From: Sulfuriferula sp.
GTDB lineage: Bacteria; Pseudomonadota; Gammaproteobacteria; Burkholderiales; Sulfuriferulaceae
Direction of reading: 5' to 3'
Assembly (NCBI GenBank): GCA_013140765.1
Contig: JABFSE010000021.1
Span: forward strand, 1-64,000
Length of the DNA: 64,000 nucleotides
The notes under the pieces were generated by a model. The model did not search any database. It saw nothing but the letters and a program-made list of their open reading frames with translations, and was not told where the DNA came from. This document shows positions 1-64,000 of the stretch, piece after piece; the stretch's first letter is position 1, and every line of letters starts with the position of its first letter. Position numbers and translations under genes: made by a program.

Positions 1-68
1 CCGTGAAACGAGACTGCGCCAATGATAGTGTGGATTACCCATGTGAAAGTAGGTCATCGTCAGACTCC
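1..68 (+). rRNA. rrf: 5S ribosomal RNA, 3' end (partial)
   Basis: The first 68 or so bases match the 3' half of a bacterial 5S rRNA, including the conserved stretch around CCATGTGAAAGTAGG and the closing helix. The 5' part lies outside the window. A strong terminator follows at once, so this is the end of an rRNA operon read left to right. The exact 3' end is uncertain by a few bases. Confidence 0.9.
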
Positions 69-75
69 CCATAAC

Positions 76-110
76 AAAAACCCCCATCCGAAATTCGGTG
101 GGGGTTTTTT
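76..110 (+). terminator. Rho-independent terminator of the rRNA operon
   Basis: CCCCCA pairs with TGGGGG and an inner CCGA pairs with TCGG, with one bulged base; a run of six T follows. An A run precedes it, so the hairpin could also work on the other strand. It lies directly after the 5S rRNA. Confidence 0.9.
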
Positions 111-190
111 ATTGCGCCTTAATTAAGGATTGGATACGGTTGGAAATTACGTCAATATCGGATACGCTATGAGTTTTGGAGCGTAATTTT

Positions 191-409
191 ATGCCGCGTA
201 TATTTTTAATGCTGATATTGACTGTCGCTACAATGCTAGGTGGGTGCGGTAAATCTGATATTGCTAAACCTGTTCCTAAAACGGAGGCTGCGGATACGCT
301 GTTTGATAGTCAACGGCAGGATTTAGAGCGGGCTAAGCAGGTACAGCAACAAGCTAATCAGCAAGTTGAAAGCCAGCGTCAAAATATAGAACAGCAAACA
401 CATGAGTGA
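191..409 (+). CDS. small lipoprotein, function unknown
   Basis: This 72-residue protein has a hydrophobic leader ending in a lipobox (Leu-Gly-Gly-Cys), so it is expected to be lipidated and exported. The mature part is hydrophilic, rich in Gln, Glu and Arg, and probably one short helix or coiled coil. I chose the ATG at 191 because GGAG at 178-181 sits nine bases upstream; a TTG at 176 in the same frame would overlap that site. The stop overlaps the start of the next gene by eight bases, suggesting translational coupling. I do not recognise the family beyond 'small lipoprotein'. Confidence 0.72.
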   Translation: MPRIFLMLILTVATMLGGCGKSDIAKPVPKTEAADTLFDSQRQDLERAKQVQQQANQQVESQRQNIEQQTHE

Positions 410-785
410 GCATGATAATTGCCCTTGTGGTACGGGCTTGGTATGGCTAGTTTGTTGTGGTGGATATTTGCTGAATAAGCGCGTGGCATTGACTGCGGTG
501 TCGCTGATGCGATCACGCTATACAGCTTATACGCTGAAGGATGAGGCGTATTTGCTGGCGACATGGCATGTTAGTACACGTCCATCGGTGCTTAATTTGG
601 CTGAGGATGATGCGCGTTGGTTAGGTTTGAAAGTGTTGCATGATGAGCTAGTCGATGATCGCCATGCAACAGTTGAATTTGTGGCACGTTATAAAATAGC
701 GGGATGCGCTTATCGTTTGCATGAAACAAGTCGGTTCGTATTGGAAAATGGTTGTTGGTTTTATGTCGATGGTGAGGTCAGATAA
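402..785 (+). CDS. ychJ: YchJ-like protein (UPF0225) with N-terminal SEC-C type motif
   Basis: This 127-residue protein matches the YchJ family: an N-terminal CPCGTG...CC cysteine cluster, then the conserved LMRSRY segment and a C-terminal region ending near WFYVDG. The SEC-C motif binds zinc in related proteins such as SecA; YchJ itself has no firmly established function. The second cysteine pair is intact (VCCGG), although the basic residues usual between the pairs are replaced by hydrophobic ones. It overlaps the upstream lipoprotein gene by eight bases and is probably co-transcribed with it. Family assignment is strong, role unknown. Confidence 0.85.
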
Positions 786-787
786 GT

Positions 788-793
788 TATAAT
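788..793 (+). promoter_or_regulatory. -10 box of a likely ppa promoter
   Basis: A perfect TATAAT lies 34 bases before the ppa start codon. No good -35 hexamer is present at 16-18 bases upstream, so only the -10 element is supported. Confidence 0.4.
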
Positions 794-826
794 CTTGGTT
801 TTGATAAATTGGCAAAGGTAGGAAAT

Positions 827-1357
827 ATGAGCTTAAATCAGGTTGCTGCGGGCAAAGACTTGCCTAATGATTTTAATGTGGTTATTGAAATTCCGATGAA
901 TGGTGCGCCGATTAAATATGAAGTAGATAAAGATAGCGGTGCTATTTTTGTTGATCGCTTTATGTCCACAGCGATGCACTATCCATGCAATTATGGATAC
1001 ATACCACAAACTTTATCTGATGATGGCGATCCTGTTGATGTGTTGGTGATTACGCCATTCCCGTTGATGCCAGGCGTGGTAGTGCGTTGTCGTACCTTGG
1101 GTATGTTGCGCATGAGTGATGAGGCGGGTTTTGATGCAAAGTTAGTTGCTGTACCTGTTGATAAACTCAGTAGTCTTTATAAAACGGTGCAATCTGTACA
1201 GGACTTACCTACATTGACACTGGCGCAAATTGCTCATTTCTTTGAACATTACAAAGATTTGGAACCAGGTAAGTGGGTGAAGGTCGAAGACTGGGTTGGG
1301 GTTGATGAGGCTAAAGCAGAGATTATGGCTGGCGTTGCGCGTTATCAAGCGGCTTAA
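827..1357 (+). CDS. ppa: inorganic pyrophosphatase
   Basis: Hydrolyses pyrophosphate to two phosphates in the cytoplasm, pulling biosynthetic reactions forward. The 176-residue product equals the length of the E. coli enzyme and aligns throughout: GKDLP near the N-terminus, the IKYEVDK segment, [10 protein letters not shown], the metal-binding DGDPVDVLV signature and [10 protein letters not shown]. The ATG at 827 fits both family length and the purine-rich AGGTAGGA before it; the TTG at 809 would add six residues not expected in the family. It stands alone, with a -10 box before it and a strong terminator after it. Confidence 0.97.
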
Positions 1358-1376
1358 TGTTGCGATAGTGAACATG

Positions 1377-1404
1377 AAAGACACCTAGCGAGGTGTCTTT
1401 TTTT
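1377..1404 (+). terminator. Rho-independent terminator after ppa
   Basis: A perfect 10-bp stem (AAAGACACCT with AGGTGTCTTT), an AGCG loop and a run of T to 1404. It ends within 15 bases of the next gene's start. Confidence 0.92.
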
Positions 1405-1418
1405 ATTTGGGGATGGCG

Positions 1419-2306
1419 ATGACAATGGTAAATGGTGGTGCGAATACAGTGTTGGTGCATGAAATGACAGTGTCAGATTTACGAGCGGCACAGCAGCGTG
1501 CCGCGCAAATGCTAGGGTTGTCGGTTTGTTTTAGTGATACCTTACGCACGGCGGCGATTAAGTCACCTGACATGCTAGTGATACCAGCAGGTTGGTTTGA
1601 AATAGGCTCTGATGTAGCGGAGGTGGGACATGATGCAAGCGAATCACCGCTATCCTACGTACAGGTGACGCGTGCGTTTGCGATAGGGCGTTATGTGGTG
1701 ACGGCGGCGGAATGGGCGGTATTCGCTGAGGCAACAAAATTTAAGCCTGAGCGCGACTTGATTTGGGCTAAAGGCCGTGAGCCTGTTGTTAATGTACGCA
1801 CTGCGGATATTTTGCGTTATATTGCTTGGCTAAATGAAGAAACTGGGCAGTTGTACCGTTTGCCTACGGAAGCCGAGTGGGAGTATGCGGCACGAGCAGG
1901 GACGAATACGGCATTTAATGTGGGTGATTTAGCCACCTGTAAAGAAGTTTTGTTTAAGCCAAATTTACCCTTACCAGATCAGGCGAATAAAAAATGGTCG
2001 TTTTTTCCGCAGTGTGCCACCATGCGTTGGGCGATGGAGGTTGGTACCAAGCCAGCAAATTTGTGGGGTTTGCATGATACGCATGGCAATGTATGGGAAA
2101 TTACCGCGACACCTTGGTCGCCAGATCATAGCAATACGCCACGCGATGCGCATCAGATACTCCCTGCGGGTAAAAATCCGCGCATTGTGATTAAGGGTGG
2201 CTCTTGGTTCGATCCGGCAATAGCGGCGCGGAGTGCAGCACGTTGGTCGCGATTAAAGGATGAGTTGGATGTGAATATGGGTTTTCGCTTAGTGCGTGAG
2301 TTGTAG
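1419..2306 (+). CDS. SUMF1 / formylglycine-generating-enzyme domain protein
   Basis: The ~295-residue protein carries an FGE-sulfatase (SUMF1) fold: the opening MLVIPAGWFEIGS, the central RLPTEAEWEYAARAG, then HGNVWE, KGGSWFD and a closing GFRLVRE. True formylglycine-generating enzymes have a catalytic cysteine pair near the C-terminus; in the matching segment here (RSAARWSRLKDE...MGFR) there is no cysteine, so sulfatase activation is unlikely. Many such domains act as binding or regulatory modules. The start is uncertain: in-frame ATGs lie at 1413, 1419 and 1425. I prefer 1419, which places GGGG at 1409-1412 six bases upstream. No sulfatase gene is nearby. Confidence 0.8.
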   Translation: MTMVNGGANTVLVHEMTVSDLRAAQQRAAQMLGLSVCFSDTLRTAAIKSPDMLVIPAGWFEIGSDVAEVGHDASESPLSYVQVTRAFAIGRYVVTAAEWAVFAEATKFKPERDLIWAKGREPVVNVRTADILRYIAWLNEETGQLYRLPTEAEWEYAARAGTNTAFNVGDLATCKEVLFKPNLPLPDQANKKWSFFPQCATMRWAMEVGTKPANLWGLHDTHGNVWEITATPWSPDHSNTPRDAHQILPAGKNPRIVIKGGSWFDPAIAARSAARWSRLKDELDVNMGFRLVREL

Positions 2307-2329
2307 AGTACAGGCTTTTGCTTTATAAT
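2301..2329 (+). promoter_or_regulatory. sigma70-type promoter of tRNA-Val
   Basis: TTGTAG at 2301-2306, a 17-base spacer, and a perfect TATAAT at 2324-2329, ending 13 bases before the tRNA. The -35 box overlaps the last codons of the upstream gene. Confidence 0.65.
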
Positions 2330-2342
2330 AGACAGCTAATTT

Positions 2343-2419
2343 AGGCGGTTAGCTCAGTTGGTTAGAGCACTTGGTCGACATCCAAGGGGTCAGCAGTTCG
2401 AGTCTGCTACTGCCTACCA
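2343..2419 (+). tRNA. tRNA-Val (anticodon GAC)
   Basis: A full 77-base cloverleaf with encoded CCA. The acceptor AGGCGGT pairs with ACTGCCT (one G-T pair), the anticodon stem is CTTGG/CCAAG, and the T arm is AGCAG-TTCGAGT-CTGCT. The loop reads TCGACAT, which puts GAC at 2377-2379. The base before the anticodon (position 33) is C instead of the almost universal U. Confidence 0.9.
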
Positions 2420-2586
2420 TAGTTTGGATGTTTTTTTGTGTACGATAGAAAGGTAGCGTTATGACACCGCGAACTAGTTTAATTACAACATTATTGAGTT
2501 GCCTAGCTACCTAAATCATTTCACAGTAAAATTGTGATTAAAGAGCGCGGCGAGTCCGCGCTCTTTTATTTTCTATCGGAGAAATT
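2420..2586 (+). promoter_or_regulatory. thrS leader region with nested inverted repeats
   Basis: The 167 bases between tRNA-Val and thrS hold AGGTAGC at 2451-2457 matched by GCTACCT at 2506-2512, a small TCACA/TGTGA hairpin at 2521-2537, and a strong terminator hairpin at 2540-2566. A weak promoter (TTGTGT 2436-2441, TATGAC 2460-2465, 18-base spacer) is possible. Whether this is only the tRNA terminator or also a control leader cannot be decided from sequence. Confidence 0.45.
2540..2570 (+). terminator. Terminator or attenuator hairpin just before thrS
   Basis: An 11-bp perfect stem (AAAGAGCGCGG with CCGCGCTCTTT), loop CGAGT, then TTTATTTT-like T-rich sequence. It ends about ten bases before the thrS ribosome-binding site (GGAG at 2579-2582), so any thrS promoter upstream would have to be read through it. 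Confidence 0.75.
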
Positions 2587-4488
2587 ATGTTACACATTAC
2601 TTTACCAGATGGTTCTATTCGTGAGTTCGCACAAGCGGTTACTGTTGCTGACGTGGCTGCGTCTATTGGTGCTGGTTTGGCAAAAGCGGCATTGGCTGGA
2701 CGCGTTGATGGTAGGCTGGTTGATACCAGTTATTTGATTAGTGCTGACGCGCAATTAGCCATTATTACCGATAAAGATGCGGATGGTTTAGAGGTGGTAC
2801 GCCACTCCACTGCGCATTTGTTGGCATACGCGGTGAAATCTTTGTTTCCTGAAGCGCAGGTCACTATAGGTCCTGTGATAGACGATGGCTTTTATTACGA
2901 CTTTGCGTATAAACGCCCATTTACGCCTGATGATTTGATTGCCATAGAAAAGAAAATGGCAGAGTTAGCGAGGCGTGATGAGGTGGTGACGCGTAGGGTG
3001 ATGCCGCGTGATGCCGCGATAGCTTATTTCAATGGTTTAGGTGAGCATTATAAGGCGGAATTGATAGCCGCTATTCCTGCAGATGAAGACGTCTCTTTGT
3101 ATGCGGAAGGTGATTTTACCGATTTATGTCGCGGCCCTCATGTGCCCTCTACAGGTAAGTTGAAGCACTTTAAGTTGATGAAGCTGGCAGGTGCTTATTG
3201 GCGTGGCGATCATAAAAATGAAATGTTGCAACGCATTTATGGCACGGCTTGGGCTAAAAAAGAAGATTTAGAAGCGTATTTGCATCGTTTGGAAGAAGCT
3301 GAAAAGCGCGACCACCGTAAATTAGGTCCGCATTTGGATATGTTTCATTTGCAGGATAATGCCATAGGCTCAGTGTTTTGGCATCCTAAAGGCTGGCGTT
3401 TATTCCAAACCTTGCTGAATTACATGCGTATGCGTCAGGACAAGGCTGGCTATGTAGAAGTGAATACGCCTGATGTGATGGACAGGTCGTTGTGGGAAAC
3501 CTCAGGGCATTGGCAGAATTACCGCCAAAATATGTTTACCACACAGACTGAGGACGACCGTGTTTTTGCGCTCAAGCCGATGAATTGCCCAGGTGCAGTA
3601 TCCATGTTTGCGCAGGGATTGAAGAGCTATCGTGAATTGCCGTTGCGTATGGCTGAATTTGGTAAAGTCCATCGTTATGAGCCGTCAGGTGCATTGCATG
3701 GCTTGTTGCGGGTACGTCACTTTACGCAGGATGATGCGCATATTTTTTGTACTGAAGCGCAGATGGAGCAAGAATGTCGTGATGTTGTTGCTTTGATTTT
3801 GGATATTTACAAGGATTTCGGCTTTAGTGATGTACGCATCAAATTGTCAACACGCCCAGAAAATCGCATTGGTAGTGATGAGACTTGGGATAAGCTGGAA
3901 GGTGCATTATCAGGCGCGTTAGATAATATGGGTATCGCGTTTGAGCTATTTCCTGGCGAAGGCGCATTTTACGGTCCAAAATTAGAGTTCGTATTGCGTG
4001 ATGCCATCGGTCGTGATTGGCAGTGCGGCACATTGCAAGTGGATATGAACTTGCCTGAGCGTTTTGATATTCACTATGTGGCTGAAGACAATACGCGCCG
4101 TCGTCCAGTGATGTTGCATCGCGCTTTGTTTGGCTCGTTAGAGCGTTTTATTGGTATTTTGATTGAGCATTACACAGGTGCGTTACCATTGTGGTTAGCC
4201 CCTGTGCAAGTTGTAGTGATGAATATTACTGACCATCAGGCCGAATATGCACGTGAAATTGAAACTAAATTGCGTGCGGCAGGAATATATACCACATTAG
4301 ACTTGAGAAATGAGAAAATAACCTATAAAATTCGGGAACATAGTTTACAGAAGTTGCCATATCAAGTTATTTTAGGCGATAAGGAAATGACTGCGGGTGT
4401 TGTTGCTGTTCGTGCGCGTGATGGTGCAGATTTAGGACAGATGTCTGTGGTTGATTTTATTGCTAAATTACACGCTGAAATGGCGTAG
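2587..4488 (+). CDS. thrS: threonyl-tRNA synthetase
   Basis: Charges tRNA-Thr with threonine and edits mischarged serine. The 633 residues show an N-terminal TGS domain (1-62), the editing domain with HSTAH at 73-77 and the DLCRGPH segment, then the class II catalytic core with motif 2 around [13 protein letters not shown], the zinc cysteine in MNCPGA, and a C-terminal anticodon-binding domain. Length is typical for bacteria. The ATG at 2587 has GGAG five to eight bases upstream. It heads the thrS-infC-rpmI-rplT-pheST-ihfA series seen in many proteobacteria. The leader hairpin could control expression. Confidence 0.98.
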
Positions 4489-4499
4489 GTAAACCTAGC

Positions 4500-4524
4500 G
4501 AGGAGTGAGTTCATCTCACTCCTC
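4500..4524 (+). terminator. Hairpin between thrS and infC
   Basis: A 10-bp stem (GAGGAGTGAG with CTCACTCCTC) and TTCAT loop. Only a weak T-rich tail (TTGTATTTG) follows, so it may be a partial terminator or a processing site rather than a full stop. infC starts 29 bases later. Confidence 0.5.
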
Positions 4525-4552
4525 TTGTATTTGATTGACAGGAGTTGCGACT

Positions 4553-5071
4553 ATCGCTCAGGATAAAGAAACACGAATTAACAACGAAATCACAGGTTCG
4601 GAAATTCGTTTGATTGGGGTTGACGGCGAGCCGTTGGGTATATTTACAGCGGCACAAGCGTTGAAATTGGCTGAAGATGCTGAAGTGGATTTGGTGGAAA
4701 TCGCACCGCAGGCAAAACCGCCTGTGTGTCGCTTGATGGACTACGGCAAATTTAAGTATCAGCAAAGTAAGCGTCAGCATGAAGCCAAGCTCAAGCAAAA
4801 GCAGATACAAATTAAAGAAATTAAATTTCGTCCAGGTACTGATGAAGGCGATTACCAGATTAAACTGCGTAACCTCATCAAATTCTTGGAAGAAGGTGAT
4901 AAATGTAAAGTAACGCTACGTTTCCGTGGTCGTGAAATGGCGCACCAAGAAATCGGTTTGGCGCAGTTAAGACGCGTAGAAGCGGATTTGGCGGAGCAAG
5001 CTGTTGTTGAGCAATTTCCAAAAATGGAAGGTCGCCAAATGGTGATGATGCTTGCACCTAAGCGTAAGTAA
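4553..5071 (+). CDS. infC: translation initiation factor IF-3 (AUC start)
   Basis: IF-3 binds the 30S subunit and rejects non-canonical start codons and wrong initiator tRNAs. The 172-residue protein shows the usual N-terminal opening (RINNEI), the linker rich in Lys and Gln, and the C-terminal domain ending in the MMLAPKRK-type tail. The start is read as ATC at 4553: AGGAG at 4540-4544 lies eight bases upstream and the family N-terminus begins there. A TTG at 4535 in frame lies upstream of the ribosome-binding site. Rare AUU/AUC/AUA starts are the known basis of IF-3 autoregulation. Confidence 0.95.
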
Positions 5072-5075
5072 AGAA

Positions 5076-5122
5076 TTTGCGGTGTTGTTAGCCGCAAACC
5101 CACTTGATGTGAAAATCAAGTG
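5076..5122 (+). promoter_or_regulatory. rpmI leader with two hairpins, possible L20 operator
   Basis: Two clean stems lie between infC and rpmI: TTTGCGG/CCGCAAA (5076-5082 with 5092-5098) and CACTTGAT/ATCAAGTG (5101-5108 with 5115-5122, loop GTGAAA). In E. coli, ribosomal protein L20 represses rpmI-rplT through a structured leader; a similar job here is inferred only from position and structure. Confidence 0.4.
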
Positions 5123-5197
5123 TGAAGCAGGTGATGCGGAGGTTCCTAAATGTTTCAAAGTGAGACTGCCTAGCGCGTACCATACAGGAGTAATGTA

Positions 5198-5395
5198 ATG
5201 CCTAAGATGAAAACTAAGTCGGGTGCGGCAAAGCGCTTCAAAGCGTTAGCTAACGGCGGTATTAAACGCGGTCAAGCGTTCAAACGCCACATCCTTACCA
5301 AAAAAACCACCAAGAACAAGCGCCAATTGCGCGGCACGCTGATGGTTGATGCAACCAACATGCGTTCTGTACGCGCCATGTTGCCCTACGCATAA
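5198..5395 (+). CDS. rpmI: 50S ribosomal protein L35
   Basis: The 65-residue basic protein starts [15 protein letters not shown], the L35 signature, and has the expected length. It is part of the large ribosomal subunit. ACAGGAG at 5184-5190 provides the ribosome-binding site for the ATG at 5198. It lies 12 bases before rplT, and the pair is normally co-transcribed and controlled by L20. Confidence 0.98.
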
Positions 5396-5407
5396 AGGAG
5401 AATTTAA

Positions 5408-5767
5408 ATGCCAAGAGTAAAACGTGGTGTCACCGCGCGTGCGCGTCATAAAAAGATCATAGTTCAAGCCAAGGGCTACCGTGGTCGTCGTAAAAACGTT
5501 TACCGTATTGCTAAGCAAGCGGTGATGAAAGCGGGTCAGTATGCTTACCGCGATCGTCGTCAACGGAAGCGTCAATTCCGTTCATTGTGGATTGCGCGTA
5601 TCAATGCGGCTGCACGCCAGTGCGGTATGCGTTACAGCGTATTCATGAACGGCTTGAAAAAAGCTGAAATCGTGCTAGACCGTAAGGTGTTGGCTGATTT
5701 GGCTGTGTTTGATAAACCAGCATTTGCATTATTGGCTGAACAAGCTAAAGCAAAACTGGCAGCTTAA
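5408..5767 (+). CDS. rplT: 50S ribosomal protein L20
   Basis: L20 is an early-assembly protein of the 50S subunit and, in several bacteria, represses its own operon. The 119-residue product has the basic N-terminal tail ([16 protein letters not shown]) and the globular part with [11 protein letters not shown] typical of the family. An AAGGAG just before it serves as ribosome-binding site. A strong terminator follows the stop by about 15 bases. Confidence 0.98.
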
Positions 5768-5781
5768 ATACGCGGGTAGAG

Positions 5782-5809
5782 AAAAAGGAGGCCGCTGGCC
5801 TCCTTTTTT
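5782..5809 (+). terminator. Rho-independent terminator after rplT
   Basis: A 12-bp stem (AAAAAGGAGGCC with GGCCTCCTTTTT), a three-base GCT loop and a T run. It separates rpmI-rplT from pheST. Confidence 0.93.
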
Positions 5810-5870
5810 GTTTATGCGGGTTTATATTAGGCAATTTATATAGGTAGTTGCTTAATATAAACCATAGTGA

Positions 5871-6866
<996 letters not shown>

Positions 6867-6877
6867 TTTGGGTAATC

Positions 6878-9235
6878 ATGAAATTTTCTGAATTGTGGTT
6901 GCGTAGTTATGTGAATCCACCTATCGACAGCGCGGAATTATCGCACTTGTTGACAATGGCAGGGCTAGAAGTTGAGGCTATGGAAGCCGTTGCGCCTGAT
7001 TTTTCGGGTGTCGTGGTCGGGCATGTAGTGGCGATAGCGCCCCATCCTGATGCGGATAGGTTGCGCGTGTGCCAAGTTGACGTGGGTGTGGATGCACCGT
7101 TGCAAATAGTCTGCGGTGCGCCGAATGTGTGTTTGGACGCTAAAGTGCTGTGCGCAATGGTAGGGGCAAAATTGCCTGAATTTGACATTAAAAAAGCAAA
7201 ATTGCGTGGTATTGAGTCTATGGGTATGTTGTGTTCTGCCCGTGAGTTGGGGATGGCGCAGGAAAGCGATGGTTTATTGTTATTGCCTAGTGATGCCCCT
7301 ATCGGCATAGATGTGCGTGAGTATTTGCGGTTGAATGATAATTTATTTACACTCAAGCTCACGCCTAACCGTAGCGATTGTTTAAGTGTCACTGGTATTG
7401 CGCGTGAAGTGGCCGCGTTGACGGCAACGACATGGCAACTACCCGTATTTGATATTGTGCCTGTAACAGCAATGGACGTACCCGCTGTGGCGGTAACCGC
7501 GCATGATGCTTGCCCGCGTTATAGTACACAAGTGATACGCGGCATTAACCCAGATGCGCTTACACCTGCTTGGATGGTGGAATGTTTGACACGTAGTGGG
7601 CTACATGCGATTAGTCCTGTGGTGGATGTGGCTAATTATGTGTTGCTGGAATTAGGTCAGCCTTTACACGCATTTGATTTGAGCAAATTACATGGCAGTA
7701 TCAATGTGCGTATGGCGCACGCAGGTGAGATGCTGACTTTGCTCAATGAGCAGACGATACAATTAGATAGTGATATGTTGGTGATTGCTGATGACTTAGG
7801 TGCGCAGGCGTTGGCAGGTATTATGGGCGGCGCGGCTACAGCGGTCGATAGTGCCACCACTAGCGTGTTATTGGAATCAGCATTTTTCCAGCCAGACATG
7901 ATTGCGGGGCGAGCGCGGCGGCTAAATTTAAGCACGGATGCCGCACATCGTTTTGAGCGCGGCGTGGATTTTGCGCAAACAAATTACGCTTTGGCGCGTG
8001 CGACACAACTGATTGTGGCAATATGTGGCGGCAAGGCAAGTGCGGTGACCGAGGTACAAAACCAATTACCCACTCGTGTGGCGATTACTTTACGCCCTGC
8101 ACGTGCAGTCAAAGTGCTGGGTATTGCACTCACGCATGAGCAGGTTGGGGCGTTATTACAACGTGCACAATTCGATTGTGTCGATGCGGGTGACGTTTAT
8201 CATGTTACGCCGCCTAGCTATCGTTTTGATTTGACAATAGAAGTTGATTTAATTGAAGAGTTGGCGCGACTCTACGGTTATGAAAATATACCCGCAGTAC
8301 CACCCGTTGCCGCGCTGAATATGTTGCCGAGTACAGAATTGTCGCGTTCTGTGGATAGTTTACGTCATGCTTTGGTAGGACGTGATTATCAAGAGGTGAT
8401 TACTTACGGCTTCGTTGATGCTACTTGGGAGGCGGATTTAGCCCCGAATAGTGCGCCTGTTGCGCTTAAAAATCCGATTGCCAGCCAGATGAGCGTGATG
8501 CGTTCGACATTGATGGGCGGCTTGCTGGATGTATTGCAAACCAATCTGAATCGTCGTCAAACGCGGGTGCGGATTATGGAAGTGGGTCATTGCTATTTAG
8601 CGCAACAAGTTGGTTACGATCAGCCCCTGCGTATAGCGGGTTTAGTTTATGGCGATGTACAACCTGAGCAATGGGGGGTAGCGGCGCGTGTTGTTGATTT
8701 TTATGATGTTAAAGCCGATGTGGTCGCCATGTGTATGCCGCATAACGTGCGTTTTGTAGCGGCAACTCATTCTGCACTACATCCTGGACAAAGCGCGGCG
8801 GTGTATCTTGGTGCTACGCAAATTGGCTGGCTAGGTACTTTGCATCCCGCGTTAGTGCAAAAACAGGGGTTGAGCACTGCACCTGTTTTATTTGAATTGG
8901 CTGTTGCGCCATTGTTGGCAACTAGCGTGCCTAAACATGGTGAGATTTCTCGTTTTCAAGCAGTGCGTCGAGATTTAGCGGTGATAGTGACACAAAATTT
9001 AACCGCAGAGTCCTTACTTGAGGAGATGCTCTCTGCTAAAATAGCCACCGTCACGGATATTACCTTGTTTGATATATATCGTGGCAAGGGCATTGATTCT
9101 GATAAGAAAAGTCTTGCTTTCCGTGTGCTGATGCAAGACAATCAAAAGACTTTGACAGATACAGAAGTGGACGCTGTGATGGCGCAACTGATGATGCTGT
9201 TACAACAAAAATTTAACGCGCAATTGCGTTCATGA
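6878..9235 (+). CDS. pheT: phenylalanyl-tRNA synthetase beta subunit
   Basis: The beta subunit of PheRS binds tRNA-Phe and edits misactivated tyrosine. The 785-residue protein has the usual order: an N-terminal EMAP-type tRNA-binding domain (about 40-150, with [12 protein letters not shown]), the B3/B4 editing domain (about 210-370), B5 (about 400-475, with [13 protein letters not shown]), the catalytic-like domain, and a C-terminal ferredoxin-fold anticodon-binding domain. Length fits the bacterial family. It is followed seven bases later by ihfA, the standard order in gamma- and betaproteobacteria. Confidence 0.98.
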
Positions 9236-9242
9236 GGTAGTA

Positions 9243-9548
9243 ATGACATTAACTAAAGCTGAATTGGCTGATTTATTATTTGAAGAAGTAGGCTTGAACA
9301 AACGTGAAGCCAAAGAAATGGTAGAAACGTTTTTTGACGAAATCCGCACCGCATTAGAAGCCGGTGACTTGGTAAAACTATCAGGTTTTGGCAACTTCCA
9401 ATTGCGTGACAAACCACAACGCCCAGGTCGCAACCCTAAAACTGGCGAAGACATGCCTATTAGTGCGCGGCGCGTGGTGACTTTTCACCCTAGCAACAAA
9501 TTAAAAACCTTAGTCGATATGAATTATGGCGGAACACCTACTAACTGA
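9243..9548 (+). CDS. ihfA: integration host factor alpha subunit
   Basis: Half of the IHF heterodimer, which bends DNA sharply at specific sites in recombination, replication and transcription. The 101 residues show the HU/IHF fold: the N-terminal [13 protein letters not shown] helix, GFGNF, and the DNA-contacting arm with GRNPKTGE and the ARRVVTF strand. Position directly after pheT is the classic place for the alpha subunit rather than HU or IhfB. The last 23 bases overlap the next gene, which starts in another frame. Confidence 0.97.
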
Positions 9549-9906
9549 GGCTTTGCCGCCAATCCCTGCTAAACGTTACTTCACCATTGGTGAAGTCGGT
9601 GAGCTGTGCGCGGTCAAGCCGCATGTGTTGCGCTATTGGGAGCAGGAGTTTACTCAGCTCAAGCCTGTTAAACGGCGCGGTAATCGGCGTTATTACCAAC
9701 ATCATGAAGTTTTGTTAATACGCCGTATTCGAGAATTGCTATACGAACAGGGATTTACCATTAGTGGCGCGCGCCAACGCTTAGGTGACGTTGTGCACGC
9801 GCCTGTCATGGATGAAATAGAACAAATCGTCGCCGCACCGGCACCGATTGACTTTGCCATGATGCGGCAAGAAATTCTCGCCATCATACAAATACTAAAA
9901 GTGTGA
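9526..9906 (+). CDS. MerR-family transcriptional regulator
   Basis: The 126-residue protein has an N-terminal MerR winged helix (residues 18-85): [24 protein letters not shown] and the RRYYQHHEV segment, followed by a short helix. It lacks a long effector-binding domain and the metal-binding cysteines of MerR proper. A gene of this type, overlapping or adjacent to ihfA, is common in proteobacteria, but its targets are largely unknown. The ATG at 9526 overlaps ihfA by 23 bases, indicating translational coupling. Confidence 0.9.
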
Positions 9907-9914
9907 TTTGATGC

Positions 9915-9943
9915 TTTAGATTAAGTGTCAAATCTGCTACAAT
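9915..9943 (+). promoter_or_regulatory. possible promoter of tRNA-Pro
   Basis: TACAAT at 9938-9943 lies nine bases before the tRNA, with a poor -35 match (TTTAGA, 9915-9920) at a 17-base spacing. Confidence 0.4.
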
Positions 9944-9952
9944 TGCACGCTT

Positions 9953-10030
<78 letters not shown>

Positions 10031-10079
10031 TTCTCTTAAATTCATTGAGTAAAATAACACGAAGGGTAGTCGTCTATTT

Positions 10080-10820
10080 ATGCGCATACTTTTGAGCAAC
10101 GATGACGGTTATTTTGCGCCTGGTCTGGCTGTTCTAGCCAAAACTTTATCTACTATTGCTGATGTGGTTGTTGTCGCGCCTGAGCGTGATCGTAGTGGCG
10201 CGAGTAATTCGCTGACGCTGGATAGACCATTGATGTTGCGACAGGCTGATTCTGGTTTTTATTACGTCAATGGTACACCGACAGATTGCGTGCATTTAGC
10301 CGTGACTGGGATGCTGGAAACTTTACCTGATATGGTTATCTCTGGTATCAATCATGGTGCCAATATGGGTGACGATACCGTTTATTCAGGCACGGTGGCG
10401 GCGGCAACAGAAGGCTATTTGCTCGGCGTGCCTGCGATTGCGGTGTCGTTGACTAATCATAGTGGCGGGCATTTTGAGACCGCCGCGCAGGTGGTGCTGG
10501 GGTTGGTCGAGCGTATTTTTTCGCAATCGGTATTGTCGCCGATGTTGCTCAATGTGAATGTGCCCGATGTGCCTTATTCAGCGTTAAATGGTCAAAAAAT
10601 CACCCGTTTGGGGCGGCGACATAAAGCCGAGCCTGTCGTTAAATCAACCAATCCACGTGGTCAGACTGTTTATTGGGTGGGCGCGGCTGGGTCGGCACAA
10701 GATGCTAGTGAGGGAACGGATTTCTATGCGATTGCTCAGCAACAAGTCTCTATTACGCCGTTACAGATAGATTTAACGCATTATCAGCAAATGGAAGCGT
10801 TGCGTACATGGCTATTGTGA
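10080..10820 (+). CDS. surE: 5'/3'-nucleotidase SurE
   Basis: SurE dephosphorylates nucleoside 5'- and 3'-monophosphates (and short polyphosphate in E. coli) using a divalent metal. The 246-residue protein has the metal-binding SNDDG at its N-terminus, [15 protein letters not shown], and [18 protein letters not shown], all family signatures. Length is normal. It opens the surE-pcm-nlpD-rpoS cluster linked to stationary-phase survival; the pcm start codon overlaps its end. The ribosome-binding site before the ATG at 10080 is weak. Confidence 0.97.
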
Positions 10821-11479
10821 GAGTAAATCGACATGACGGTATAGGCATGACTTCTGAGCGCACGCGTTTGCGCATGGTTGATCGCTTACGTGAAAAAGGG
10901 ATTAAAGATGTCGATGTGTTGACGGCGATGTCGCTAGTGCCTAGGCATGTTTTTGTCAGCGAGGCGTTATCTATACGTGCATATGAAGACACGGCTTTGC
11001 CTATTGGTTTTGGTCAGACGATTTCTCATCCTTATAGTGTTGCGCGTATGCTTGAAGTGTTGCGTAACGGGCAGGATTTGCAACGGGTGCTGGAGGTGGG
11101 TTGTGGGTGTGGTTATCAGGCGGTGGTGTTGTCTAAACTGGCGCGCGAAGTCTATTCAATTGAGCGTATTGCCAGCTTATTAGGGCAGGCGCGGCGCACT
11201 GTGCGTTCGTTACGTATCGCTAATGTCAAGGTGCAACATGGTGATGGGCATTTGGGCATACCTGATATTGCGCCTTTCGATGGTATTATTTTAGCGGCAG
11301 CAGGGGTAGAAGCACCGCCTGCTTTATTGGCGCAACTGGCAGTGGGTGGACGTTTGGTCATGCCGCGCGGCGTGGGCGAGTCGCAGCAAATGGTATTGAT
11401 AGAACGGCAAGCGGATGCGTATCATGAGCAAGTATTAGAAATGGTGCATTTTGTACCGTTGTTGCCAGGGGTAGCTTGA
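10808..11479 (+). CDS. pcm: protein-L-isoaspartate O-methyltransferase
   Basis: Methylates isoaspartyl residues in damaged proteins, using S-adenosylmethionine, to start their repair. The 223 residues include the substrate-side [18 protein letters not shown], the SAM-binding motif I ([11 protein letters not shown]), the post-I acidic residue in YSIER, and VHFVPLLPG near the end. The ATG at 10808 overlaps surE by 13 bases; a second ATG at 10847 (MTSERTR) is also possible, and neither has a strong ribosome-binding site. The next gene starts on the stop codon (TGATG). Confidence 0.95.
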
Positions 11480-12432
11480 TGAGAGTAGCGAGTGCGATAG
11501 TGGTGATGGCAATGCTGGCTGGATGTAGTACCACGCAAGTGGCTCCTGTGGAGGAGCGCGGCGTTAATAAAGCGTCTGCCGCTAAACCAGCACCGCGTAA
11601 AGTGCGTGATTGGCGACCTGCTACGCATACTGTGGTTAAGGGTGATACTTTGTATAGTATTGCGCTGGAATATGGGCTGGATTATCGCGAATTAAGTGCT
11701 TGGAATAAACTCAATGATGTAAACGTGATTTATGTTGGTCAGGTATTGCGTTTGGCGGAGACTGTAGCCGCGCCTGTCGAAACGGTGCAAGTGAGCGCAC
11801 TTAAACCGAATGTTGTGGCTACTCAGCCGTTAGTGGAAGTGAGTAATGTTGAGCAACCGTTAGCATTGAAGTTACCTTACTCAGAACAAGCGGTAGTGCA
11901 ATTAAAGCAAGCGGCTATGCCTACCGTTGTGCCGCCTACCTTAAAATCTGTTGTTGTGCCTGTGGCGACGGTGACGACGGTTAAAGAGGCAGCCTCTAAA
12001 GACGTATCTGCGAAAGAGGTGACCAAAGAAACCGCGCCTAAAGAAACGGATGATGTTGCGTTAGATTGGATGTGGCCAACGCAGGGGCGCATGATAGCTG
12101 AATTTAGCGAGGCAAAATCCAGCAAGGGTATTGATATCGCGGGGACGGCAGGGCAGGCTGTGTATGCGGCGGCGGCGGGTAAGGTAGTTTATAGTGGCGC
12201 GGGGTTACGCGGTTATGGCAAGCTGGTTATTATTAAGCATAATGTGATTTATTTAAGTGCCTATGCGCATAATCAGCAGATTTTGGTGAAGGAAGGTCAA
12301 GTTGTGACGCGTGGGCAAAAAATTGCGGAAATGGGCAATACCGACGCGGATCAAGTTAAGTTGCATTTTGAAATTCGTCAAATGGGGAAACCTGTTGATC
12401 CTTTGAAATACTTACCTGATTCGAGTAAATAG
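11479..12432 (+). CDS. nlpD: NlpD-like lipoprotein (LysM and degenerate peptidase M23)
   Basis: An outer-membrane lipoprotein that in E. coli activates the amidase AmiC at the septum. The 317 residues show a signal peptide with lipobox (Leu-Ala-Gly-Cys at 13-16), a LysM domain (about 50-95, [13 protein letters not shown]), a low-complexity Ala/Val/Pro/Lys linker, and a C-terminal M23 domain (about 195-310). The M23 zinc residues are missing: the first metal site reads SKGIDIAG and the HxH is KLHFE, just as in catalytically dead NlpD. The ATG overlaps the pcm stop. rpoS follows one base after the stop; in E. coli the rpoS promoter lies inside nlpD. Confidence 0.93.
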
Positions 12433-12433
12433 C

Positions 12434-13351
12434 ATGAATGATGCCGATAATCAGCCCGAAATGCCATTGGATGAAGATGCGTTAGCGCATGTTTGGTGGC
12501 TAGATGCGTTGGTTGATGAGCCGCAGCTGGATGTTACGCAAATGTATTTGCATGATATTGCGCATGATGCTTTGTTGACTGCGGATGATGAGCTGGCGTT
12601 GGCTAGGCGTGTTGTGCAGGGTGATTTTGACGCGCGGCAAAAAATGATTACCAGTAATTTACGTTTAGTGGTGAGTATTGCTAAACATTATCAACATCGT
12701 AGCATGGCGTTACTGGATTTGATTGAAGAGGGTAATTTGGGATTGATGCACGCCTTGGATAAATTTGATCCAGAGCGTGGGTTTCGTTTTTCTACTTACG
12801 CTAGTTGGTGGATACGTCAGCATATTGAACGTGCGATTATGAATCAATCGCGCACGGTGCGATTGCCTGTGCATATTGTGAAAGCAATCAATGTGATATT
12901 GCGTGCACGCCATCATTTGAATAAAGCGGGCGTGCATGATGCGAGCTTGGCTGATATTGCGCATTTAGTGCATTTGCCTGAAGCTGAAGTGGATGCTTTG
13001 CTGCGACTGAATGATGGCACTTTGTCACTGGATACGCCGTTGGATGGCGACGGTGATTTGAGTATGGGCGAGGCCATTGCGGATGAGTCTGCGTTATTAC
13101 CTGATGCCGCACTGGCACAAATGGAAATCGTGAATTTTATCCAGACTTGGTTGAAGTTGCTAACGGATAAACAACGCAGTGTGATAGAGCAGCGTTATGG
13201 TTTGAATAATTTTGAGGCGGCAACATTGGAACAAATTGCGGATGGTTTGAATTTGAGCCGTGAGCGGGTGCGGCAAATTCAGGCTGAAGCCTTGTTGTTG
13301 TTGCGTAAACAGGTGCGGCGAGCAGGTATAGATAAAGCAGGTTTGCTGTGA
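12434..13351 (+). CDS. rpoS: RNA polymerase sigma factor RpoS
   Basis: The stationary-phase and general stress sigma factor. The 305 residues contain region 1.2 (about 35-65), region 2 with [20 protein letters not shown] and [20 protein letters not shown], region 3, and region 4 with the helix-turn-helix [14 protein letters not shown]. No long region 1.1 or non-conserved insert is present, so it is RpoS-type rather than RpoD. Position right after nlpD confirms this. It is somewhat shorter than the 330-residue E. coli protein, mostly at the N- and C-termini. The next gene's GTG overlaps its stop. Confidence 0.96.
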
Positions 13352-14013
13352 CGGCACTGTTGCCTTGGCAAGACATTGATACCGTGCTGTTTGATATGGA
13401 CGGTACGTTGTTGGATTTACACTACGATAATTATTTCTGGCGACAGTATTTGCCGCAACGTTATGCCCAGCAACAGGGGATGTCTTTGACTGTTGCAAAG
13501 GCTTATTTAACGCCGCTATTTGCCCAGCATTATGGTCGTTTACAGTGGTATTGCTTGGACTTTTGGCAGGCGCAATTGGGCATGGATGTGCTAGCACTTA
13601 AGCAGGAAGTTCAGCATTTGATTGCTGTCCGTGCGGGCGTGTTGGATTTTTTACAGGCGTTACGGCAGGCGGGCAAGCAGATAGTGCTGGTTACCAATGC
13701 GCACGGCGATAGTTTGCGATTGAAAATGCAGTGCACGGGCTTAGCTCCTAAGTTTGATTATATATACACATCGCATCAATTTGGTTTGGCAAAAGAGCAA
13801 GCTGGATTTTGGCAGGCGTTGCGTGATGAGCTTAAGTTTGATGCGACACGCACGCTACTTTTTGACGATAGTTTGCCTGTGTTGCGTAGTGCGCGACAGT
13901 ATGGTTTGGCGCATCTCATGGGTATCGTGCAACCAGATAGTCAAGTCGCGCCATTGGTGACAGATGAGTTTATGATGGTACATCAGTTTGCGGATTTATT
14001 GCCTATTGCTTAG
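13348..14013 (+). CDS. yrfG: HAD-family GMP/IMP nucleotidase (YrfG-like)
   Basis: A haloacid-dehalogenase phosphatase of 221 residues; the E. coli relative YrfG hydrolyses GMP and IMP. Motif I is [10 protein letters not shown] (catalytic Asp and +2 Asp), followed by the family-specific [11 protein letters not shown] and LQWYCLDFW, motif II in LVTNAH, and motif IV in LLFDDSLP. The start is GTG at 13348, overlapping the rpoS stop by four bases. The 3' end overlaps the convergent next gene by four bases. Substrate is inferred from family resemblance. Confidence 0.9.
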
Positions 14014-14384
14014 TCCTGCAATATGCCAGCAACGACATTGCGTCCCTCGGCTACTAAAATGTTATAAGTGCGACAGGCAGCTTTGGTGTCCATGACTTCT
14101 AAACCTATACCTGCTTGCTGGAGCGCAACTGATAAGCGCGGATGTGGGAACTGTAAACGCATACCTGTGCCTAATAAGACGATTTCGGGCTGCAGGCTGG
14201 CGATACGAGCGAAGTGTTCGGTGGTCAGCGCGTCAAAATTAGCAACTTGCCAATCGCTTAATATGCTGTTGGTGGTGACGAGTAAGCTGGTTTGGGTATG
14301 ACGTTCGCCATTGATAATGACGTAATTATCACCATAGCCAGTGAATAAATTCAGACCTTCAGGTTGGGTTAAGTGGAATTTCAA
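14010..14384 (-). CDS. Mth938-like domain protein (DUF498)
   Basis: A 124-residue protein with the Mth938/NDUFAF3-like domain: an N-terminal strand followed by VLLGTGMRLQFP and GLEVMDTKAACRTYNIL, then a C-terminal GRNVVAGIL. The function in bacteria is unknown. I place the start at the TTG whose complement ends at 14384, because GGAG lies six to nine bases before it and the family begins at KFHLTQ; the frame is open further upstream but has no good site. It converges on yrfG with a four-base overlap and diverges from alaT. This gene next to alaT-hom-thrC is a common betaproteobacterial arrangement. Confidence 0.82.
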   Translation of the reverse strand: MKFHLTQPEGLNLFTGYGDNYVIINGERHTQTSLLVTTNSILSDWQVANFDALTTEHFARIASLQPEIVLLGTGMRLQFPHPRLSVALQQAGIGLEVMDTKAACRTYNILVAEGRNVVAGILQD

Positions 14385-14490
14385 TGGGTTCTCCAATTGC
14401 GGGATAGGTGTACAGTCGAGTAAGATTATACATTTTGATAGCGCGTTGACCAAGTTGCCCTGATTTGTGGGGATATAGAAAGAATAGTAA

Positions 14491-15747
14491 ATGACGAAAG
14501 CGGTGCAAATGTTGCGACCAGTAAAAAAATCAAGCAAATTGGATAATGTTTGTTACGACATACGTGGCCCCGTGATGGCGCGTGCCAAGCAAATGGAGGA
14601 CGAGGGGCAACGTATCATCAAGCTGAACATCGGTAATCCTGCGCCGTTTGGTTTTGAAGCCCCTGAAGAAATCGTGCAGGATGTGATATTGAATCTGCCG
14701 AATGCGTCTGGCTATACTGATTCTAAAGGTTTATTTTCAGCGCGTAAGGCTATCATGCACTATACCCAAAGTAAGGGCATTGCGGGTGTGCAGATTGATG
14801 ACATTATCATCGGTAATGGCGCATCTGAGCTGATAGTCATGGCGATGCAAGGTTTGTTAAATCCAGGTGACGAGGTATTAGTGCCTGCACCTGATTATCC
14901 TTTGTGGACAGCGGCGGCAACGTTGGCAGGCGGTACGGCACGACATTATTTATGCGACGAGAGCCAAAATTGGATGCCTGATTTAGACGACATCCGCGCC
15001 AAAATAAAACCGAATACTCGCGCAATTGTCATTATTAACCCTAATAATCCTACAGGTGCGTTATATACGCGTGAGCTGTTGTTGGGCGTATTGGCGATTG
15101 CGCGTGAGCATCAGTTGATTGTTTACGCTGATGAGATTTATGACAAAGTGCTTTATGATGCGCACCAGCACGTATCTATAGCTTCATTGGCAGATGATGT
15201 GTTGTGCCTGACCTTAAACGGCTTGTCTAAGAACTATCGTGCTTGCGGCTACCGCTCGGGTTGGATGGTGATTTCTGGTGATAAACGCCATGCACAGGAT
15301 TATATAGAAGGCTTGAACATGCTGGCTTCTATGCGTTTGTGTTCTAACGTGCCTGGGCAATATGCTATCCAAACAGCATTGGGCGGGCATCAAAGTATAG
15401 AAGAGCTGGTTGCCCCAGGTGGGCGTTTAGCGCGACAACGCGATTTAGCTTGGGAACTGTTGACAGCGATACCTGGTGTGACTTGTGTGAAACCGCAAGC
15501 GGCGTTGTACATGTTTCCACGTTTGGATGCGCAGATGTATCCGATTAAAAATGATCAGAAATTTATTCTGGATTTGTTAGAAGAAGAGCGCGTGTTATTG
15601 GTGCAGGGCACGGGGTTTAATTGGCCGCATCCTGACCATTTTCGGGTAGTGATACTGCCTTACGAAGATGAGTTACGTGAGGCTATGGCGCGTATTGCGC
15701 GTTTTCTGGAACGGTATCGTAAACTGCATGGCAGTGTTGAAGTATAG
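14491..15747 (+). CDS. alaT: pyridoxal phosphate-dependent aminotransferase (AlaT/AlaA type)
   Basis: A class I aminotransferase, probably making alanine from pyruvate and glutamate. The 418 residues show the substrate-side KLNIGNPAPFGFEAP, the VIINPNNPTGA motif, the DEIYDKVLYD segment, and the PLP-lysine region (LNGLSKNYRACGYRSGWM). These match AlaA/AlaT rather than aspartate aminotransferase. It lies 10 bases before hom and heads the alaT-hom-thrC run, so it may be co-regulated with threonine synthesis. Confidence 0.93.
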   Translation: MTKAVQMLRPVKKSSKLDNVCYDIRGPVMARAKQMEDEGQRIIKLNIGNPAPFGFEAPEEIVQDVILNLPNASGYTDSKGLFSARKAIMHYTQSKGIAGVQIDDIIIGNGASELIVMAMQGLLNPGDEVLVPAPDYPLWTAAATLAGGTARHYLCDESQNWMPDLDDIRAKIKPNTRAIVIINPNNPTGALYTRELLLGVLAIAREHQLIVYADEIYDKVLYDAHQHVSIASLADDVLCLTLNGLSKNYRACGYRSGWMVISGDKRHAQDYIEGLNMLASMRLCSNVPGQYAIQTALGGHQSIEELVAPGGRLARQRDLAWELLTAIPGVTCVKPQAALYMFPRLDAQMYPIKNDQKFILDLLEEERVLLVQGTGFNWPHPDHFRVVILPYEDELREAMARIARFLERYRKLHGSVEV

Positions 15748-15757
15748 AAAGAGTTAA

Positions 15758-17071
15758 ATGAAAGCTATGAATGTAGGTTTGATCGGTTTAGGTACGGTAG
15801 GTGGCGGTACATTGACGGTATTGCGTCGTAATGCGGCAGAAATCACGCGCCGCGCAGGGCGTGAAATACGGGTAACGATGGCGGCAGTGCGTGATTTGGA
15901 TAAGGCGCAAATATACGCCGCACCTGATTTGATATTAACGGATAATCCGTTTGCTATCGTTGATAATCCCAGTATTGATATCGTGGTTGAAATGATAGGC
16001 GGAGACAGTCCCGCCAAAGAGTTGATATTGATGGCAATTGAAAACGGTAAACATGTCGTGACCGCAAATAAAGCCTTGATTGCCAATCATGGTACTGAGA
16101 TTTTTGCCGCCGCCCAGCGTAAGGGCGTGATGGTTGCTTTTGAAGCGGCAGTGGGCGGCGGTATCCCAATTATTAAAGCAATACGTGAAGGTTTGTCGGC
16201 TAACCGTATCGAATGGATAGCAGGCATTATTAACGGCACAACTAATTTTATCCTTACCGAAATGCGTGATAAAGGCGCTGATTTTGCCGATGTGCTCAAG
16301 GAAGCGCAGGCATTAGGCTATGCTGAGTCTGATCCTACTTTTGACGTAGAAGGCGTGGATGCGGCGCATAAATTGACCATTATGTCGGCGATAGCATTCG
16401 GTATTCCTATGCAGTTTGATAAGGCGCATATCGAAGGCATTACCAAGCTCACGGGTGATGACGTGAGATATGCCGAAGAACTCGGTTATCGTATTAAATT
16501 ACTGGGTATCACCAAGCGTACTCCACAGGGTATAGAGTTGCGCGTGCACCCTGCGCTTATCCCTGCAAAGCGCTTAATTGCTAATGTGGATGGCGCAATG
16601 AATGCGGTGCTGGTCAAAGGTGATGCGGTGGGCGTGACCTTGTATTACGGCGCAGGCGCGGGGGCAGAGCCTACCGCATCGTCGGTGGTGGCAGATTTAG
16701 TTGATGTGACGCGTATGCACACGGCAGATCCGCATAACCGCGTGCCACATTTGGCGTTTCAGCCTGATACCTTGTCAGATGAGCCGATATTAGCGATGGA
16801 TGATGTGCGCACGGCGTATTATTTGCGCTTGCGGGCATTTGATAAGCCTGGCGTGTTGGCGGATGTGACGCGTATTTTGGCTGATTCAGATATTTCTATT
16901 GACGCGATGATGCAAAAAGAGCCGCATGAAGGGCAAGAGTTGGTCGATATTATTATCTTGACACATCAATGCGTAGAAAAAAATGTAAACGCAGCTATGC
17001 TTAAAATAGAAGCATTGGCAGCGATTTCAGCTCCTGTTGCTCGGATACGCCTAGAAGAATTGGCGAGATAA
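15758..17071 (+). CDS. hom: homoserine dehydrogenase
   Basis: Reduces aspartate semialdehyde to homoserine with NAD(P)H, the branch point to threonine and methionine. The 437 residues have the N-terminal Rossmann motif GLIGLGTVGGGT, the catalytic domain with NGTTNFILTEM and GYAESDPTFDVEG, and a C-terminal ACT domain (about 350-430) that in the family senses threonine. It is a monofunctional enzyme without an aspartokinase part. Possible ATGs are 15758 and 15767. thrC follows 12 bases downstream. Confidence 0.97.
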   Translation: MKAMNVGLIGLGTVGGGTLTVLRRNAAEITRRAGREIRVTMAAVRDLDKAQIYAAPDLILTDNPFAIVDNPSIDIVVEMIGGDSPAKELILMAIENGKHVVTANKALIANHGTEIFAAAQRKGVMVAFEAAVGGGIPIIKAIREGLSANRIEWIAGIINGTTNFILTEMRDKGADFADVLKEAQALGYAESDPTFDVEGVDAAHKLTIMSAIAFGIPMQFDKAHIEGITKLTGDDVRYAEELGYRIKLLGITKRTPQGIELRVHPALIPAKRLIANVDGAMNAVLVKGDAVGVTLYYGAGAGAEPTASSVVADLVDVTRMHTADPHNRVPHLAFQPDTLSDEPILAMDDVRTAYYLRLRAFDKPGVLADVTRILADSDISIDAMMQKEPHEGQELVDIIILTHQCVEKNVNAAMLKIEALAAISAPVARIRLEELAR

Positions 17072-17083
17072 AAAGGTGGAAAT

Positions 17084-18526
17084 ATGACGATGCGTTATAT
17101 CAGCACACGCGGCAATTCGCCCGCGCAGACATTTACCCAGATTTTGTTGGGTGGGCTTGCACCCGACGGCGGTTTATATTTGCCTGAAACTTATCCGCAT
17201 TTTGGCGCGGCAGATTTATCCACTATGCGCGGGATGAATTACCGTGACTTAGCATTTACAGTATTGTCGCGATTTATAGATGATATTCCCGCTGATGATT
17301 TACGTGCAATTATTGATAAAACTTATACTGCTGAGGTGTATTGCAATGCGCGTAATGACGAGCAAGCCGCAGATATTACGCCACTGCATACTTTAGAGCC
17401 TGGTTTGCATTTGTTGTGTTTGTCTAATGGGCCGACATTGGCTTTCAAAGACATGGCGATGCAGTTGCTGGGAAATCTGTTTGAGTATGTGCTGAATAAA
17501 GACAATGCAGATATTAATATTCTCGGTGCAACCTCAGGTGATACAGGTTCTGCGGCTGAGTACGCGATGCGCGGCAAGCGTGGTATTAGCGTATTTATGT
17601 TGTCGCCGCACAATAAAATGAGCCGTTTTCAAACCGCGCAAATGTTTTCATTGCAAGATGAAAATATCCATAACATTGCGGTCAATGGCGTGTTTGATGA
17701 TTGCCAAGATATTGTTAAAGCGGTATCCAATGATCATGAATTCAAAGAAAAATACAAAATAGGTGCGGTAAACTCCATCAATTGGGGGCGCGTTGCGGCG
17801 CAGGTGGTGTATTACTTCAAGGGCTATTTTGCCGCTACGCATGATAATAGCCAGCAGGTGAGTTTCTCCGTACCGTCAGGTAATTTTGGTAACGTGTGTG
17901 CTGGGCATATCGCCCGCATGATGGGCTTGCCGATTAAGCAGTTAATCGTTGCGACCAATGAAAATGATGTGCTGGATGAGTTTTTTAAGACTGGTGTGTA
18001 TCGCCCACGTGCGGCGGCGCAAACTTATCATACTAGCAGTCCGTCTATGGATATTTCCAAAGCCTCTAATTTCGAGCGTTTCATCGCCGATGTGGTTGGG
18101 CGTGATGGCGCGGTATTGCGTACACTCTGGGCGCAAATAGAGCAGGGCGGGGCGTTCGATTTGAATGAGCAAGATCGGTACGAGCAGGTGGCAGAGTATG
18201 CCATGGTTTCAGGTGTCAGCAGTCATGCGCATCGTATGGAAACAATACGCGATACTTGGGAAAAATATGGGGTGATGATAGACACGCATACGGCAGATGG
18301 TCTGAAAGTCGGGCTAGAGTATTTCGAGCCAGGTACGCCTATGATAGTGCTGGAAACTGCATTGCCCGCTAAATTTGATGAAGCGATACACGAGGCTTTG
18401 GGACGTGCACCTGAGCGTCCGGCGAGTATCGGTGCAATAGAGGATTTACCGCAACGTTACACCGTTATGAATAATGATGTGGTTGCGATTAAGCAGTTTG
18501 TTGTATCAAACTTGATGATGGATTAA
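17084..18526 (+). CDS. thrC: threonine synthase
   Basis: Converts O-phosphohomoserine to threonine, using PLP. The 480-residue length and the opening MRYISTRG fit the longer class of threonine synthase found in proteobacteria and yeast. The PLP lysine lies in LAFKDMAMQ; the phosphate-binding ATSGDTGSAA and the VPSGNFGN segment are present. AAGGTGG upstream provides the ribosome-binding site for the ATG at 17084. It ends five bases before the next gene. Confidence 0.97.
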   Translation: MTMRYISTRGNSPAQTFTQILLGGLAPDGGLYLPETYPHFGAADLSTMRGMNYRDLAFTVLSRFIDDIPADDLRAIIDKTYTAEVYCNARNDEQAADITPLHTLEPGLHLLCLSNGPTLAFKDMAMQLLGNLFEYVLNKDNADINILGATSGDTGSAAEYAMRGKRGISVFMLSPHNKMSRFQTAQMFSLQDENIHNIAVNGVFDDCQDIVKAVSNDHEFKEKYKIGAVNSINWGRVAAQVVYYFKGYFAATHDNSQQVSFSVPSGNFGNVCAGHIARMMGLPIKQLIVATNENDVLDEFFKTGVYRPRAAAQTYHTSSPSMDISKASNFERFIADVVGRDGAVLRTLWAQIEQGGAFDLNEQDRYEQVAEYAMVSGVSSHAHRMETIRDTWEKYGVMIDTHTADGLKVGLEYFEPGTPMIVLETALPAKFDEAIHEALGRAPERPASIGAIEDLPQRYTVMNNDVVAIKQFVVSNLMMD

Positions 18527-18531
18527 AAAAT

Positions 18532-19140
18532 ATGAAGTTAATTGCATCATTAACCAGCCCTTTTGCCCGCAAAGTGCGGATAGTGCTGGCAGAAAAGCAC
18601 ATAGAATGCGAATTGCAAATTGATGTGCCGTGGGATGCCGATACGCATGTGCCTGATTATAATCCACTCGGTAAAATCCCCGTGTTGTTGATGGATGACG
18701 GTACGGCTTTATATGATTCGCGGGTCATCGTAGAGTATTTGGATCACGCGACACCCGTGCGTAATGTTTTCCCTAAAGAATCCCGTAGTCGTATTTTGGC
18801 TAAACGCTGGGAAGCGTTGGGCGACGGCATCTGTGATGCTGCGGCGACGATATTTCTGGAGCAAAAACGCCCTGTCCCGCAACAAAATCCTGAGTGGATA
18901 GCACGCCAAACACAAAAAATTCACCGTGGATTAGCGGCTGTTGCCACTGACTTGGGAGAGCATAGTTGGTGCATGGGCGATAACTTTACGCTTGCAGATA
19001 TTGCAGTCGGCTGCGCTTTGGGTTATTTAGATTTACGTTTTCCACATATTGCTTGGCGAGAAAATCACCCTAATCTGGGACGATTAGCGACTAAACTGGC
19101 TGAAAGAGCCTCATTTAGTAGCACAATGCCACCCGTTTGA
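18532..19140 (+). CDS. glutathione S-transferase family protein
   Basis: A 202-residue GST with an N-terminal thioredoxin-like domain (1-78) and an all-helical C-terminal domain. The opening KLIASLTSPFARKVRIVL and the ALYDSRVIVEYLD glutathione-binding segment (with the cis-Pro in GKIPVL) resemble the YibF group. The substrate is unknown. It sits five bases after thrC and is probably in the same transcript, closed by the terminator at 19148. Confidence 0.9.
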   Translation: MKLIASLTSPFARKVRIVLAEKHIECELQIDVPWDADTHVPDYNPLGKIPVLLMDDGTALYDSRVIVEYLDHATPVRNVFPKESRSRILAKRWEALGDGICDAAATIFLEQKRPVPQQNPEWIARQTQKIHRGLAAVATDLGEHSWCMGDNFTLADIAVGCALGYLDLRFPHIAWRENHPNLGRLATKLAERASFSSTMPPV

Positions 19141-19147
19141 ATGTAGT

Positions 19148-19174
19148 AAAAGCCCCTGATTAAGGGGCTTTTTT
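19148..19174 (+). terminator. Rho-independent terminator after alaT-hom-thrC-gst
   Basis: A 10-bp stem (AAAAGCCCCT with AGGGGCTTTT), GATTA loop, T run. Confidence 0.92.
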
Positions 19175-19267
19175 GTTTTGGCGTGTAAATTGCTTTATTG
19201 GTGTTTATATCACTGTGATAGTCACGAGATAGCACTAATATCTGGATATTGATAAGAGGGGTAGATA

Positions 19268-20182
19268 ATGCAAATTGGGATATTGGGTTTGGGTAAGATG
19301 GGCGCAAATATGGCACGGCGTTTAGCGCGTGGCGGAATCAGCGTGTTGGCTTGGAATCGTAGCTCGGCTGTTGCAACGGCACTGGCAGAAACAGAAGCTA
19401 ACGTCACCGCGTGTGCTGATATGGCGGCTATGGTTGCGCAGATGGCGAGTCCACGCGTGCTGTGGCTGATGTTGCCAGCAGGTGCGGCCACCGAAGTCGC
19501 CATGCAGCAATTGGCTGATTTGCTCTCGCCAGGCGATGTGGTCGTTAATGGTGCAAATGCGTTTTATAAAGACAGCCAGCGTCATGAAACTGAAATGCTG
19601 GCGCGTGGCTTGCGTTTTATGGATGCGGGCGTATCAGGTGGTGTTTGGGGTCTGGCGAATGGTTATGCGCTCATGGTCGGCGGTGCGGTGGAAACGGTAG
19701 CGTTAGTCACGCCTTATATTAAAGTGTTAGCACCAGGACCTGAAACAGGCTGGCTGCATTGCGGTCCTGCAGGCAGTGGGCATTTTGTCAAAATGGTACA
19801 TAACGGTATTGAATACGGCATGATGCAAGCATTGGGTGAAGGCTTGTCTTTGTTGCAAGGCAAGACAGAGTTTAATATCGACGTGGCGGCGGTCAGTGAG
19901 ATGTGGCGGCATGGCAGTGTGGTTCGTTCATGGTTGCTGGATTTGACAGCTGAATTTTTGCAACAGGATACAACGCTAGAAAACATAGCCCCGTTCGTGC
20001 CTGATTCTGGTGAAGGACGTTGGACGGTGCTGGAGTCAGTAGAGCAGGGTACGCCTACGCCGGTAATGACATTGGCGTTGATGATGCGTTTTGCAAGTCA
20101 AGGCAGAAATGATTACACCGATAAACTAATAGCCATGATGCGCAAAGGTTTTGGCGGGCATGGCGTGAAAGGGGACGTATGA
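19268..20182 (+). CDS. gnd: 6-phosphogluconate dehydrogenase, decarboxylating (short form)
   Basis: Oxidises 6-phosphogluconate to ribulose 5-phosphate and CO2. At 304 residues it belongs to the short (GndA/YqeC-type) forms, about two-thirds of the E. coli enzyme and often NAD-linked. The Rossmann motif [16 protein letters not shown], the [10 protein letters not shown] motif and the catalytic lysine region [16 protein letters not shown] are clear. GAGGGG before the ATG serves as ribosome-binding site. Its stop overlaps the zwf start (ATGA), so the two oxidative pentose phosphate steps are coupled. Confidence 0.95.
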
Positions 20183-21660
20183 GTTTAGATATGAGTACAC
20201 CGTGTAGCTTTGTTATTTTTGGGGCGACAGGTAATTTAGCAACGAAAAAATTGTTACCAGGTTTATATCATTTAGAACAAGCGCATCGCTTGCCTAAGGG
20301 CATGAATTTTATTGCTTTTGGTCGGCGTGACTGGGGTGACGAGGATTGGCGCGAGCATGTGCGTAGCTTGCTGAAAGAAAAACTGAAAGATAAGTATGAT
20401 GAAGTCTGTGGCGAACGTTTTCTCGCGCAGTTTACCTATGTTCGTGGTGAGTTGCATGATTTTGAAGCCTATAATCGCTTAAAGCTGGCTTTATCCAAGC
20501 CTGGCGCGAATAGTTGTGCCAATGTGGTGTTTTATTTGGCGATTAAGCCCAGTGATTTTTCAGGGGTGATTAAGAACTTGGATCAGTCTGGTTTGTCGTT
20601 GCCGCGCGGCTTGCATCGCGTGGTGGTAGAAAAGCCGTTTGGTGAGGATATAGAATCAGCTCAGGCATTGAATAAGCTCTTGCATCAGTATTTTGATGAG
20701 CAACAAATTTTCCGTATTGACCATTATTTGGGCAAAGATACGGTGCAAAATTTGCTTGTGTTCCGTTTCGCCAATACCTTGATAGAGCCGCTGTGGAACC
20801 GCAATTTCATCGACCACGTGCAAATCACGGTGGCTGAAGATATGGGCATAGAAAACCGCGCTGATTATTACGATAAAGCAGGTGCGCTACGTGATATGTT
20901 GCAAAATCATTTGATGCAATTATTAACGGTGGTCGCGATGGAGCCGCCGCCTGTGCTGGAAGCGGATGCTTTACGTGATGAAAAAGTCAAAGTATTGCGT
21001 TCTATTCGCCCTATCTCTAAACGTGCGATTCACGCCCATGCTTTTCGTGCGCAATACAGTGAGGGTTTGATTAAAGGCGAGCGCGTTGTCGGGTATCAGG
21101 ATGAGGCTGGTGTAGAGCCTAAGTCGATGACGGAAACTTTCATTGCCGCTAAATTCTATATAGATAATTGGCGTTGGCGTGGTGTGCCGTTTTACCTACG
21201 CACGGGTAAACGTTTGGCGGCATCAAAATCGATGGTCGCGATTCGTTTCCGCCACCCACCACAACAATTGTTCCGTAGTACACCGCAAGAGGCGATTTCG
21301 CCGAACTGGATAGTGTTGTCGATACAGCCAGAAGAAAGCATGAAAATGGAAGTGCATGTGAAACAACCTGGCTTGGACATGGATACGCGTATGGTGTCGC
21401 TGGATGCGAGCTATCGACAAGAAGGCGAGGAACAATTAGATGCCTACGAAACGTTGATTCTGGACGTGATAGGTGGCGATAGAACATTGTTTATTCGTTA
21501 TGACGAAGTGGAATGGGCGTGGCGCGTCGTTGATCCTATCTTAAAGAGCTGGGCGCAAGAGCGTGAGTTTATACACACTTACCCAGCAGGCATTTGGGGA
21601 CCATTAGAAGCTAATCGTTTATTTGATGCAGAAGATCAGGAATGGCGTAATTATTTATAG
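20179..21660 (+). CDS. zwf: glucose-6-phosphate 1-dehydrogenase
   Basis: Oxidises glucose 6-phosphate to 6-phosphogluconolactone with NADP or NAD. The 493 residues include the N-terminal dinucleotide motif [12 protein letters not shown], the VVEKPFGED segment and the active-site [13 protein letters not shown]. Length is normal. It overlaps gnd by four bases. No lactonase gene (pgl) is present between or beside them. The 3' end faces the DegS-like protease gene, 31 bases away. Confidence 0.97.
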
Positions 21661-21667
21661 TGCACGG

Positions 21668-21691
21668 GCACGGCTGATTTTTTGGTCGTGC
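21668..21691. terminator. possible shared hairpin between convergent zwf and protease genes
   Basis: GCACGGCT can pair with GGTCGTGC (five Watson-Crick pairs, then wobbles) around a T-rich loop. No T run follows on the plus strand, so the terminator call is weak. Confidence 0.3.
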
Positions 21692-22795
21692 TTATTCTGG
21701 CTTAAGTTTGGGGCGGCGTGAGATGCGAACATCGGTCGGTACTATGTTGCCCTTATGTGAAAATGTGATTTTTGCTGTTTGATTGGGTTTAAGGGCGGCG
21801 ATTTGATTCAGCAGTGCCGAGGCATCGGCTACTGGTTGGTTGTTTACACTAAGTAACACATCGCCAGTGTGTATGCCTGCTTGATCGGCTGGGCCGTGTT
21901 GTAATATGCCTGATATGAGTGCGCCTGGCGTGTATTTAATGCCGTAGGCGAGTGCGATTTCAGGTGTAAAATCTTGTACTTCTACCCCTATCCAGCCACG
22001 GATAACTTCACCATGGTCGATAATTTGTTGCATTATTTTGGCCACTAAATTAGATGGAATCGCGAAACCTATCCCCTGTGAACCGCCTGTGCGTGAGTAA
22101 ATCGCACTGTTGATACCAATTAAATGCCCGTGGACATCGGTTAATGCGCCGCCTGAATTGCCAGGGTTGATAGCGGCATCAGTCTGGATGAAGTCTTCAA
22201 ACGTATTGATGCCTAAATGCGTGCGCCCTAACGCGCTAATAATCCCCATCGTGACGGTTTGTCCTACGCCAAAAGGGTCGCCGATTGCTAATGCAATATC
22301 CCCAATGGCGAGCTCGTTGGATGGTGCGAAAATAATGGCGGGTAGGTTTTTAGCATCAATTTTAAGTACCGCTAAATCAGTTTCTGGATCAGAACCTATG
22401 ATTTTTGCGGGCAGTGTGCGTCCGTCATGTAGCATGATTTGAATTTCATCAGCAGCTTCAACGACATGTTGATTGGTAAGGATGTAGCCGTCAGCACTGA
22501 CGATAACGCCAGACCCGAGATTGTTAGTTGCGCGTGATTGGTTGGGTAGCGTGAGCGTGTCGGGAGTGGTGCGCGGCAACCCATTTGTGTTGCGGATGGT
22601 TTTGCTAGTGAATACATTAACGACGCTGGGCATGGCCAGTGCTGCAGCTGTGCGGAAGCTAACGGCTGTGGTGGCCAGGCTTGAGGTGGCGGGTGTGGCG
22701 GTGAAAATATCGGTTGGGGTAAAGAGCTTAAAAACCAATAATGCCCCTAGAGCAATCGTCGTACTTTGTGCAAAAAGTAACCAAAATTTACGCAT
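21692..22795 (-). CDS. periplasmic serine protease, DegS/DegQ (HtrA) family
   Basis: A trypsin-like protease of about 367 residues with one PDZ domain. An N-terminal hydrophobic segment (FWLLFAQSTTIALGALLVF) likely anchors it in the inner membrane facing the periplasm, as in DegS. The triad is visible: His in LTNQHVVEAAD, Asp in DPETDLAVLK, Ser in NPGNSGGAL. The PDZ follows (about 265-350). A single PDZ and the anchor favour DegS/AlgW over DegP. I chose the ATG ending at 22795; a TTG nine codons upstream is also open. It is divergent from petA, a neighbourhood common in betaproteobacteria. Confidence 0.9.
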   Translation of the reverse strand: MRKFWLLFAQSTTIALGALLVFKLFTPTDIFTATPATSSLATTAVSFRTAAALAMPSVVNVFTSKTIRNTNGLPRTTPDTLTLPNQSRATNNLGSGVIVSADGYILTNQHVVEAADEIQIMLHDGRTLPAKIIGSDPETDLAVLKIDAKNLPAIIFAPSNELAIGDIALAIGDPFGVGQTVTMGIISALGRTHLGINTFEDFIQTDAAINPGNSGGALTDVHGHLIGINSAIYSRTGGSQGIGFAIPSNLVAKIMQQIIDHGEVIRGWIGVEVQDFTPEIALAYGIKYTPGALISGILQHGPADQAGIHTGDVLLSVNNQPVADASALLNQIAALKPNQTAKITFSHKGNIVPTDVRISRRPKLKPE

Positions 22796-22969
22796 TTGTA
22801 TTCTATTTTCTAACAAAAACAATAGCGAAATTATACAGGATGTCGTGTCAATATGGGTGTGTCAGCAGTAGGTCAGCAAATAATGTCAAAATTAGGCTTT
22901 ATGTTTTGCATGAAAATTGGTTAAAATAGCAAAGTTTTTCTGTTCGCGTAACTTTTAAGGGAAGTATTT

Positions 22970-23563
22970 ATGAGTAATCAGCAAGTGGATCGCAGCAAAC
23001 GCCGCTTTCTCGTCGCTGCTACCACCGCTATGGGTGGTGTGGCGGGTGTGGCTGTTCTAACACCTTTTGTGATGAGTATGTTGCCTAGTGAACGCGCTAA
23101 AGCAGCCGGTGCGCCTGTAGAGGCCGATATTGGCAAAGTTGAGCCTGGCATGTTGCTTGCCATTGAATGGCAAGGCAAACCTGTATGGATCGTTAATCGC
23201 ACCAAAGAGACATTGGCGACGCTGGCTAAAATTGGCGATAAATTAGTTGATCCTAATTCAGACGTGCCACAACAACCTGCGTATTGCAAAAACACAGATC
23301 GTTCAATCAAGCCTGAATTCTTGGTTGTCGTCGGTATTTGTACACACTTAGGTTGCTCGCCTACCTTCCGTCCTGAGTTAGCGCCTGCTGATTTGGGTCC
23401 TGATTGGGTGGGTGGTTGGTTCTGTCCATGTCACGGTTCTCGTTATGATTTGGCCGCACGCGTTTACAAAAACGTGCCTGCGCCTATGAACATGGAAGTG
23501 CCGCCTTATAAATACCTTACCGATACCCGCATTATTGTGGGTGTTGATCAAAAAGGAGCTTAA
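22970..23563 (+). CDS. petA: ubiquinol-cytochrome c reductase iron-sulfur (Rieske) subunit
   Basis: The Rieske protein passes electrons from ubiquinol to cytochrome c1 in the bc1 complex. The 197 residues begin with a twin-arginine type leader (SKRRFLVAAT) followed by a membrane anchor, then the [2Fe-2S] domain with CTHLGC and CPCHGS, each giving one Cys and one His ligand plus the disulfide. AAGGGAAG precedes the ATG. petB starts four bases after the stop. Confidence 0.98.
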   Translation: MSNQQVDRSKRRFLVAATTAMGGVAGVAVLTPFVMSMLPSERAKAAGAPVEADIGKVEPGMLLAIEWQGKPVWIVNRTKETLATLAKIGDKLVDPNSDVPQQPAYCKNTDRSIKPEFLVVVGICTHLGCSPTFRPELAPADLGPDWVGGWFCPCHGSRYDLAARVYKNVPAPMNMEVPPYKYLTDTRIIVGVDQKGA

Positions 23564-23566
23564 TTG

Positions 23567-24790
23567 ATGAGTGCTATGAAAAATTTGGTTGGCTGGATAG
23601 ACGACCGCTTCCCGCTCACCGCGAACTGGAAGGCGCATTTGTCCGAGTATTACGCACCTAAGAACTTTAACTTTTGGTACTTTTTTGGCTCATTAGCTTT
23701 GTTGGTTTTGGTTATCCAAATTCTGACAGGTATTTTTTTGACCATGAACTACAAGCCTGATGCTGCACTGGCATTTATGTCAGTTGAGTACATCATGCGT
23801 GACGTAGAGTGGGGTTGGTTGATACGCTACATGCACTCAACTGGCGCATCCATGTTCTTCGTTGTGGTTTATTTGCATATGTTCCGTGGTTTAATCTACG
23901 GCTCATATCGCAAGCCGCGTGAATTGATTTGGGTATTCGGTATGATGATTTACTTGGCATTGATGGCTGAGGCGTTCATGGGTTACTTGTTGCCATGGGG
24001 TCAAATGTCGTTCTGGGGTGCGCAGGTAATTATCTCCTTGTTCGGTGCGATTCCATTTGTTGGCGATGCCTTGTCATTGTGGATACGTGGTGACTTTGTT
24101 GTTTCTGATGCTACTTTGAACCGTTTCTTTGCTTTCCACGTGATTGCATTGCCATTGGTGTTGGTTGGTCTGGTTGCCGCGCATATTATCGCGTTGCACG
24201 AAGTGGGCTCTAACAACCCTGAAGGTATAGAAATCAAGAAACACAAAGATCCAGTAACGCACATTCCTTTGGATGGTATCCCTTTCCACCCTTACTATTC
24301 TGTTAAAGATATCGTTGGTGTGGTTGTGTTCCTGATGGTGTTTAGTGCGATAGTGTTCTTCGCGCCTGAGTTTGGTGGCTGGTTCTTGGAGCCTGATAAC
24401 TTCATTCCTGCTAACCCGTTCAAAACACCTGAACACATCGTGCCTTTATGGTATTTCACCCCGTTCTACGCTATTTTGCGTGCTGTGCCTGATAAATTCT
24501 TAGGTGTAGTCGGTATGGGTGCAGGCGTGGTAATTATGTTCTTCTTACCTTGGTTGGATCGTTCTAAAGTCAAATCTATCCGTTATCGTGGTACGTTGTA
24601 TAAATCTATTCTGACGCTGTTTATTATCAGCTTTATTGGTTTGGGTTACTTAGGTACACAACCAGCTACGCCTGTGTTCACTAACATTGCCCGTGTATTA
24701 AGTGTGATTTACTTTGGCTTCTTCATATTCATGCCTTGGTACACCAAAATTGATAAAACCAAACCAGTGCCTGAAAGGATTCCTGAATAA
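23567..24790 (+). CDS. petB: ubiquinol-cytochrome c reductase cytochrome b subunit
   Basis: The membrane core of the bc1 complex, carrying two b hemes and both quinone sites. The 407 residues form about eight transmembrane helices and include the heme-ligating histidines in helices B and D (YMHSTGASMFFVVVYLHMF, and FFAFHVIALPLVLVGLVAAH), and PEW-loop equivalent PLWYFTPFYAILR. It is full-length, not split into cytochrome b6 and subunit IV. AAGGAG at 23553-23558 fits the ATG at 23567. The stop overlaps the petC start by one base. Confidence 0.98.
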   Translation: MSAMKNLVGWIDDRFPLTANWKAHLSEYYAPKNFNFWYFFGSLALLVLVIQILTGIFLTMNYKPDAALAFMSVEYIMRDVEWGWLIRYMHSTGASMFFVVVYLHMFRGLIYGSYRKPRELIWVFGMMIYLALMAEAFMGYLLPWGQMSFWGAQVIISLFGAIPFVGDALSLWIRGDFVVSDATLNRFFAFHVIALPLVLVGLVAAHIIALHEVGSNNPEGIEIKKHKDPVTHIPLDGIPFHPYYSVKDIVGVVVFLMVFSAIVFFAPEFGGWFLEPDNFIPANPFKTPEHIVPLWYFTPFYAILRAVPDKFLGVVGMGAGVVIMFFLPWLDRSKVKSIRYRGTLYKSILTLFIISFIGLGYLGTQPATPVFTNIARVLSVIYFGFFIFMPWYTKIDKTKPVPERIPE

Positions 24791-25509
24791 TGAAAAAATT
24801 TCTATTAGCCCTGTTGTTCGTGCCTTTGACCGCATTTGCATCTGAACATGGATATTTGGATAAAGCGCCGATTAACTTGGATGACTACGCGTCTATCCAA
24901 CGTGGTGCAAAAACATTTACCAACTATTGCTTAAGCTGTCACAGTGCGAACGCAATGCGTTATTCACGTTTAGAGCAAGTTGGTTTGACTGAAGAGCAAA
25001 TTAAAAATAATTTGTTATTCGCGACTGATAAAGTAGGCAACATCATGAGCATCGCGATGCCGCCAGCAGATGCAAAAAAATGGTTTGGTGCTGCACCACC
25101 TGATTTGTCAGTGATTTCACGTTCACGCAATCCAGATTGGCTTTACACTTACTTGCGTAGTTTTTATCTGGATGACAGTCGTCCTACAGGTTGGAACAAT
25201 ACGGTATTTGATAAAGTAGGTATGCCGCATGTGTTGTGGTCTTTACAAGGCAAGCAAATCTTGAAAGCCGCACCACATGGTGAACATGATGCTCACGCTA
25301 AACCAGAGTTTGAACTGGTTCAGGCAGGTAGTATGACACCGGCTGAATATGATGCGACCGTTGCTGATTTGGTCAACTATCTGACATGGATGGGCGAACC
25401 TGCTAAGATGAAGCGTATGGAGTTAGGCATTATGGTGCTTATATTCTTGAGTATCTTCTTTGTATTAGCTTATTACATGAAGAAAGAGTTCTGGAAAGAT
25501 ATACACTAA
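24790..25509 (+). CDS. petC: ubiquinol-cytochrome c reductase cytochrome c1 subunit
   Basis: Heme-bearing subunit that passes electrons to a soluble cytochrome c. The 239 residues have a cleavable signal peptide (MKKFLLALLFVPLTAFA), the heme-binding CLSCH near residue 55, the axial methionine region (IAMPPADAKKWFG), and a C-terminal membrane anchor (about 212-230). Together with petA and petB it forms a complete three-subunit bc1 complex. A terminator follows. Confidence 0.97.
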   Translation: MKKFLLALLFVPLTAFASEHGYLDKAPINLDDYASIQRGAKTFTNYCLSCHSANAMRYSRLEQVGLTEEQIKNNLLFATDKVGNIMSIAMPPADAKKWFGAAPPDLSVISRSRNPDWLYTYLRSFYLDDSRPTGWNNTVFDKVGMPHVLWSLQGKQILKAAPHGEHDAHAKPEFELVQAGSMTPAEYDATVADLVNYLTWMGEPAKMKRMELGIMVLIFLSIFFVLAYYMKKEFWKDIH

Positions 25510-25537
25510 TCTAACCAGTTGGCTAGGTAGCTTTATC

Positions 25538-25570
25538 GACCGACGGTTACCCCCGTCGGTCATTTTATTT
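25538..25570 (+). terminator. Rho-independent terminator after petABC
   Basis: A 9-bp stem (GACCGACGG with CCGTCGGTC), loop TTACCC, then ATTTTATTTT. It separates petC from sspA. Confidence 0.85.
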
Positions 25571-25583
25571 TAAGGTAATCACT

Positions 25584-26183
25584 ATGATGACGTTGTATTC
25601 TGGCAATACTTGCCCATACAGCCAGCGCTGCCGTATTGTCCTGTTTGAAAAAGGCATGGATTTTGAAGTGATAGATGTGGACTTGCAAAACAAGCCCGAT
25701 GATCTCGCGTTGATGAATCCTTACAATCGCGTACCTGTTTTGGTTGAACGAGACCTGGTTTTATATGAAGCAAATATCATTAACGAGTATATTGATGAGC
25801 GTTTCCCACATCCGCAGTTAATGCCCGCTGATCCTGTTATGCGTGCGCGTGCGCGTTTGTTTCTGTTTACGTTTGAGCAGGATTTATTCAGCCACGTCAA
25901 CGCGTTAGAGCATGGTAGCAAAGCGGCGGCTGATAAAGCGCGAGTGATTATTCGCGATAATCTAACGCAAATCTCACCGATATTCGCTAAACAGCAATTT
26001 ATGTTGAATGATGATTTCTCTATGTTAGATGTGGCGATTGCCCCATTGCTGTGGCGTTTAGAGCATTACGATATACAGTTGCCTAAGCAAGCAGTGAATT
26101 TGTTGAAGTATGCAGAACGTTTGTTTAGCCGCCCTGCATTCATAGAAGCATTAACGCCTAATGAGAAAGCGATGCGTAAATAA
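25584..26183 (+). CDS. sspA: stringent starvation protein A
   Basis: A GST-fold protein that binds RNA polymerase and affects stationary-phase and acid-stress gene expression in E. coli. The 199 residues begin with the thioredoxin-like domain (LYSGNTCPYSQRCRIVLFEKG) and the NPYNRVPVLVERD loop, followed by a helical domain; the pairing with sspB makes SspA a better call than a generic GST. ATGs at 25584 and 25587 are both possible. The stop overlaps the sspB start by one base. Confidence 0.95.
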   Translation: MMTLYSGNTCPYSQRCRIVLFEKGMDFEVIDVDLQNKPDDLALMNPYNRVPVLVERDLVLYEANIINEYIDERFPHPQLMPADPVMRARARLFLFTFEQDLFSHVNALEHGSKAAADKARVIIRDNLTQISPIFAKQQFMLNDDFSMLDVAIAPLLWRLEHYDIQLPKQAVNLLKYAERLFSRPAFIEALTPNEKAMRK

Positions 26184-26584
26184 TGCAAGATAATGGGACT
26201 AAGCCTTATTTAATACGTGCTATTTTTGAATGGTGTGTGGATAGCGGTTTTGCACCATTTCTTTCTGTGGTTGTTGATGCTAATACCCGCGTGCCTATGG
26301 AATATGTGAAGGACGGTAAAATCGTGCTGAACTTATCACCATCGGCTACGCATGGTTTATTGATAGACAATCAGTGGGTGCGTTTTTCGGCACGTTTTAA
26401 TGGCACATCGCGGCCGTTAGAAATACCGATTACCGCAGTTGCAGGCATATTTGCCCGTGAAAATGGCGAAGGTTTAGGCTTTGAAGTGGGTGTTAATCCA
26501 GCTGTGCTAGATACGCAAGATGATAACCCGCCGCCTGAACCCCCTAAACCAACAGCTAAACCCAAGTTACAAGTAGTAAAGTGA
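26183..26584 (+). CDS. sspB: ClpXP protease specificity-enhancing factor SspB
   Basis: SspB delivers ssrA-tagged proteins to ClpXP. The 133-residue protein has the conserved substrate-binding domain (YLIRAIFEWCVDSGFAPFL, then VLNLSPSATHGL), an acidic proline-rich linker, and the C-terminal ClpX-binding tail (LQVVK), which matches the XB motif of the family. It overlaps sspA by one base. tRNA-Thr follows. Confidence 0.96.
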   Translation: MQDNGTKPYLIRAIFEWCVDSGFAPFLSVVVDANTRVPMEYVKDGKIVLNLSPSATHGLLIDNQWVRFSARFNGTSRPLEIPITAVAGIFARENGEGLGFEVGVNPAVLDTQDDNPPPEPPKPTAKPKLQVVK

Positions 26585-26624
26585 ACTAAATTACCTAAGA
26601 TGGTTTTTTTAGTGAGATTAGGGC

Positions 26625-26653
26625 TTCACTAAGCCAACAAAGTTGGGTATAAT
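26625..26653 (+). promoter_or_regulatory. sigma70-type promoter of tRNA-Thr
   Basis: TTCACT at 26625-26630, 17-base spacer and a perfect TATAAT at 26648-26653, ten bases before the tRNA. Confidence 0.65.
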
Positions 26654-26663
26654 GTCGCCTCTT

Positions 26664-26739
26664 GCCCTCTTAGCTCATCCGGTAGAGCAACGGTTTTGTA
26701 AACCGTAGGTGGTCTGTTCGAGTCAGACAGAGGGCACCA
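26664..26739 (+). tRNA. tRNA-Thr (anticodon TGT)
   Basis: A 76-base cloverleaf with encoded CCA: acceptor GCCCTCT/AGAGGGC, anticodon stem ACGGT/ACCGT, loop TTTGTAA with TGT at 26697-26699, and T arm GTCTG-TTCGAGT-CAGAC. All stems are perfect. Confidence 0.97.
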
Positions 26740-26744
26740 GACTT

Positions 26745-26779
26745 AAAGCACTTAGCGCATCTTGCCTAAGTGCTTTTTT
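26745..26779 (+). terminator. Rho-independent terminator after tRNA-Thr
   Basis: An 11-bp stem (AAAGCACTTAG with CTAAGTGCTTT) with a ten-base loop and a T run. It starts five bases after the tRNA. Confidence 0.9.
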
Positions 26780-26892
26780 AATTTTTGTTCGGCATTCCCC
26801 TAGTATTGCAGGTCGGCGATGTAGAATATCGTAACTTAATGCTGGCGATAAATGGATAAATGCACACAACTATCAATGTGGGCGGTTAGCGA

Positions 26893-28146
26893 GTGACGAC
26901 GATTGCATTGGATTTGAATCGCCGCTGTACTTGCCAAACCTTGGACAGGCAACACTTATATCAGCAGTTAAGTGCCGATCCTGCTTTGCATGGTTTGTTT
27001 GATACGCTTGCTCACGCGCATTTATTCTCATCGACGGCTGTTTTTGTCTCTGCGCACACGATAACGGCAATCAATAAACTGGTCATGGCAGTAGAATCCA
27101 CATTGGCATTAACAACGTATCAGCAATCTGTTCTGGCTCATGCGCCTGCCATTGCACAGCTGGATGCGGGACCTACGGGTGTTTTCATGGGCTATGATTT
27201 TCACTTGGGTGCAACGGGACCGCAACTCATAGAAATTAACACGAATGCGGGTGGCGCATTACTCAATGCCGTATTAGCGCGGGCACAAAAAGCCTGCTGT
27301 ACTGAAATGGCGCAAGCGATACAAACCAATGCTGATTTAGCGCATATTGAGCAACGCTGGTTTGCCATGTTCCAACGTGAATGGCAATTACAGCGCGGTG
27401 ATGCACCGATAGGACGGATTGCGATTGTCGATGACGATCCTGCCTATCAGTACCTATATCCAGAATTCCAATTGTGCCAGCAATTACTGGCACGATTTGG
27501 CGTGGCAGTCATTATAGCTGATGCGCGTGATTTGATTTGGGAATCGGGTACGCTACAGCATGAGGGTCAGTGCATAGATATGGTTTATAACCGCCTCACA
27601 GATTTTTATCTGGATGACAGTGCTCATGCGGCATTGCGTTCGGCTTACCTCGCTAACGCGGTCGTGTTGACACCGCATCCACGTGTTTATGCGTTGTATG
27701 CAGATAAGCGCAATCTCGTTACTTTGAGTGATGCGGCGCAATTAACGGCATTGGGCGTGGATGAAGTGACCCGCGCTCAATTATTAGCGGGCGTGCCACA
27801 TACACAGTTAGTTCATGCGGACAATGCCGAAGCACTGTGGGCACAACGACGTAAGCTGTTTTTTAAGCCCGCAACAGGGTACGGTAGTAAAGCCGCTTAT
27901 CGTGGTGATAAATTAACACGGCGGGTGTGGGAAACGATATTAGCGGGAGATTATGTCGCTCAAAAAATAGCACCGCCTAGCGAGCGTATCGTTAGTGCGG
28001 AAGACGCAGACAGCGCATTAAAGCTGGATGTGCGCGGATATGTTTATCAAGGCGAGGTGCAATTGCTGGCGGCACGTTTGTACGCTGGGCAAACCACCAA
28101 TTTCCGCACACCAGGCGGTGGTTTTGCACCAGTTTTTGTTGTTTGA
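26893..28146 (+). CDS. ATP-grasp-like protein, function unknown
   Basis: This 417-residue protein is probably an ATP-grasp ligase-type enzyme, though I do not recognise a named family. The middle has LIEINTNAGGALLN, a strand-loop with Glu and Asn typical of metal or substrate binding. The C-terminal half has FKPATGYGSKA (a glycine-rich, lysine-bearing nucleotide loop), YVAQKIAPPSER, LDVRGYVY and TTNFRTPGGGF, an order reminiscent of circularly permuted or degenerate ATP-grasp folds. The start is GTG at 26893, after GGGCGG; an earlier ATG in frame is not available. It lies 15 bases before the J-domain gene and probably shares its transcript. Confidence 0.6.
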   Translation: MTTIALDLNRRCTCQTLDRQHLYQQLSADPALHGLFDTLAHAHLFSSTAVFVSAHTITAINKLVMAVESTLALTTYQQSVLAHAPAIAQLDAGPTGVFMGYDFHLGATGPQLIEINTNAGGALLNAVLARAQKACCTEMAQAIQTNADLAHIEQRWFAMFQREWQLQRGDAPIGRIAIVDDDPAYQYLYPEFQLCQQLLARFGVAVIIADARDLIWESGTLQHEGQCIDMVYNRLTDFYLDDSAHAALRSAYLANAVVLTPHPRVYALYADKRNLVTLSDAAQLTALGVDEVTRAQLLAGVPHTQLVHADNAEALWAQRRKLFFKPATGYGSKAAYRGDKLTRRVWETILAGDYVAQKIAPPSERIVSAEDADSALKLDVRGYVYQGEVQLLAARLYAGQTTNFRTPGGGFAPVFVV

Positions 28147-28161
28147 AATACGGAATTGACT

Positions 28162-29241
28162 ATGATTAAACCGCTACAAATCTCGACAGCGCAGGTTCAT
28201 GCTACCTTGACCCCCGCACAAAAAAAATTCAATGCCACGCTTAAAAAAATTGCCGCACAACAAACTTTATTAGCTGATTGGCAAACCGAATTAAGCGCGG
28301 CACAAAATATAGCTATCCAAAAAATAGAGCCGTTAAAACAAGCTATGCGTGACCATCAGGCGGCTATGATAACCATGTTAGATAATGCCTATAAAACAGA
28401 AAAATTCACTTACAATCAACAAGATAAAATATCCAGCTTGATTATGGCTATGTGCGCTGAATTGATAGAGATGGCAGGGCGTGATGAGCTAAAGCCAGTA
28501 TATAACCAATATAGTGCATCAGATTATGATACCGAAGTCGCCGAAGATAACGCATTTGAAGCGCAGTTATTACAGGATATTTTTGCCGCGCAATATGGTA
28601 TGACGCTGGATGCGGACGATGAGCTGGATTTGACTGACCCTGATAGGGTGGCGGCGCGATTACACGAAAAATGTGCGGCGCGAGCACGTGAAGCAGAGGC
28701 GCAATCGAATAACCGTAAAAAAACAGCCAAGCAGTTAGCGCAAGAAGCGCGTGAGCAAGCGGAATCTACTGGCATCAGTAAATCTATCCAGGCAGTTTAT
28801 CGACAATTAGCCACAGCCCTGCACCCAGACCGTGAACCAGACCCTGTCGAGCGTGAGCGCAAAACTGCGTTGATGCAACAAGTGAACGTGGCATATAGCA
28901 AAAAAGATTTACTACAGTTGCTGGCGTTGCAATTATCCGTAGCACAAATCAACCAAGACAACATCAATACCATAACGGAAGATAAGCTAAAGCATTACAA
29001 TAAAGTGTTGACCAAGCAGTTAAGTGAATTACAAGAAGAGGTGGTGATGCTAGAAATGCAGGTGCGGCAAATGCTAAATTTGGACGACTATATGCTGATT
29101 TCACCGAAAAAAATTACCCAGTTATTGAAACAGGATATACACGGTTTGCAAAACGAAATTGCCCGTATTCAGTACGATATACGCGCATTTAGCGATGTGA
29201 AGTACTTAAAAAGCCGGCTTAAAAGCTATCAGCCTAGTTAG
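28162..29241 (+). CDS. J-domain (DnaJ-like) protein, function unknown
   Basis: This 359-residue, mostly helical protein has a J-domain-like segment around residues 210-260: SIQAVYRQLATALHPDRE includes the HPD tripeptide that stimulates DnaK, and AYSKKDLLQLLALQ follows. Long charged and Ala/Gln-rich helices before (15-70, 170-205) and after (270-355) suggest coiled coils. It lacks the zinc and substrate domains of DnaJ, so it would be a type III J-protein. The ATG at 28162 follows CGGAA; a TTG at 28156 is in frame. Its substrate is unknown; the neighbour is an ATP-grasp-like gene. Confidence 0.7.
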   Translation: MIKPLQISTAQVHATLTPAQKKFNATLKKIAAQQTLLADWQTELSAAQNIAIQKIEPLKQAMRDHQAAMITMLDNAYKTEKFTYNQQDKISSLIMAMCAELIEMAGRDELKPVYNQYSASDYDTEVAEDNAFEAQLLQDIFAAQYGMTLDADDELDLTDPDRVAARLHEKCAARAREAEAQSNNRKKTAKQLAQEAREQAESTGISKSIQAVYRQLATALHPDREPDPVERERKTALMQQVNVAYSKKDLLQLLALQLSVAQINQDNINTITEDKLKHYNKVLTKQLSELQEEVVMLEMQVRQMLNLDDYMLISPKKITQLLKQDIHGLQNEIARIQYDIRAFSDVKYLKSRLKSYQPS

Positions 29242-29251
29242 TCGCACAAAT

Positions 29252-29286
29252 CATAAATGCTATCGCGAGGTGCGATAGCATTTATG
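29252..29286. terminator. 15-bp perfect inverted repeat between convergent genes
   Basis: CATAAATGCTATCGC pairs perfectly with its complement around a five-base loop. It lies between the J-domain gene and pstS, which converge, so it probably terminates both. Neither side has a long T run, which is unusual for so strong a stem. Confidence 0.6.
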
Positions 29287-29306
29287 CTTGCTTGAGCCGT
29301 TAGCGA

Positions 29307-30329
29307 TTAAATACCTATTTGCTGATGCCAATAGGTTTTGATCGCGCTGATCGTGCTGGTTGGAAGTGGGCCAAATGCGATAGATTTAGCGAGGTCCTGA
29401 CCGTGCTCAAAGCCCCACGTAAAGAATTTCACGACGGCTTCGTTATTTTCTTTGGGTGCATCTTTTTTCAGGATTTGCCATGTGCAACCTGAGATGGGCC
29501 AGCTTGCCGCACCTGGCTGATTGGTTAAAATCACGTAGAAATCTTCAGCTTTAGTGAAGTCAACGTTAGCAGCTGCGGCTTGGAAACCTTGCAGGCTAGG
29601 GCTAACCAGTTTGCCTGCGGCATTGTACATGCGCACATAGTTTAGCTTGCTTTCCAAAATGTAGGCATATTCGACATAACCAATCGCGCCTTTTACTTGA
29701 TTGACCATGGCGGCGACACCGTCATTACCTTTGCCGCCTATACCGCCTATCCAATTAACGGCTGTATCTACGCCTACTTTAGCTTCCCAAGTTGGGTCAA
29801 CTTTAGCTAGATAGCTGGCAAACGTGAAGGTGGTGCCTGAGCCATCTGAGCGGTGCACTGCTGTGATAGGCATATCAGGCAACTTCAAGCCTTTGTTTAG
29901 GCTAACAATAGCGGGGTCATTCCATTTGCTGATTTCGCCCATGTAGATTTTTGCAATCACTGGACCGCTTAATATGAGCTGACCAGGTTTAATCCCAGGT
30001 AAATTCACTATCATGTCTTCCCCAGCAATAGCGGTAGGGAATTGGATTAAATTAGCTGCTTTCAAATCCTGTGGCTTGAGCGGCATATCGCTAGCACCGA
30101 AATTAACTGTGCCTGCTTTAATTTGTTTGATACCGCCACCTGAACCGATAGCTTGGTAGTTTACTTGTACATTAGTCGCTTGCGCATATGGCACGCCCCA
30201 CTTACTGATTAGTGGATAAACCCAAGTGCTACCCGCACCTGTAATCTCAGTAGCTTGCGCCGTTGCACTGAATCCCAGTGTGAGCGTGACAGCCGCGACA
30301 CTTAATGTTTTGATAAAATTAGCTTGCAT
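29307..30329 (-). CDS. pstS: phosphate ABC transporter substrate-binding protein PstS
   Basis: Periplasmic phosphate-binding protein that feeds the PstCAB importer. The 340 residues have a signal peptide ending near ATAQA, then ITGAGSTWVYPLISKW, SGGGIKQI, FGASDMPL, and HRSDGSGTTFTFASYL, which carry the phosphate-contacting Ser, Thr, Asp and Arg residues of the family. Length is normal. No pstC, pstA, pstB or phoU gene lies beside it, which is unusual; a five-gene cluster diverges from it instead. I found no convincing Pho box in its upstream region. Confidence 0.95.
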   Translation of the reverse strand: MQANFIKTLSVAAVTLTLGFSATAQATEITGAGSTWVYPLISKWGVPYAQATNVQVNYQAIGSGGGIKQIKAGTVNFGASDMPLKPQDLKAANLIQFPTAIAGEDMIVNLPGIKPGQLILSGPVIAKIYMGEISKWNDPAIVSLNKGLKLPDMPITAVHRSDGSGTTFTFASYLAKVDPTWEAKVGVDTAVNWIGGIGGKGNDGVAAMVNQVKGAIGYVEYAYILESKLNYVRMYNAAGKLVSPSLQGFQAAAANVDFTKAEDFYVILTNQPGAASWPISGCTWQILKKDAPKENNEAVVKFFTWGFEHGQDLAKSIAFGPLPTSTISAIKTYWHQQIGI

Positions 30330-30637
30330 TTTGACCCCTAATCTATGAATGGTATTACTGCGATATGGATGCAGTAATCGCCATTTTAGATATTTCCTAA
30401 CAACGATAAATGAATTTATCGTGATGTTTAGCTGACTTAATCGTCAGTATAAACAATATGTTATGTGTAAGTGTTGCGTCAGTTTGGCTTGGCTGAGCTA
30501 CTAATTGAACTCATGCCCATGCTGATGTTTAATTGCTAGGCAATTACGTTTAATGCGTTAAACTCGGTTATACTTTTGTGCAATAAGCAAAAGTTATAGT
30601 AACTTGATTTGTTCGTATCATCGACAGGGGAATTCAA
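30330..30637. promoter_or_regulatory. 308-base divergent intergenic region between pstS and the zinc-ribbon operon
   Basis: No gene is visible. It holds a hairpin of ATTACTGC/GCAGTAAT (30354-30361 with 30371-30378) in the probable pstS 5' leader, an almost perfect palindrome ACGATAAAT-GA-ATTTATCGT (30403-30422), and a CTGAC/GTCAG pair near 30433-30447. Promoters for both directions must lie here. The palindrome may be an operator; its regulator is unknown. Confidence 0.5.
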
Positions 30638-31738
30638 ATGCAATCCACACCTAACCACTTAGCGGGTACAACAATGCTGTTCCGCGCACTTGATGCGGCC
30701 AAAAATTGGCGTGCATTAGGCCTGCTAATAGCGACCACAATCACGGCAATCCTTATTACTGCTATTTTTGGTTTTATTGCTTCACGTTTTGGCATGGGGA
30801 CTATGTCCGTAATAACGGGTGGTTTGGGTATGATTATCGCCATGATTGCTTTTTTTACTGGCTTTTCAGCGGTAGGCATATTGTTGATGGATGAAGCGAA
30901 ATTAAATCCTCAACGTAGCATATTAAACGCCCTATTTACGGGCTTGGCGACATTGCCACGCTTTGTCGGCATCGTGTTGTTAGAGACTGCGTTGGCAGTT
31001 TTGTTCGTGATCACATTAGTGGTGGTGCTGTTTCTTTGCAAAATACCCGTCTTAGGTACACTCCTGTACGCCATTGTTTATCCGATTAGCGTCGTATTAG
31101 TTGGGATGACTTATTTCGCTATCTTGTTTGTGGTCAACCCTTTGATTGCACCTGCGTTGTGGGATGGTAGTCGAGTGATGGAAGCATGGGCTAAATTATG
31201 GCAATTAGGCAAAACACAACTTATTCCTGTGCTATTGAATCAACTGGTTTTGGGCTTCATGGTATTTGTCGTCACAGGTATTTTGTTGGCGATTGTGGCG
31301 ATTGGGGGTGTGTTTACCACAGGCTTGTCTGCCATGATATTAGGCTCAGAAATGGGCGGGAGTTCAATGAGTGGGATATTGAACGGGTTGACCGCTATGA
31401 TGATGGGCGGTGGTAGTGGTTACGCAATGAGTGCGTTGTTTGGTTCGGCGATATTGTTTGCTATCGTGGGCGCGATTCCATTGTTGATATTGATTAGTGG
31501 TAATTGCCTTATTTATTTACAATACGTCCGTCATCTTGATGCGTCGGATTTAGAAGAAAGAATACGCAACTCTGTTGATGATTTGAAAGAAAAAGCGAAT
31601 ACGGCACGTGAGCAACTTAAACAGTCTACGCTTAATGAGCCTGCTACGGCCATGCCCGCATTAACCTGTCCAAATTGCTATGCTGACATTACTGACGACG
31701 ATGTTTTTTGTGGTAGCTGTGGTCATAAACTGAAATAA
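30638..31738 (+). CDS. multi-pass membrane protein with C-terminal zinc ribbon
   Basis: First gene of a five-gene run. The 366 residues contain about six hydrophobic segments (roughly 26-48, 58-83, 108-132, 138-165, 195-226, 266-292), then a charged helix (about 300-325), and a C-terminal zinc ribbon with CPNC and CGSCGHK (four cysteines at about 342-361). The zinc ribbon should be cytoplasmic if the orientation is the usual one. I do not recognise the membrane part. AGGGG at 30627-30631 precedes the ATG. The next gene starts nine bases after its stop. Confidence 0.82.
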   Translation: MQSTPNHLAGTTMLFRALDAAKNWRALGLLIATTITAILITAIFGFIASRFGMGTMSVITGGLGMIIAMIAFFTGFSAVGILLMDEAKLNPQRSILNALFTGLATLPRFVGIVLLETALAVLFVITLVVVLFLCKIPVLGTLLYAIVYPISVVLVGMTYFAILFVVNPLIAPALWDGSRVMEAWAKLWQLGKTQLIPVLLNQLVLGFMVFVVTGILLAIVAIGGVFTTGLSAMILGSEMGGSSMSGILNGLTAMMMGGGSGYAMSALFGSAILFAIVGAIPLLILISGNCLIYLQYVRHLDASDLEERIRNSVDDLKEKANTAREQLKQSTLNEPATAMPALTCPNCYADITDDDVFCGSCGHKLK

Positions 31739-31747
31739 GAGAAAAGT

Positions 31748-32833
31748 ATGTCCAAATTTTGTACAAGTTGCGGCGCAAAATCAGATGAGGATGTGGCGCG
31801 TTTTTGTGATGCTTGTGGTGCGTCTTTTTCGACGACGATTAAACCGCCTGTAAACCCGTCAGCACCCACGCTTAACACGACAATAGCAACCGCTAAAATC
31901 GTGAAAATAGCGGGGATAGCTGTATTGGTATTGATGATATTGATAGGCGTTATTTGGTTCTTTACTAAGCTCGCGTCGCCGCCCGATGCAGGTGCGCTGT
32001 CTGCGATACTTAATGAAGATAAGGTGTTTGCTGATGACAAAACATGCCTAACAGGTTTGCAATATGATAAAAAAACGATCAGTGTTCTAGGTTATGATAG
32101 CGTCAGCAAGCAATGGATGGATGCGTTAGTGAGTGCGGGTTTATATGGTGCGCCTGAAAAAACGGGAAGTGCGGGTTGGTTTTCATCAGCTAAATATGAA
32201 TATACACAAACACCACTAGGTCTAAAAGCTGTACGCAATGGTCAATTATGTTTTGCAAATGGCATCGTGGTTGACAGTGTCAACTATGCTGAACCGCGCG
32301 TAGTCAACAATACCCATCTCTTAAAAGGGCACTATAGTTATCACTATAGCGGCCTTGAAAAGTGGGCTAGTTTGCCTGCACTGGTAAAATTAGCACCCAA
32401 TATTTTAGCTAAAACACAGTTTGAAGAGGATGTGTTCTTAAGTGCCAATCAGCACGCATGGCGTATTGCAAGAGGTAGTGATAAAAAAACTGCCCGCGAA
32501 CTCGCTAAACTAGATGAGGCTAAAACGGAATTGGCAACACCTGTAACCAACACAGGTGGTTTATTTGCTTGGTTTGGCAATCTATTTACGGGTGTTAATG
32601 CTAATCCGCTGATAGGCAAATGGATAGGCGTTGATTCAGGTGTTGCTATAGAATTTACTGCTACCGACATGATAGAAGGTCGCCATATCGTTCCTGTTAC
32701 TTATCAAATGCAGGATAAAGCAGTGGTGGTCAGTGGTGCGGCTCATGAAGACCTTACCTTTGATATTGTTGATGCTGATCATATCCTGATGGATGCGAGA
32801 TTCTTGAAAATCACCCTTACTCGAGTAAACTAA
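31748..32833 (+). CDS. zinc-ribbon single-pass membrane protein
   Basis: Second gene of the run. The 361 residues start with a zinc ribbon (Cys5, 8, 20, 23, the FCTSCG/FCDACG pattern), followed by a linker, one membrane segment (about 51-72), and a long domain that would be outside the inner membrane. Its last 85 residues (from PLIGKWIG) form a strand-rich lipocalin-like module with GAAHEDLTFDIVDAD. No catalytic motif is apparent. The stop overlaps the next start by one base (TAATG), indicating translational coupling. Confidence 0.82.
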   Translation: MSKFCTSCGAKSDEDVARFCDACGASFSTTIKPPVNPSAPTLNTTIATAKIVKIAGIAVLVLMILIGVIWFFTKLASPPDAGALSAILNEDKVFADDKTCLTGLQYDKKTISVLGYDSVSKQWMDALVSAGLYGAPEKTGSAGWFSSAKYEYTQTPLGLKAVRNGQLCFANGIVVDSVNYAEPRVVNNTHLLKGHYSYHYSGLEKWASLPALVKLAPNILAKTQFEEDVFLSANQHAWRIARGSDKKTARELAKLDEAKTELATPVTNTGGLFAWFGNLFTGVNANPLIGKWIGVDSGVAIEFTATDMIEGRHIVPVTYQMQDKAVVVSGAAHEDLTFDIVDADHILMDARFLKITLTRVN

Positions 32834-33663
32834 TGATGAAATGTCCACATTGTTCTGCCGTCAATAAAGACGGTGCTAAATTTTGCGCGAGTTGTGGCGG
32901 CAATATGCTGGTTGCGCCAGTGCAAGCCGTTATGGCGACGAAAGTCTGCGAAAAATGCGACCATGCGTGTAAATTAGACGCGAAATTTTGCCCAAAATGC
33001 GGTGCTACCTTTAACAGCTCGGTGATTGTTGAGCCAATTCCAGAGCCAACACCAGAGCCAACACCAGAGCCAACACCAGTAACGCCTGCTCCCACCGCTT
33101 CTGTGGGTGTGACGACGCGTACTGCGTTCCCTGTTCTGCCTGTGGTGTTAGGGGTGACGACTTTGTTAGTGCTAATTGCTGCAGGGGCTATTTATTTAAT
33201 GAATAGTACGGCTAATATGGTGAAACCACAGCCTGTTGTTGCTGTTAAAGCCTTCCCAGCGGTACCCGAGGCTTTACCTCGCTTAGGTGAAAAGCAAGCT
33301 GATGTTGCGCCGCCCGTAGTTGCACCTGCATCTGCTGTTGAAGTGACACCGCCTCCTGCGCCTGTGGTAGTTGCACCACCTGCTATTGTTTCTATTGCGC
33401 CACCTCGCGCGGCTTCAGCGAAACCTGCACCTGTATCCACGCCTGCACCTAGCGTGGATGATAGGTCAAAAAGTATGCAAGTTGCTATAGATACAACGCT
33501 AGATGAGGGCGATAAGTGCATGGCACGAAAAAAATACGATTGTGCGATTGGGAGTGCAAACACGGTTTTGCGATTAGACGCGGGTAATGTTCGCGGCATG
33601 GACATGAAGCGTAAAGCGAAGGAAGCGCAAGACAAAGCACTTTCACAAATTGATATTCAATAG
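32833..33663 (+). CDS. double zinc-ribbon membrane protein with Pro-rich linker
   Basis: Third gene of the run, 276 residues. Two zinc ribbons lie at the N-terminus (Cys4, 7, 18, 21 and Cys39, 42, 53, 56), then a PEPTPEPTP stretch encoded by a 12-base tandem repeat, one membrane segment (about 98-120), a low-complexity Ala/Pro/Val region, and a C-terminal helical part (about 215-270, with Ala-rich pairs and Cys residues in GDKCMARKKYDCAIG) that resembles a single TPR-like hairpin. The function is unknown. The next gene begins eight bases after its stop. Confidence 0.82.
   Translation: MMKCPHCSAVNKDGAKFCASCGGNMLVAPVQAVMATKVCEKCDHACKLDAKFCPKCGATFNSSVIVEPIPEPTPEPTPEPTPVTPAPTASVGVTTRTAFPVLPVVLGVTTLLVLIAAGAIYLMNSTANMVKPQPVVAVKAFPAVPEALPRLGEKQADVAPPVVAPASAVEVTPPPAPVVVAPPAIVSIAPPRAASAKPAPVSTPAPSVDDRSKSMQVAIDTTLDEGDKCMARKKYDCAIGSANTVLRLDAGNVRGMDMKRKAKEAQDKALSQIDIQ
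33041..33076 (+). repeat. 12-base tandem repeat, three copies
   Basis: CAGAGCCAACAC is repeated three times in perfect tandem, encoding Pro-Glu-Pro-Thr units in the third zinc-ribbon gene. In-frame and length-neutral, it could vary in copy number by slippage. Confidence 0.85.
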
Positions 33664-33671
33664 AGGGATAT

Positions 33672-35417
33672 ATGTCTTACGAATATAGCTCGGAGAGTCG
33701 TAGCTTAGATTTACCTAATCCGTTCAAAATAGAAAATTACTTTTATTTTGGTGCGGGTGGGATTTTGTTTATAGCAGCAATCAGCCTGCTGTTGTTAAGT
33801 CGGCATGGTTTGTCAGATCACCTGTCATTCTGGAGTTTGTTGCCTTTGTTAATGGGCGTGTTTTTGCTTTTTAGTAGCATCAATTACTGGCGTAAGGCAT
33901 TAATGCAACTGCGTTTTTTCTTTGGGCGTGGCGAACCTAAAAGCCTGGCGGAAGACTTAAGCATAGATCAGGTCGGGTCTGGTCAGGGGGCTGATGCACT
34001 GAAAGAAACGTTGCGTCAAAATGCGCTGGTTTTTCAAGAGCCTCAAGGTGCGTTAAATGGGTTGCTATATACGTGGATACCGCAGTTAATTTATGCGCCG
34101 CATCCTATCCAGTTAATAGCGCAACGCCAGTTCCAAATTGGTTTGGCTGTCGGTGTGACTATCATTTCGCTATTGGTGTCAGTGTTAGCGTTGGCTAACG
34201 CGCAGGCTTCTTCATGGATGGGTGTGTTTTATTATGCGTTTACAATTTTCCTATTGGTTAAGCCGCTGAAACAAGGTACTGCGGCAGAAGCGGATTTAGG
34301 TATCAATGGCTTGGTGGGTTTAGTTGTGTTTGCTATTTTCGGACCAGTGATTATTCCTTGGATTAGTCGTGGTTTGCCTGATTTGAGCTGGCTGTCATTA
34401 AATTGGCAGGTTTTTTTGTTGTTATTGGCGGTATTAGGCGCGGTTGTTTTGTTTTTTGTGGCTTTAATTAAGCAGATGATACCGCCGCCAGCGACCACGA
34501 TGGCTTGTGAGCAACAGGCATTGTCAATGAATAGCCATCCAAAACAATTGCTTGATGAGTTGGAAAGAGCGTTGCAAACTGATTGGACAGAAAAAATACC
34601 CAATCGCCGATATGCGCGTATTTTCCCCGAAATCAATAATGGGGCAGGTAGTTTTCATAGTGAAATGCTAGAAGAAACGCAACCCATGCCATGTACGGAT
34701 TTTCGTGCTATTGATTTTGCGAGCAGTTTTGCCTTGCCGCGTTATCGTTGGTTGATGTGGCTTAATTCTATGGGCTTGATTTTTGTTTTGTCAGGAGCGT
34801 TAGCTGTTGTGATTTTTTCAGCGTTGCTGAATCCTGCTCATTTAGTGTCGGGGGTGACGGGTTTCCTCGCATTTGGAGCGGCAATGCTGTTAGTGGGTGA
34901 TTTTTGTTTTAAGGCTGGGCATGTTTTATGGGGGCGTTTTGACTTCCAATCCGAATTGATTTGGGTAGAAATGACGGGTAATTATCAATCAGCTAAATTG
35001 GATTATGGTAATCAGTTTACTGACCGTATCAAAACAGAGAAGCAAGTAATCAATATCGAAACGATGACTATGCGGGTGTGGGTCGCGCAACTAGAGACGG
35101 TTGCTTTTGGTAAAAACTCACAGCGCTGGTTGATAGGGATGCGTGGCTTACCTGATAAAGCGCGTTATTTGAGCCAGCATCTAAGCCAATTTGCCGCTGA
35201 TCAAAGTATTATTGTCGCCCCTGCTTCGGGTGCAGATATGCAAAAAGTAGCGAATTTAGGTGCGTTGAATCAATTGGGCGGGGCGAGTGGACGTTTGCCG
35301 AAGACGTTATTGCAAGCATTTGGTGATGCACCGCTTCGTTGTGCTGTGTGTAATGCCTTAGCAGAATCCGATGCGCGTTTTTGTGCTGAGTGCGGTACGC
35401 CGCTTAATGCGAGTTAG
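33672..35417 (+). CDS. large multi-pass membrane protein with C-terminal zinc ribbon
   Basis: Fourth gene of the run, 581 residues. Roughly eight hydrophobic segments (about 23-44, 53-73, 154-177, 181-196, 209-231, 244-268, 357-384, 390-412) are split by a cytoplasmic loop (about 270-350). A soluble C-terminal domain (about 415-545) precedes a closing zinc ribbon (CAVCNA and FCAECGTPL). The membrane part is unlike any family I know. The GGGAT near 33665 acts as ribosome-binding site. A 44-base gap separates it from the lipoprotein gene. Confidence 0.8.
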   Translation: MSYEYSSESRSLDLPNPFKIENYFYFGAGGILFIAAISLLLLSRHGLSDHLSFWSLLPLLMGVFLLFSSINYWRKALMQLRFFFGRGEPKSLAEDLSIDQVGSGQGADALKETLRQNALVFQEPQGALNGLLYTWIPQLIYAPHPIQLIAQRQFQIGLAVGVTIISLLVSVLALANAQASSWMGVFYYAFTIFLLVKPLKQGTAAEADLGINGLVGLVVFAIFGPVIIPWISRGLPDLSWLSLNWQVFLLLLAVLGAVVLFFVALIKQMIPPPATTMACEQQALSMNSHPKQLLDELERALQTDWTEKIPNRRYARIFPEINNGAGSFHSEMLEETQPMPCTDFRAIDFASSFALPRYRWLMWLNSMGLIFVLSGALAVVIFSALLNPAHLVSGVTGFLAFGAAMLLVGDFCFKAGHVLWGRFDFQSELIWVEMTGNYQSAKLDYGNQFTDRIKTEKQVINIETMTMRVWVAQLETVAFGKNSQRWLIGMRGLPDKARYLSQHLSQFAADQSIIVAPASGADMQKVANLGALNQLGGASGRLPKTLLQAFGDAPLRCAVCNALAESDARFCAECGTPLNAS

Positions 35418-35461
35418 GGATTAGTTTCGTAATTTTATTATTTAATTGGGAGTAAGTATTG

Positions 35462-36166
35462 ATGACAAACATATCCATGCGCCGTAGCACTGCATTATTA
35501 TTGGCGGTTACTGTTACTTTAGGCGGTTGCGCAACAACAGGGCAAAATAGCGCGGATAAAACAGGCGCATCCAGCAGTTCCGAGTGTAATCCCGCTATCG
35601 CCGCTGGGGTGGGGGCAGTAATTGGCGGCTTGCTAGGTGGCGGCACAAATACTTTACGTGGTGCAGCGATAGGAGCAGCAATAGGTGGGTTTGGTTGTAT
35701 GTTGGTCAATTATCGTTCTGAGCAGGTGAAAACGGCTGAACAGGCTAAGGATGATTATAAACTAGCCAACAAAGGACAATTGCCAAATGAAACAACAATA
35801 GTGAGTTACACCAGTGCATTTAAGCCTTCAACGATACGCGCAGGTAATAAAGCTGAAATGGATTCTTACGTTGAGGTGGTCAATGGCCGCAATGACCCTA
35901 ATCCTAAGCTCGAAGAAGAAATGAGTTTGTACAAACCTGATGGCACATTAGCGAAATCAGTGCGTAAGCCTGTTTCTGCAACGGGGAGCTCAGGCGGTTT
36001 CCGTAATAGCTTTATTGTACCTATGCCAGAAGGTGTGCCTGATGGGGTTTACCCAGTTAAAACTGCATTGTTTTTGAACGGTGTTAAAGTAAAAACGAAT
36101 ACTGCAAAATTACAAATTGTGCTCAATGAGCAACATTCAGTGACACAGTTCATCGCTTCAAAATAA
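35462..36166 (+). CDS. glycine-zipper lipoprotein, last gene of the zinc-ribbon run
   Basis: A 234-residue lipoprotein. The lipobox is Leu-Gly-Gly-Cys (Cys23). After a Ser-rich linker a glycine-zipper pair follows (about 45-80: GVGAVIGGLLGGG and GAAIGAAIGG), a pattern of outer-membrane proteins such as SlyB/OmpA-like and Rcp-type lipoproteins. A strand-rich C-terminal domain (about 100-225) includes PDGVYPVKTALFLNG. GGGAG precedes the ATG at 35462; a TTG at 35459 is in frame. It is placed with the upstream zinc-ribbon genes by direction and short gap, and closes with the terminator at 36170. Confidence 0.8.
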   Translation: MTNISMRRSTALLLAVTVTLGGCATTGQNSADKTGASSSSECNPAIAAGVGAVIGGLLGGGTNTLRGAAIGAAIGGFGCMLVNYRSEQVKTAEQAKDDYKLANKGQLPNETTIVSYTSAFKPSTIRAGNKAEMDSYVEVVNGRNDPNPKLEEEMSLYKPDGTLAKSVRKPVSATGSSGGFRNSFIVPMPEGVPDGVYPVKTALFLNGVKVKTNTAKLQIVLNEQHSVTQFIASK

Positions 36167-36169
36167 ATA

Positions 36170-36205
36170 TTTGCGCCTATGTTAGTGAAGTAGCATAGGC
36201 GCAAA
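36170..36205. terminator. bidirectional terminator between lipoprotein gene and cbbO
   Basis: A 12-bp perfect stem (TTTGCGCCTATG with CATAGGCGCAAA) and a 12-base loop, lying between convergent genes. T runs on either side are short (TTT or AAA), so efficiency is uncertain. Confidence 0.75.
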
Positions 36206-36220
36206 AGTACGCTAAACTGC

Positions 36221-38467
36221 CTATTTAGTTAGTGCCATAAATAGTTTAGGCAATTGCTCAGGTAGTCTGGTTATATTGTCGATGACGGTATAATGCTTGC
36301 CAAATATGTCACTTACATACTCACCTGCTTTGGGGTCGAGCGTGATGCAGTAGGTATAGATACCGTCTTGATCTAGTTCACGCACGGCGACTTTAGCGTC
36401 TTCTATAAGTAAACGTGGGTCTTTAGTGTCTATGTCCGCAGGCTCGCCGTCGGTTAATATCAGCAGCAGTTTTTTATCTGCCTGTTGATGCGAGAGATAG
36501 TGTCCTGCATGGCGGATAGCCGCACCCATGCGCGTAGAGTATCCCGCTTGCATGGCGGCAAGGCGGGCTTTGACAGGGGTGTCCCAGTGTTCAGTGTAGC
36601 CTTTAATATGCAAGTAGCGCACTTCGTGGCGGGTATTGGAGTGGAATCCGCTAATGGCTAATTTGTCTCCCATCTGCTCTATTGCCCAGCCTAGCAAGGT
36701 GACTGCTTCTTGGCTGAGTGCCAGCTTGCTTTGTTGGCAACCCTCGGGCACGTCGGCTAACGAAGCGGATAAGTCTAACAGTAGCGATACAGCAATGTTG
36801 CGCCCGTCATGGCGGTGGCTCATGTTGATACGTGGGTCGGGTACTGCGCCACTTTTGTAATCTATCAATGAGCGAATCGCGACATCTAAATCTAGCTCAG
36901 CACCTTCTTCCTGATAACGCAGGCGAACTTTGTTTTGCGGCTTGAGCAAGTCGATAATTTTTTTCAGTTGCTTTGCCAAACCTGCGTGCTTTGCCAGTAT
37001 TTTTTCTATGTCATTCGCATCGCCAGTCGGGTGTAAATGCTCATACACGCTGGCCCAGTCAGGGCGGTAATGTTCTGCGCCATAATCCCATTCTGGATAT
37101 AGTCGTGGTGGTAAACGGAATTCTGCTTGTTCTTCAGGTGGTGCTTTTTTTGGCGTGTTGTCGAACTCTTCTTCGTCACCATCTTCAATGTATTGCCACA
37201 TCAAGCGGTTATCGTCGCGATAATCGACTTCTGTATCGTCAAAAAACGTTTTGGCACTGAGATCGCTACCAACGCGAGTTTTGGCGATAAATTGCACGCC
37301 GAGTGTCACCATGTTTTTTGTACTGCTAATGCCTGTAGCCATTTCAGCGTGAAAGCGGGCGACGAAATCGAGTATATCCGCGTTGGTATAGCCATGCTGT
37401 GGGTCAAGTAGTGCACGAGACAGTGTGTACAGACGATGGCGTATGCATGCGTGACCTTCAGGACATGCGCCTTCTTTAGGGGTAGGGTGGATGGTAGCCC
37501 ACAGTTTACGCAAACCTGGGTAGCGTTGCATGGCGAGAAGCTCCACACGAGAATCTTCAAAAACTTCTACTGCCATACGTTGAAACGGGCTCAAGTTATC
37601 CGCGATGATGGGTGTCGTCCAGATGCGATGTGCGCTGATATGGGCAAGTAGGGCGCGATAACGGTCTATGCCACGCACACCTACCATGTCATCATAAACG
37701 TCGGGTAAATGTATGCCCCGCGCGTCAAAATACGAAATAGGCTTGCGTATTTCATCGTAGGTTAATGAGTAAGGCACAAAATTTGCATCGGCTTGCCATA
37801 GCCCACGCATGTATAAATCGAGTTGGCGTTCGCTGTCCGTAAATAGTGTGCCATGACGTTCACGTTGCATGACTGCACGGCTGTCAGGTGTTTGTAGTAA
37901 GAAGTATTCGCGCTGGCGATCGGGGTCGCTGGCATACGCTTTAACGCCGTAATCAACCCAGTTACGTAAACCGTTAAATGAGAGCGTACCTAATAATTGA
38001 GGTGTGGTGCTGAGAAACTCAATTAAGCAGGCACTGGCATACATGGAATCTATCCCATGTACTTTGGGTGTGGTGCGTTCCATCGTTTGCCAGACCAGAT
38101 GGAAATACTCATTGAATAAGCCGCGACTTTCTAGTGCGCGTGCGGCGGCAGTCAGGCTTTGTAACAGCGGGGCGATTGCGCCGCTGTTAGGTGTGCGTGT
38201 GAGTCTTTGTACGAAGGTAATTACGTCGGCTATGGTTTCCTCGCCGAGTAGCACGGCGACTTCAGGCATTTCTTCCAAAAATGCGAGTACAGGTGCTTCA
38301 CCACGCCCCATTTTACATAGCGTGCGTGCGCCGTCGATGTAGGCGATTTGTGCCGTAGGCGAGAGGCGTTTTTGTGCGTAAGCAAAGCAGTCAGGGAACA
38401 CGCTTTGCACGCGGGCAAAGCCGCAGGAAAGTGCTTTAATCTCGTCTATGAGCTGATTATCATTCAT
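36221..38467 (-). CDS. cbbO: RuBisCO activase component CbbO (von Willebrand A domain)
   Basis: CbbO works with the AAA+ ring CbbQ to remove tight-binding sugar phosphates from RuBisCO. About 748 residues: a long N-terminal helical region, an acidic stretch (IEDGDEEEFDN), and a C-terminal VWA domain (about 550-740) with the MIDAS motif DLSASLAD and LILTDGEPAD. The ATG ending at 38467 starts MNDNQLID; an ATG further upstream (38497) is in frame but overlaps cbbQ. The gene lies 13 bases downstream of cbbQ on the minus strand. It also resembles NorD, but the cbbM neighbour favours CbbO. Confidence 0.92.
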   Translation of the reverse strand: MNDNQLIDEIKALSCGFARVQSVFPDCFAYAQKRLSPTAQIAYIDGARTLCKMGRGEAPVLAFLEEMPEVAVLLGEETIADVITFVQRLTRTPNSGAIAPLLQSLTAAARALESRGLFNEYFHLVWQTMERTTPKVHGIDSMYASACLIEFLSTTPQLLGTLSFNGLRNWVDYGVKAYASDPDRQREYFLLQTPDSRAVMQRERHGTLFTDSERQLDLYMRGLWQADANFVPYSLTYDEIRKPISYFDARGIHLPDVYDDMVGVRGIDRYRALLAHISAHRIWTTPIIADNLSPFQRMAVEVFEDSRVELLAMQRYPGLRKLWATIHPTPKEGACPEGHACIRHRLYTLSRALLDPQHGYTNADILDFVARFHAEMATGISSTKNMVTLGVQFIAKTRVGSDLSAKTFFDDTEVDYRDDNRLMWQYIEDGDEEEFDNTPKKAPPEEQAEFRLPPRLYPEWDYGAEHYRPDWASVYEHLHPTGDANDIEKILAKHAGLAKQLKKIIDLLKPQNKVRLRYQEEGAELDLDVAIRSLIDYKSGAVPDPRINMSHRHDGRNIAVSLLLDLSASLADVPEGCQQSKLALSQEAVTLLGWAIEQMGDKLAISGFHSNTRHEVRYLHIKGYTEHWDTPVKARLAAMQAGYSTRMGAAIRHAGHYLSHQQADKKLLLILTDGEPADIDTKDPRLLIEDAKVAVRELDQDGIYTYCITLDPKAGEYVSDIFGKHYTVIDNITRLPEQLPKLFMALTK

Positions 38468-38480
38468 GATCTGCGGCAGT

Positions 38481-39293
38481 TTAGGCAAAAATCGCATCAA
38501 TTGCGTGGTCTAGTGTGTCACGGATGTCTTTATCGTCAGTGATAGGGCGCACTAACGCCATGCGGCACGCATCACGCGCAGGAATGCCGCCGTTAATCAA
38601 TGCCGCCGCGTAAACTAGCAAGCGAGTAGAAATGCCTTCGTCCAGGCCGTGACCCTTGAGTTTGCGTGCGGTTTCAGCAATACGGACTAATTTATCTGCG
38701 ATGTCCATGCTAATGCTGGCTTCTTTGCTGACAATTTCAGTTTCGACTGAGCACAGCGGGTAATCAAATTCCATCGCGGCAAAGCGTTGTTTAGTGGATT
38801 GTTTCAAATCTTTCATCAGGCTTTGGTAGCCTGGGTTGTAAGAAATTACTAATTGAAAATCAGGATGCGCGACGACTAGCTCGCCTTTTTTGTCCAGCGG
38901 CAAAGTACGGCGATGATCGGTGAGTGGGTGGATAACTACGGTAGTATCTTGACGCGCTTCGACGACTTCATCCAAATAGCAAATCGCACCGTGACGGGCG
39001 GCAAGGGTGAGCGGACCATCAACCCAGCGCGTGCCATTGGCATCGAGTAAATAACGACCGACCAAATCGCTGGCAGTCATGTCTTCGTTACAGGCAACGG
39101 TGATTAAAGGCTTGTTTAATTTCCATGCCATATACTCAACAAAACGCGATTTGCCGCAGCCTGTAGGCCCTTTGACCATCACAGGTAAACGCGCGTTGTA
39201 GGCGGCTTCATACAGAGTAACTTCGTTGTTTTGTGCTTGATAGTAAGGCTGTTCGGTGATTTGGTATTGGGTGATGTCGAATTGGGTAGTCAT
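38481..39293 (-). CDS. cbbQ: RuBisCO activase AAA+ subunit CbbQ
   Basis: MoxR-type AAA+ ATPase that forms the hexameric motor of the CbbQO activase. The 270 residues have Walker A GPTGCGKS (about 41-48), Walker B ICYLDEV, the sensor-1 region VISYNPGYQ, and the arginine-finger KQRF segment. It is close to NorQ but lies directly downstream of cbbM, so CbbQ is the better name. A terminator hairpin separates it from cbbM, so its expression may be lower than that of RuBisCO. Confidence 0.94.
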   Translation of the reverse strand: MTTQFDITQYQITEQPYYQAQNNEVTLYEAAYNARLPVMVKGPTGCGKSRFVEYMAWKLNKPLITVACNEDMTASDLVGRYLLDANGTRWVDGPLTLAARHGAICYLDEVVEARQDTTVVIHPLTDHRRTLPLDKKGELVVAHPDFQLVISYNPGYQSLMKDLKQSTKQRFAAMEFDYPLCSVETEIVSKEASISMDIADKLVRIAETARKLKGHGLDEGISTRLLVYAAALINGGIPARDACRMALVRPITDDKDIRDTLDHAIDAIFA

Positions 39294-39357
39294 TTTAGTC
39301 TCGCTGTATAGTGTGGATTATTCCACTAGGTTTTGCGGTGAAAACATACTGGAATAA

Positions 39358-39386
39358 AAAAGCCCCTGAAAATCCCAGGGGCTTTT
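39358..39386 (-). terminator. terminator hairpin between cbbM and cbbQ
   Basis: On the minus strand an 11-bp stem (AAAAGCCCCTG with CAGGGGCTTTT) is followed by a T run. It lies downstream of cbbM and upstream of cbbQ, and would limit read-through into the activase genes. Confidence 0.85.
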
Positions 39387-39388
39387 AA

Positions 39389-39427
39389 CGTACCGCCGCC
39401 CTAGAGCGGCAGTTTGCCTGGGGTACG
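39389..39427 (-). promoter_or_regulatory. structured cbbM 3' untranslated region
   Basis: Between the cbbM stop and its terminator, CGTACC pairs with GGTACG (39389-39394 with 39422-39427), enclosing a GCCGC/GCGGC hairpin (39395-39410). Such a stem may protect the mRNA's 3' end; that role is inferred. Confidence 0.4.
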
Positions 39428-39429
39428 GA

Positions 39430-40809
39430 TTACTTGTGTACGCCCAGTTTTTCACGCCAACCTGGGTAGATCTTGTCAGCATCGCCTGGGAATGACTCGA
39501 ATGCGCGAGCGAATTCTTTGTGTTCTTTAGCGAACTCAATAGGATCAGCCCCTGCTTTCCAGCATTCGTAAGATTGGCGTAGTGAAATCGCACCCGCAGC
39601 TGGGCTGTCGATGTGACCGTAAGCACCGCCGCCTGATGTATTGATAACGTTACCGTGACCCAAGTTCTCAAAGAAGCCTGGCAAACGCAATGCGTTCATA
39701 CCACCTGAGATGATAGGTGTGGTAGGTTTCATGCCGTACCATTTTTGGAAGTAAACAGGACCTTGTGCTTCATCACGTTCGATCATGTAAGCGATGTTTT
39801 TATCTGAGTTTTCACCTTCCATTTTGCCGTATCCCATCGTGCCTACGTGGATACCTGAAGCACCTTGTAAACGTGAGATTTTAGCCAATACAAATGCGGT
39901 ATAACCACGTTTAGCTGAAGGCGATGTAATCATGCCGTGACCAGCGCGGTGGTAGTGCAAGTATTGGTTAGGGTATTGACGACGAGCAGTGGTAATCATG
40001 CCTGGGCCGCCAACGAAACCATCAACCAAGAATGCGACTTTGTCAGCATCTGGTCCGAATGTTTCAAGGATGAAGTCAGCACGAGCACACATTTCGTAGT
40101 GGTCATCCGCCGTGATGTTGGCAGAGAACAATTTAGCTTGACCTGTTTCGTCTTGAGCGCGTTTCATTGCATCAGCAACTAAAGGAATTACTTTTTTGGC
40201 TGGGCAGAAAGTTTGGTTACCTTGTGGCTCATCGTTCTTGATGAAGTCACCACCTAACCAGAACTGGTAAGCAGCGGCCGCAAATGGCTCAGGACGCAAG
40301 CCTAATTTAGGCTTGATAATTGTACCAGCAATGTAGCCACCGTTTTCTATTGGGCGACCCAAGATGCGCCACATATCGCTGATGTCTTTAGAAGGACCAT
40401 CAAACAATTGGATAGCGCGTTCTGGTACATAGAAATCGTGGATTTTAGCGTGTTTAATATCGCCCATGCCCTGGTTGTTACCGATAATCAATGTCAATAC
40501 TGACACGATCATCATGCGACCGTCGGTGATGTTACGATCGAACAACTCCATAGGATATGCAATACGCATATCTTCAGTTGCTTCGTCGATGTAGTAAACC
40601 AAAGCGTCAACGCCTTTGGTGAAATCGTCAGTAGTAGAAACTTCAACGTTAGTACCTGTTGAAGATTCAGCAGCAAAGTGTGCAGCAGCTTCTAAGTAAC
40701 CGTGACCTGGGTTAGGGCACATTTTGTAAGCAACTAAAATGTGCTTGCCAGCTTTAATTAAATCTTCTTCTTTCAGACTAAGGTCTGAATAACGTGCCGA
40801 TTGATCCAT
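39430..40809 (-). CDS. cbbM: ribulose-1,5-bisphosphate carboxylase/oxygenase, form II
   Basis: Fixes CO2 onto ribulose 1,5-bisphosphate in the Calvin cycle. The 459-residue length and the opening [18 protein letters not shown] are those of form II (CbbM), which needs no small subunit. The carbamylated-lysine motif [14 protein letters not shown] is intact, as are [14 protein letters not shown] and [11 protein letters not shown] (loop 6 lysine). No cbbL/cbbS or CbbR regulator gene is present in the window. A form II enzyme has poor CO2/O2 specificity and suits low-oxygen or CO2-rich settings. Confidence 0.99.
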
Positions 40810-40948
40810 ATCATAACTCCAGTGATTGTGAGGGCCTACCTAGGTTGCGTGGTGATGTTGCAACCCATGAACAGCACTATACATATCAAAAAGTATAAGA
40901 TATATTCAATTATTATTGTTGTTTTGATAAGTAAATGCTTATGTATTT
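40810..40948 (-). promoter_or_regulatory. cbbM upstream region
   Basis: An AT-rich stretch between cbbM and yggU that must hold the cbbM promoter. TATCAAAA at 40884-40891 is mirrored by TTTTGATA at 40922-40929, an eight-base inverted repeat 30 bases apart, which would fit a LysR-type (CbbR) or other regulator site. I cannot pick the -10 and -35 boxes with confidence. Confidence 0.35.
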
Positions 40949-41251
40949 TTAACTTTTATGTATGCTGTTGGACGTAATAATGCTGGGGAGCTTTTTAGGG
41001 GATTTAATACGGAGTTGTTTGTTGATATTCATCTGACCGAATACCACTTCAATATCTTTCACGCTGACATCGAATTGTTTAGCGAGAAAGCGCACCATGT
41101 GGTCGGTGGCTTTGCCGTTGGTGGGTTCTGCGGTGACGCTGATTTTGAGCTGATTGCCTTTGGGTTTGCCGATTTTATCTTGCTTGGCACTGGGCGTGCC
41201 GAGTACGTTGAGGACGAGCACGTCGCCCTCCCAGTAATAAAAACTACTCAC
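40949..41251 (-). CDS. yggU: YggU/UPF0235 (DUF167) family protein
   Basis: A 100-residue protein of the DUF167 family; the fold has the basic, strand-rich core with [23 protein letters not shown] and the LAKQFDVS segment. Its function is unknown. The start is GTG at 41251 on the minus strand, giving [10 protein letters not shown]; it overlaps the ispH stop by eight bases, so it is translated as the last gene of the ileS-lspA-fkpB-ispH run. It is somewhat longer at the C-terminus than most homologues. Confidence 0.88.
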
Positions 41252-42176
41252 TTAAGGTTTTGGGGATGGGGAAGGTGACGTTTTCGATGATGCCGTTAAG
41301 CTCGGTGACTTCGCGTGCGCCGTATTGCTGTAGTTGGGTGATGACTTCTTGCACTAAAACCTCAGGGGCGGATGCGCCTGCTGTTACGCCTATGTTGGTT
41401 TTACCCGTGAGCCAAGCGGCTTGTAACTGACTGGCGTTATCAATCATGTATGCTTCCACGCCTAAATTTTGCGCCACTTCGCGCAGACGATTGGAGTTAG
41501 AGCTGTTAGGCGAGCCGACGACGATGACTAAGTCGCATTGTTGTGCCAAGGCTTTGACTGCGTCTTGGCGGTTTTGGGTGGCATAGCAAATATCGTCTTT
41601 TTTCGGACCGATAATGTTGGGGAAGCGTGCTTTGAGGGCGTTAATCACGCGCATGGCATCGTCAACTGATAATGTGGTTTGGGTGACGAACGCCAGTTTT
41701 TCTGCATCGGTGACGGTTAGTGTGGCGACATCTTCAGGCGTTTCTACTAAATACATGCCGCCGTTGCTTTGCCCCATCGTGCCTTCGACTTCAGGGTGGC
41801 CTTTGTGACCTATCATGATGATTTCCATGCCTTTGTCACGCATACGGGCGACTTCTAAATGGACTTTAGTGACTAGTGGGCAAGTTGCATCGAATACGGT
41901 CAAGCCGCGCGATTCGGCCTCGCGGCGCACGGCTTGCGATACGCCGTGTGCGCTGTAAATCAGGGTGTTGCCTGTGGGCACGTCGCTCAGGTCTTCAATA
42001 AAAATCGCGCCTTTGGCTTTGAGGTTTTCAACCACAAATTTATTGTGGACAACCTCATGACGCACGTAAATCGGTGCGCCGTAGCGTGTCAAGGCGCGTT
42101 CTACTATTTCGATAGCACGGTCAACACCAGCGCAAAAGCCGCGTGGGTTGGCGAGTTGTATGTTAATAATGCTCAT
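41244..42176 (-). CDS. ispH: 4-hydroxy-3-methylbut-2-enyl diphosphate reductase
   Basis: Last enzyme of the MEP pathway, giving IPP and DMAPP. The 310 residues carry the three [4Fe-4S] ligand cysteines: Cys15 in RGFCAGV, one in [10 protein letters not shown], and one in [11 protein letters not shown]; plus the active-site [10 protein letters not shown] and SAHGVS histidines. Length is standard. Four bases overlap fkpB (ATGA), and the lspA-fkpB-ispH order is the E. coli one. Confidence 0.98.
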
Positions 42177-42613
42177 GATGTTCTGCCGTGTATGGTGATG
42201 ACTTCAACTTCAAATTCTACCGTTTTTCCTGCCAATATGTGATTAAAATCAATTGTTACATCATGTTCTTCTATGCGGGCAATATAGCCACCCAAGGTGT
42301 CGCCGTCGGGTAATTCAAATTCTATGTAGTTGCCAACCACAGGCGGCGCATCGTGAAACTCGTCTATGGGCACGTTTTGTAGTAGTTGTGCGTCGTGCTC
42401 ACCGTAAGCTAAATCGGGCGTGAGTATGAATACATGACGTTCATTGAGTGCTAGGTCGATAAGCCAGCGTTCTATTTTCGGCTCTAACGTGCTGTCACCT
42501 ATGATAAAAGTGAGCGGCTCATCGTTGAAGGTGCTGTCTATGTTTGCCCCGCCTTGCGTGCGTATAGCGAAATGCAGGGTGATTTTGTCGTGGTCTTGTA
42601 CGCGTAAGCTCAT
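42173..42613 (-). CDS. fkpB: FKBP-type peptidyl-prolyl isomerase (FkpB/SlpA)
   Basis: A small SlyD-like prolyl isomerase of 146 residues. The FKBP strands at both ends (LHFAIRT and [12 protein letters not shown]) flank an insert-in-flap domain (about 65-125); PDLAYGEHD and [15 protein letters not shown] match the family. It lacks the His-rich C-terminal tail of SlyD, which, with the position between lspA and ispH, favours FkpB. It overlaps lspA and ispH by four bases each. Confidence 0.95.
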
Positions 42614-43071
42614 GGTTTTTTGAAACTATCCCAAATTAAGAATATCGCGCCTAAAGTAATAGCGGAGTCGGCAATGTTAAATGCGGGCCAGTAGTAGGTG
42701 TTGACATGGAATGATAAAAAGTCAACCACATAGCCGTGATTGATGCGGTCAATTAAGTTGCCTAATGCACCGCCTAAAATAAAACTCAGTGCGAGTTTGA
42801 AGGTGTTGCTACCTTGTGGTTTGCGTAGCAGGTAAATAATCACCGCGCTGGCAATGCTGGCGGTGGCGATAAAAAAACTTTGTTGCCAACCAGGCTGATC
42901 AGCAAATAAACTGAATGCCGCACCTGTGTTATGTGCACGTACTATGTCAAAAAAGCCAGTAACGCGGAGCAAATCACCCCACATAAAAATTTGCAGGATG
43001 ATGTATTTGCTAACTTGGTCGAGCGCGATGACGAGTGCGGCGACGATCAGCCCTTGTTTGAGTTTAGGCAT
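42610..43071 (-). CDS. lspA: lipoprotein signal peptidase
   Basis: Cleaves lipoprotein signal peptides in the inner membrane. The 153-residue protein has four membrane helices and the two catalytic aspartates, one in [10 protein letters not shown] and one in [11 protein letters not shown]. The ATG ending at 43071 overlaps the ileS stop by eight bases; an upstream TTG/GTG at 43095 is in frame but would extend the protein past the family start. GGAG lies 12 bases before the ATG, rather far. Confidence 0.96.
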
Positions 43072-45835
43072 GGTGTCTAGGTTCTCCTGCGCCAAATAAA
43101 TTGCTGTGACAACGTCCGCATAAGCTAGGATGTTCAGCTATCGCGCCTACGTCAGCGCGGTAATGCCAACAACGTTCGCATTTTTGGTGGGTGCTGGCAC
43201 GTGCAACGTAGCGTGGCGTGTCAGCCAAGTGCAACGTTGCGCTAGAGGTAATCATCGCTAAACGTAAATCATCACCCAATGTCGCTAAAGCCGCGTAATG
43301 GCTGGCATCTGTGTGTATTTCGATGTCAGCCTGTAATGATGAGCCTATTTCACCCGCTGCCCGTAATGGCTCTAAATCTTTGCGCACGTCAGCAAGCGTT
43401 TCGCGTATCAGCGTCCATTGCTCATTGAGTGCCACGGCATCGGCAGGCAGGGGAATATCGTGCCACAACTGTAAAAACACGCTGTCATGCGCATTGTTAC
43501 TCAATAGCATCCACACTTCTTCAGCGGTAAAACTCAAAAACGGTGCCATGATACGCGTGAGCGTGTGAGTGATGTGATGCAAGGCATGTTGTGCTGAACG
43601 TCGCGCAATGGAGTTAGGTGCGCTGGTGTAGAGGCGATCTTTGAGTATGTCTAAATAAAAGCCACCCAAGTCTTCTGAGCAAAAATGATGCAGCTTTTGA
43701 GTTATATGATGAAATTCATATTGTTCGTAATGCGCCAATATATCTTGTTGAAATGTATTGAGCATCACCATGGCGTAGCGGTCTATTGTTAGCCACTGGT
43801 CTATGGGTAACGGCTGTTGGTGCACGTCAAAATCGGCTAAATTGGCGAGCAAAAAGCGTAGCGTATTACGAATGCGACGATAGGATTCGACCACACGCTT
43901 GAGGATTTCATCAGAAATGGTCAGTTCGCCAGAATAATCTGTTGAGGCGGTCCATAGGCGCAAAATATCAGCACCGTAGTTATCCATGACTTTTTGTGGT
44001 GCGACCACATTGCCCTTGGATTTGCTCATTTTGTGACCATGACCATCGACCACAAAACCATGCGTCAACAATGCACGGTAAGGCGCGTGACCATCGGTGG
44101 CGCAACCTGTGAGCAAGCTCGACTGGAACCAGCCGCGATGCTGGTCTGAGCCTTCCAGATACAAATCAGCGGGATGCGCGAGTTCAGGGCGTTGTTTGAG
44201 TACGCAGGCGTGGGTGACCCCTGAATCAAACCACACGTCCAGCGTATCGGTGACTTTTTTGTAGTCTGCGGTGTCTGCGCCTAGTAGTTCAGCGGCTTCG
44301 AGTGAGAACCAAGCTTCTATGCCGATTTTTTCGACACGCAACGCAACCGTTTCGATAAATTCGGTCGTGCGTGGGTGTAGCTCGCCTGTTTCTTTGTGGA
44401 TAAACAATGGCATAGGTACGCCCCAGTTGCGCTGGCGGGATACACACCAGTCAGGGCGGTTTTTCATCATGCCTTCGAGTCGCGCACGTCCCCAAGCGGG
44501 GAAAAACGCGGTGTTTGCCACTGCCGCCGTGGCGTGGTCACGCAGGCGGGTGTTGCTGGCATCGGTTTTATCCATGCCGATAAACCACTGATGGGTGGCG
44601 CGGAAAATAATCGGCGTTTTATGCCGCCAGCAATGCGGATAGCTGTGCAGTAGTTTCACATTTGCCAGCAATAAATCGCGTTCGGCGAGTAAAACCAGCA
44701 CGGTTTTATTGCCTTCCCATACTGTTTGTCCAGCGACGAACGGAATGCTGGCGAAGAATTTACCGTCATCACTGACAGGGTTTTCTACTGGCAAATTGTA
44801 TTTCAGACCGATTTGATAATCGTCCACGCCATGCGCAGGAGCGGTGTGTACCAGCCCTGTGCCAGCTTCTGCGGTGACGTGTTCGCCACAGATAATGGGC
44901 ACGATGCGGTCTAAGAACGGGTGTTGCAAGCTGACGTGTTCCAACACACTGCCTGTGCATTGTCCGATGACTTCAACAGATTCAAAGCCGTAGCGTTTGA
45001 TTGCCGCTTCAGCCAAATCACGCGCTAGTATCAAGATGCCTTTAGGGGTGAGTATGCAGTCGTAAATAAAATCAGGATGCACGGATACCGCTTGGTTGGC
45101 AGGTAGCGTCCACGGTGTGGTGGTCCAGATAACCGCGTAAATCGGTTCATCCATCGCAGGCAAACCGAGTTTGGCGGCGAGTGTTGCGCTGTCTTTCACT
45201 TCAAATGCCACATCTATCGCGGCAGAGGTTTTGTCTTCGTATTCGACTTCGGCTTCAGCCAGTGCTGAACCGCAATCGACGCACCAATGCACGGGTTTTG
45301 CACCTTGGTAGAGGTAGCCGTTGGCGAGGATTTCGCCTAGTGTGCGCATGATGCCTGCTTCAAACGCGAAATCCATAGTGCGATAGGGATGATCCCAGTC
45401 ACCTAACACGCCTAAGCGAATAAAGTCGGCTTTTTGGCGTTCTATCTGGCTGGCGGCGTATTCGCGGCATAGTTCGCGGAACTGTGCGGCGGGGATGGCT
45501 TTGCCGTGCTGTTTTTCCACTTGTAGCTCGATAGGTAGGCCGTGGCAATCCCAGCCTGGCACGTAGGGCGCATCAAAACCTGACAGCGTTTTACTTTTGA
45601 TAATGATGTCTTTGAGGATTTTATTGACCGCGTGACCGATGTGAATATCGCCGTTGGCGTAGGGCGGGCCGTCATGCAATATAAACTTAGGGCGACCTGC
45701 TGCGTGCTGGCGGATTTTTTGGTAACGTTGTTGTTCTTGCCAAAAAGCTAACCATTTAGGTTCGCGTTTAGCAAGATCACCACGCATAGGGAACGGGGTG
45801 TCGGGAAGATTGAGCGTGTTTTTATAATCAGCCAT
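43064..45835 (-). CDS. ileS: isoleucyl-tRNA synthetase
   Basis: Charges tRNA-Ile and edits valine. The 923 residues show class I HIGH ([11 protein letters not shown]), the CP1 editing domain with TTPWTLPAN, the KMSKS loop (HKMSKSKGN), and a C-terminal zinc-binding segment (CERCWHY...CGRC). Length matches the bacterial eubacterial type. It sits four bases downstream of ribF and overlaps lspA; ribF-ileS-lspA is the classic arrangement. Confidence 0.98.
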
Positions 45836-45839
45836 ATAT

Positions 45840-46769
45840 TTATGTTAAACGTTGAAAGTAATCATGAGTTTGAGCGACATCAAGCGCGATTTGGTGCGTC
45901 AAAGTAGCAAGGTCAGGGTATTTTGCTTCATCACGTAGTTTAGCAAGAAAATCAACGTGGATGATGCGTCCGTATAAATTTCCTGTGAAATTGAGCAGGT
46001 GTATTTCCAGTAGTGGTTGTGCGCTGGTTTTAACCGTAGGACGCACGCCCAAGCTGGCAACGGCTGGCAATGCGTGTTCGGCTATGCCGTGGACTTCAAC
46101 CACAAATATCCCCGTAAGCGGCAGTTTATTGCGACGAATAGGGATATTGGCGGTGGGGAAGCCTAGCTCTCGACCTAATTTATCACCATGTGCGACGCGT
46201 CCGCTAATGCGATAAGGGCGACCTAGCAATTGTCTGGCTGTATCGAGCTCACCAGCCGCCAAGGTGGCGCGTATAGCGGTACTGGAAACACGGGTGGTGT
46301 GATGCGTGACGCTGTTCATGGCGGCTAATTCATAGCCATGTTGCGTGGATAGTTGTTGTAAAAGTTCAAAATTGCCGATGCGTTTTGCACCAAAGCGGAA
46401 ATCATCGCCTATTAGCAAGTAGCGTGTTTTTAGACCATCTATCAGTATTTGTTGGACGAATTGTTCAGCAGGCAAATGCGCTAAATGAATGTTGAAATGG
46501 CAAATGTGCGTGTGTTGTATGCCTGCCGCCGCGAGGCTCATGAGCTTGTCACGCAGGTTGGATAGGCGTGCGGGTGCTGTCGCTGGTGTAAATAACTCAC
46601 GCGGATGCGGTTCAAACGTCACCGCGCAGGGGGTTAATTGCCGTGCGTGCGCCACCGCTACCACTTGCTTTAACATGGCTAGGTGACCTAAATGCACGCC
46701 ATCAAAATTACCGATGGTGACGGCACTGGTATGGGTGACGTGAGGGTGATTGCCGTGAGTGATACGCAT
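45840..46769 (-). CDS. ribF: bifunctional riboflavin kinase/FAD synthetase
   Basis: Makes FMN and FAD. The 309-residue protein has an N-terminal nucleotidyltransferase domain ([12 protein letters not shown], about 18-29, and [10 protein letters not shown]) and a C-terminal riboflavin kinase domain (about 185-305, with [11 protein letters not shown] and LEIHLLNF). It is the upstream neighbour of ileS in this transcript, as in many proteobacteria. Confidence 0.96.
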
Positions 46770-46815
46770 AACTAGCTGTTAAATCAGATAATCGTCAATT
46801 TTAACCCAGAATGCC

Positions 46816-48351
46816 TTATGCCGCACGGCGGATAAACTGTTTTGCGTGTATGCCCAGCAAACGCAAGCTAATGAAGTACACGCCAGCACCCAGAGCGACT
46901 AAGCCAGTTAAGTGCAGTATGCGCTCATGAAAGCGGGTATGCAGCCATGTTTCCTGATTGCCCATGCCTAGCCACAGTGCTACTGCCATCATGACCGTGG
47001 CGAGGGTGATTTTTAGCATGAATAAATACCAGCCGTTTTGTGGTTGGAATATGCCTTGCGTGCGTAGTTTCCATAACAGCAAACTCGCATTCAAACACGC
47101 GCCCAGCCCAATAGCTAATGCCAGCCCAGCATGTTGCAGTTTCCACACAAATAGTAGATTCATGATTTGTGTCGCCACTAAGGTAATCAATGCGATTTTG
47201 ACGGGCGTTTTGATGTTTTGCCTAGCGTAAAAACCAGGGGCTAAAATTTTAATCATGATTAAACCGAGCAAACCCAAGCTATACGCAATGAGTGCTTGTT
47301 GCGTCATCAACACGTCGTGTATTTTGAAATTGCCATATAAAAACAGCGTGCTAATGAGCGGTACGGCAAGCACAGCTAAGGCGGCGGCGGCGGGCAGTGC
47401 CAACATCAGTGTTAGGCGCAAACCCCAGTCTAAGAGTTGTGAATACTGTTGGGTATCATTATCGGCGTAATGCTTAGACAAGCTAGGTAATAAAATTGTG
47501 CCCAATGCCACGCCTAACATGCCCGTGGGGAACTCCATTAACCTATCTGCGTAATACAGCCAGGAGACACTACCTGTGGCGAGGAATGAGGCAAATACGG
47601 TGTTAATCAACAATGAAATTTGGGCGATAGATACACCAAATACGGCAGGTCCCATGAGCTTCAATACGCGCCAAACTCCTTCATCATGCCAATTAAAACG
47701 AAAGCGGGGTAATAGACCTAATTTGTATAAAAATGGAATTTGCAGGGCTAATTGTAATATCCCACCCAGCGCCACGCCCCAAGCTAACGCCATGGCAGGT
47801 GGGTTGACGTGAGGTGCGAGGAGTAATGTCGTGGCTATCATCGCCACATTCAGCAACACGGGCGTGAACGCGGGCACGCCAAAACGGCTGTAAGTATTCA
47901 ATATGCCGCCTGCCAGCGACACCAGCGAAATCAGCAAAATATAAGGGAAAATAATCCGCAACATATCCACTGTGACAGCGAATTTATTAGGGTCATTCGC
48001 AAAGCCAGGTGCGCTGATGTAAACCACCGCAGGCGCGGCGAGTACGCCTATTAGCGTGACGATGACGAGGGCGATAAATAGAAATGTAGCAACGTGATCA
48101 ATAAGTAATTTGGTCTCATCATGCCCACGGCGGTTTTTGTATTCTGCCAGTATCGGCACAAAGGCTTGGGAAAACGCACCTTCGGCAAATAAGCGACGAA
48201 GTAAATTGGGGATTTTGAAAGCAATAAAAAACGCATCCGTATAAATACCCGCGCCAAAAGCACGCGCGATAATCGTGTCGCGCATAAAGCCTAATATGCG
48301 CGATAAAAAAGTCATACTGCTGATTTTAGCGAGGGTGTGGAGCAAGTTCAT
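46816..48351 (-). CDS. murJ: lipid II flippase MurJ
   Basis: Moves the peptidoglycan precursor lipid II across the inner membrane. The 511 residues form about 14 helices of the MOP superfamily; the opening MNLLHTLAKISSMTFLSRILGFMRDTIIARAFG and PNLLRRLFAEGAFSQAFVP are MurJ signatures, with the essential charged residues of the central cavity in these segments. It lies 46 bases upstream of ribF (in the coding direction) and may be co-transcribed. Confidence 0.96.
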   Translation of the reverse strand: MNLLHTLAKISSMTFLSRILGFMRDTIIARAFGAGIYTDAFFIAFKIPNLLRRLFAEGAFSQAFVPILAEYKNRRGHDETKLLIDHVATFLFIALVIVTLIGVLAAPAVVYISAPGFANDPNKFAVTVDMLRIIFPYILLISLVSLAGGILNTYSRFGVPAFTPVLLNVAMIATTLLLAPHVNPPAMALAWGVALGGILQLALQIPFLYKLGLLPRFRFNWHDEGVWRVLKLMGPAVFGVSIAQISLLINTVFASFLATGSVSWLYYADRLMEFPTGMLGVALGTILLPSLSKHYADNDTQQYSQLLDWGLRLTLMLALPAAAALAVLAVPLISTLFLYGNFKIHDVLMTQQALIAYSLGLLGLIMIKILAPGFYARQNIKTPVKIALITLVATQIMNLLFVWKLQHAGLALAIGLGACLNASLLLWKLRTQGIFQPQNGWYLFMLKITLATVMMAVALWLGMGNQETWLHTRFHERILHLTGLVALGAGVYFISLRLLGIHAKQFIRRAA

Positions 48352-48375
48352 TATGTGTTTTCCTGTGCGCTAACT

Positions 48376-49025
48376 TCAAATCAGGCTGGCGACGATGTTA
48401 ATGCTCAATGCGAGTACGCCCATGTTAAAGGCAAATGAGAGCAAGCTGTGTACTAAAGTGATGCGGCGCATGATGCGGGAGGTGATGGTGACATCGGAAA
48501 CCTGCGAGGTCATGCCGATGACGAATGCGTAATAGGCGAAATCAAAATAATCAGGTTGCGCACTGCCTGGAAAATTGAGCCCGCCCAGTATTTTGGTGTG
48601 CTTGCCGCCGCCGCTGACGTAGTAGCGATGGGCATAATGGAAAGTGTAGCGGGTGTGTATGAGTAGCCATGAAGTCACTAGGGCAATGATGGATAGGGCG
48701 ATGTGTAGGGCTTTCTCAATACCGCTGACATGGCTATTGAGCTTGAATAAAAAGGTTAATGCCAGCAAGCTGACCAATGCCGCCAGCGTCACCAGCGTGA
48801 GTATGCTGGTACTGCTTTGGCGATTATTGAGCGTGCTATTGCGCGTGGCGCTGGCATCTGCGCCTGACATCGTGAGCCAACTTAGTAATATGCTGACCGT
48901 TGCGGATAGATCCCAGCTGGCGATGATGCGAGTCTCGATGGGTAAGCTATCAGGTAACACGATAAATAAGCACAAGCCTGCTAAAAAATCGATAAGCAGG
49001 CGTTGTGAGCCACTTAAATTACGCA

Positions 49026-49026
<1 letters not shown>
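48376..49026 (-). CDS. DUF1345 membrane protein
   Basis: A 216-residue membrane protein with about five hydrophobic segments and the DUF1345 signature region (LLIHTRYTFHYAHRYY, then YFDFAYYAFVIGMTSQVSDV). Its function is unknown. Its start overlaps the serS stop by one base (the TAATG-type junction), so it is coupled with serS; murJ follows 25 bases later. Confidence 0.85.
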
Positions 49027-51361
<2,335 letters not shown>

Positions 51362-51369
51362 CTATCGCC

Positions 51370-52566
51370 ATGAAAAAACATATAGTGAACTTATGGGCTT
51401 TTATACATTTAGTCGCGCATCGCTTTGCGACTGACGGCGTTGCGCAGACGGCGGCGAGCCTGACTTACACCACTTTGTTGGCGATAGTGCCGTTGATTAC
51501 CATTTCGTTGACTATCTTTTCGGCTTTTCCTGCTTTTCAAACGGTATCGACGAACCTTAAGATTTTTTTGCTAGAAAACATGTTGCCAGAATCAGCTGGT
51601 AAGGTGATTAGTGTTTATATGTTTCAGTTTTCTGAAAATGCGGGCAAGCTCACAGCAATAGGCACGGTGATATTGGCGATTACGGCTTTTTTGCTAATGC
51701 AAACCATAGAGCACGCGCTAAATGGCATTTGGCATGTGCGCCGTGCACGACCTTGGACGCAACGGCTGTTAATTTATTGGGCTGTGTTGACTTTAGGACC
51801 CGTGCTGATAGGCGGGAGCTTGTATGTGACTTCGTATTTTACCAGCTTGACTTTAGGCTTGGGGCATGAGGTGCATGGTGCGACCTTGTATGGGCTGAAG
51901 TTCACCCCTATTTTACTGACCGTGACGGCCATGTCTTTGTTGTATTTAATGGTTCCCAATCGTTATGTAATGGCACGCCATGCTTGGCTGGGCGGGTTGG
52001 TGGCGGGTGTGTGCTTTGAGTTAATGAAAACCTTATTTTCAAATTATGTGAGCCATTTACCGTCTTATACTATGGTTTACGGTGCTTTTGCGATATTGCC
52101 ATTATTTTTATTGTGGATATATTTGTCGTGGATGGTGTTGTTGTTAGGCGCGGTTATCACCGCAATGTTGCCACAATATGCGCAAGGCGCGATGGCGGGA
52201 GAGCAACGAGTGGGCTATCAGTTTGATTTGGCAGTACGCACGTTGGTACAGTTGTCTCACGCGCATCTACGTGGTGAAGTATTGAGCTTGGTGCAATTGG
52301 TTAAACTGACGCATATACATGGTGAAATGTTGGAGCAGGTGCTAATCTCTTTGCAGGATGGGCATTGGGTGTTGCGGACAAATCAAGGTTGGGCATTAGC
52401 AAGACATCCTGATAAAATTTTATTACGTGAGCTATTTGAACGATTAGTGTTCGATGCGCATCATGCTCAGCTTGATTTAGGGGTGATAGTGCGTCAGCCT
52501 GATTTGAATTTGAGTGATTGGGTACGCTCGTCAGCGCAATTAAAATTAGGTGAGCCGTGTCGTTAA
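51370..52566 (+). CDS. YihY/UPF0761 family membrane protein
   Basis: A 398-residue protein. The first 280 residues form about six helices of the YihY (former 'RNase BN') family, with AASLTYTTLLAIVPL, MQTIEHALNGIWHVRR and PSYTMVYGAFAILPLFLLWIYLSWMVLLLGA. The cytoplasmic C-terminal part (about 285-398) looks like a winged-helix type extension seen in many beta- and gammaproteobacterial members. The function is not established; RNase BN activity was reassigned to another protein. Confidence 0.92.
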   Translation: MKKHIVNLWAFIHLVAHRFATDGVAQTAASLTYTTLLAIVPLITISLTIFSAFPAFQTVSTNLKIFLLENMLPESAGKVISVYMFQFSENAGKLTAIGTVILAITAFLLMQTIEHALNGIWHVRRARPWTQRLLIYWAVLTLGPVLIGGSLYVTSYFTSLTLGLGHEVHGATLYGLKFTPILLTVTAMSLLYLMVPNRYVMARHAWLGGLVAGVCFELMKTLFSNYVSHLPSYTMVYGAFAILPLFLLWIYLSWMVLLLGAVITAMLPQYAQGAMAGEQRVGYQFDLAVRTLVQLSHAHLRGEVLSLVQLVKLTHIHGEMLEQVLISLQDGHWVLRTNQGWALARHPDKILLRELFERLVFDAHHAQLDLGVIVRQPDLNLSDWVRSSAQLKLGEPCR

Positions 52567-52646
52567 TATGCAAAGAAACTTTGCTATATTGACTTGGTGC
52601 GCTAGGTTGGAATTTTTGATACTTTTGTTGAATAGGTGAGGTAAGC

Positions 52647-53219
52647 ATGAGATTTTTAGAAGCTATATTTGAAGGTGCTTTGTGGCGTAGTCGTTATATG
52701 GTGGTATTCGCGGTTATCGCGAGTATGGCATCGGCGTTGATGGTGATGTATATGGCAACGGTGGATGTGGTGTATCTGGTTGAGCATGTAATGCACTATG
52801 CCGATGGTGATTTGGCGGCGGAAGCGCGTAAAGCGATACACGATGAAACCATTACGCATGTGGTTGAGGTGGTGGACGGTTACTTATTATCGACATTCAT
52901 GCTGATTTTCTCGCTAGGCTTGTATGAGCTGTTTGTGAGTGATATTGATGAAGCGCATTCTCAGCGTGCTTCTAGTAAAATTTTGGTGATTAACAGTTTG
53001 GATGATTTGAAGCAACGTTTGGCAAAAGTAGTATTGATGATTTTAATCGTTAATTTGTTTGAAAAAGCGTTGAAAATCCCTATGACCGAACCCTTGGATT
53101 TGCTCTATTTAGGCGGTGCGATTGCCTTGATAGGCGTGGCGTTGTACTTCACTCATGCGTCAGAAGCGCATTCCGCTGAAGCCAACGCCGACGATAAGCC
53201 GCATAGTGCTAAACACTAA
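52647..53219 (+). CDS. YqhA/UPF0114 family membrane protein
   Basis: A 190-residue membrane protein of the UPF0114 group: FLEAIFEGALWRSRYMVVFAVIASMASALM near the start, VVDGYLLSTFMLIFSLGLYELFVSDID in the middle, and KILVINSLDDLKQRLAKV. About four helices. The function is unknown. GTGAGGT just before the ATG at 52647 is a plausible ribosome-binding site. A His/Ala-rich hydrophilic tail closes the protein. It lies 80 bases after yihY and converges on the aspartase gene. Confidence 0.88.
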   Translation: MRFLEAIFEGALWRSRYMVVFAVIASMASALMVMYMATVDVVYLVEHVMHYADGDLAAEARKAIHDETITHVVEVVDGYLLSTFMLIFSLGLYELFVSDIDEAHSQRASSKILVINSLDDLKQRLAKVVLMILIVNLFEKALKIPMTEPLDLLYLGGAIALIGVALYFTHASEAHSAEANADDKPHSAKH

Positions 53220-53237
53220 TTACGGCTGAGTCGTTAA

Positions 53238-54638
53238 TTAACCGCCTCCGCCGCCTGAGCCTACACCGTGGGCGGCGGCGAGGACGAGTTGATTAAATTC
53301 TGCTTCACTCATTAAGCCATGCGCGGCAACGATTTCGCGCACGGGTTTGCCTGATTTTTCAGATTCTTTAGCGATTTCAGCGGCTTTTGCGTAGCCTATT
53401 TGTGTATTTAACAAGGTGGCCAAGCCGACACTGTCATGGATAAACTTGTCGCAACGATCGCGGTTAATAATCAAACCGATAAGATTTTTTTCTGTTGCCA
53501 CGCGCATCGCGTTGGTGAGCCAATCCATGCTGTCAAATAGGGCTGAACCTAGTGCTGGCATCATGACGTTTAATTCTAACTGCCCCGCTTGCGTCATGTA
53601 AGCCACTGCCGCATCTTGTCCTAGCACTTGAAAACACACTTGATTGAGCATCTCAAACATGACGGGGTTGACTTTGCCTGGCATGATGGATGAGCCTGGC
53701 TGTACTGCGGGCAAGGTGATTTCGCCTAAGCCTGTGCGCGGACCTGATGCCAGCAAGCGTAAATCGTTGCTAATGCGTGTGAGCTCGAGTGCCAAACCGC
53801 GTATTGCCGCAGACACCGCCTGCATATCAAACATGGATTGCATTTGCGCTGCCAAATGCCCAACAACGATAGGCTCGCCAGTGAGTTTAGCAAGTTCTTT
53901 GGCAACGTTTTCGGCGTAGTCAGGTGAGGTATTCAAGCCTGTGCCTGCCGCAGAGCCGCCTAAACCTGTAGCGCAAAGCAACGGGCGAGTTGCAGCTAGG
54001 TTGTCGGCAACGCGGCGCAGTGTCCATGCGTAGGCGGCGAATTCGCGTCCTAGCGTGGTGGGTACGGCATCTTGCAAATGCGTGCGCCCACTTTTAACGG
54101 TGTCGCGCTCTTGTATGGCTAGTGCATCAAAAGCGGCGGCCATTTGTTCAATGGCGGCGAGTAATTTAGGTAGCTTGGCTAATAAGGCTAAACGAATTGC
54201 GGTGGGGATAGTATCATTGGTTGATTGCCCCATATTGACGTGGTCGTTAGGATTGATGGGCGTGTAACTGCCTTTTTCGCCGCCCAGCGCAACACTGGCT
54301 AAATTGGCAATGACTTCGTTAGTATTCATATTGTGGCTTGTGCCTGCACCCGCTTGGAAGCGGTCAACGACAAACTGGTCTAGCAATTCGCCTTTCAAGA
54401 TGCGCTCACAAGCGGCTACAATAGCGTCGCGCTGTATAGGCGTGAGCCAGTTTGTTTGCGTGTTGGCAATGGCGGCGGCGAGCTTGATTTGTACGTGAGC
54501 GCGGATAAAGTCAGTATCAGGCATGCGTCCAGAGATAGGGAAATTCTCAACGGCGCGAGCAGTTTGTATGCCATACCAAGCGGCGGCGGGAACTTTGAAC
54601 TCACCTAGTGAGTCTTTTTCTATACGGTAGTCAGTCAT
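53238..54638 (-). CDS. aspA: aspartase/fumarase superfamily lyase, probably aspartate ammonia-lyase
   Basis: A 466-residue lyase of the fumarase/aspartase superfamily, which splits fumarate from water or ammonia. The signature GSSIMPGKVNP is present. Other regions favour aspartase over FumC: RIEKDSLGEFKVPAAAWYG, FQAGAGTSHNMNTNEVIANLA, NPNDHVNMGQSTND and VCFQVLGQD, which in fumarases typically read TGSGTQSNMN and DDVNKSQSSND. The C-terminus ends in an unusual Gly-rich tail (GSGGGGG). No amino acid transport or other aspartate gene is adjacent, so context does not settle the substrate. Confidence 0.82.
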   Translation of the reverse strand: MTDYRIEKDSLGEFKVPAAAWYGIQTARAVENFPISGRMPDTDFIRAHVQIKLAAAIANTQTNWLTPIQRDAIVAACERILKGELLDQFVVDRFQAGAGTSHNMNTNEVIANLASVALGGEKGSYTPINPNDHVNMGQSTNDTIPTAIRLALLAKLPKLLAAIEQMAAAFDALAIQERDTVKSGRTHLQDAVPTTLGREFAAYAWTLRRVADNLAATRPLLCATGLGGSAAGTGLNTSPDYAENVAKELAKLTGEPIVVGHLAAQMQSMFDMQAVSAAIRGLALELTRISNDLRLLASGPRTGLGEITLPAVQPGSSIMPGKVNPVMFEMLNQVCFQVLGQDAAVAYMTQAGQLELNVMMPALGSALFDSMDWLTNAMRVATEKNLIGLIINRDRCDKFIHDSVGLATLLNTQIGYAKAAEIAKESEKSGKPVREIVAAHGLMSEAEFNQLVLAAAHGVGSGGGGG

Positions 54639-54682
54639 TATTCGGTGGCGGCTAAATTAAAAATGAGATTATAGGATAAATT

Positions 54683-55147
54683 ATGTTAAAACGCGTATTC
54701 ATCATTTTGATGTTGTCATTGATGACCACATCAGCATGGGCATTTAGCTTCACCGATACCAAGGGGCAAACGCAAAGTTTGGATGCTTATAAAGGCAAGT
54801 GGGTATTGATCAATTTTTGGGCAACTTGGTGTCCGCCGTGCTTGGAAGAAATCCCCGATTTAATTAGTCTGCACGATAAATATAGCAAAACTAAATTAGT
54901 CGTTATCGGTGTCGCGATGGATTACCGCGATCCTAAGCAAGTGATAGACTTTGCTGATAGTATGTTTATCTCATATCCTATCGTCTTGGGTACGCCTAAA
55001 ATTGCCGCACAAGTGGGGCCAGTACAAGGCTTGCCTACCACGTATTTATTTAATCCAGAAGGCAAAATTGTCGCCTATCAAGTGGGTGCACTGACTAAAG
55101 CGGCGGTAGAAAAATATATCAACGGCACTAAGCCTGCGAAAAAATAA
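54683..55147 (+). CDS. TlpA-like exported thioredoxin
   Basis: A 154-residue thiol-disulfide oxidoreductase. An N-terminal signal peptide ends near TSAWAF; the thioredoxin fold follows with the active site WCPPC (ATWCPPCLEE, about 50-55) and cis-Pro in GLPTTYLF. TlpA and related proteins act in the periplasm, often on cytochrome c or copper-site maturation. It is the first of four genes running the same way and lies 44 bases from the divergent aspartase gene. Confidence 0.9.
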   Translation: MLKRVFIILMLSLMTTSAWAFSFTDTKGQTQSLDAYKGKWVLINFWATWCPPCLEEIPDLISLHDKYSKTKLVVIGVAMDYRDPKQVIDFADSMFISYPIVLGTPKIAAQVGPVQGLPTTYLFNPEGKIVAYQVGALTKAAVEKYINGTKPAKK

Positions 55148-55161
55148 ATGAGGAGTTGTGT

Positions 55162-55671
55162 ATGTTGCGCGTATTTGGATTGATATTACTATTGTTAGCC
55201 AATACCGCATTGGCGGAAACGCGTGACGTGCAGAATTACTTTTTTCAGCCAAAATTAGGCGATTTCAAAGCCGAGCTAGAAACTGCGAAAAAAACAGGCA
55301 AATCGGGCGTGTTGCTGATGTTTGTGATGGAAGATTGCCCTTTTTGCGCACGTATGGAATCCACCATATTAAGCCAGTCTGAGTTGCAGGACTATTACCG
55401 CAAGCACTTTCTTATTTTTGAAATGGATGTCAAAGGCGGTAGCCCGATGACTGACTTTAAGGGCGTGGATACCACCGAAAAAGATTTCGCCCTCAAGCAA
55501 CGCGCACGCGCTACGCCCACATTTATCTTTTTTGACAATCAAGGTGAAGTCGTCACGCGTTTCACAGGCCCGACCAAAGATGCCGCTGAATTTATGTTGT
55601 TAGGGCGTTATGTCGTCGAAGGCGCATATAAACAACAGCCTTTTTCTGCTTATAAAACGACGGCTAAATAA
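55162..55671 (+). CDS. exported thioredoxin-fold protein (CPFC)
   Basis: A 169-residue exported thioredoxin-like protein. The signal peptide ends near ANTALAE; the redox motif is CPFC (MEDCPFCARME), typical of SoxW/DsbD-gamma-like reductases that are held reduced. Cis-Pro is in RATPTFIFFD. AGGAG at 55151-55155 fits the ATG at 55162; a TTG six bases earlier is in frame. The stop overlaps the TolC-like gene's start by one base. Confidence 0.88.
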   Translation: MLRVFGLILLLLANTALAETRDVQNYFFQPKLGDFKAELETAKKTGKSGVLLMFVMEDCPFCARMESTILSQSELQDYYRKHFLIFEMDVKGGSPMTDFKGVDTTEKDFALKQRARATPTFIFFDNQGEVVTRFTGPTKDAAEFMLLGRYVVEGAYKQQPFSAYKTTAK

Positions 55672-56948
55672 TGCGTTTACGCTGGATTTTATTGCTGCTA
55701 GGTCTCTGCACCACCGCCAGCAGTCTAGCGGCGACGCTGACCTTAGCTCAGGCGTTAGCGGCGGCAGACGCACACCACCCTGACGTGGCGTTGGTGGAAG
55801 CAGACGTGGCAAGTGCCCAAGCCGATGTGATGGCGGCAGGTGCGCGGCGTGATTTGACGGTGACAGTCGAAGGCGCATTGCGTCAAGGTCGCGCCAGTGC
55901 GGGTAATGGCGAATGGCGGGCGGATAATAGTGGGCGCATAGTCGCCCGTAAAAACATTTATGATTTTTCCCGCACGCAGTCTGCCGTGGATGCGGCGCAG
56001 TCTGAGCTGGATGCGCGTGAGTTGAGCTTAATCAGCAGTCGCGACCAACAACGCTTGAACATCATGACGCGTTATTTTGATGTGCTCAATGCGGATCATC
56101 AATACGCGGCGGACAATGAACTCATGGCTGTGGCGTATGTGAGTTTTGATAACGCCAATGACCGCTACAAGCTAGGTCAATTAAGCCGCACCGATGTGGC
56201 TGTATTGTCAGCACGTTATCAAGATTTACGTGAAAAGCGCAATGCCAGCCTGGCACGCCAACGAGCGACGCGCAATGCGTTAGCCAATGCCATGAATCAA
56301 TCTGGCGTGTTAGCGTCTGAATTGGCCGAGCCAAAACTGCTAGATAATGATGTAATTGTGCCCGAATATGAACAGCTGTTGCCTGTGTTGCTTGCACGTA
56401 ATGCCACTTGGCAGGCGCAAAAGCTGGCGTTGACTGCCGCGCAACAACGGCTGGCAGGGCTGCGCCACGACACCGCACCGAGCTTGGATGCTGAAGTCGA
56501 GGTAGGGGATTATAGTCGCAATGCGAGCACGCGTAACAATCTCAGTGCGGGTCTGGTGCTAAGTTGGCCGATATATCAAGGTCAGCGCGTGGATGCGCGG
56601 ATAGCTAAGGAGCAAGCGCAGTTTCAAAAGCTACAGGCAGCCAATGCGGGGCTAGAAATGCGTTTATCACAAAACCTGCTGGATACGTTGTTAGCGATTG
56701 ATCAATTACGCAATAGCGCACGGCCAGCCGCTAAACAGCAAATTGATTATCGCGATATTGCGCTAGATCGCAGTCGCGCTGAATATGAGCTGGAGCTTAA
56801 AACGAATTTAGGCGATAGTATGGCGCAAACTATGCTGGCGCAACAACGTGCCTACAGCGTGGAATATCAATTGGCATTGGCAATGGCAAATTTAAGCGCA
56901 TTGCTAGGCACGCCTGTGCATGAACTGGCGAATAGCGTTAATAAATGA
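55671..56948 (+). CDS. TolC-family outer membrane protein
   Basis: A 425-residue outer-membrane efflux-type protein: signal peptide ending near SLAA, then two internally repeated units of long helices and strands (TLAQALAAADAHHPDV at the start; SAGLVLSWPIYQGQRVDARI in the second half). Such proteins trimerise into a channel that docks on a periplasmic adaptor. It is slightly short for TolC proper. It overlaps the next gene by four bases. No inner-membrane pump gene follows. Confidence 0.9.
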   Translation: MRLRWILLLLGLCTTASSLAATLTLAQALAAADAHHPDVALVEADVASAQADVMAAGARRDLTVTVEGALRQGRASAGNGEWRADNSGRIVARKNIYDFSRTQSAVDAAQSELDARELSLISSRDQQRLNIMTRYFDVLNADHQYAADNELMAVAYVSFDNANDRYKLGQLSRTDVAVLSARYQDLREKRNASLARQRATRNALANAMNQSGVLASELAEPKLLDNDVIVPEYEQLLPVLLARNATWQAQKLALTAAQQRLAGLRHDTAPSLDAEVEVGDYSRNASTRNNLSAGLVLSWPIYQGQRVDARIAKEQAQFQKLQAANAGLEMRLSQNLLDTLLAIDQLRNSARPAAKQQIDYRDIALDRSRAEYELELKTNLGDSMAQTMLAQQRAYSVEYQLALAMANLSALLGTPVHELANSVNK

Positions 56949-56956
56949 GGATGATG

Positions 56957-57454
56957 ATGCGTGCAATGATAGGGATGTTGAGCTTGCTGTTTATTGTGCC
57001 GTTGGCGGCTGCGGTTGAAGTGCCATTGACTACGCCTGTATCGGGTGTGGTGAAAACGGTGCTAGTCACCGCTGGGCAAAGTGTGAAAAAAGGTCAGTTA
57101 TTATTATCGCTAGACGACACGATTTATCAGGCGCGGGTGATCGAGGCGGAGGCGGGCGTGAGCCGTTTGCAAGCTGAGGCAGGTGAAGCCAATAAGGATT
57201 TGAAACGGGCGCAAGAGTTATACGACAGAGCCGTTAGCTCAACGACTGAATACGATCAAGCAAAATTACGCCATGCCCGCGCCGACGGCTTGTATCAAGA
57301 AGCGCGAGCGCGGCTCACTATTGCCAAGAAAAATCTAGAATACACGAGTTTGCGTGCGCCGTTTAACGCTACCGTTAGCAAACGCTTGGCCGAGCCTGGC
57401 ATGGTGGTGTCACCTGAGTTGCAACCGCAGGCTTTAATTGTATTGAGCAAGTGA
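56957..57454 (+). CDS. short HlyD/RND-adaptor-like protein
   Basis: A 165-residue periplasmic adaptor-like protein, far shorter than usual membrane-fusion proteins (about 350). The signal peptide is followed by one biotinyl-lipoyl half-motif (PVSGVVKTVLVTAGQSVKKGQLLLSLDD), a helical hairpin (about 60-135) and the second half (SLRAPFNATVSKRLAEPGMVV). The beta-barrel and membrane-proximal domains are missing. ATGs at 56945, 56951, 56954 and 56957 are in frame; GAGG at 56947-56950 best fits 56957. The reading frame is intact, so it does not look like a pseudogene. Confidence 0.8.
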   Translation: MRAMIGMLSLLFIVPLAAAVEVPLTTPVSGVVKTVLVTAGQSVKKGQLLLSLDDTIYQARVIEAEAGVSRLQAEAGEANKDLKRAQELYDRAVSSTTEYDQAKLRHARADGLYQEARARLTIAKKNLEYTSLRAPFNATVSKRLAEPGMVVSPELQPQALIVLSK

Positions 57455-57477
57455 TTTTAATAAAATCAATAACTTAA

Positions 57478-57567
57478 TGGCGGAGAGAGAGGGATTTGAA
57501 CCCTCGATAGACTTTCATCTATGCCTGATTTCGAGTCAGGTACATTCAACCACTCTGCCACCTCTCC
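57478..57567 (-). tRNA. tRNA-Ser (anticodon CGA)
   Basis: A 90-base class II tRNA on the minus strand with encoded CCA and a long variable arm. The acceptor GGAGAGG pairs with TCTCTCC (one G-T pair); the anticodon stem CCTGA/TCAGG holds loop CTCGAAA, giving CGA at 57531-57533; the T arm is GAGGG-TTCAAAT-CCCTC. Confidence 0.96.
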
Positions 57568-57640
57568 GTTCAGCCCGCTATTGTAACTTTATCTAGCTTA
57601 AAGATGAAGTGTGTAGGCGAAATATGTTGGCGCGACATGA

Positions 57641-59263
57641 TCAATCTGGATGGCGTTGATACAGTCTGAACAGTTCATCGTTATCACCTGGGCGCGCGCC
57701 TTGCCAGACTAACTGCCAGTTTGCGGCTAATTGGGGTTGCTGGTTAGGCCAGCCATCTATGAGCAAGGTATTGCAGTGTGTGTTGGGTGTCATTTCTACG
57801 CGTTGCGTGAGTATGCCTAAGTAGTATTCGAGCATGGGGCGGGTGGATTCACCTAATCCTTGGCTGGCGATACAGCCGTGTGTTGTTGATAAGTGTGGTT
57901 GCATACTAAGGTAAACACTGCGATAGCTTTTTGCGTTGTCTATCCACGGCATCCATAGCGTGCTGAACAGCACCCAGAATAAGCTAACGCCTAATGCCAA
58001 GCTGGTGAGCGCACGACTGCCTAGGCGGGGTAGCCAGTGCCAGCTGGCAAAATAAATGGTGCTGGCAATGATTGCCATGCCGATTGCGGCAGGGTGGATA
58101 GGCATGATGTAGTGCATGTCTAATCCGCGTGCTAGGAATTTCCAAGCGGGTGGATGTCCTGCAAATACTATCATTAGCCACACATACCAGCTTATGAGTG
58201 CTAGCGTGGTGAAGAGTAAACGTGCGAAATAATCTGTGTAGCGATTGAGCCGTGTGGGTATGTTGTCAATTGTAGGAATCGCGAGCAAGGTTAAGCTCAC
58301 CAGCATGGGTAAGCCGTAGGCGGTACGGGCGGAGGCGGAGACTTGCATGACGATTAAATAAACGACAAAACTAATCAGCCCGAATTGCAACGCGGCATGG
58401 TGGCGAATCTGCTGGCGGTTTTGCCATAAACTGATGAGTGCCAGCGGCAATACAGGGAAGGCGAACCAAGGCAGGGTTTTTGCCCAAAACCAGCGCGTAT
58501 TGCCTGCGCCGAGTTGAGGTACGGAAAATCCCAGAAAACGCCCTACGTTATTGAGCCAGAACCAGACGTAAAATTGTTCTGGTGAGCGCAAATAGAGTGC
58601 GATAGGCCAAATCAGCAACCAAGGTAGTGCAACGATGGTGGCGATGATTAGTGTATGCAGGTAAACGCGTTGTCGCCAGTTTGCAAAGAATATAGGCAGC
58701 AGTAGGGCGATAACGCCTATCGCCCCAGGGATGAGCAAGCCTTTAGCTAAAAAGCCCATACCAATACCCACACCCAGCCACCAACCTGCCCAACGCGGGC
58801 GAGTAAGACTGAGCGCGAAGCCATAGCTGGCAATGGCAAAGCCAGCGAGCATAGGCATGTCGGTAATCATAATGTGGCTTTCAAATACCAACCCTAAGCT
58901 GGCAATGAGTGCTAATGCCGCATAGCGTCCGTTGCCATTACCCCACCAGTGACGGCTGGCGAGTGCGGTGAATGATAGCGTTAGCGCGGTGAACAGCCCC
59001 GATGCCAGCCGTGCGCCATCGTGTAGCGGTAGCCATTTGTGCAGTAAGAATGCCAAACCTGCCGCGACCCAATCGTACAGCGGTGGCTTTTCTAAAAATG
59101 GCTCACCTGCATTTTGCGGTAGTACCCAGTCGCCTGTTTGTAGCAGATGGTAAATCATGCCAAAAATATAGGTTTCATCCTGCTTCCACGGATCATGCCC
59201 GATTAAGCCGAATAGCACATAAACCATACTCAGGGCTAGGGTGAACCACAGCGATATGCGCAT
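57641..59263 (-). CDS. arnT: ArnT-like glycosyltransferase (4-amino-4-deoxy-L-arabinose transferase)
   Basis: A 540-residue inner-membrane glycosyltransferase of the GT39/GT83 type. The N-terminal part has GHDPWKQDETYIFG, the acidic-residue motif on the first periplasmic loop, and EKPPLYDWVAA, followed by about ten or more helices. The family moves aminoarabinose from undecaprenyl phosphate to lipid A, giving resistance to cationic peptides. It is the last gene of the arn run and abuts arnD with no gap. It does not look like a PMT-type mannosyltransferase because of the arn context. Confidence 0.88.
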   Translation of the reverse strand: MRISLWFTLALSMVYVLFGLIGHDPWKQDETYIFGMIYHLLQTGDWVLPQNAGEPFLEKPPLYDWVAAGLAFLLHKWLPLHDGARLASGLFTALTLSFTALASRHWWGNGNGRYAALALIASLGLVFESHIMITDMPMLAGFAIASYGFALSLTRPRWAGWWLGVGIGMGFLAKGLLIPGAIGVIALLLPIFFANWRQRVYLHTLIIATIVALPWLLIWPIALYLRSPEQFYVWFWLNNVGRFLGFSVPQLGAGNTRWFWAKTLPWFAFPVLPLALISLWQNRQQIRHHAALQFGLISFVVYLIVMQVSASARTAYGLPMLVSLTLLAIPTIDNIPTRLNRYTDYFARLLFTTLALISWYVWLMIVFAGHPPAWKFLARGLDMHYIMPIHPAAIGMAIIASTIYFASWHWLPRLGSRALTSLALGVSLFWVLFSTLWMPWIDNAKSYRSVYLSMQPHLSTTHGCIASQGLGESTRPMLEYYLGILTQRVEMTPNTHCNTLLIDGWPNQQPQLAANWQLVWQGARPGDNDELFRLYQRHPD

Positions 59264-60160
59264 TTAGACTTGCAATGCAAGCGTGCCTGAACGCCCCGCG
59301 ATTTCGCCTAGGATGACACGTTGCTTGGGGAGCTTGGCGACATCGAGCGCGGCGTAATAGTCGGCTAGGCTAACTAATTGATAGCCTTGTCGTTGCCAGC
59401 CTGTGAGCAATTCGTCAAAAATAGGGGCGAGTTTTTGACCTTCGAGTTCGGCGTGTAAGGTGTAAACATGCCCGTATTCGGTTTCGGTTGCGGTCATGTC
59501 TAAGATGGCTTGCGCGACGTTGTCGGTATCTATGTCATCCGTGCCTATGATTTCATCTAGCGTGGGTAGCGTGGTGGGGAGTTGTACACAGCTGGTTGCG
59601 CCATTAGCCAACACAGGGATAAATGGATGCGTGCCACGTGCATCTGAGGCATATTTCATCCCCCAAGTTTGCTCTTGTAAATAAGCATCATCGTTCATTT
59701 GCCAACCTGCCGCACAATGGGTGCTCGGTGGCTTGCCAAATACGGCAATATATTGCTGATAGGCTTTGTTCATTTCCGCCAGCGTCCATGCGCTTGTGGC
59801 GGTAGCAACGTTATCTTGCCATTTGACGTGGTCGTAGGTGTGTATGCCTGTTTCAAAGCCTGCGGCGGCGACATCGCGCATAATGGGAGCGCACTTGCGA
59901 GCTATGTGCGGGCCAGGTAGGAGTGTGCCGTAAAGTAAGGTTTTGAGTCCGTAATGCTCTAGCACCGAGGTGCGTGAGACTTTTTTCATAAAGCCAGGAC
60001 GCAATGCACGGCGCACGGCGCGACCTGTGTGATCAGGCCCTAGGCTAAATAAAAATGTTGCACCTGCTTGGTGTTGCAATAGCATATCGACTAACTGTGG
60101 CACGCCTTCACGCGTACCACGGTAGGTATCAACGTCAATTTTAAGAGCAATTAGGCGCAT
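59264..60160 (-). CDS. arnD: ArnD, 4-deoxy-4-formamido-L-arabinose-phosphoundecaprenol deformylase
   Basis: A polysaccharide-deacetylase (NodB) family enzyme of 298 residues that removes the formyl group from undecaprenyl-phosphate-formamidoarabinose. The metal-binding Asp is in IDVDTYRGT; the HTYDHVKW motif carries the paired histidines; THCAAGWQMNDD and TLHAEL complete the site. The start codon overlaps the stop of the upstream epimerase gene by one base. Length matches ArnD. Confidence 0.95.
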   Translation of the reverse strand: MRLIALKIDVDTYRGTREGVPQLVDMLLQHQAGATFLFSLGPDHTGRAVRRALRPGFMKKVSRTSVLEHYGLKTLLYGTLLPGPHIARKCAPIMRDVAAAGFETGIHTYDHVKWQDNVATATSAWTLAEMNKAYQQYIAVFGKPPSTHCAAGWQMNDDAYLQEQTWGMKYASDARGTHPFIPVLANGATSCVQLPTTLPTLDEIIGTDDIDTDNVAQAILDMTATETEYGHVYTLHAELEGQKLAPIFDELLTGWQRQGYQLVSLADYYAALDVAKLPKQRVILGEIAGRSGTLALQV

Positions 60161-61203
60161 TAGTCCATCAACGCGCGAGCCGCACCAACTTGGTCGCGGT
60201 AGGCTTCAAATACGTGTTCCAGTGCTTGCGCCATGGTGTATTCTGGCTTCCAGTCCAAATCTTTCATCGTATTGTCGATTTTTGGTACGCGATTTTGCAC
60301 GTCTTGGTAGCCTTTGCCGTAATACGCGTCGGAAGTGGTTTCGACGATATTGACTTGTGCGGCACTGGTGCTGTATTCAGGGTATTTGTTGGCTAATGCC
60401 AGCATCATGGTCGCCAATTCACGGATGGAGTGATTATTGGTCGGGTTGCCGATGTTGTAGATTTGACCTGATGCCACGCCGTCTTTGTTGTCGATGATTT
60501 TCATCATTGCGCTGATGCCGTCGTTGATGTCGGTGAATGCACGTTTTTGTGCGCCGCCGTCCACCAGTTTGATGTTTTCGCCACGGACAATATGCCCTAA
60601 GAATTGGCTGATAACGCGTGAACTGCCTTCTTTCGTGGTGTAGATGCTATCCAAGCCTGGACCTATCCAGTTGAATGGGCGGAATAAGGTGAAATCTAGC
60701 TCGCCTTTCATGCCGTAAGCCCAGATAACACGATCCATTAACTGCTTGGAGCATGAGTATATCCAGCGTGGTTTGTTGATAGGACCTAAGACTAATTCTG
60801 AGTTTTCAGGGTCAAATTGCTCATCATGGCACATGCCGTAAACTTCTGAGGTCGAAGGGAACAACAAACGTTTACGGTATTTCACGCATTGGCGCACGAT
60901 AGGCAAGTTGGCTTCAAAGTCCAGCTCAAACACGCGCAATGGGTCGCTGACGTAGGTTGACGGTGTGGCAATCGCTACCAATGGGATAATCACGTCACAT
61001 TTTTTGACGTGATATTCTATCCATTCTTTGTTGATGGTAATGTCACCCTCAAAGAAGTGAAAACGGGGGTGGGTGGTGAACTCTGCAATTTTGTCTTGCA
61101 TCATGTCCATGCCATAAACTTCCCAGTCTGTGGTTTCCAGTATGCGCTTGGATAAGTGGTGACCGATAAAGCCGTTGACACCTAAAATGAGGATTTTTTT
61201 CAT
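60160..61203 (-). CDS. arnA: UDP-glucuronate decarboxylase domain of ArnA as a stand-alone gene
   Basis: A 347-residue NAD-dependent short-chain dehydrogenase. It oxidises and decarboxylates UDP-glucuronate to UDP-4-keto-arabinose. The Rossmann motif VNGFIGHHLS, the PSTSEVYG segment, the catalytic tyrosine and lysine in YSCSKQ, and the arginine in KRAFTDI match the C-terminal half of E. coli ArnA. The formyltransferase half is a separate gene 19 bases upstream, so the usual fusion is split here. A complete family-like start (MKKILILG) with GGAAG-type site upstream shows it is not a fragment. Confidence 0.93.
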   Translation of the reverse strand: MKKILILGVNGFIGHHLSKRILETTDWEVYGMDMMQDKIAEFTTHPRFHFFEGDITINKEWIEYHVKKCDVIIPLVAIATPSTYVSDPLRVFELDFEANLPIVRQCVKYRKRLLFPSTSEVYGMCHDEQFDPENSELVLGPINKPRWIYSCSKQLMDRVIWAYGMKGELDFTLFRPFNWIGPGLDSIYTTKEGSSRVISQFLGHIVRGENIKLVDGGAQKRAFTDINDGISAMMKIIDNKDGVASGQIYNIGNPTNNHSIRELATMMLALANKYPEYSTSAAQVNIVETTSDAYYGKGYQDVQNRVPKIDNTMKDLDWKPEYTMAQALEHVFEAYRDQVGAARALMD

Positions 61204-61222
61204 GGAAGTCTCTATGGGTAAG

Positions 61223-62146
61223 TTAATCTAAAGTATATTTTTGTGTGCCAAAAGTGGCTAAGTATTGCGTCGGCGCAATGGCAACCCCCGCATATTCTAG
61301 TGCAAATAATTGCAATGTGCCGCCACCTGCGCATTGCACATAACAGCCGCCATTATCGCAAAAAAATATCGATTTGGCTTGCTTGTTTGTGTTGTTATCA
61401 ATGACGCGACTGCGTAACAGCTTTAATTCTGCGGCGTTGAGTGTGGTGTAAGCACCAGGATAAGGTGGCGCAACGGCGCGTATTAAATTATGAATTTGCG
61501 TCGCTGATTGCGACCAGTCTATGCGCCCATGTTCTGGGCGGCGACCACCAAAATAGCCGCCCAGCGTTAAGTCCTGCGGCTGTGATGTGGATGTGCCGTC
61601 TATGAGTTGCGGTAGCACGCGGTGCAAAGTGATTTCGGCGGCGCAGGTGACTTTGCGAAACACATCGCCTGCAGTGTCGTTTTGCAATATAGGCACGGCG
61701 GTTTGTGCGACGATATGCCCCGCGTCAGGCTTGACCGTCATGTAATGCAAGGTCGCACCCGTTAGTGTTTCGCCATGGATAATCGCCCAGTTCACTGGCA
61801 CGCGACCGCGATAATAGGGCAGAAGTGAGCCGTGCATATTTAACGCGCCATGCTTGGGGATAGCCAGCAACGGGGCTTTGAGCATGAGTTTGTAATAAAA
61901 CGAGAAAATGAAATCTGGGGCTAATGCGCTGATTTGCGCCACAATTTCATCGGTATTGGGGTCGTCTGGGGTGATGGTGGGGATGTTGTGACGCGCGGCG
62001 AGTTCGGCAACGCTGTCAAACCAGATTACATCACCGACGGTATCTTCGTGAGTAATAACCAGCGCAATATCAACGCCCGCATCGAGTAACACCGACAAAC
62101 AACGCACGCCGACATCGTGATAAGCAAAAACGACTGCGCGAGTCAT
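61223..62146 (-). CDS. formyltransferase domain of ArnA as a stand-alone gene
   Basis: A 307-residue formyltransferase that formylates UDP-4-amino-4-deoxy-L-arabinose with N10-formyl-tetrahydrofolate. The catalytic Asn and His lie in NMHGSLLPYYRGR and the Asp in PDAGHIVAQ, as in the N-terminal half of E. coli ArnA. A C-terminal domain (about 210-300) follows the FMT-type fold. It overlaps arnC by four bases (ATGA), and is followed by the decarboxylase gene. The usual single fused ArnA gene is replaced by two adjacent genes. Confidence 0.93.
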   Translation of the reverse strand: MTRAVVFAYHDVGVRCLSVLLDAGVDIALVITHEDTVGDVIWFDSVAELAARHNIPTITPDDPNTDEIVAQISALAPDFIFSFYYKLMLKAPLLAIPKHGALNMHGSLLPYYRGRVPVNWAIIHGETLTGATLHYMTVKPDAGHIVAQTAVPILQNDTAGDVFRKVTCAAEITLHRVLPQLIDGTSTSQPQDLTLGGYFGGRRPEHGRIDWSQSATQIHNLIRAVAPPYPGAYTTLNAAELKLLRSRVIDNNTNKQAKSIFFCDNGGCYVQCAGGGTLQLFALEYAGVAIAPTQYLATFGTQKYTLD

Positions 62147-63087
62147 GCTGCCTCGTCTTTGCTTAAGATGGTTTGAATTAAATAGCGCGGGCGTTGACGT
62201 ACTTGCTGGTAAATACGCCCCACGTATTCTCCGAGTAAGCCTATACCAAACAGCATCACGCCCATTAAGAAAAACATAATGCCAAATAGCGTGAATACGC
62301 CATCAACCTCGGGGCCGATAAAGATGCGGCGTATCGCTAAGTAAACGACAAAGAATGCCGAAAGTATGGATAGCCCTACGCCTATCAACGAGAACATTTG
62401 TAATGGTACAAGTGAAAAGCCCGTCACCAAATCGAAATTCAGGCGGATAAGTTGATACAAAGAGTATTTCGATTCACCCGCCGCACGTTCTTCATGCGCA
62501 ACGCCGACTTCGCCAGGATGACGGGCGTAAGTGTATGCCAGTGCAGGGATGAAGGTATTGACCTCTTGGCTATGATTGATGGCATGAATAATCTCGCGGC
62601 TGTAAGCACGTAGCATACAGCCTTGATCGCTCATCACCACATGGGTAATGCGCTCGCGCAGGCGGTTCATTGCCCATGAAGCATGTCTGCGCCACGATAC
62701 GTCTTGGCGTTGTTGACGCACGCCGCCGACGTAATCATGCCCCTCGTCCATTTTGGCGAGTAATTTATGTATTTCTTCGGGCGGGTTTTGCAAATCCGCA
62801 TCCAGCGTGACGATGCGTTCACCACGGCAATTAGCGAAGCCCGATAATATCGCCATGTGCTGACCAAAATTGCCCGCCAGCAAAATCACGCGGGTGACAT
62901 CGGGGCGAATGTTGAACTGCTCGCGCAGCATCGCGGCAGAACGGTCACGGCTACCGTCGTTGATAAAGATAATTTCGTAACTTGTGTTGAGCGCATCGAG
63001 TGCGGGATAAAGACGGTCAAACAAGACTTGCAAGCCCTGTTCCTCATTGTAAACGGGGATGACTACAGATAATTGTGGATGGCTCAA
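62143..63087 (-). CDS. arnC: ArnC, undecaprenyl-phosphate 4-deoxy-4-formamido-L-arabinose transferase
   Basis: A family 2 glycosyltransferase of 314 residues that links the formamidoarabinose to undecaprenyl phosphate at the cytoplasmic face. The N-terminal GT-A domain has VVIPVYNEEQGLQVL, IIFINDGSRDRS and the DxD-type DADLQNPPEEI; two membrane helices follow at the C-terminus (about 235-300). It overlaps arnB and the formyltransferase gene by four bases each. Confidence 0.95.
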   Translation of the reverse strand: MSHPQLSVVIPVYNEEQGLQVLFDRLYPALDALNTSYEIIFINDGSRDRSAAMLREQFNIRPDVTRVILLAGNFGQHMAILSGFANCRGERIVTLDADLQNPPEEIHKLLAKMDEGHDYVGGVRQQRQDVSWRRHASWAMNRLRERITHVVMSDQGCMLRAYSREIIHAINHSQEVNTFIPALAYTYARHPGEVGVAHEERAAGESKYSLYQLIRLNFDLVTGFSLVPLQMFSLIGVGLSILSAFFVVYLAIRRIFIGPEVDGVFTLFGIMFFLMGVMLFGIGLLGEYVGRIYQQVRQRPRYLIQTILSKDEAA

Positions 63088-64000
63088 GATAATACCTCGG
63101 TGATGGCCAGGCAGACACGTTCTACGTCGGCAGTGGTCATGGTGGGGAATAAAGGCAGCGTGACTATGCCCGCGCCGATGCGCTCGGCGTGCGGGAATTG
63201 TCCTTCAGCATAACCTAGCTGGCGATAAAGCTGGAACAAATGGATAGGCGGATAATGCACGCCGATAGCGATGTCTAAGGCTTTCATGCGGGTGATGAAT
63301 TCGCCACGGCTAAAGTGCATTTTATCCAGCGGCAAAACAACTTGGAACATATGCCAGTTGCTATTGGTGAAATCAGCTACAGGCAGTTCACAGCCCAGTG
63401 TGCGGTCAAAGTTAGCAAAATAATGTTGTGCCAGCTCACGACGGCGTGCGGTGAATTCGCTCAGGTGCGGTAATTGCCCCAAGCCTATCGTCGCCGCGAT
63501 GTCGGTGAGATTGAATTTGCCGCCTGCTACATCGACTTCCATCGTGCCATCTGCGGCACGAACTACGCCCTGCAGTCGCAGTTTTTCGCATAGTGGTGCG
63601 AGTGCTGGGTCGGGCAGTACCAGACAACCGCCTTCGCCCGTGGTCAAATTTTTATTGGCATGAAAGCTAAAACACACCAAGTCGCCAAAGCTACCGATTG
63701 CCCGACCATGCCAGCTTGCGCCGAATGACTGGGCGGCATCTTCGATGATGCGTAATTGATGCTGTTGGGCAATAGCATACAGCGCGTCACGATCCACAGG
63801 CAAGCCTGCTAAATCCACCGCAATAATCGCCCGCGTGCGTGGCGTAATGGCGGCACTGATTTGCGTAAGGTCGATGTTACGGGTGACAGGGTCTATATCG
63901 ACAAACACCGGTTTTGCACCTGCCAGCACGATAACATTCGCGGTGGCTACCCAAGATAGCGGCGTGGTAATAATTTCATCCCCCGCCTGTATGCCGATTA
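63084..64000 (-). CDS. arnB: ArnB, UDP-4-amino-4-deoxy-L-arabinose aminotransferase (partial, 5' end off the right edge)
   Basis: A DegT/DnrJ/EryC1-type PLP aminotransferase that converts UDP-4-keto-arabinose to the 4-amino sugar. The frame is open to the right edge, where it reads GDEIITTPLSWVATANVIVLAGAKPVF, the usual ArnB region; so the gene continues beyond 64000 and the ATG at 63929 inside is not its start. The PLP lysine lies in CFSFHANKNLTTGEGG. It overlaps arnC by four bases. Confidence 0.94.
   Translation of the reverse strand, partial: IGIQAGDEIITTPLSWVATANVIVLAGAKPVFVDIDPVTRNIDLTQISAAITPRTRAIIAVDLAGLPVDRDALYAIAQQHQLRIIEDAAQSFGASWHGRAIGSFGDLVCFSFHANKNLTTGEGGCLVLPDPALAPLCEKLRLQGVVRAADGTMEVDVAGGKFNLTDIAATIGLGQLPHLSEFTARRRELAQHYFANFDRTLGCELPVADFTNSNWHMFQVVLPLDKMHFSRGEFITRMKALDIAIGVHYPPIHLFQLYRQLGYAEGQFPHAERIGAGIVTLPLFPTMTTADVERVCLAITEVLS

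Follow-up and report, generated by a model that had tools for sequence, protein, structure and literature searches.

A conserved five-gene module of zinc-ribbon membrane proteins and a lipoprotein in Sulfuriferula, a candidate trans-envelope assembly

The nearest described logic to that of the locus studied here is found in the Bacillus subtilis pspA-ydjGHI operon (ydjFGHL), where several operon partners, membrane proteins among them, share zinc ribbons and the products form a multi-protein membrane complex (PMC11237479, PMC8581546). The Tol-Pal system offers a likeness in layout only, pairing an inner-membrane stalk protein with an OmpA-domain lipoprotein, and TcaA and GltJ show the order ribbon, transmembrane (TM) helix, extracytoplasmic domain within one chain. 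Predicted fold brings in the CTL/PNS1 (SLC44) proteins, the eukaryotic role of which is contested: PNS1 resembles CysZ (EI24), and the CTL fold has been argued to be incompatible with transport, with a non-transport role for the family (PMC13160678).

In the window, by which we mean the whole stretch of 64,000 nucleotides analysed (Sulfuriferula sp., contig JABFSE010000021.1), five genes, here called g1 to g5, follow one another on the same strand with gaps of 9, -1, 8 and 44 bases (Table 1). Ribbons common to operon partners recur in g1 to g4, and g2 and g3 have the domain order of TcaA and GltJ. The earlier note on this DNA had described the same arrangement, and the open reading frame coordinates bear it out; Pfam matches and the sequence pattern agree with its count of five CxxC...CxxC ribbons over four membrane proteins, two of them on g3, and its reading of g5 as a glycine-zipper lipoprotein also holds (lipobox LGGC; glycine-zipper E-value 4e-5, just short of the Pfam cut-off). 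The start of g5 lies at 35459 or 35462 (235 or 234 aa), and the ATG at 35462, which stands 3' of GGGAG, gives the gap of 44. One transcription unit is the best explanation that we can predict for the five genes. A sigma-70 scan returned 8 promoter-like sites where 12.2 were expected by chance, a terminator scan was likewise uninformative, and the GC content of the block carries no foreign signature.

Table 1. Positions of the genes, ribbons and other features of the five-gene locus in the window
Feature	Position	Strand	Description
g1	30638..31738	+	366 aa; 6 TM predicted; CTL/PNS1-CysZ-like predicted fold; C-terminal zinc ribbon
Zinc ribbon of g1 (CPNC...CGSC)	31667..31720	+	Pfam and pattern
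g2	31748..32833	+	361 aa; N-terminal zinc ribbon, 1 TM, periplasmic domain, C-terminal lipocalin-like barrel (predicted)
Zinc ribbon of g2 (CTSC...CDAC)	31760..31816	+	Pfam and pattern
g3	32833..33663	+	276 aa; two N-terminal zinc ribbons, 1 TM, Pro/Ala-rich periplasmic stalk, C-terminal TPR-like helices (predicted)
First zinc ribbon of g3	32842..32895	+	Pfam and pattern
Second zinc ribbon of g3	32947..33000	+	Pfam and pattern
C-terminal TPR-like module of g3	33484..33660	+	By similarity; g3 itself without Pfam TPR match
g4	33672..35417	+	581 aa; 7 TM predicted; unnamed family; C-terminal zinc ribbon
Zinc ribbon of g4 (CAVC...CAEC)	35340..35393	+	Pfam and pattern
g5	35462..36166	+	Lipoprotein, lipobox LGGC, Ala at +2; glycine zipper; beta-rich C-terminal domain (predicted)
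Hairpin, likely terminator	36170..36205	+	Perfect 15-bp, between convergent ends of g5 and cbbO; z -4.75

The ribbons are unlikely to be accidents of composition. Shuffled sequences of g1, g2 and g4 reproduced the four-cysteine pattern in 3, 3 and 1 of 20,000 cases, respectively, and those of g3 in 117 of 20,000; IleRS is the sole further gene in the window with such a pattern. A profile search of the whole 2.18 Mb genome with Zn_Ribbon_1 gave four matches, all within the cluster, the weaker ribbon of g2 scoring below the threshold of that search. Against the copies in a congener (G003), pN is 0.15 for g4 and 0.13 for g5 while synonymous sites are saturated, so both genes are under purifying selection.

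Searches of the five proteins against Pfam, NCBIfam, PHROGs and PADLOC returned just ribbons, glycine zippers and weak matches, and in the PDB sequence searches turned up nothing beyond ribbons and chance similarity. No Pfam or NCBIfam family was matched by the bodies of g1, g2 or g4, so that for no fewer than three proteins of the module the principal part is without a model in either library. Neither of the single-chain resemblances amounts to identity: g2 scores 15.9 against the TcaA model (NF053815, NCBIfam cut-off 550), and against that of GltJ (NF033761, cut-off 450) g3 reaches 19.9, with the match confined to residues 69-213; for a GltJ analogue the literature offered nothing useful. 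The earlier note knew of no described operon of this make-up, and a literature search whose coverage stopped short of most subscription papers and all preprints returned none; the syntenic module is thus apparently, and provisionally, undescribed.

The model of g1 (pLDDT 86, pTM 0.75) gave Z 14.2 over 262 residues against PNS1 and 12.4 against CTL1 by VIA structure comparison, followed by three CysZ structures at Z 11.2 (211/227 residues aligned), 11.0 and 9.8; the next match fell to Z 8.1 over only 71 residues. Foldseek alone gave no significant E-value for g1. On this modelling, the membrane part of g1 has the CTL/PNS1-CysZ helical arrangement over most of the domain, a fold assignment of a kind that, for helical bundles, can also arise by coincidence. 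By predicted fold, the protein would then count the CTL/PNS1 proteins among its relatives, as a bacterial member of the group. It differs from them and from CysZ in lacking significant sequence or profile similarity and in having an extra zinc ribbon and an operon context. Membership of the CysZ/EI24 family can be set aside: ten g1 members gave no match to EI24 (PF07264) at E<=1, hhalign of the g1 profile against 18 open reading frames taken at EI24 matches was not significant (E 0.13, probability 0.5%), and the CysZ motifs ExVE and QYxDYPxDNHK (PMC5967866) are absent. Across the alignment of 20 g1 members, the invariant residues are mostly Gly, Pro and Trp, without buried charge.

The remaining proteins are predicted to reach into the periplasm or to span the inner membrane. 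The model of g2 (pLDDT 79, pTM 0.53) ends in a region, residues 282-361, that matches small lipocalin-like barrels (Tp0751, Z 10.2 over 80 residues), in a VIA comparison that barely covered the middle domain (about residues 75-260); Foldseek alone found no significant match. Two invariant cysteines after the TM helix, C100 and C168, are consistent with a periplasmic disulfide. In most relatives g3 likewise has one TM helix, and its periplasmic part contains 19-42% Pro+Ala (31% in the window). For g4, three homologues could be aligned. Read from its lipobox, with Ala at +2, g5 may be placed in the outer membrane, and g5-like relatives have weak MG2-like matches in the beta-rich C-terminal domain.

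The ordered set g1-g2-g3-g4-g5 occurs again in a genome from another family of the same order (G584), as a check of synteny called for by the earlier note found, at identities of 36/27/46/48% for g1/g2/g4/g5. The five genes are a real, conserved module whose parts recur together in bacteria that are not related. In the congener G003 (contig DMQT01000014.1) the end of g3 is followed by g4, g5 and an ftsK-like gene, at a site different from that in the window. Partial versions are present in about 15 further genomes, in the orders g1-g2-g3 (G051), g3-g1-g2 (G044, G170), OmpA-lipoprotein-g3-g1-g2 (G132, G639, G564), OmpA-lipoprotein-g3-g1 (G120), g3-lipoprotein-g1 (G108 and a Mycetohabitans rhizoxinica megaplasmid), g1-g3-g5 (G064), g3-g1 (G594, G568, G712, G489) and the end of g3 at a contig edge, then g1-g2 (G703). 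No lipoprotein gene lies beside the module in G051, G044, G170, G594, G568 or G712, and g5-like lipoproteins stand alone in G183 and G146. On the Mycetohabitans megaplasmid (NZ_CP062173.1, L138:5976-7226), a 416-aa double-ribbon g3 is missing from the gene table of the record; it sits directly upstream of the lipoprotein gene and the annotated g1.

Few genomes carry the module. Among 100 relatives searched, g4 was found in two of the 18 genus genomes, those of the window and G003 (a match in G052 is to the ribbon only). In the order, 20 of 399 genomes matched the g1 profile, G608 by its ribbon only; in the class, five of 321 did, of which one (G384) again by ribbon only and two shared with the order set; the additional matches of a phylum-wide search were ribbons only, with no further g1 body. 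With so sporadic a distribution, most relatives can do without the function of the module.

The earlier note had held that separate occurrence of the genes in relatives would speak against its view. The genomes divide this point: g1 and g3 stay paired, with g2, g4 and the lipoprotein as accessories that vary from genome to genome. A ribbon-bearing g1 has g3 nearby at 17 of 17 testable loci and a ribbonless g1 at none of four (G025, G073, G417 and the second copy of G489), a count from which G649 was left out, its locus ending at a contig end, and whose loci share descent and hence are not independent samples. The C-terminus of g3 also varies, being TPR-like, a basic helix or Cys-rich. The TPR-like type of the window recurs in G003, G584 and G064; the only g3 proteins with a TPR match in Pfam are those of G568 and, weakly, of Mycetohabitans. 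It goes with a glycine-zipper lipoprotein in the window, G003, G584, G064 and Mycetohabitans, whose neighbouring lipoprotein has a weak glycine-zipper match and an MG2 match of 1e-4, both below the Pfam cut-offs; the basic helix goes with the OmpA lipoprotein in G132, G639, G564 and G120. In the g1 tree the OmpA-type loci group in a single supported clade, so the correlation may reflect a single evolutionary switch. The Cys-rich module, of about 40 residues, ends g3 of G051, G594, G712, G703 and G114 (L063, L105, L110, L108, L071), and no family was found for it, the Pfam scan having covered the G051 member.

We put the probability at roughly 45% that the five proteins form a trans-envelope assembly whose zinc ribbons join its parts in the cytoplasm, its likeliest purpose being envelope maintenance or sensing. 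The core in the inner membrane would be g1, with its CTL/PNS1-CysZ bowl, and g4 would provide another membrane core. The protein g3 would span the inner membrane, its Pro/Ala-rich stalk crossing the periplasm to approach a lipoprotein of the envelope, which is g5 in the window and, in other lineages, an OmpA-domain and presumably peptidoglycan-binding one, while g2 would contribute a periplasmic sensor or binding domain. The cytoplasm-facing ribbons of g1 to g4 may hold the subunits together or recruit a common cytoplasmic client, and the whole could couple the inner membrane to the condition of the outer membrane or wall, by a logic comparable to that of Tol-Pal or PspA-YdjGHI. The resemblance to Tol-Pal has its limits, since the module has no TolQ/R proton channel and no TolB, g5 lacks an OmpA domain, and OmpA-domain lipoproteins are found only in relatives. 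What we infer most strongly is that g1 and g3 cooperate via their ribbons, because the g1 ribbon and the presence of g3 coincide; next in strength is that g3 reaches the lipoprotein, because its C-terminal type tracks the lipoprotein type. Both can be put to the test as rules: where g1 has a ribbon, g3 accompanies it, and the type of lipoprotein matches the C-terminus of g3. The earlier proposal of one envelope assembly is well supported as to a single module with shared ribbons, by the gene order in G584 and the pairing of the g1 ribbon with g3, and contacts between ribbons are inferred; of the stress, trafficking or transport roles it named, no specific function is so far supported. A larger claim, that this is a new trans-envelope machine of diderm bacteria, ribbon-assembled around a non-transporting CTL/CysZ-fold core and with a stalk matched to interchangeable lipoproteins, is tentative and we regard it as doubtful.

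We prefer envelope maintenance or sensing to other functions because of the points that stand against each of those. The proteins could be a transporter in which g1, g4 or both move a small solute or lipid, with the g2 barrel and g5 binding it beyond the inner membrane and the ribbons serving regulation or assembly. One of the best fold matches of g1, CysZ, has been described as a sulfate permease, a lipocalin/FABP-like barrel ends g2, and pstS adjoins the module in the window; however, pstS is not beside the module in G003 or G584, the five proteins include no ATPase or other energising subunit, an EI24-family protein is encoded elsewhere in the genome, and g1 has neither the motifs nor an EI24 match nor conserved buried charge, in a fold argued to be incompatible with transport (PMC13160678). 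We consider transport unlikely. A phage-shock-like response to membrane stress, with the ribbons recruiting a soluble effector as YdjG/YdjH recruit PspA-YdjI, appears less likely again. The B. subtilis partners do share ribbons and YdjG/YdjH anchor their complex, but PspA (PF04012) was not found in the Sulfuriferula genome itself (G000), just 3 of 17 carriers have a match above the cut-off, the five proteins contain neither an SPFH nor a TPM domain, and the module, with other membrane proteins, belongs to a Gram-negative envelope with a lipoprotein. The five ribbons of the operon might also act as sensors of zinc in the cytoplasm that govern the parts in the envelope. Ribbons of the Zn_Ribbon_1-like type are usually structural, and no zinc transporter or Zur-type gene lies among the scanned neighbours, which makes zinc homeostasis highly improbable.

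The sporadic distribution and the genomic site of the module bear on whether it is a fitness island that spreads horizontally and serves anti-phage defence or contact-dependent competition. In three congeners (G012, G013, G015) only 186-190 bases separate pstS from cbbO, so the block in the window fills an otherwise empty site; the spacer on the pstS side is still alignable, and on the cbbO side homology begins at the end of cbbO. In G003 the genes lie elsewhere, and glycine-zipper proteins are reported from a contact-killing system (PMC5380434). Against this, none of the five proteins has a PADLOC match, and no nuclease, toxin, immunity domain or integrase is found among them, which leaves such an island improbable. 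The present pattern may stem from transfer of the block or from its repeated loss, and composition does not tell the two apart.

The site varies further. At this place G014 lacks both pstS and the block; an asparagine-synthetase-like gene lies there between the homologues of two adjacent genes of the window (26893-29241; 417 aa, no family, and 361 aa, partial J-domain), an arrangement that marks 26.9-36.2 kb as a variable spot within the genus. Directly downstream on the opposite strand (36221-40809) are form II RuBisCO (cbbM), a CbbQ-type AAA ATPase and its VWA-domain partner (cbbO-like).

Ribbonless relatives of g1 occur in other settings. Those of G489 (L078:8037-9854) and G417 (L079:6877-7971), one of which is fused to an N-terminal half of about 300 residues, have no Pfam match. 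In G025 and G073 (L067/L068) the ribbonless g1 stands beside a set of proteins of 165 aa, 482 aa, 389 aa (one TM) and 510 aa (11-12 TM), which, judged by layout alone, resembles an efflux operon.
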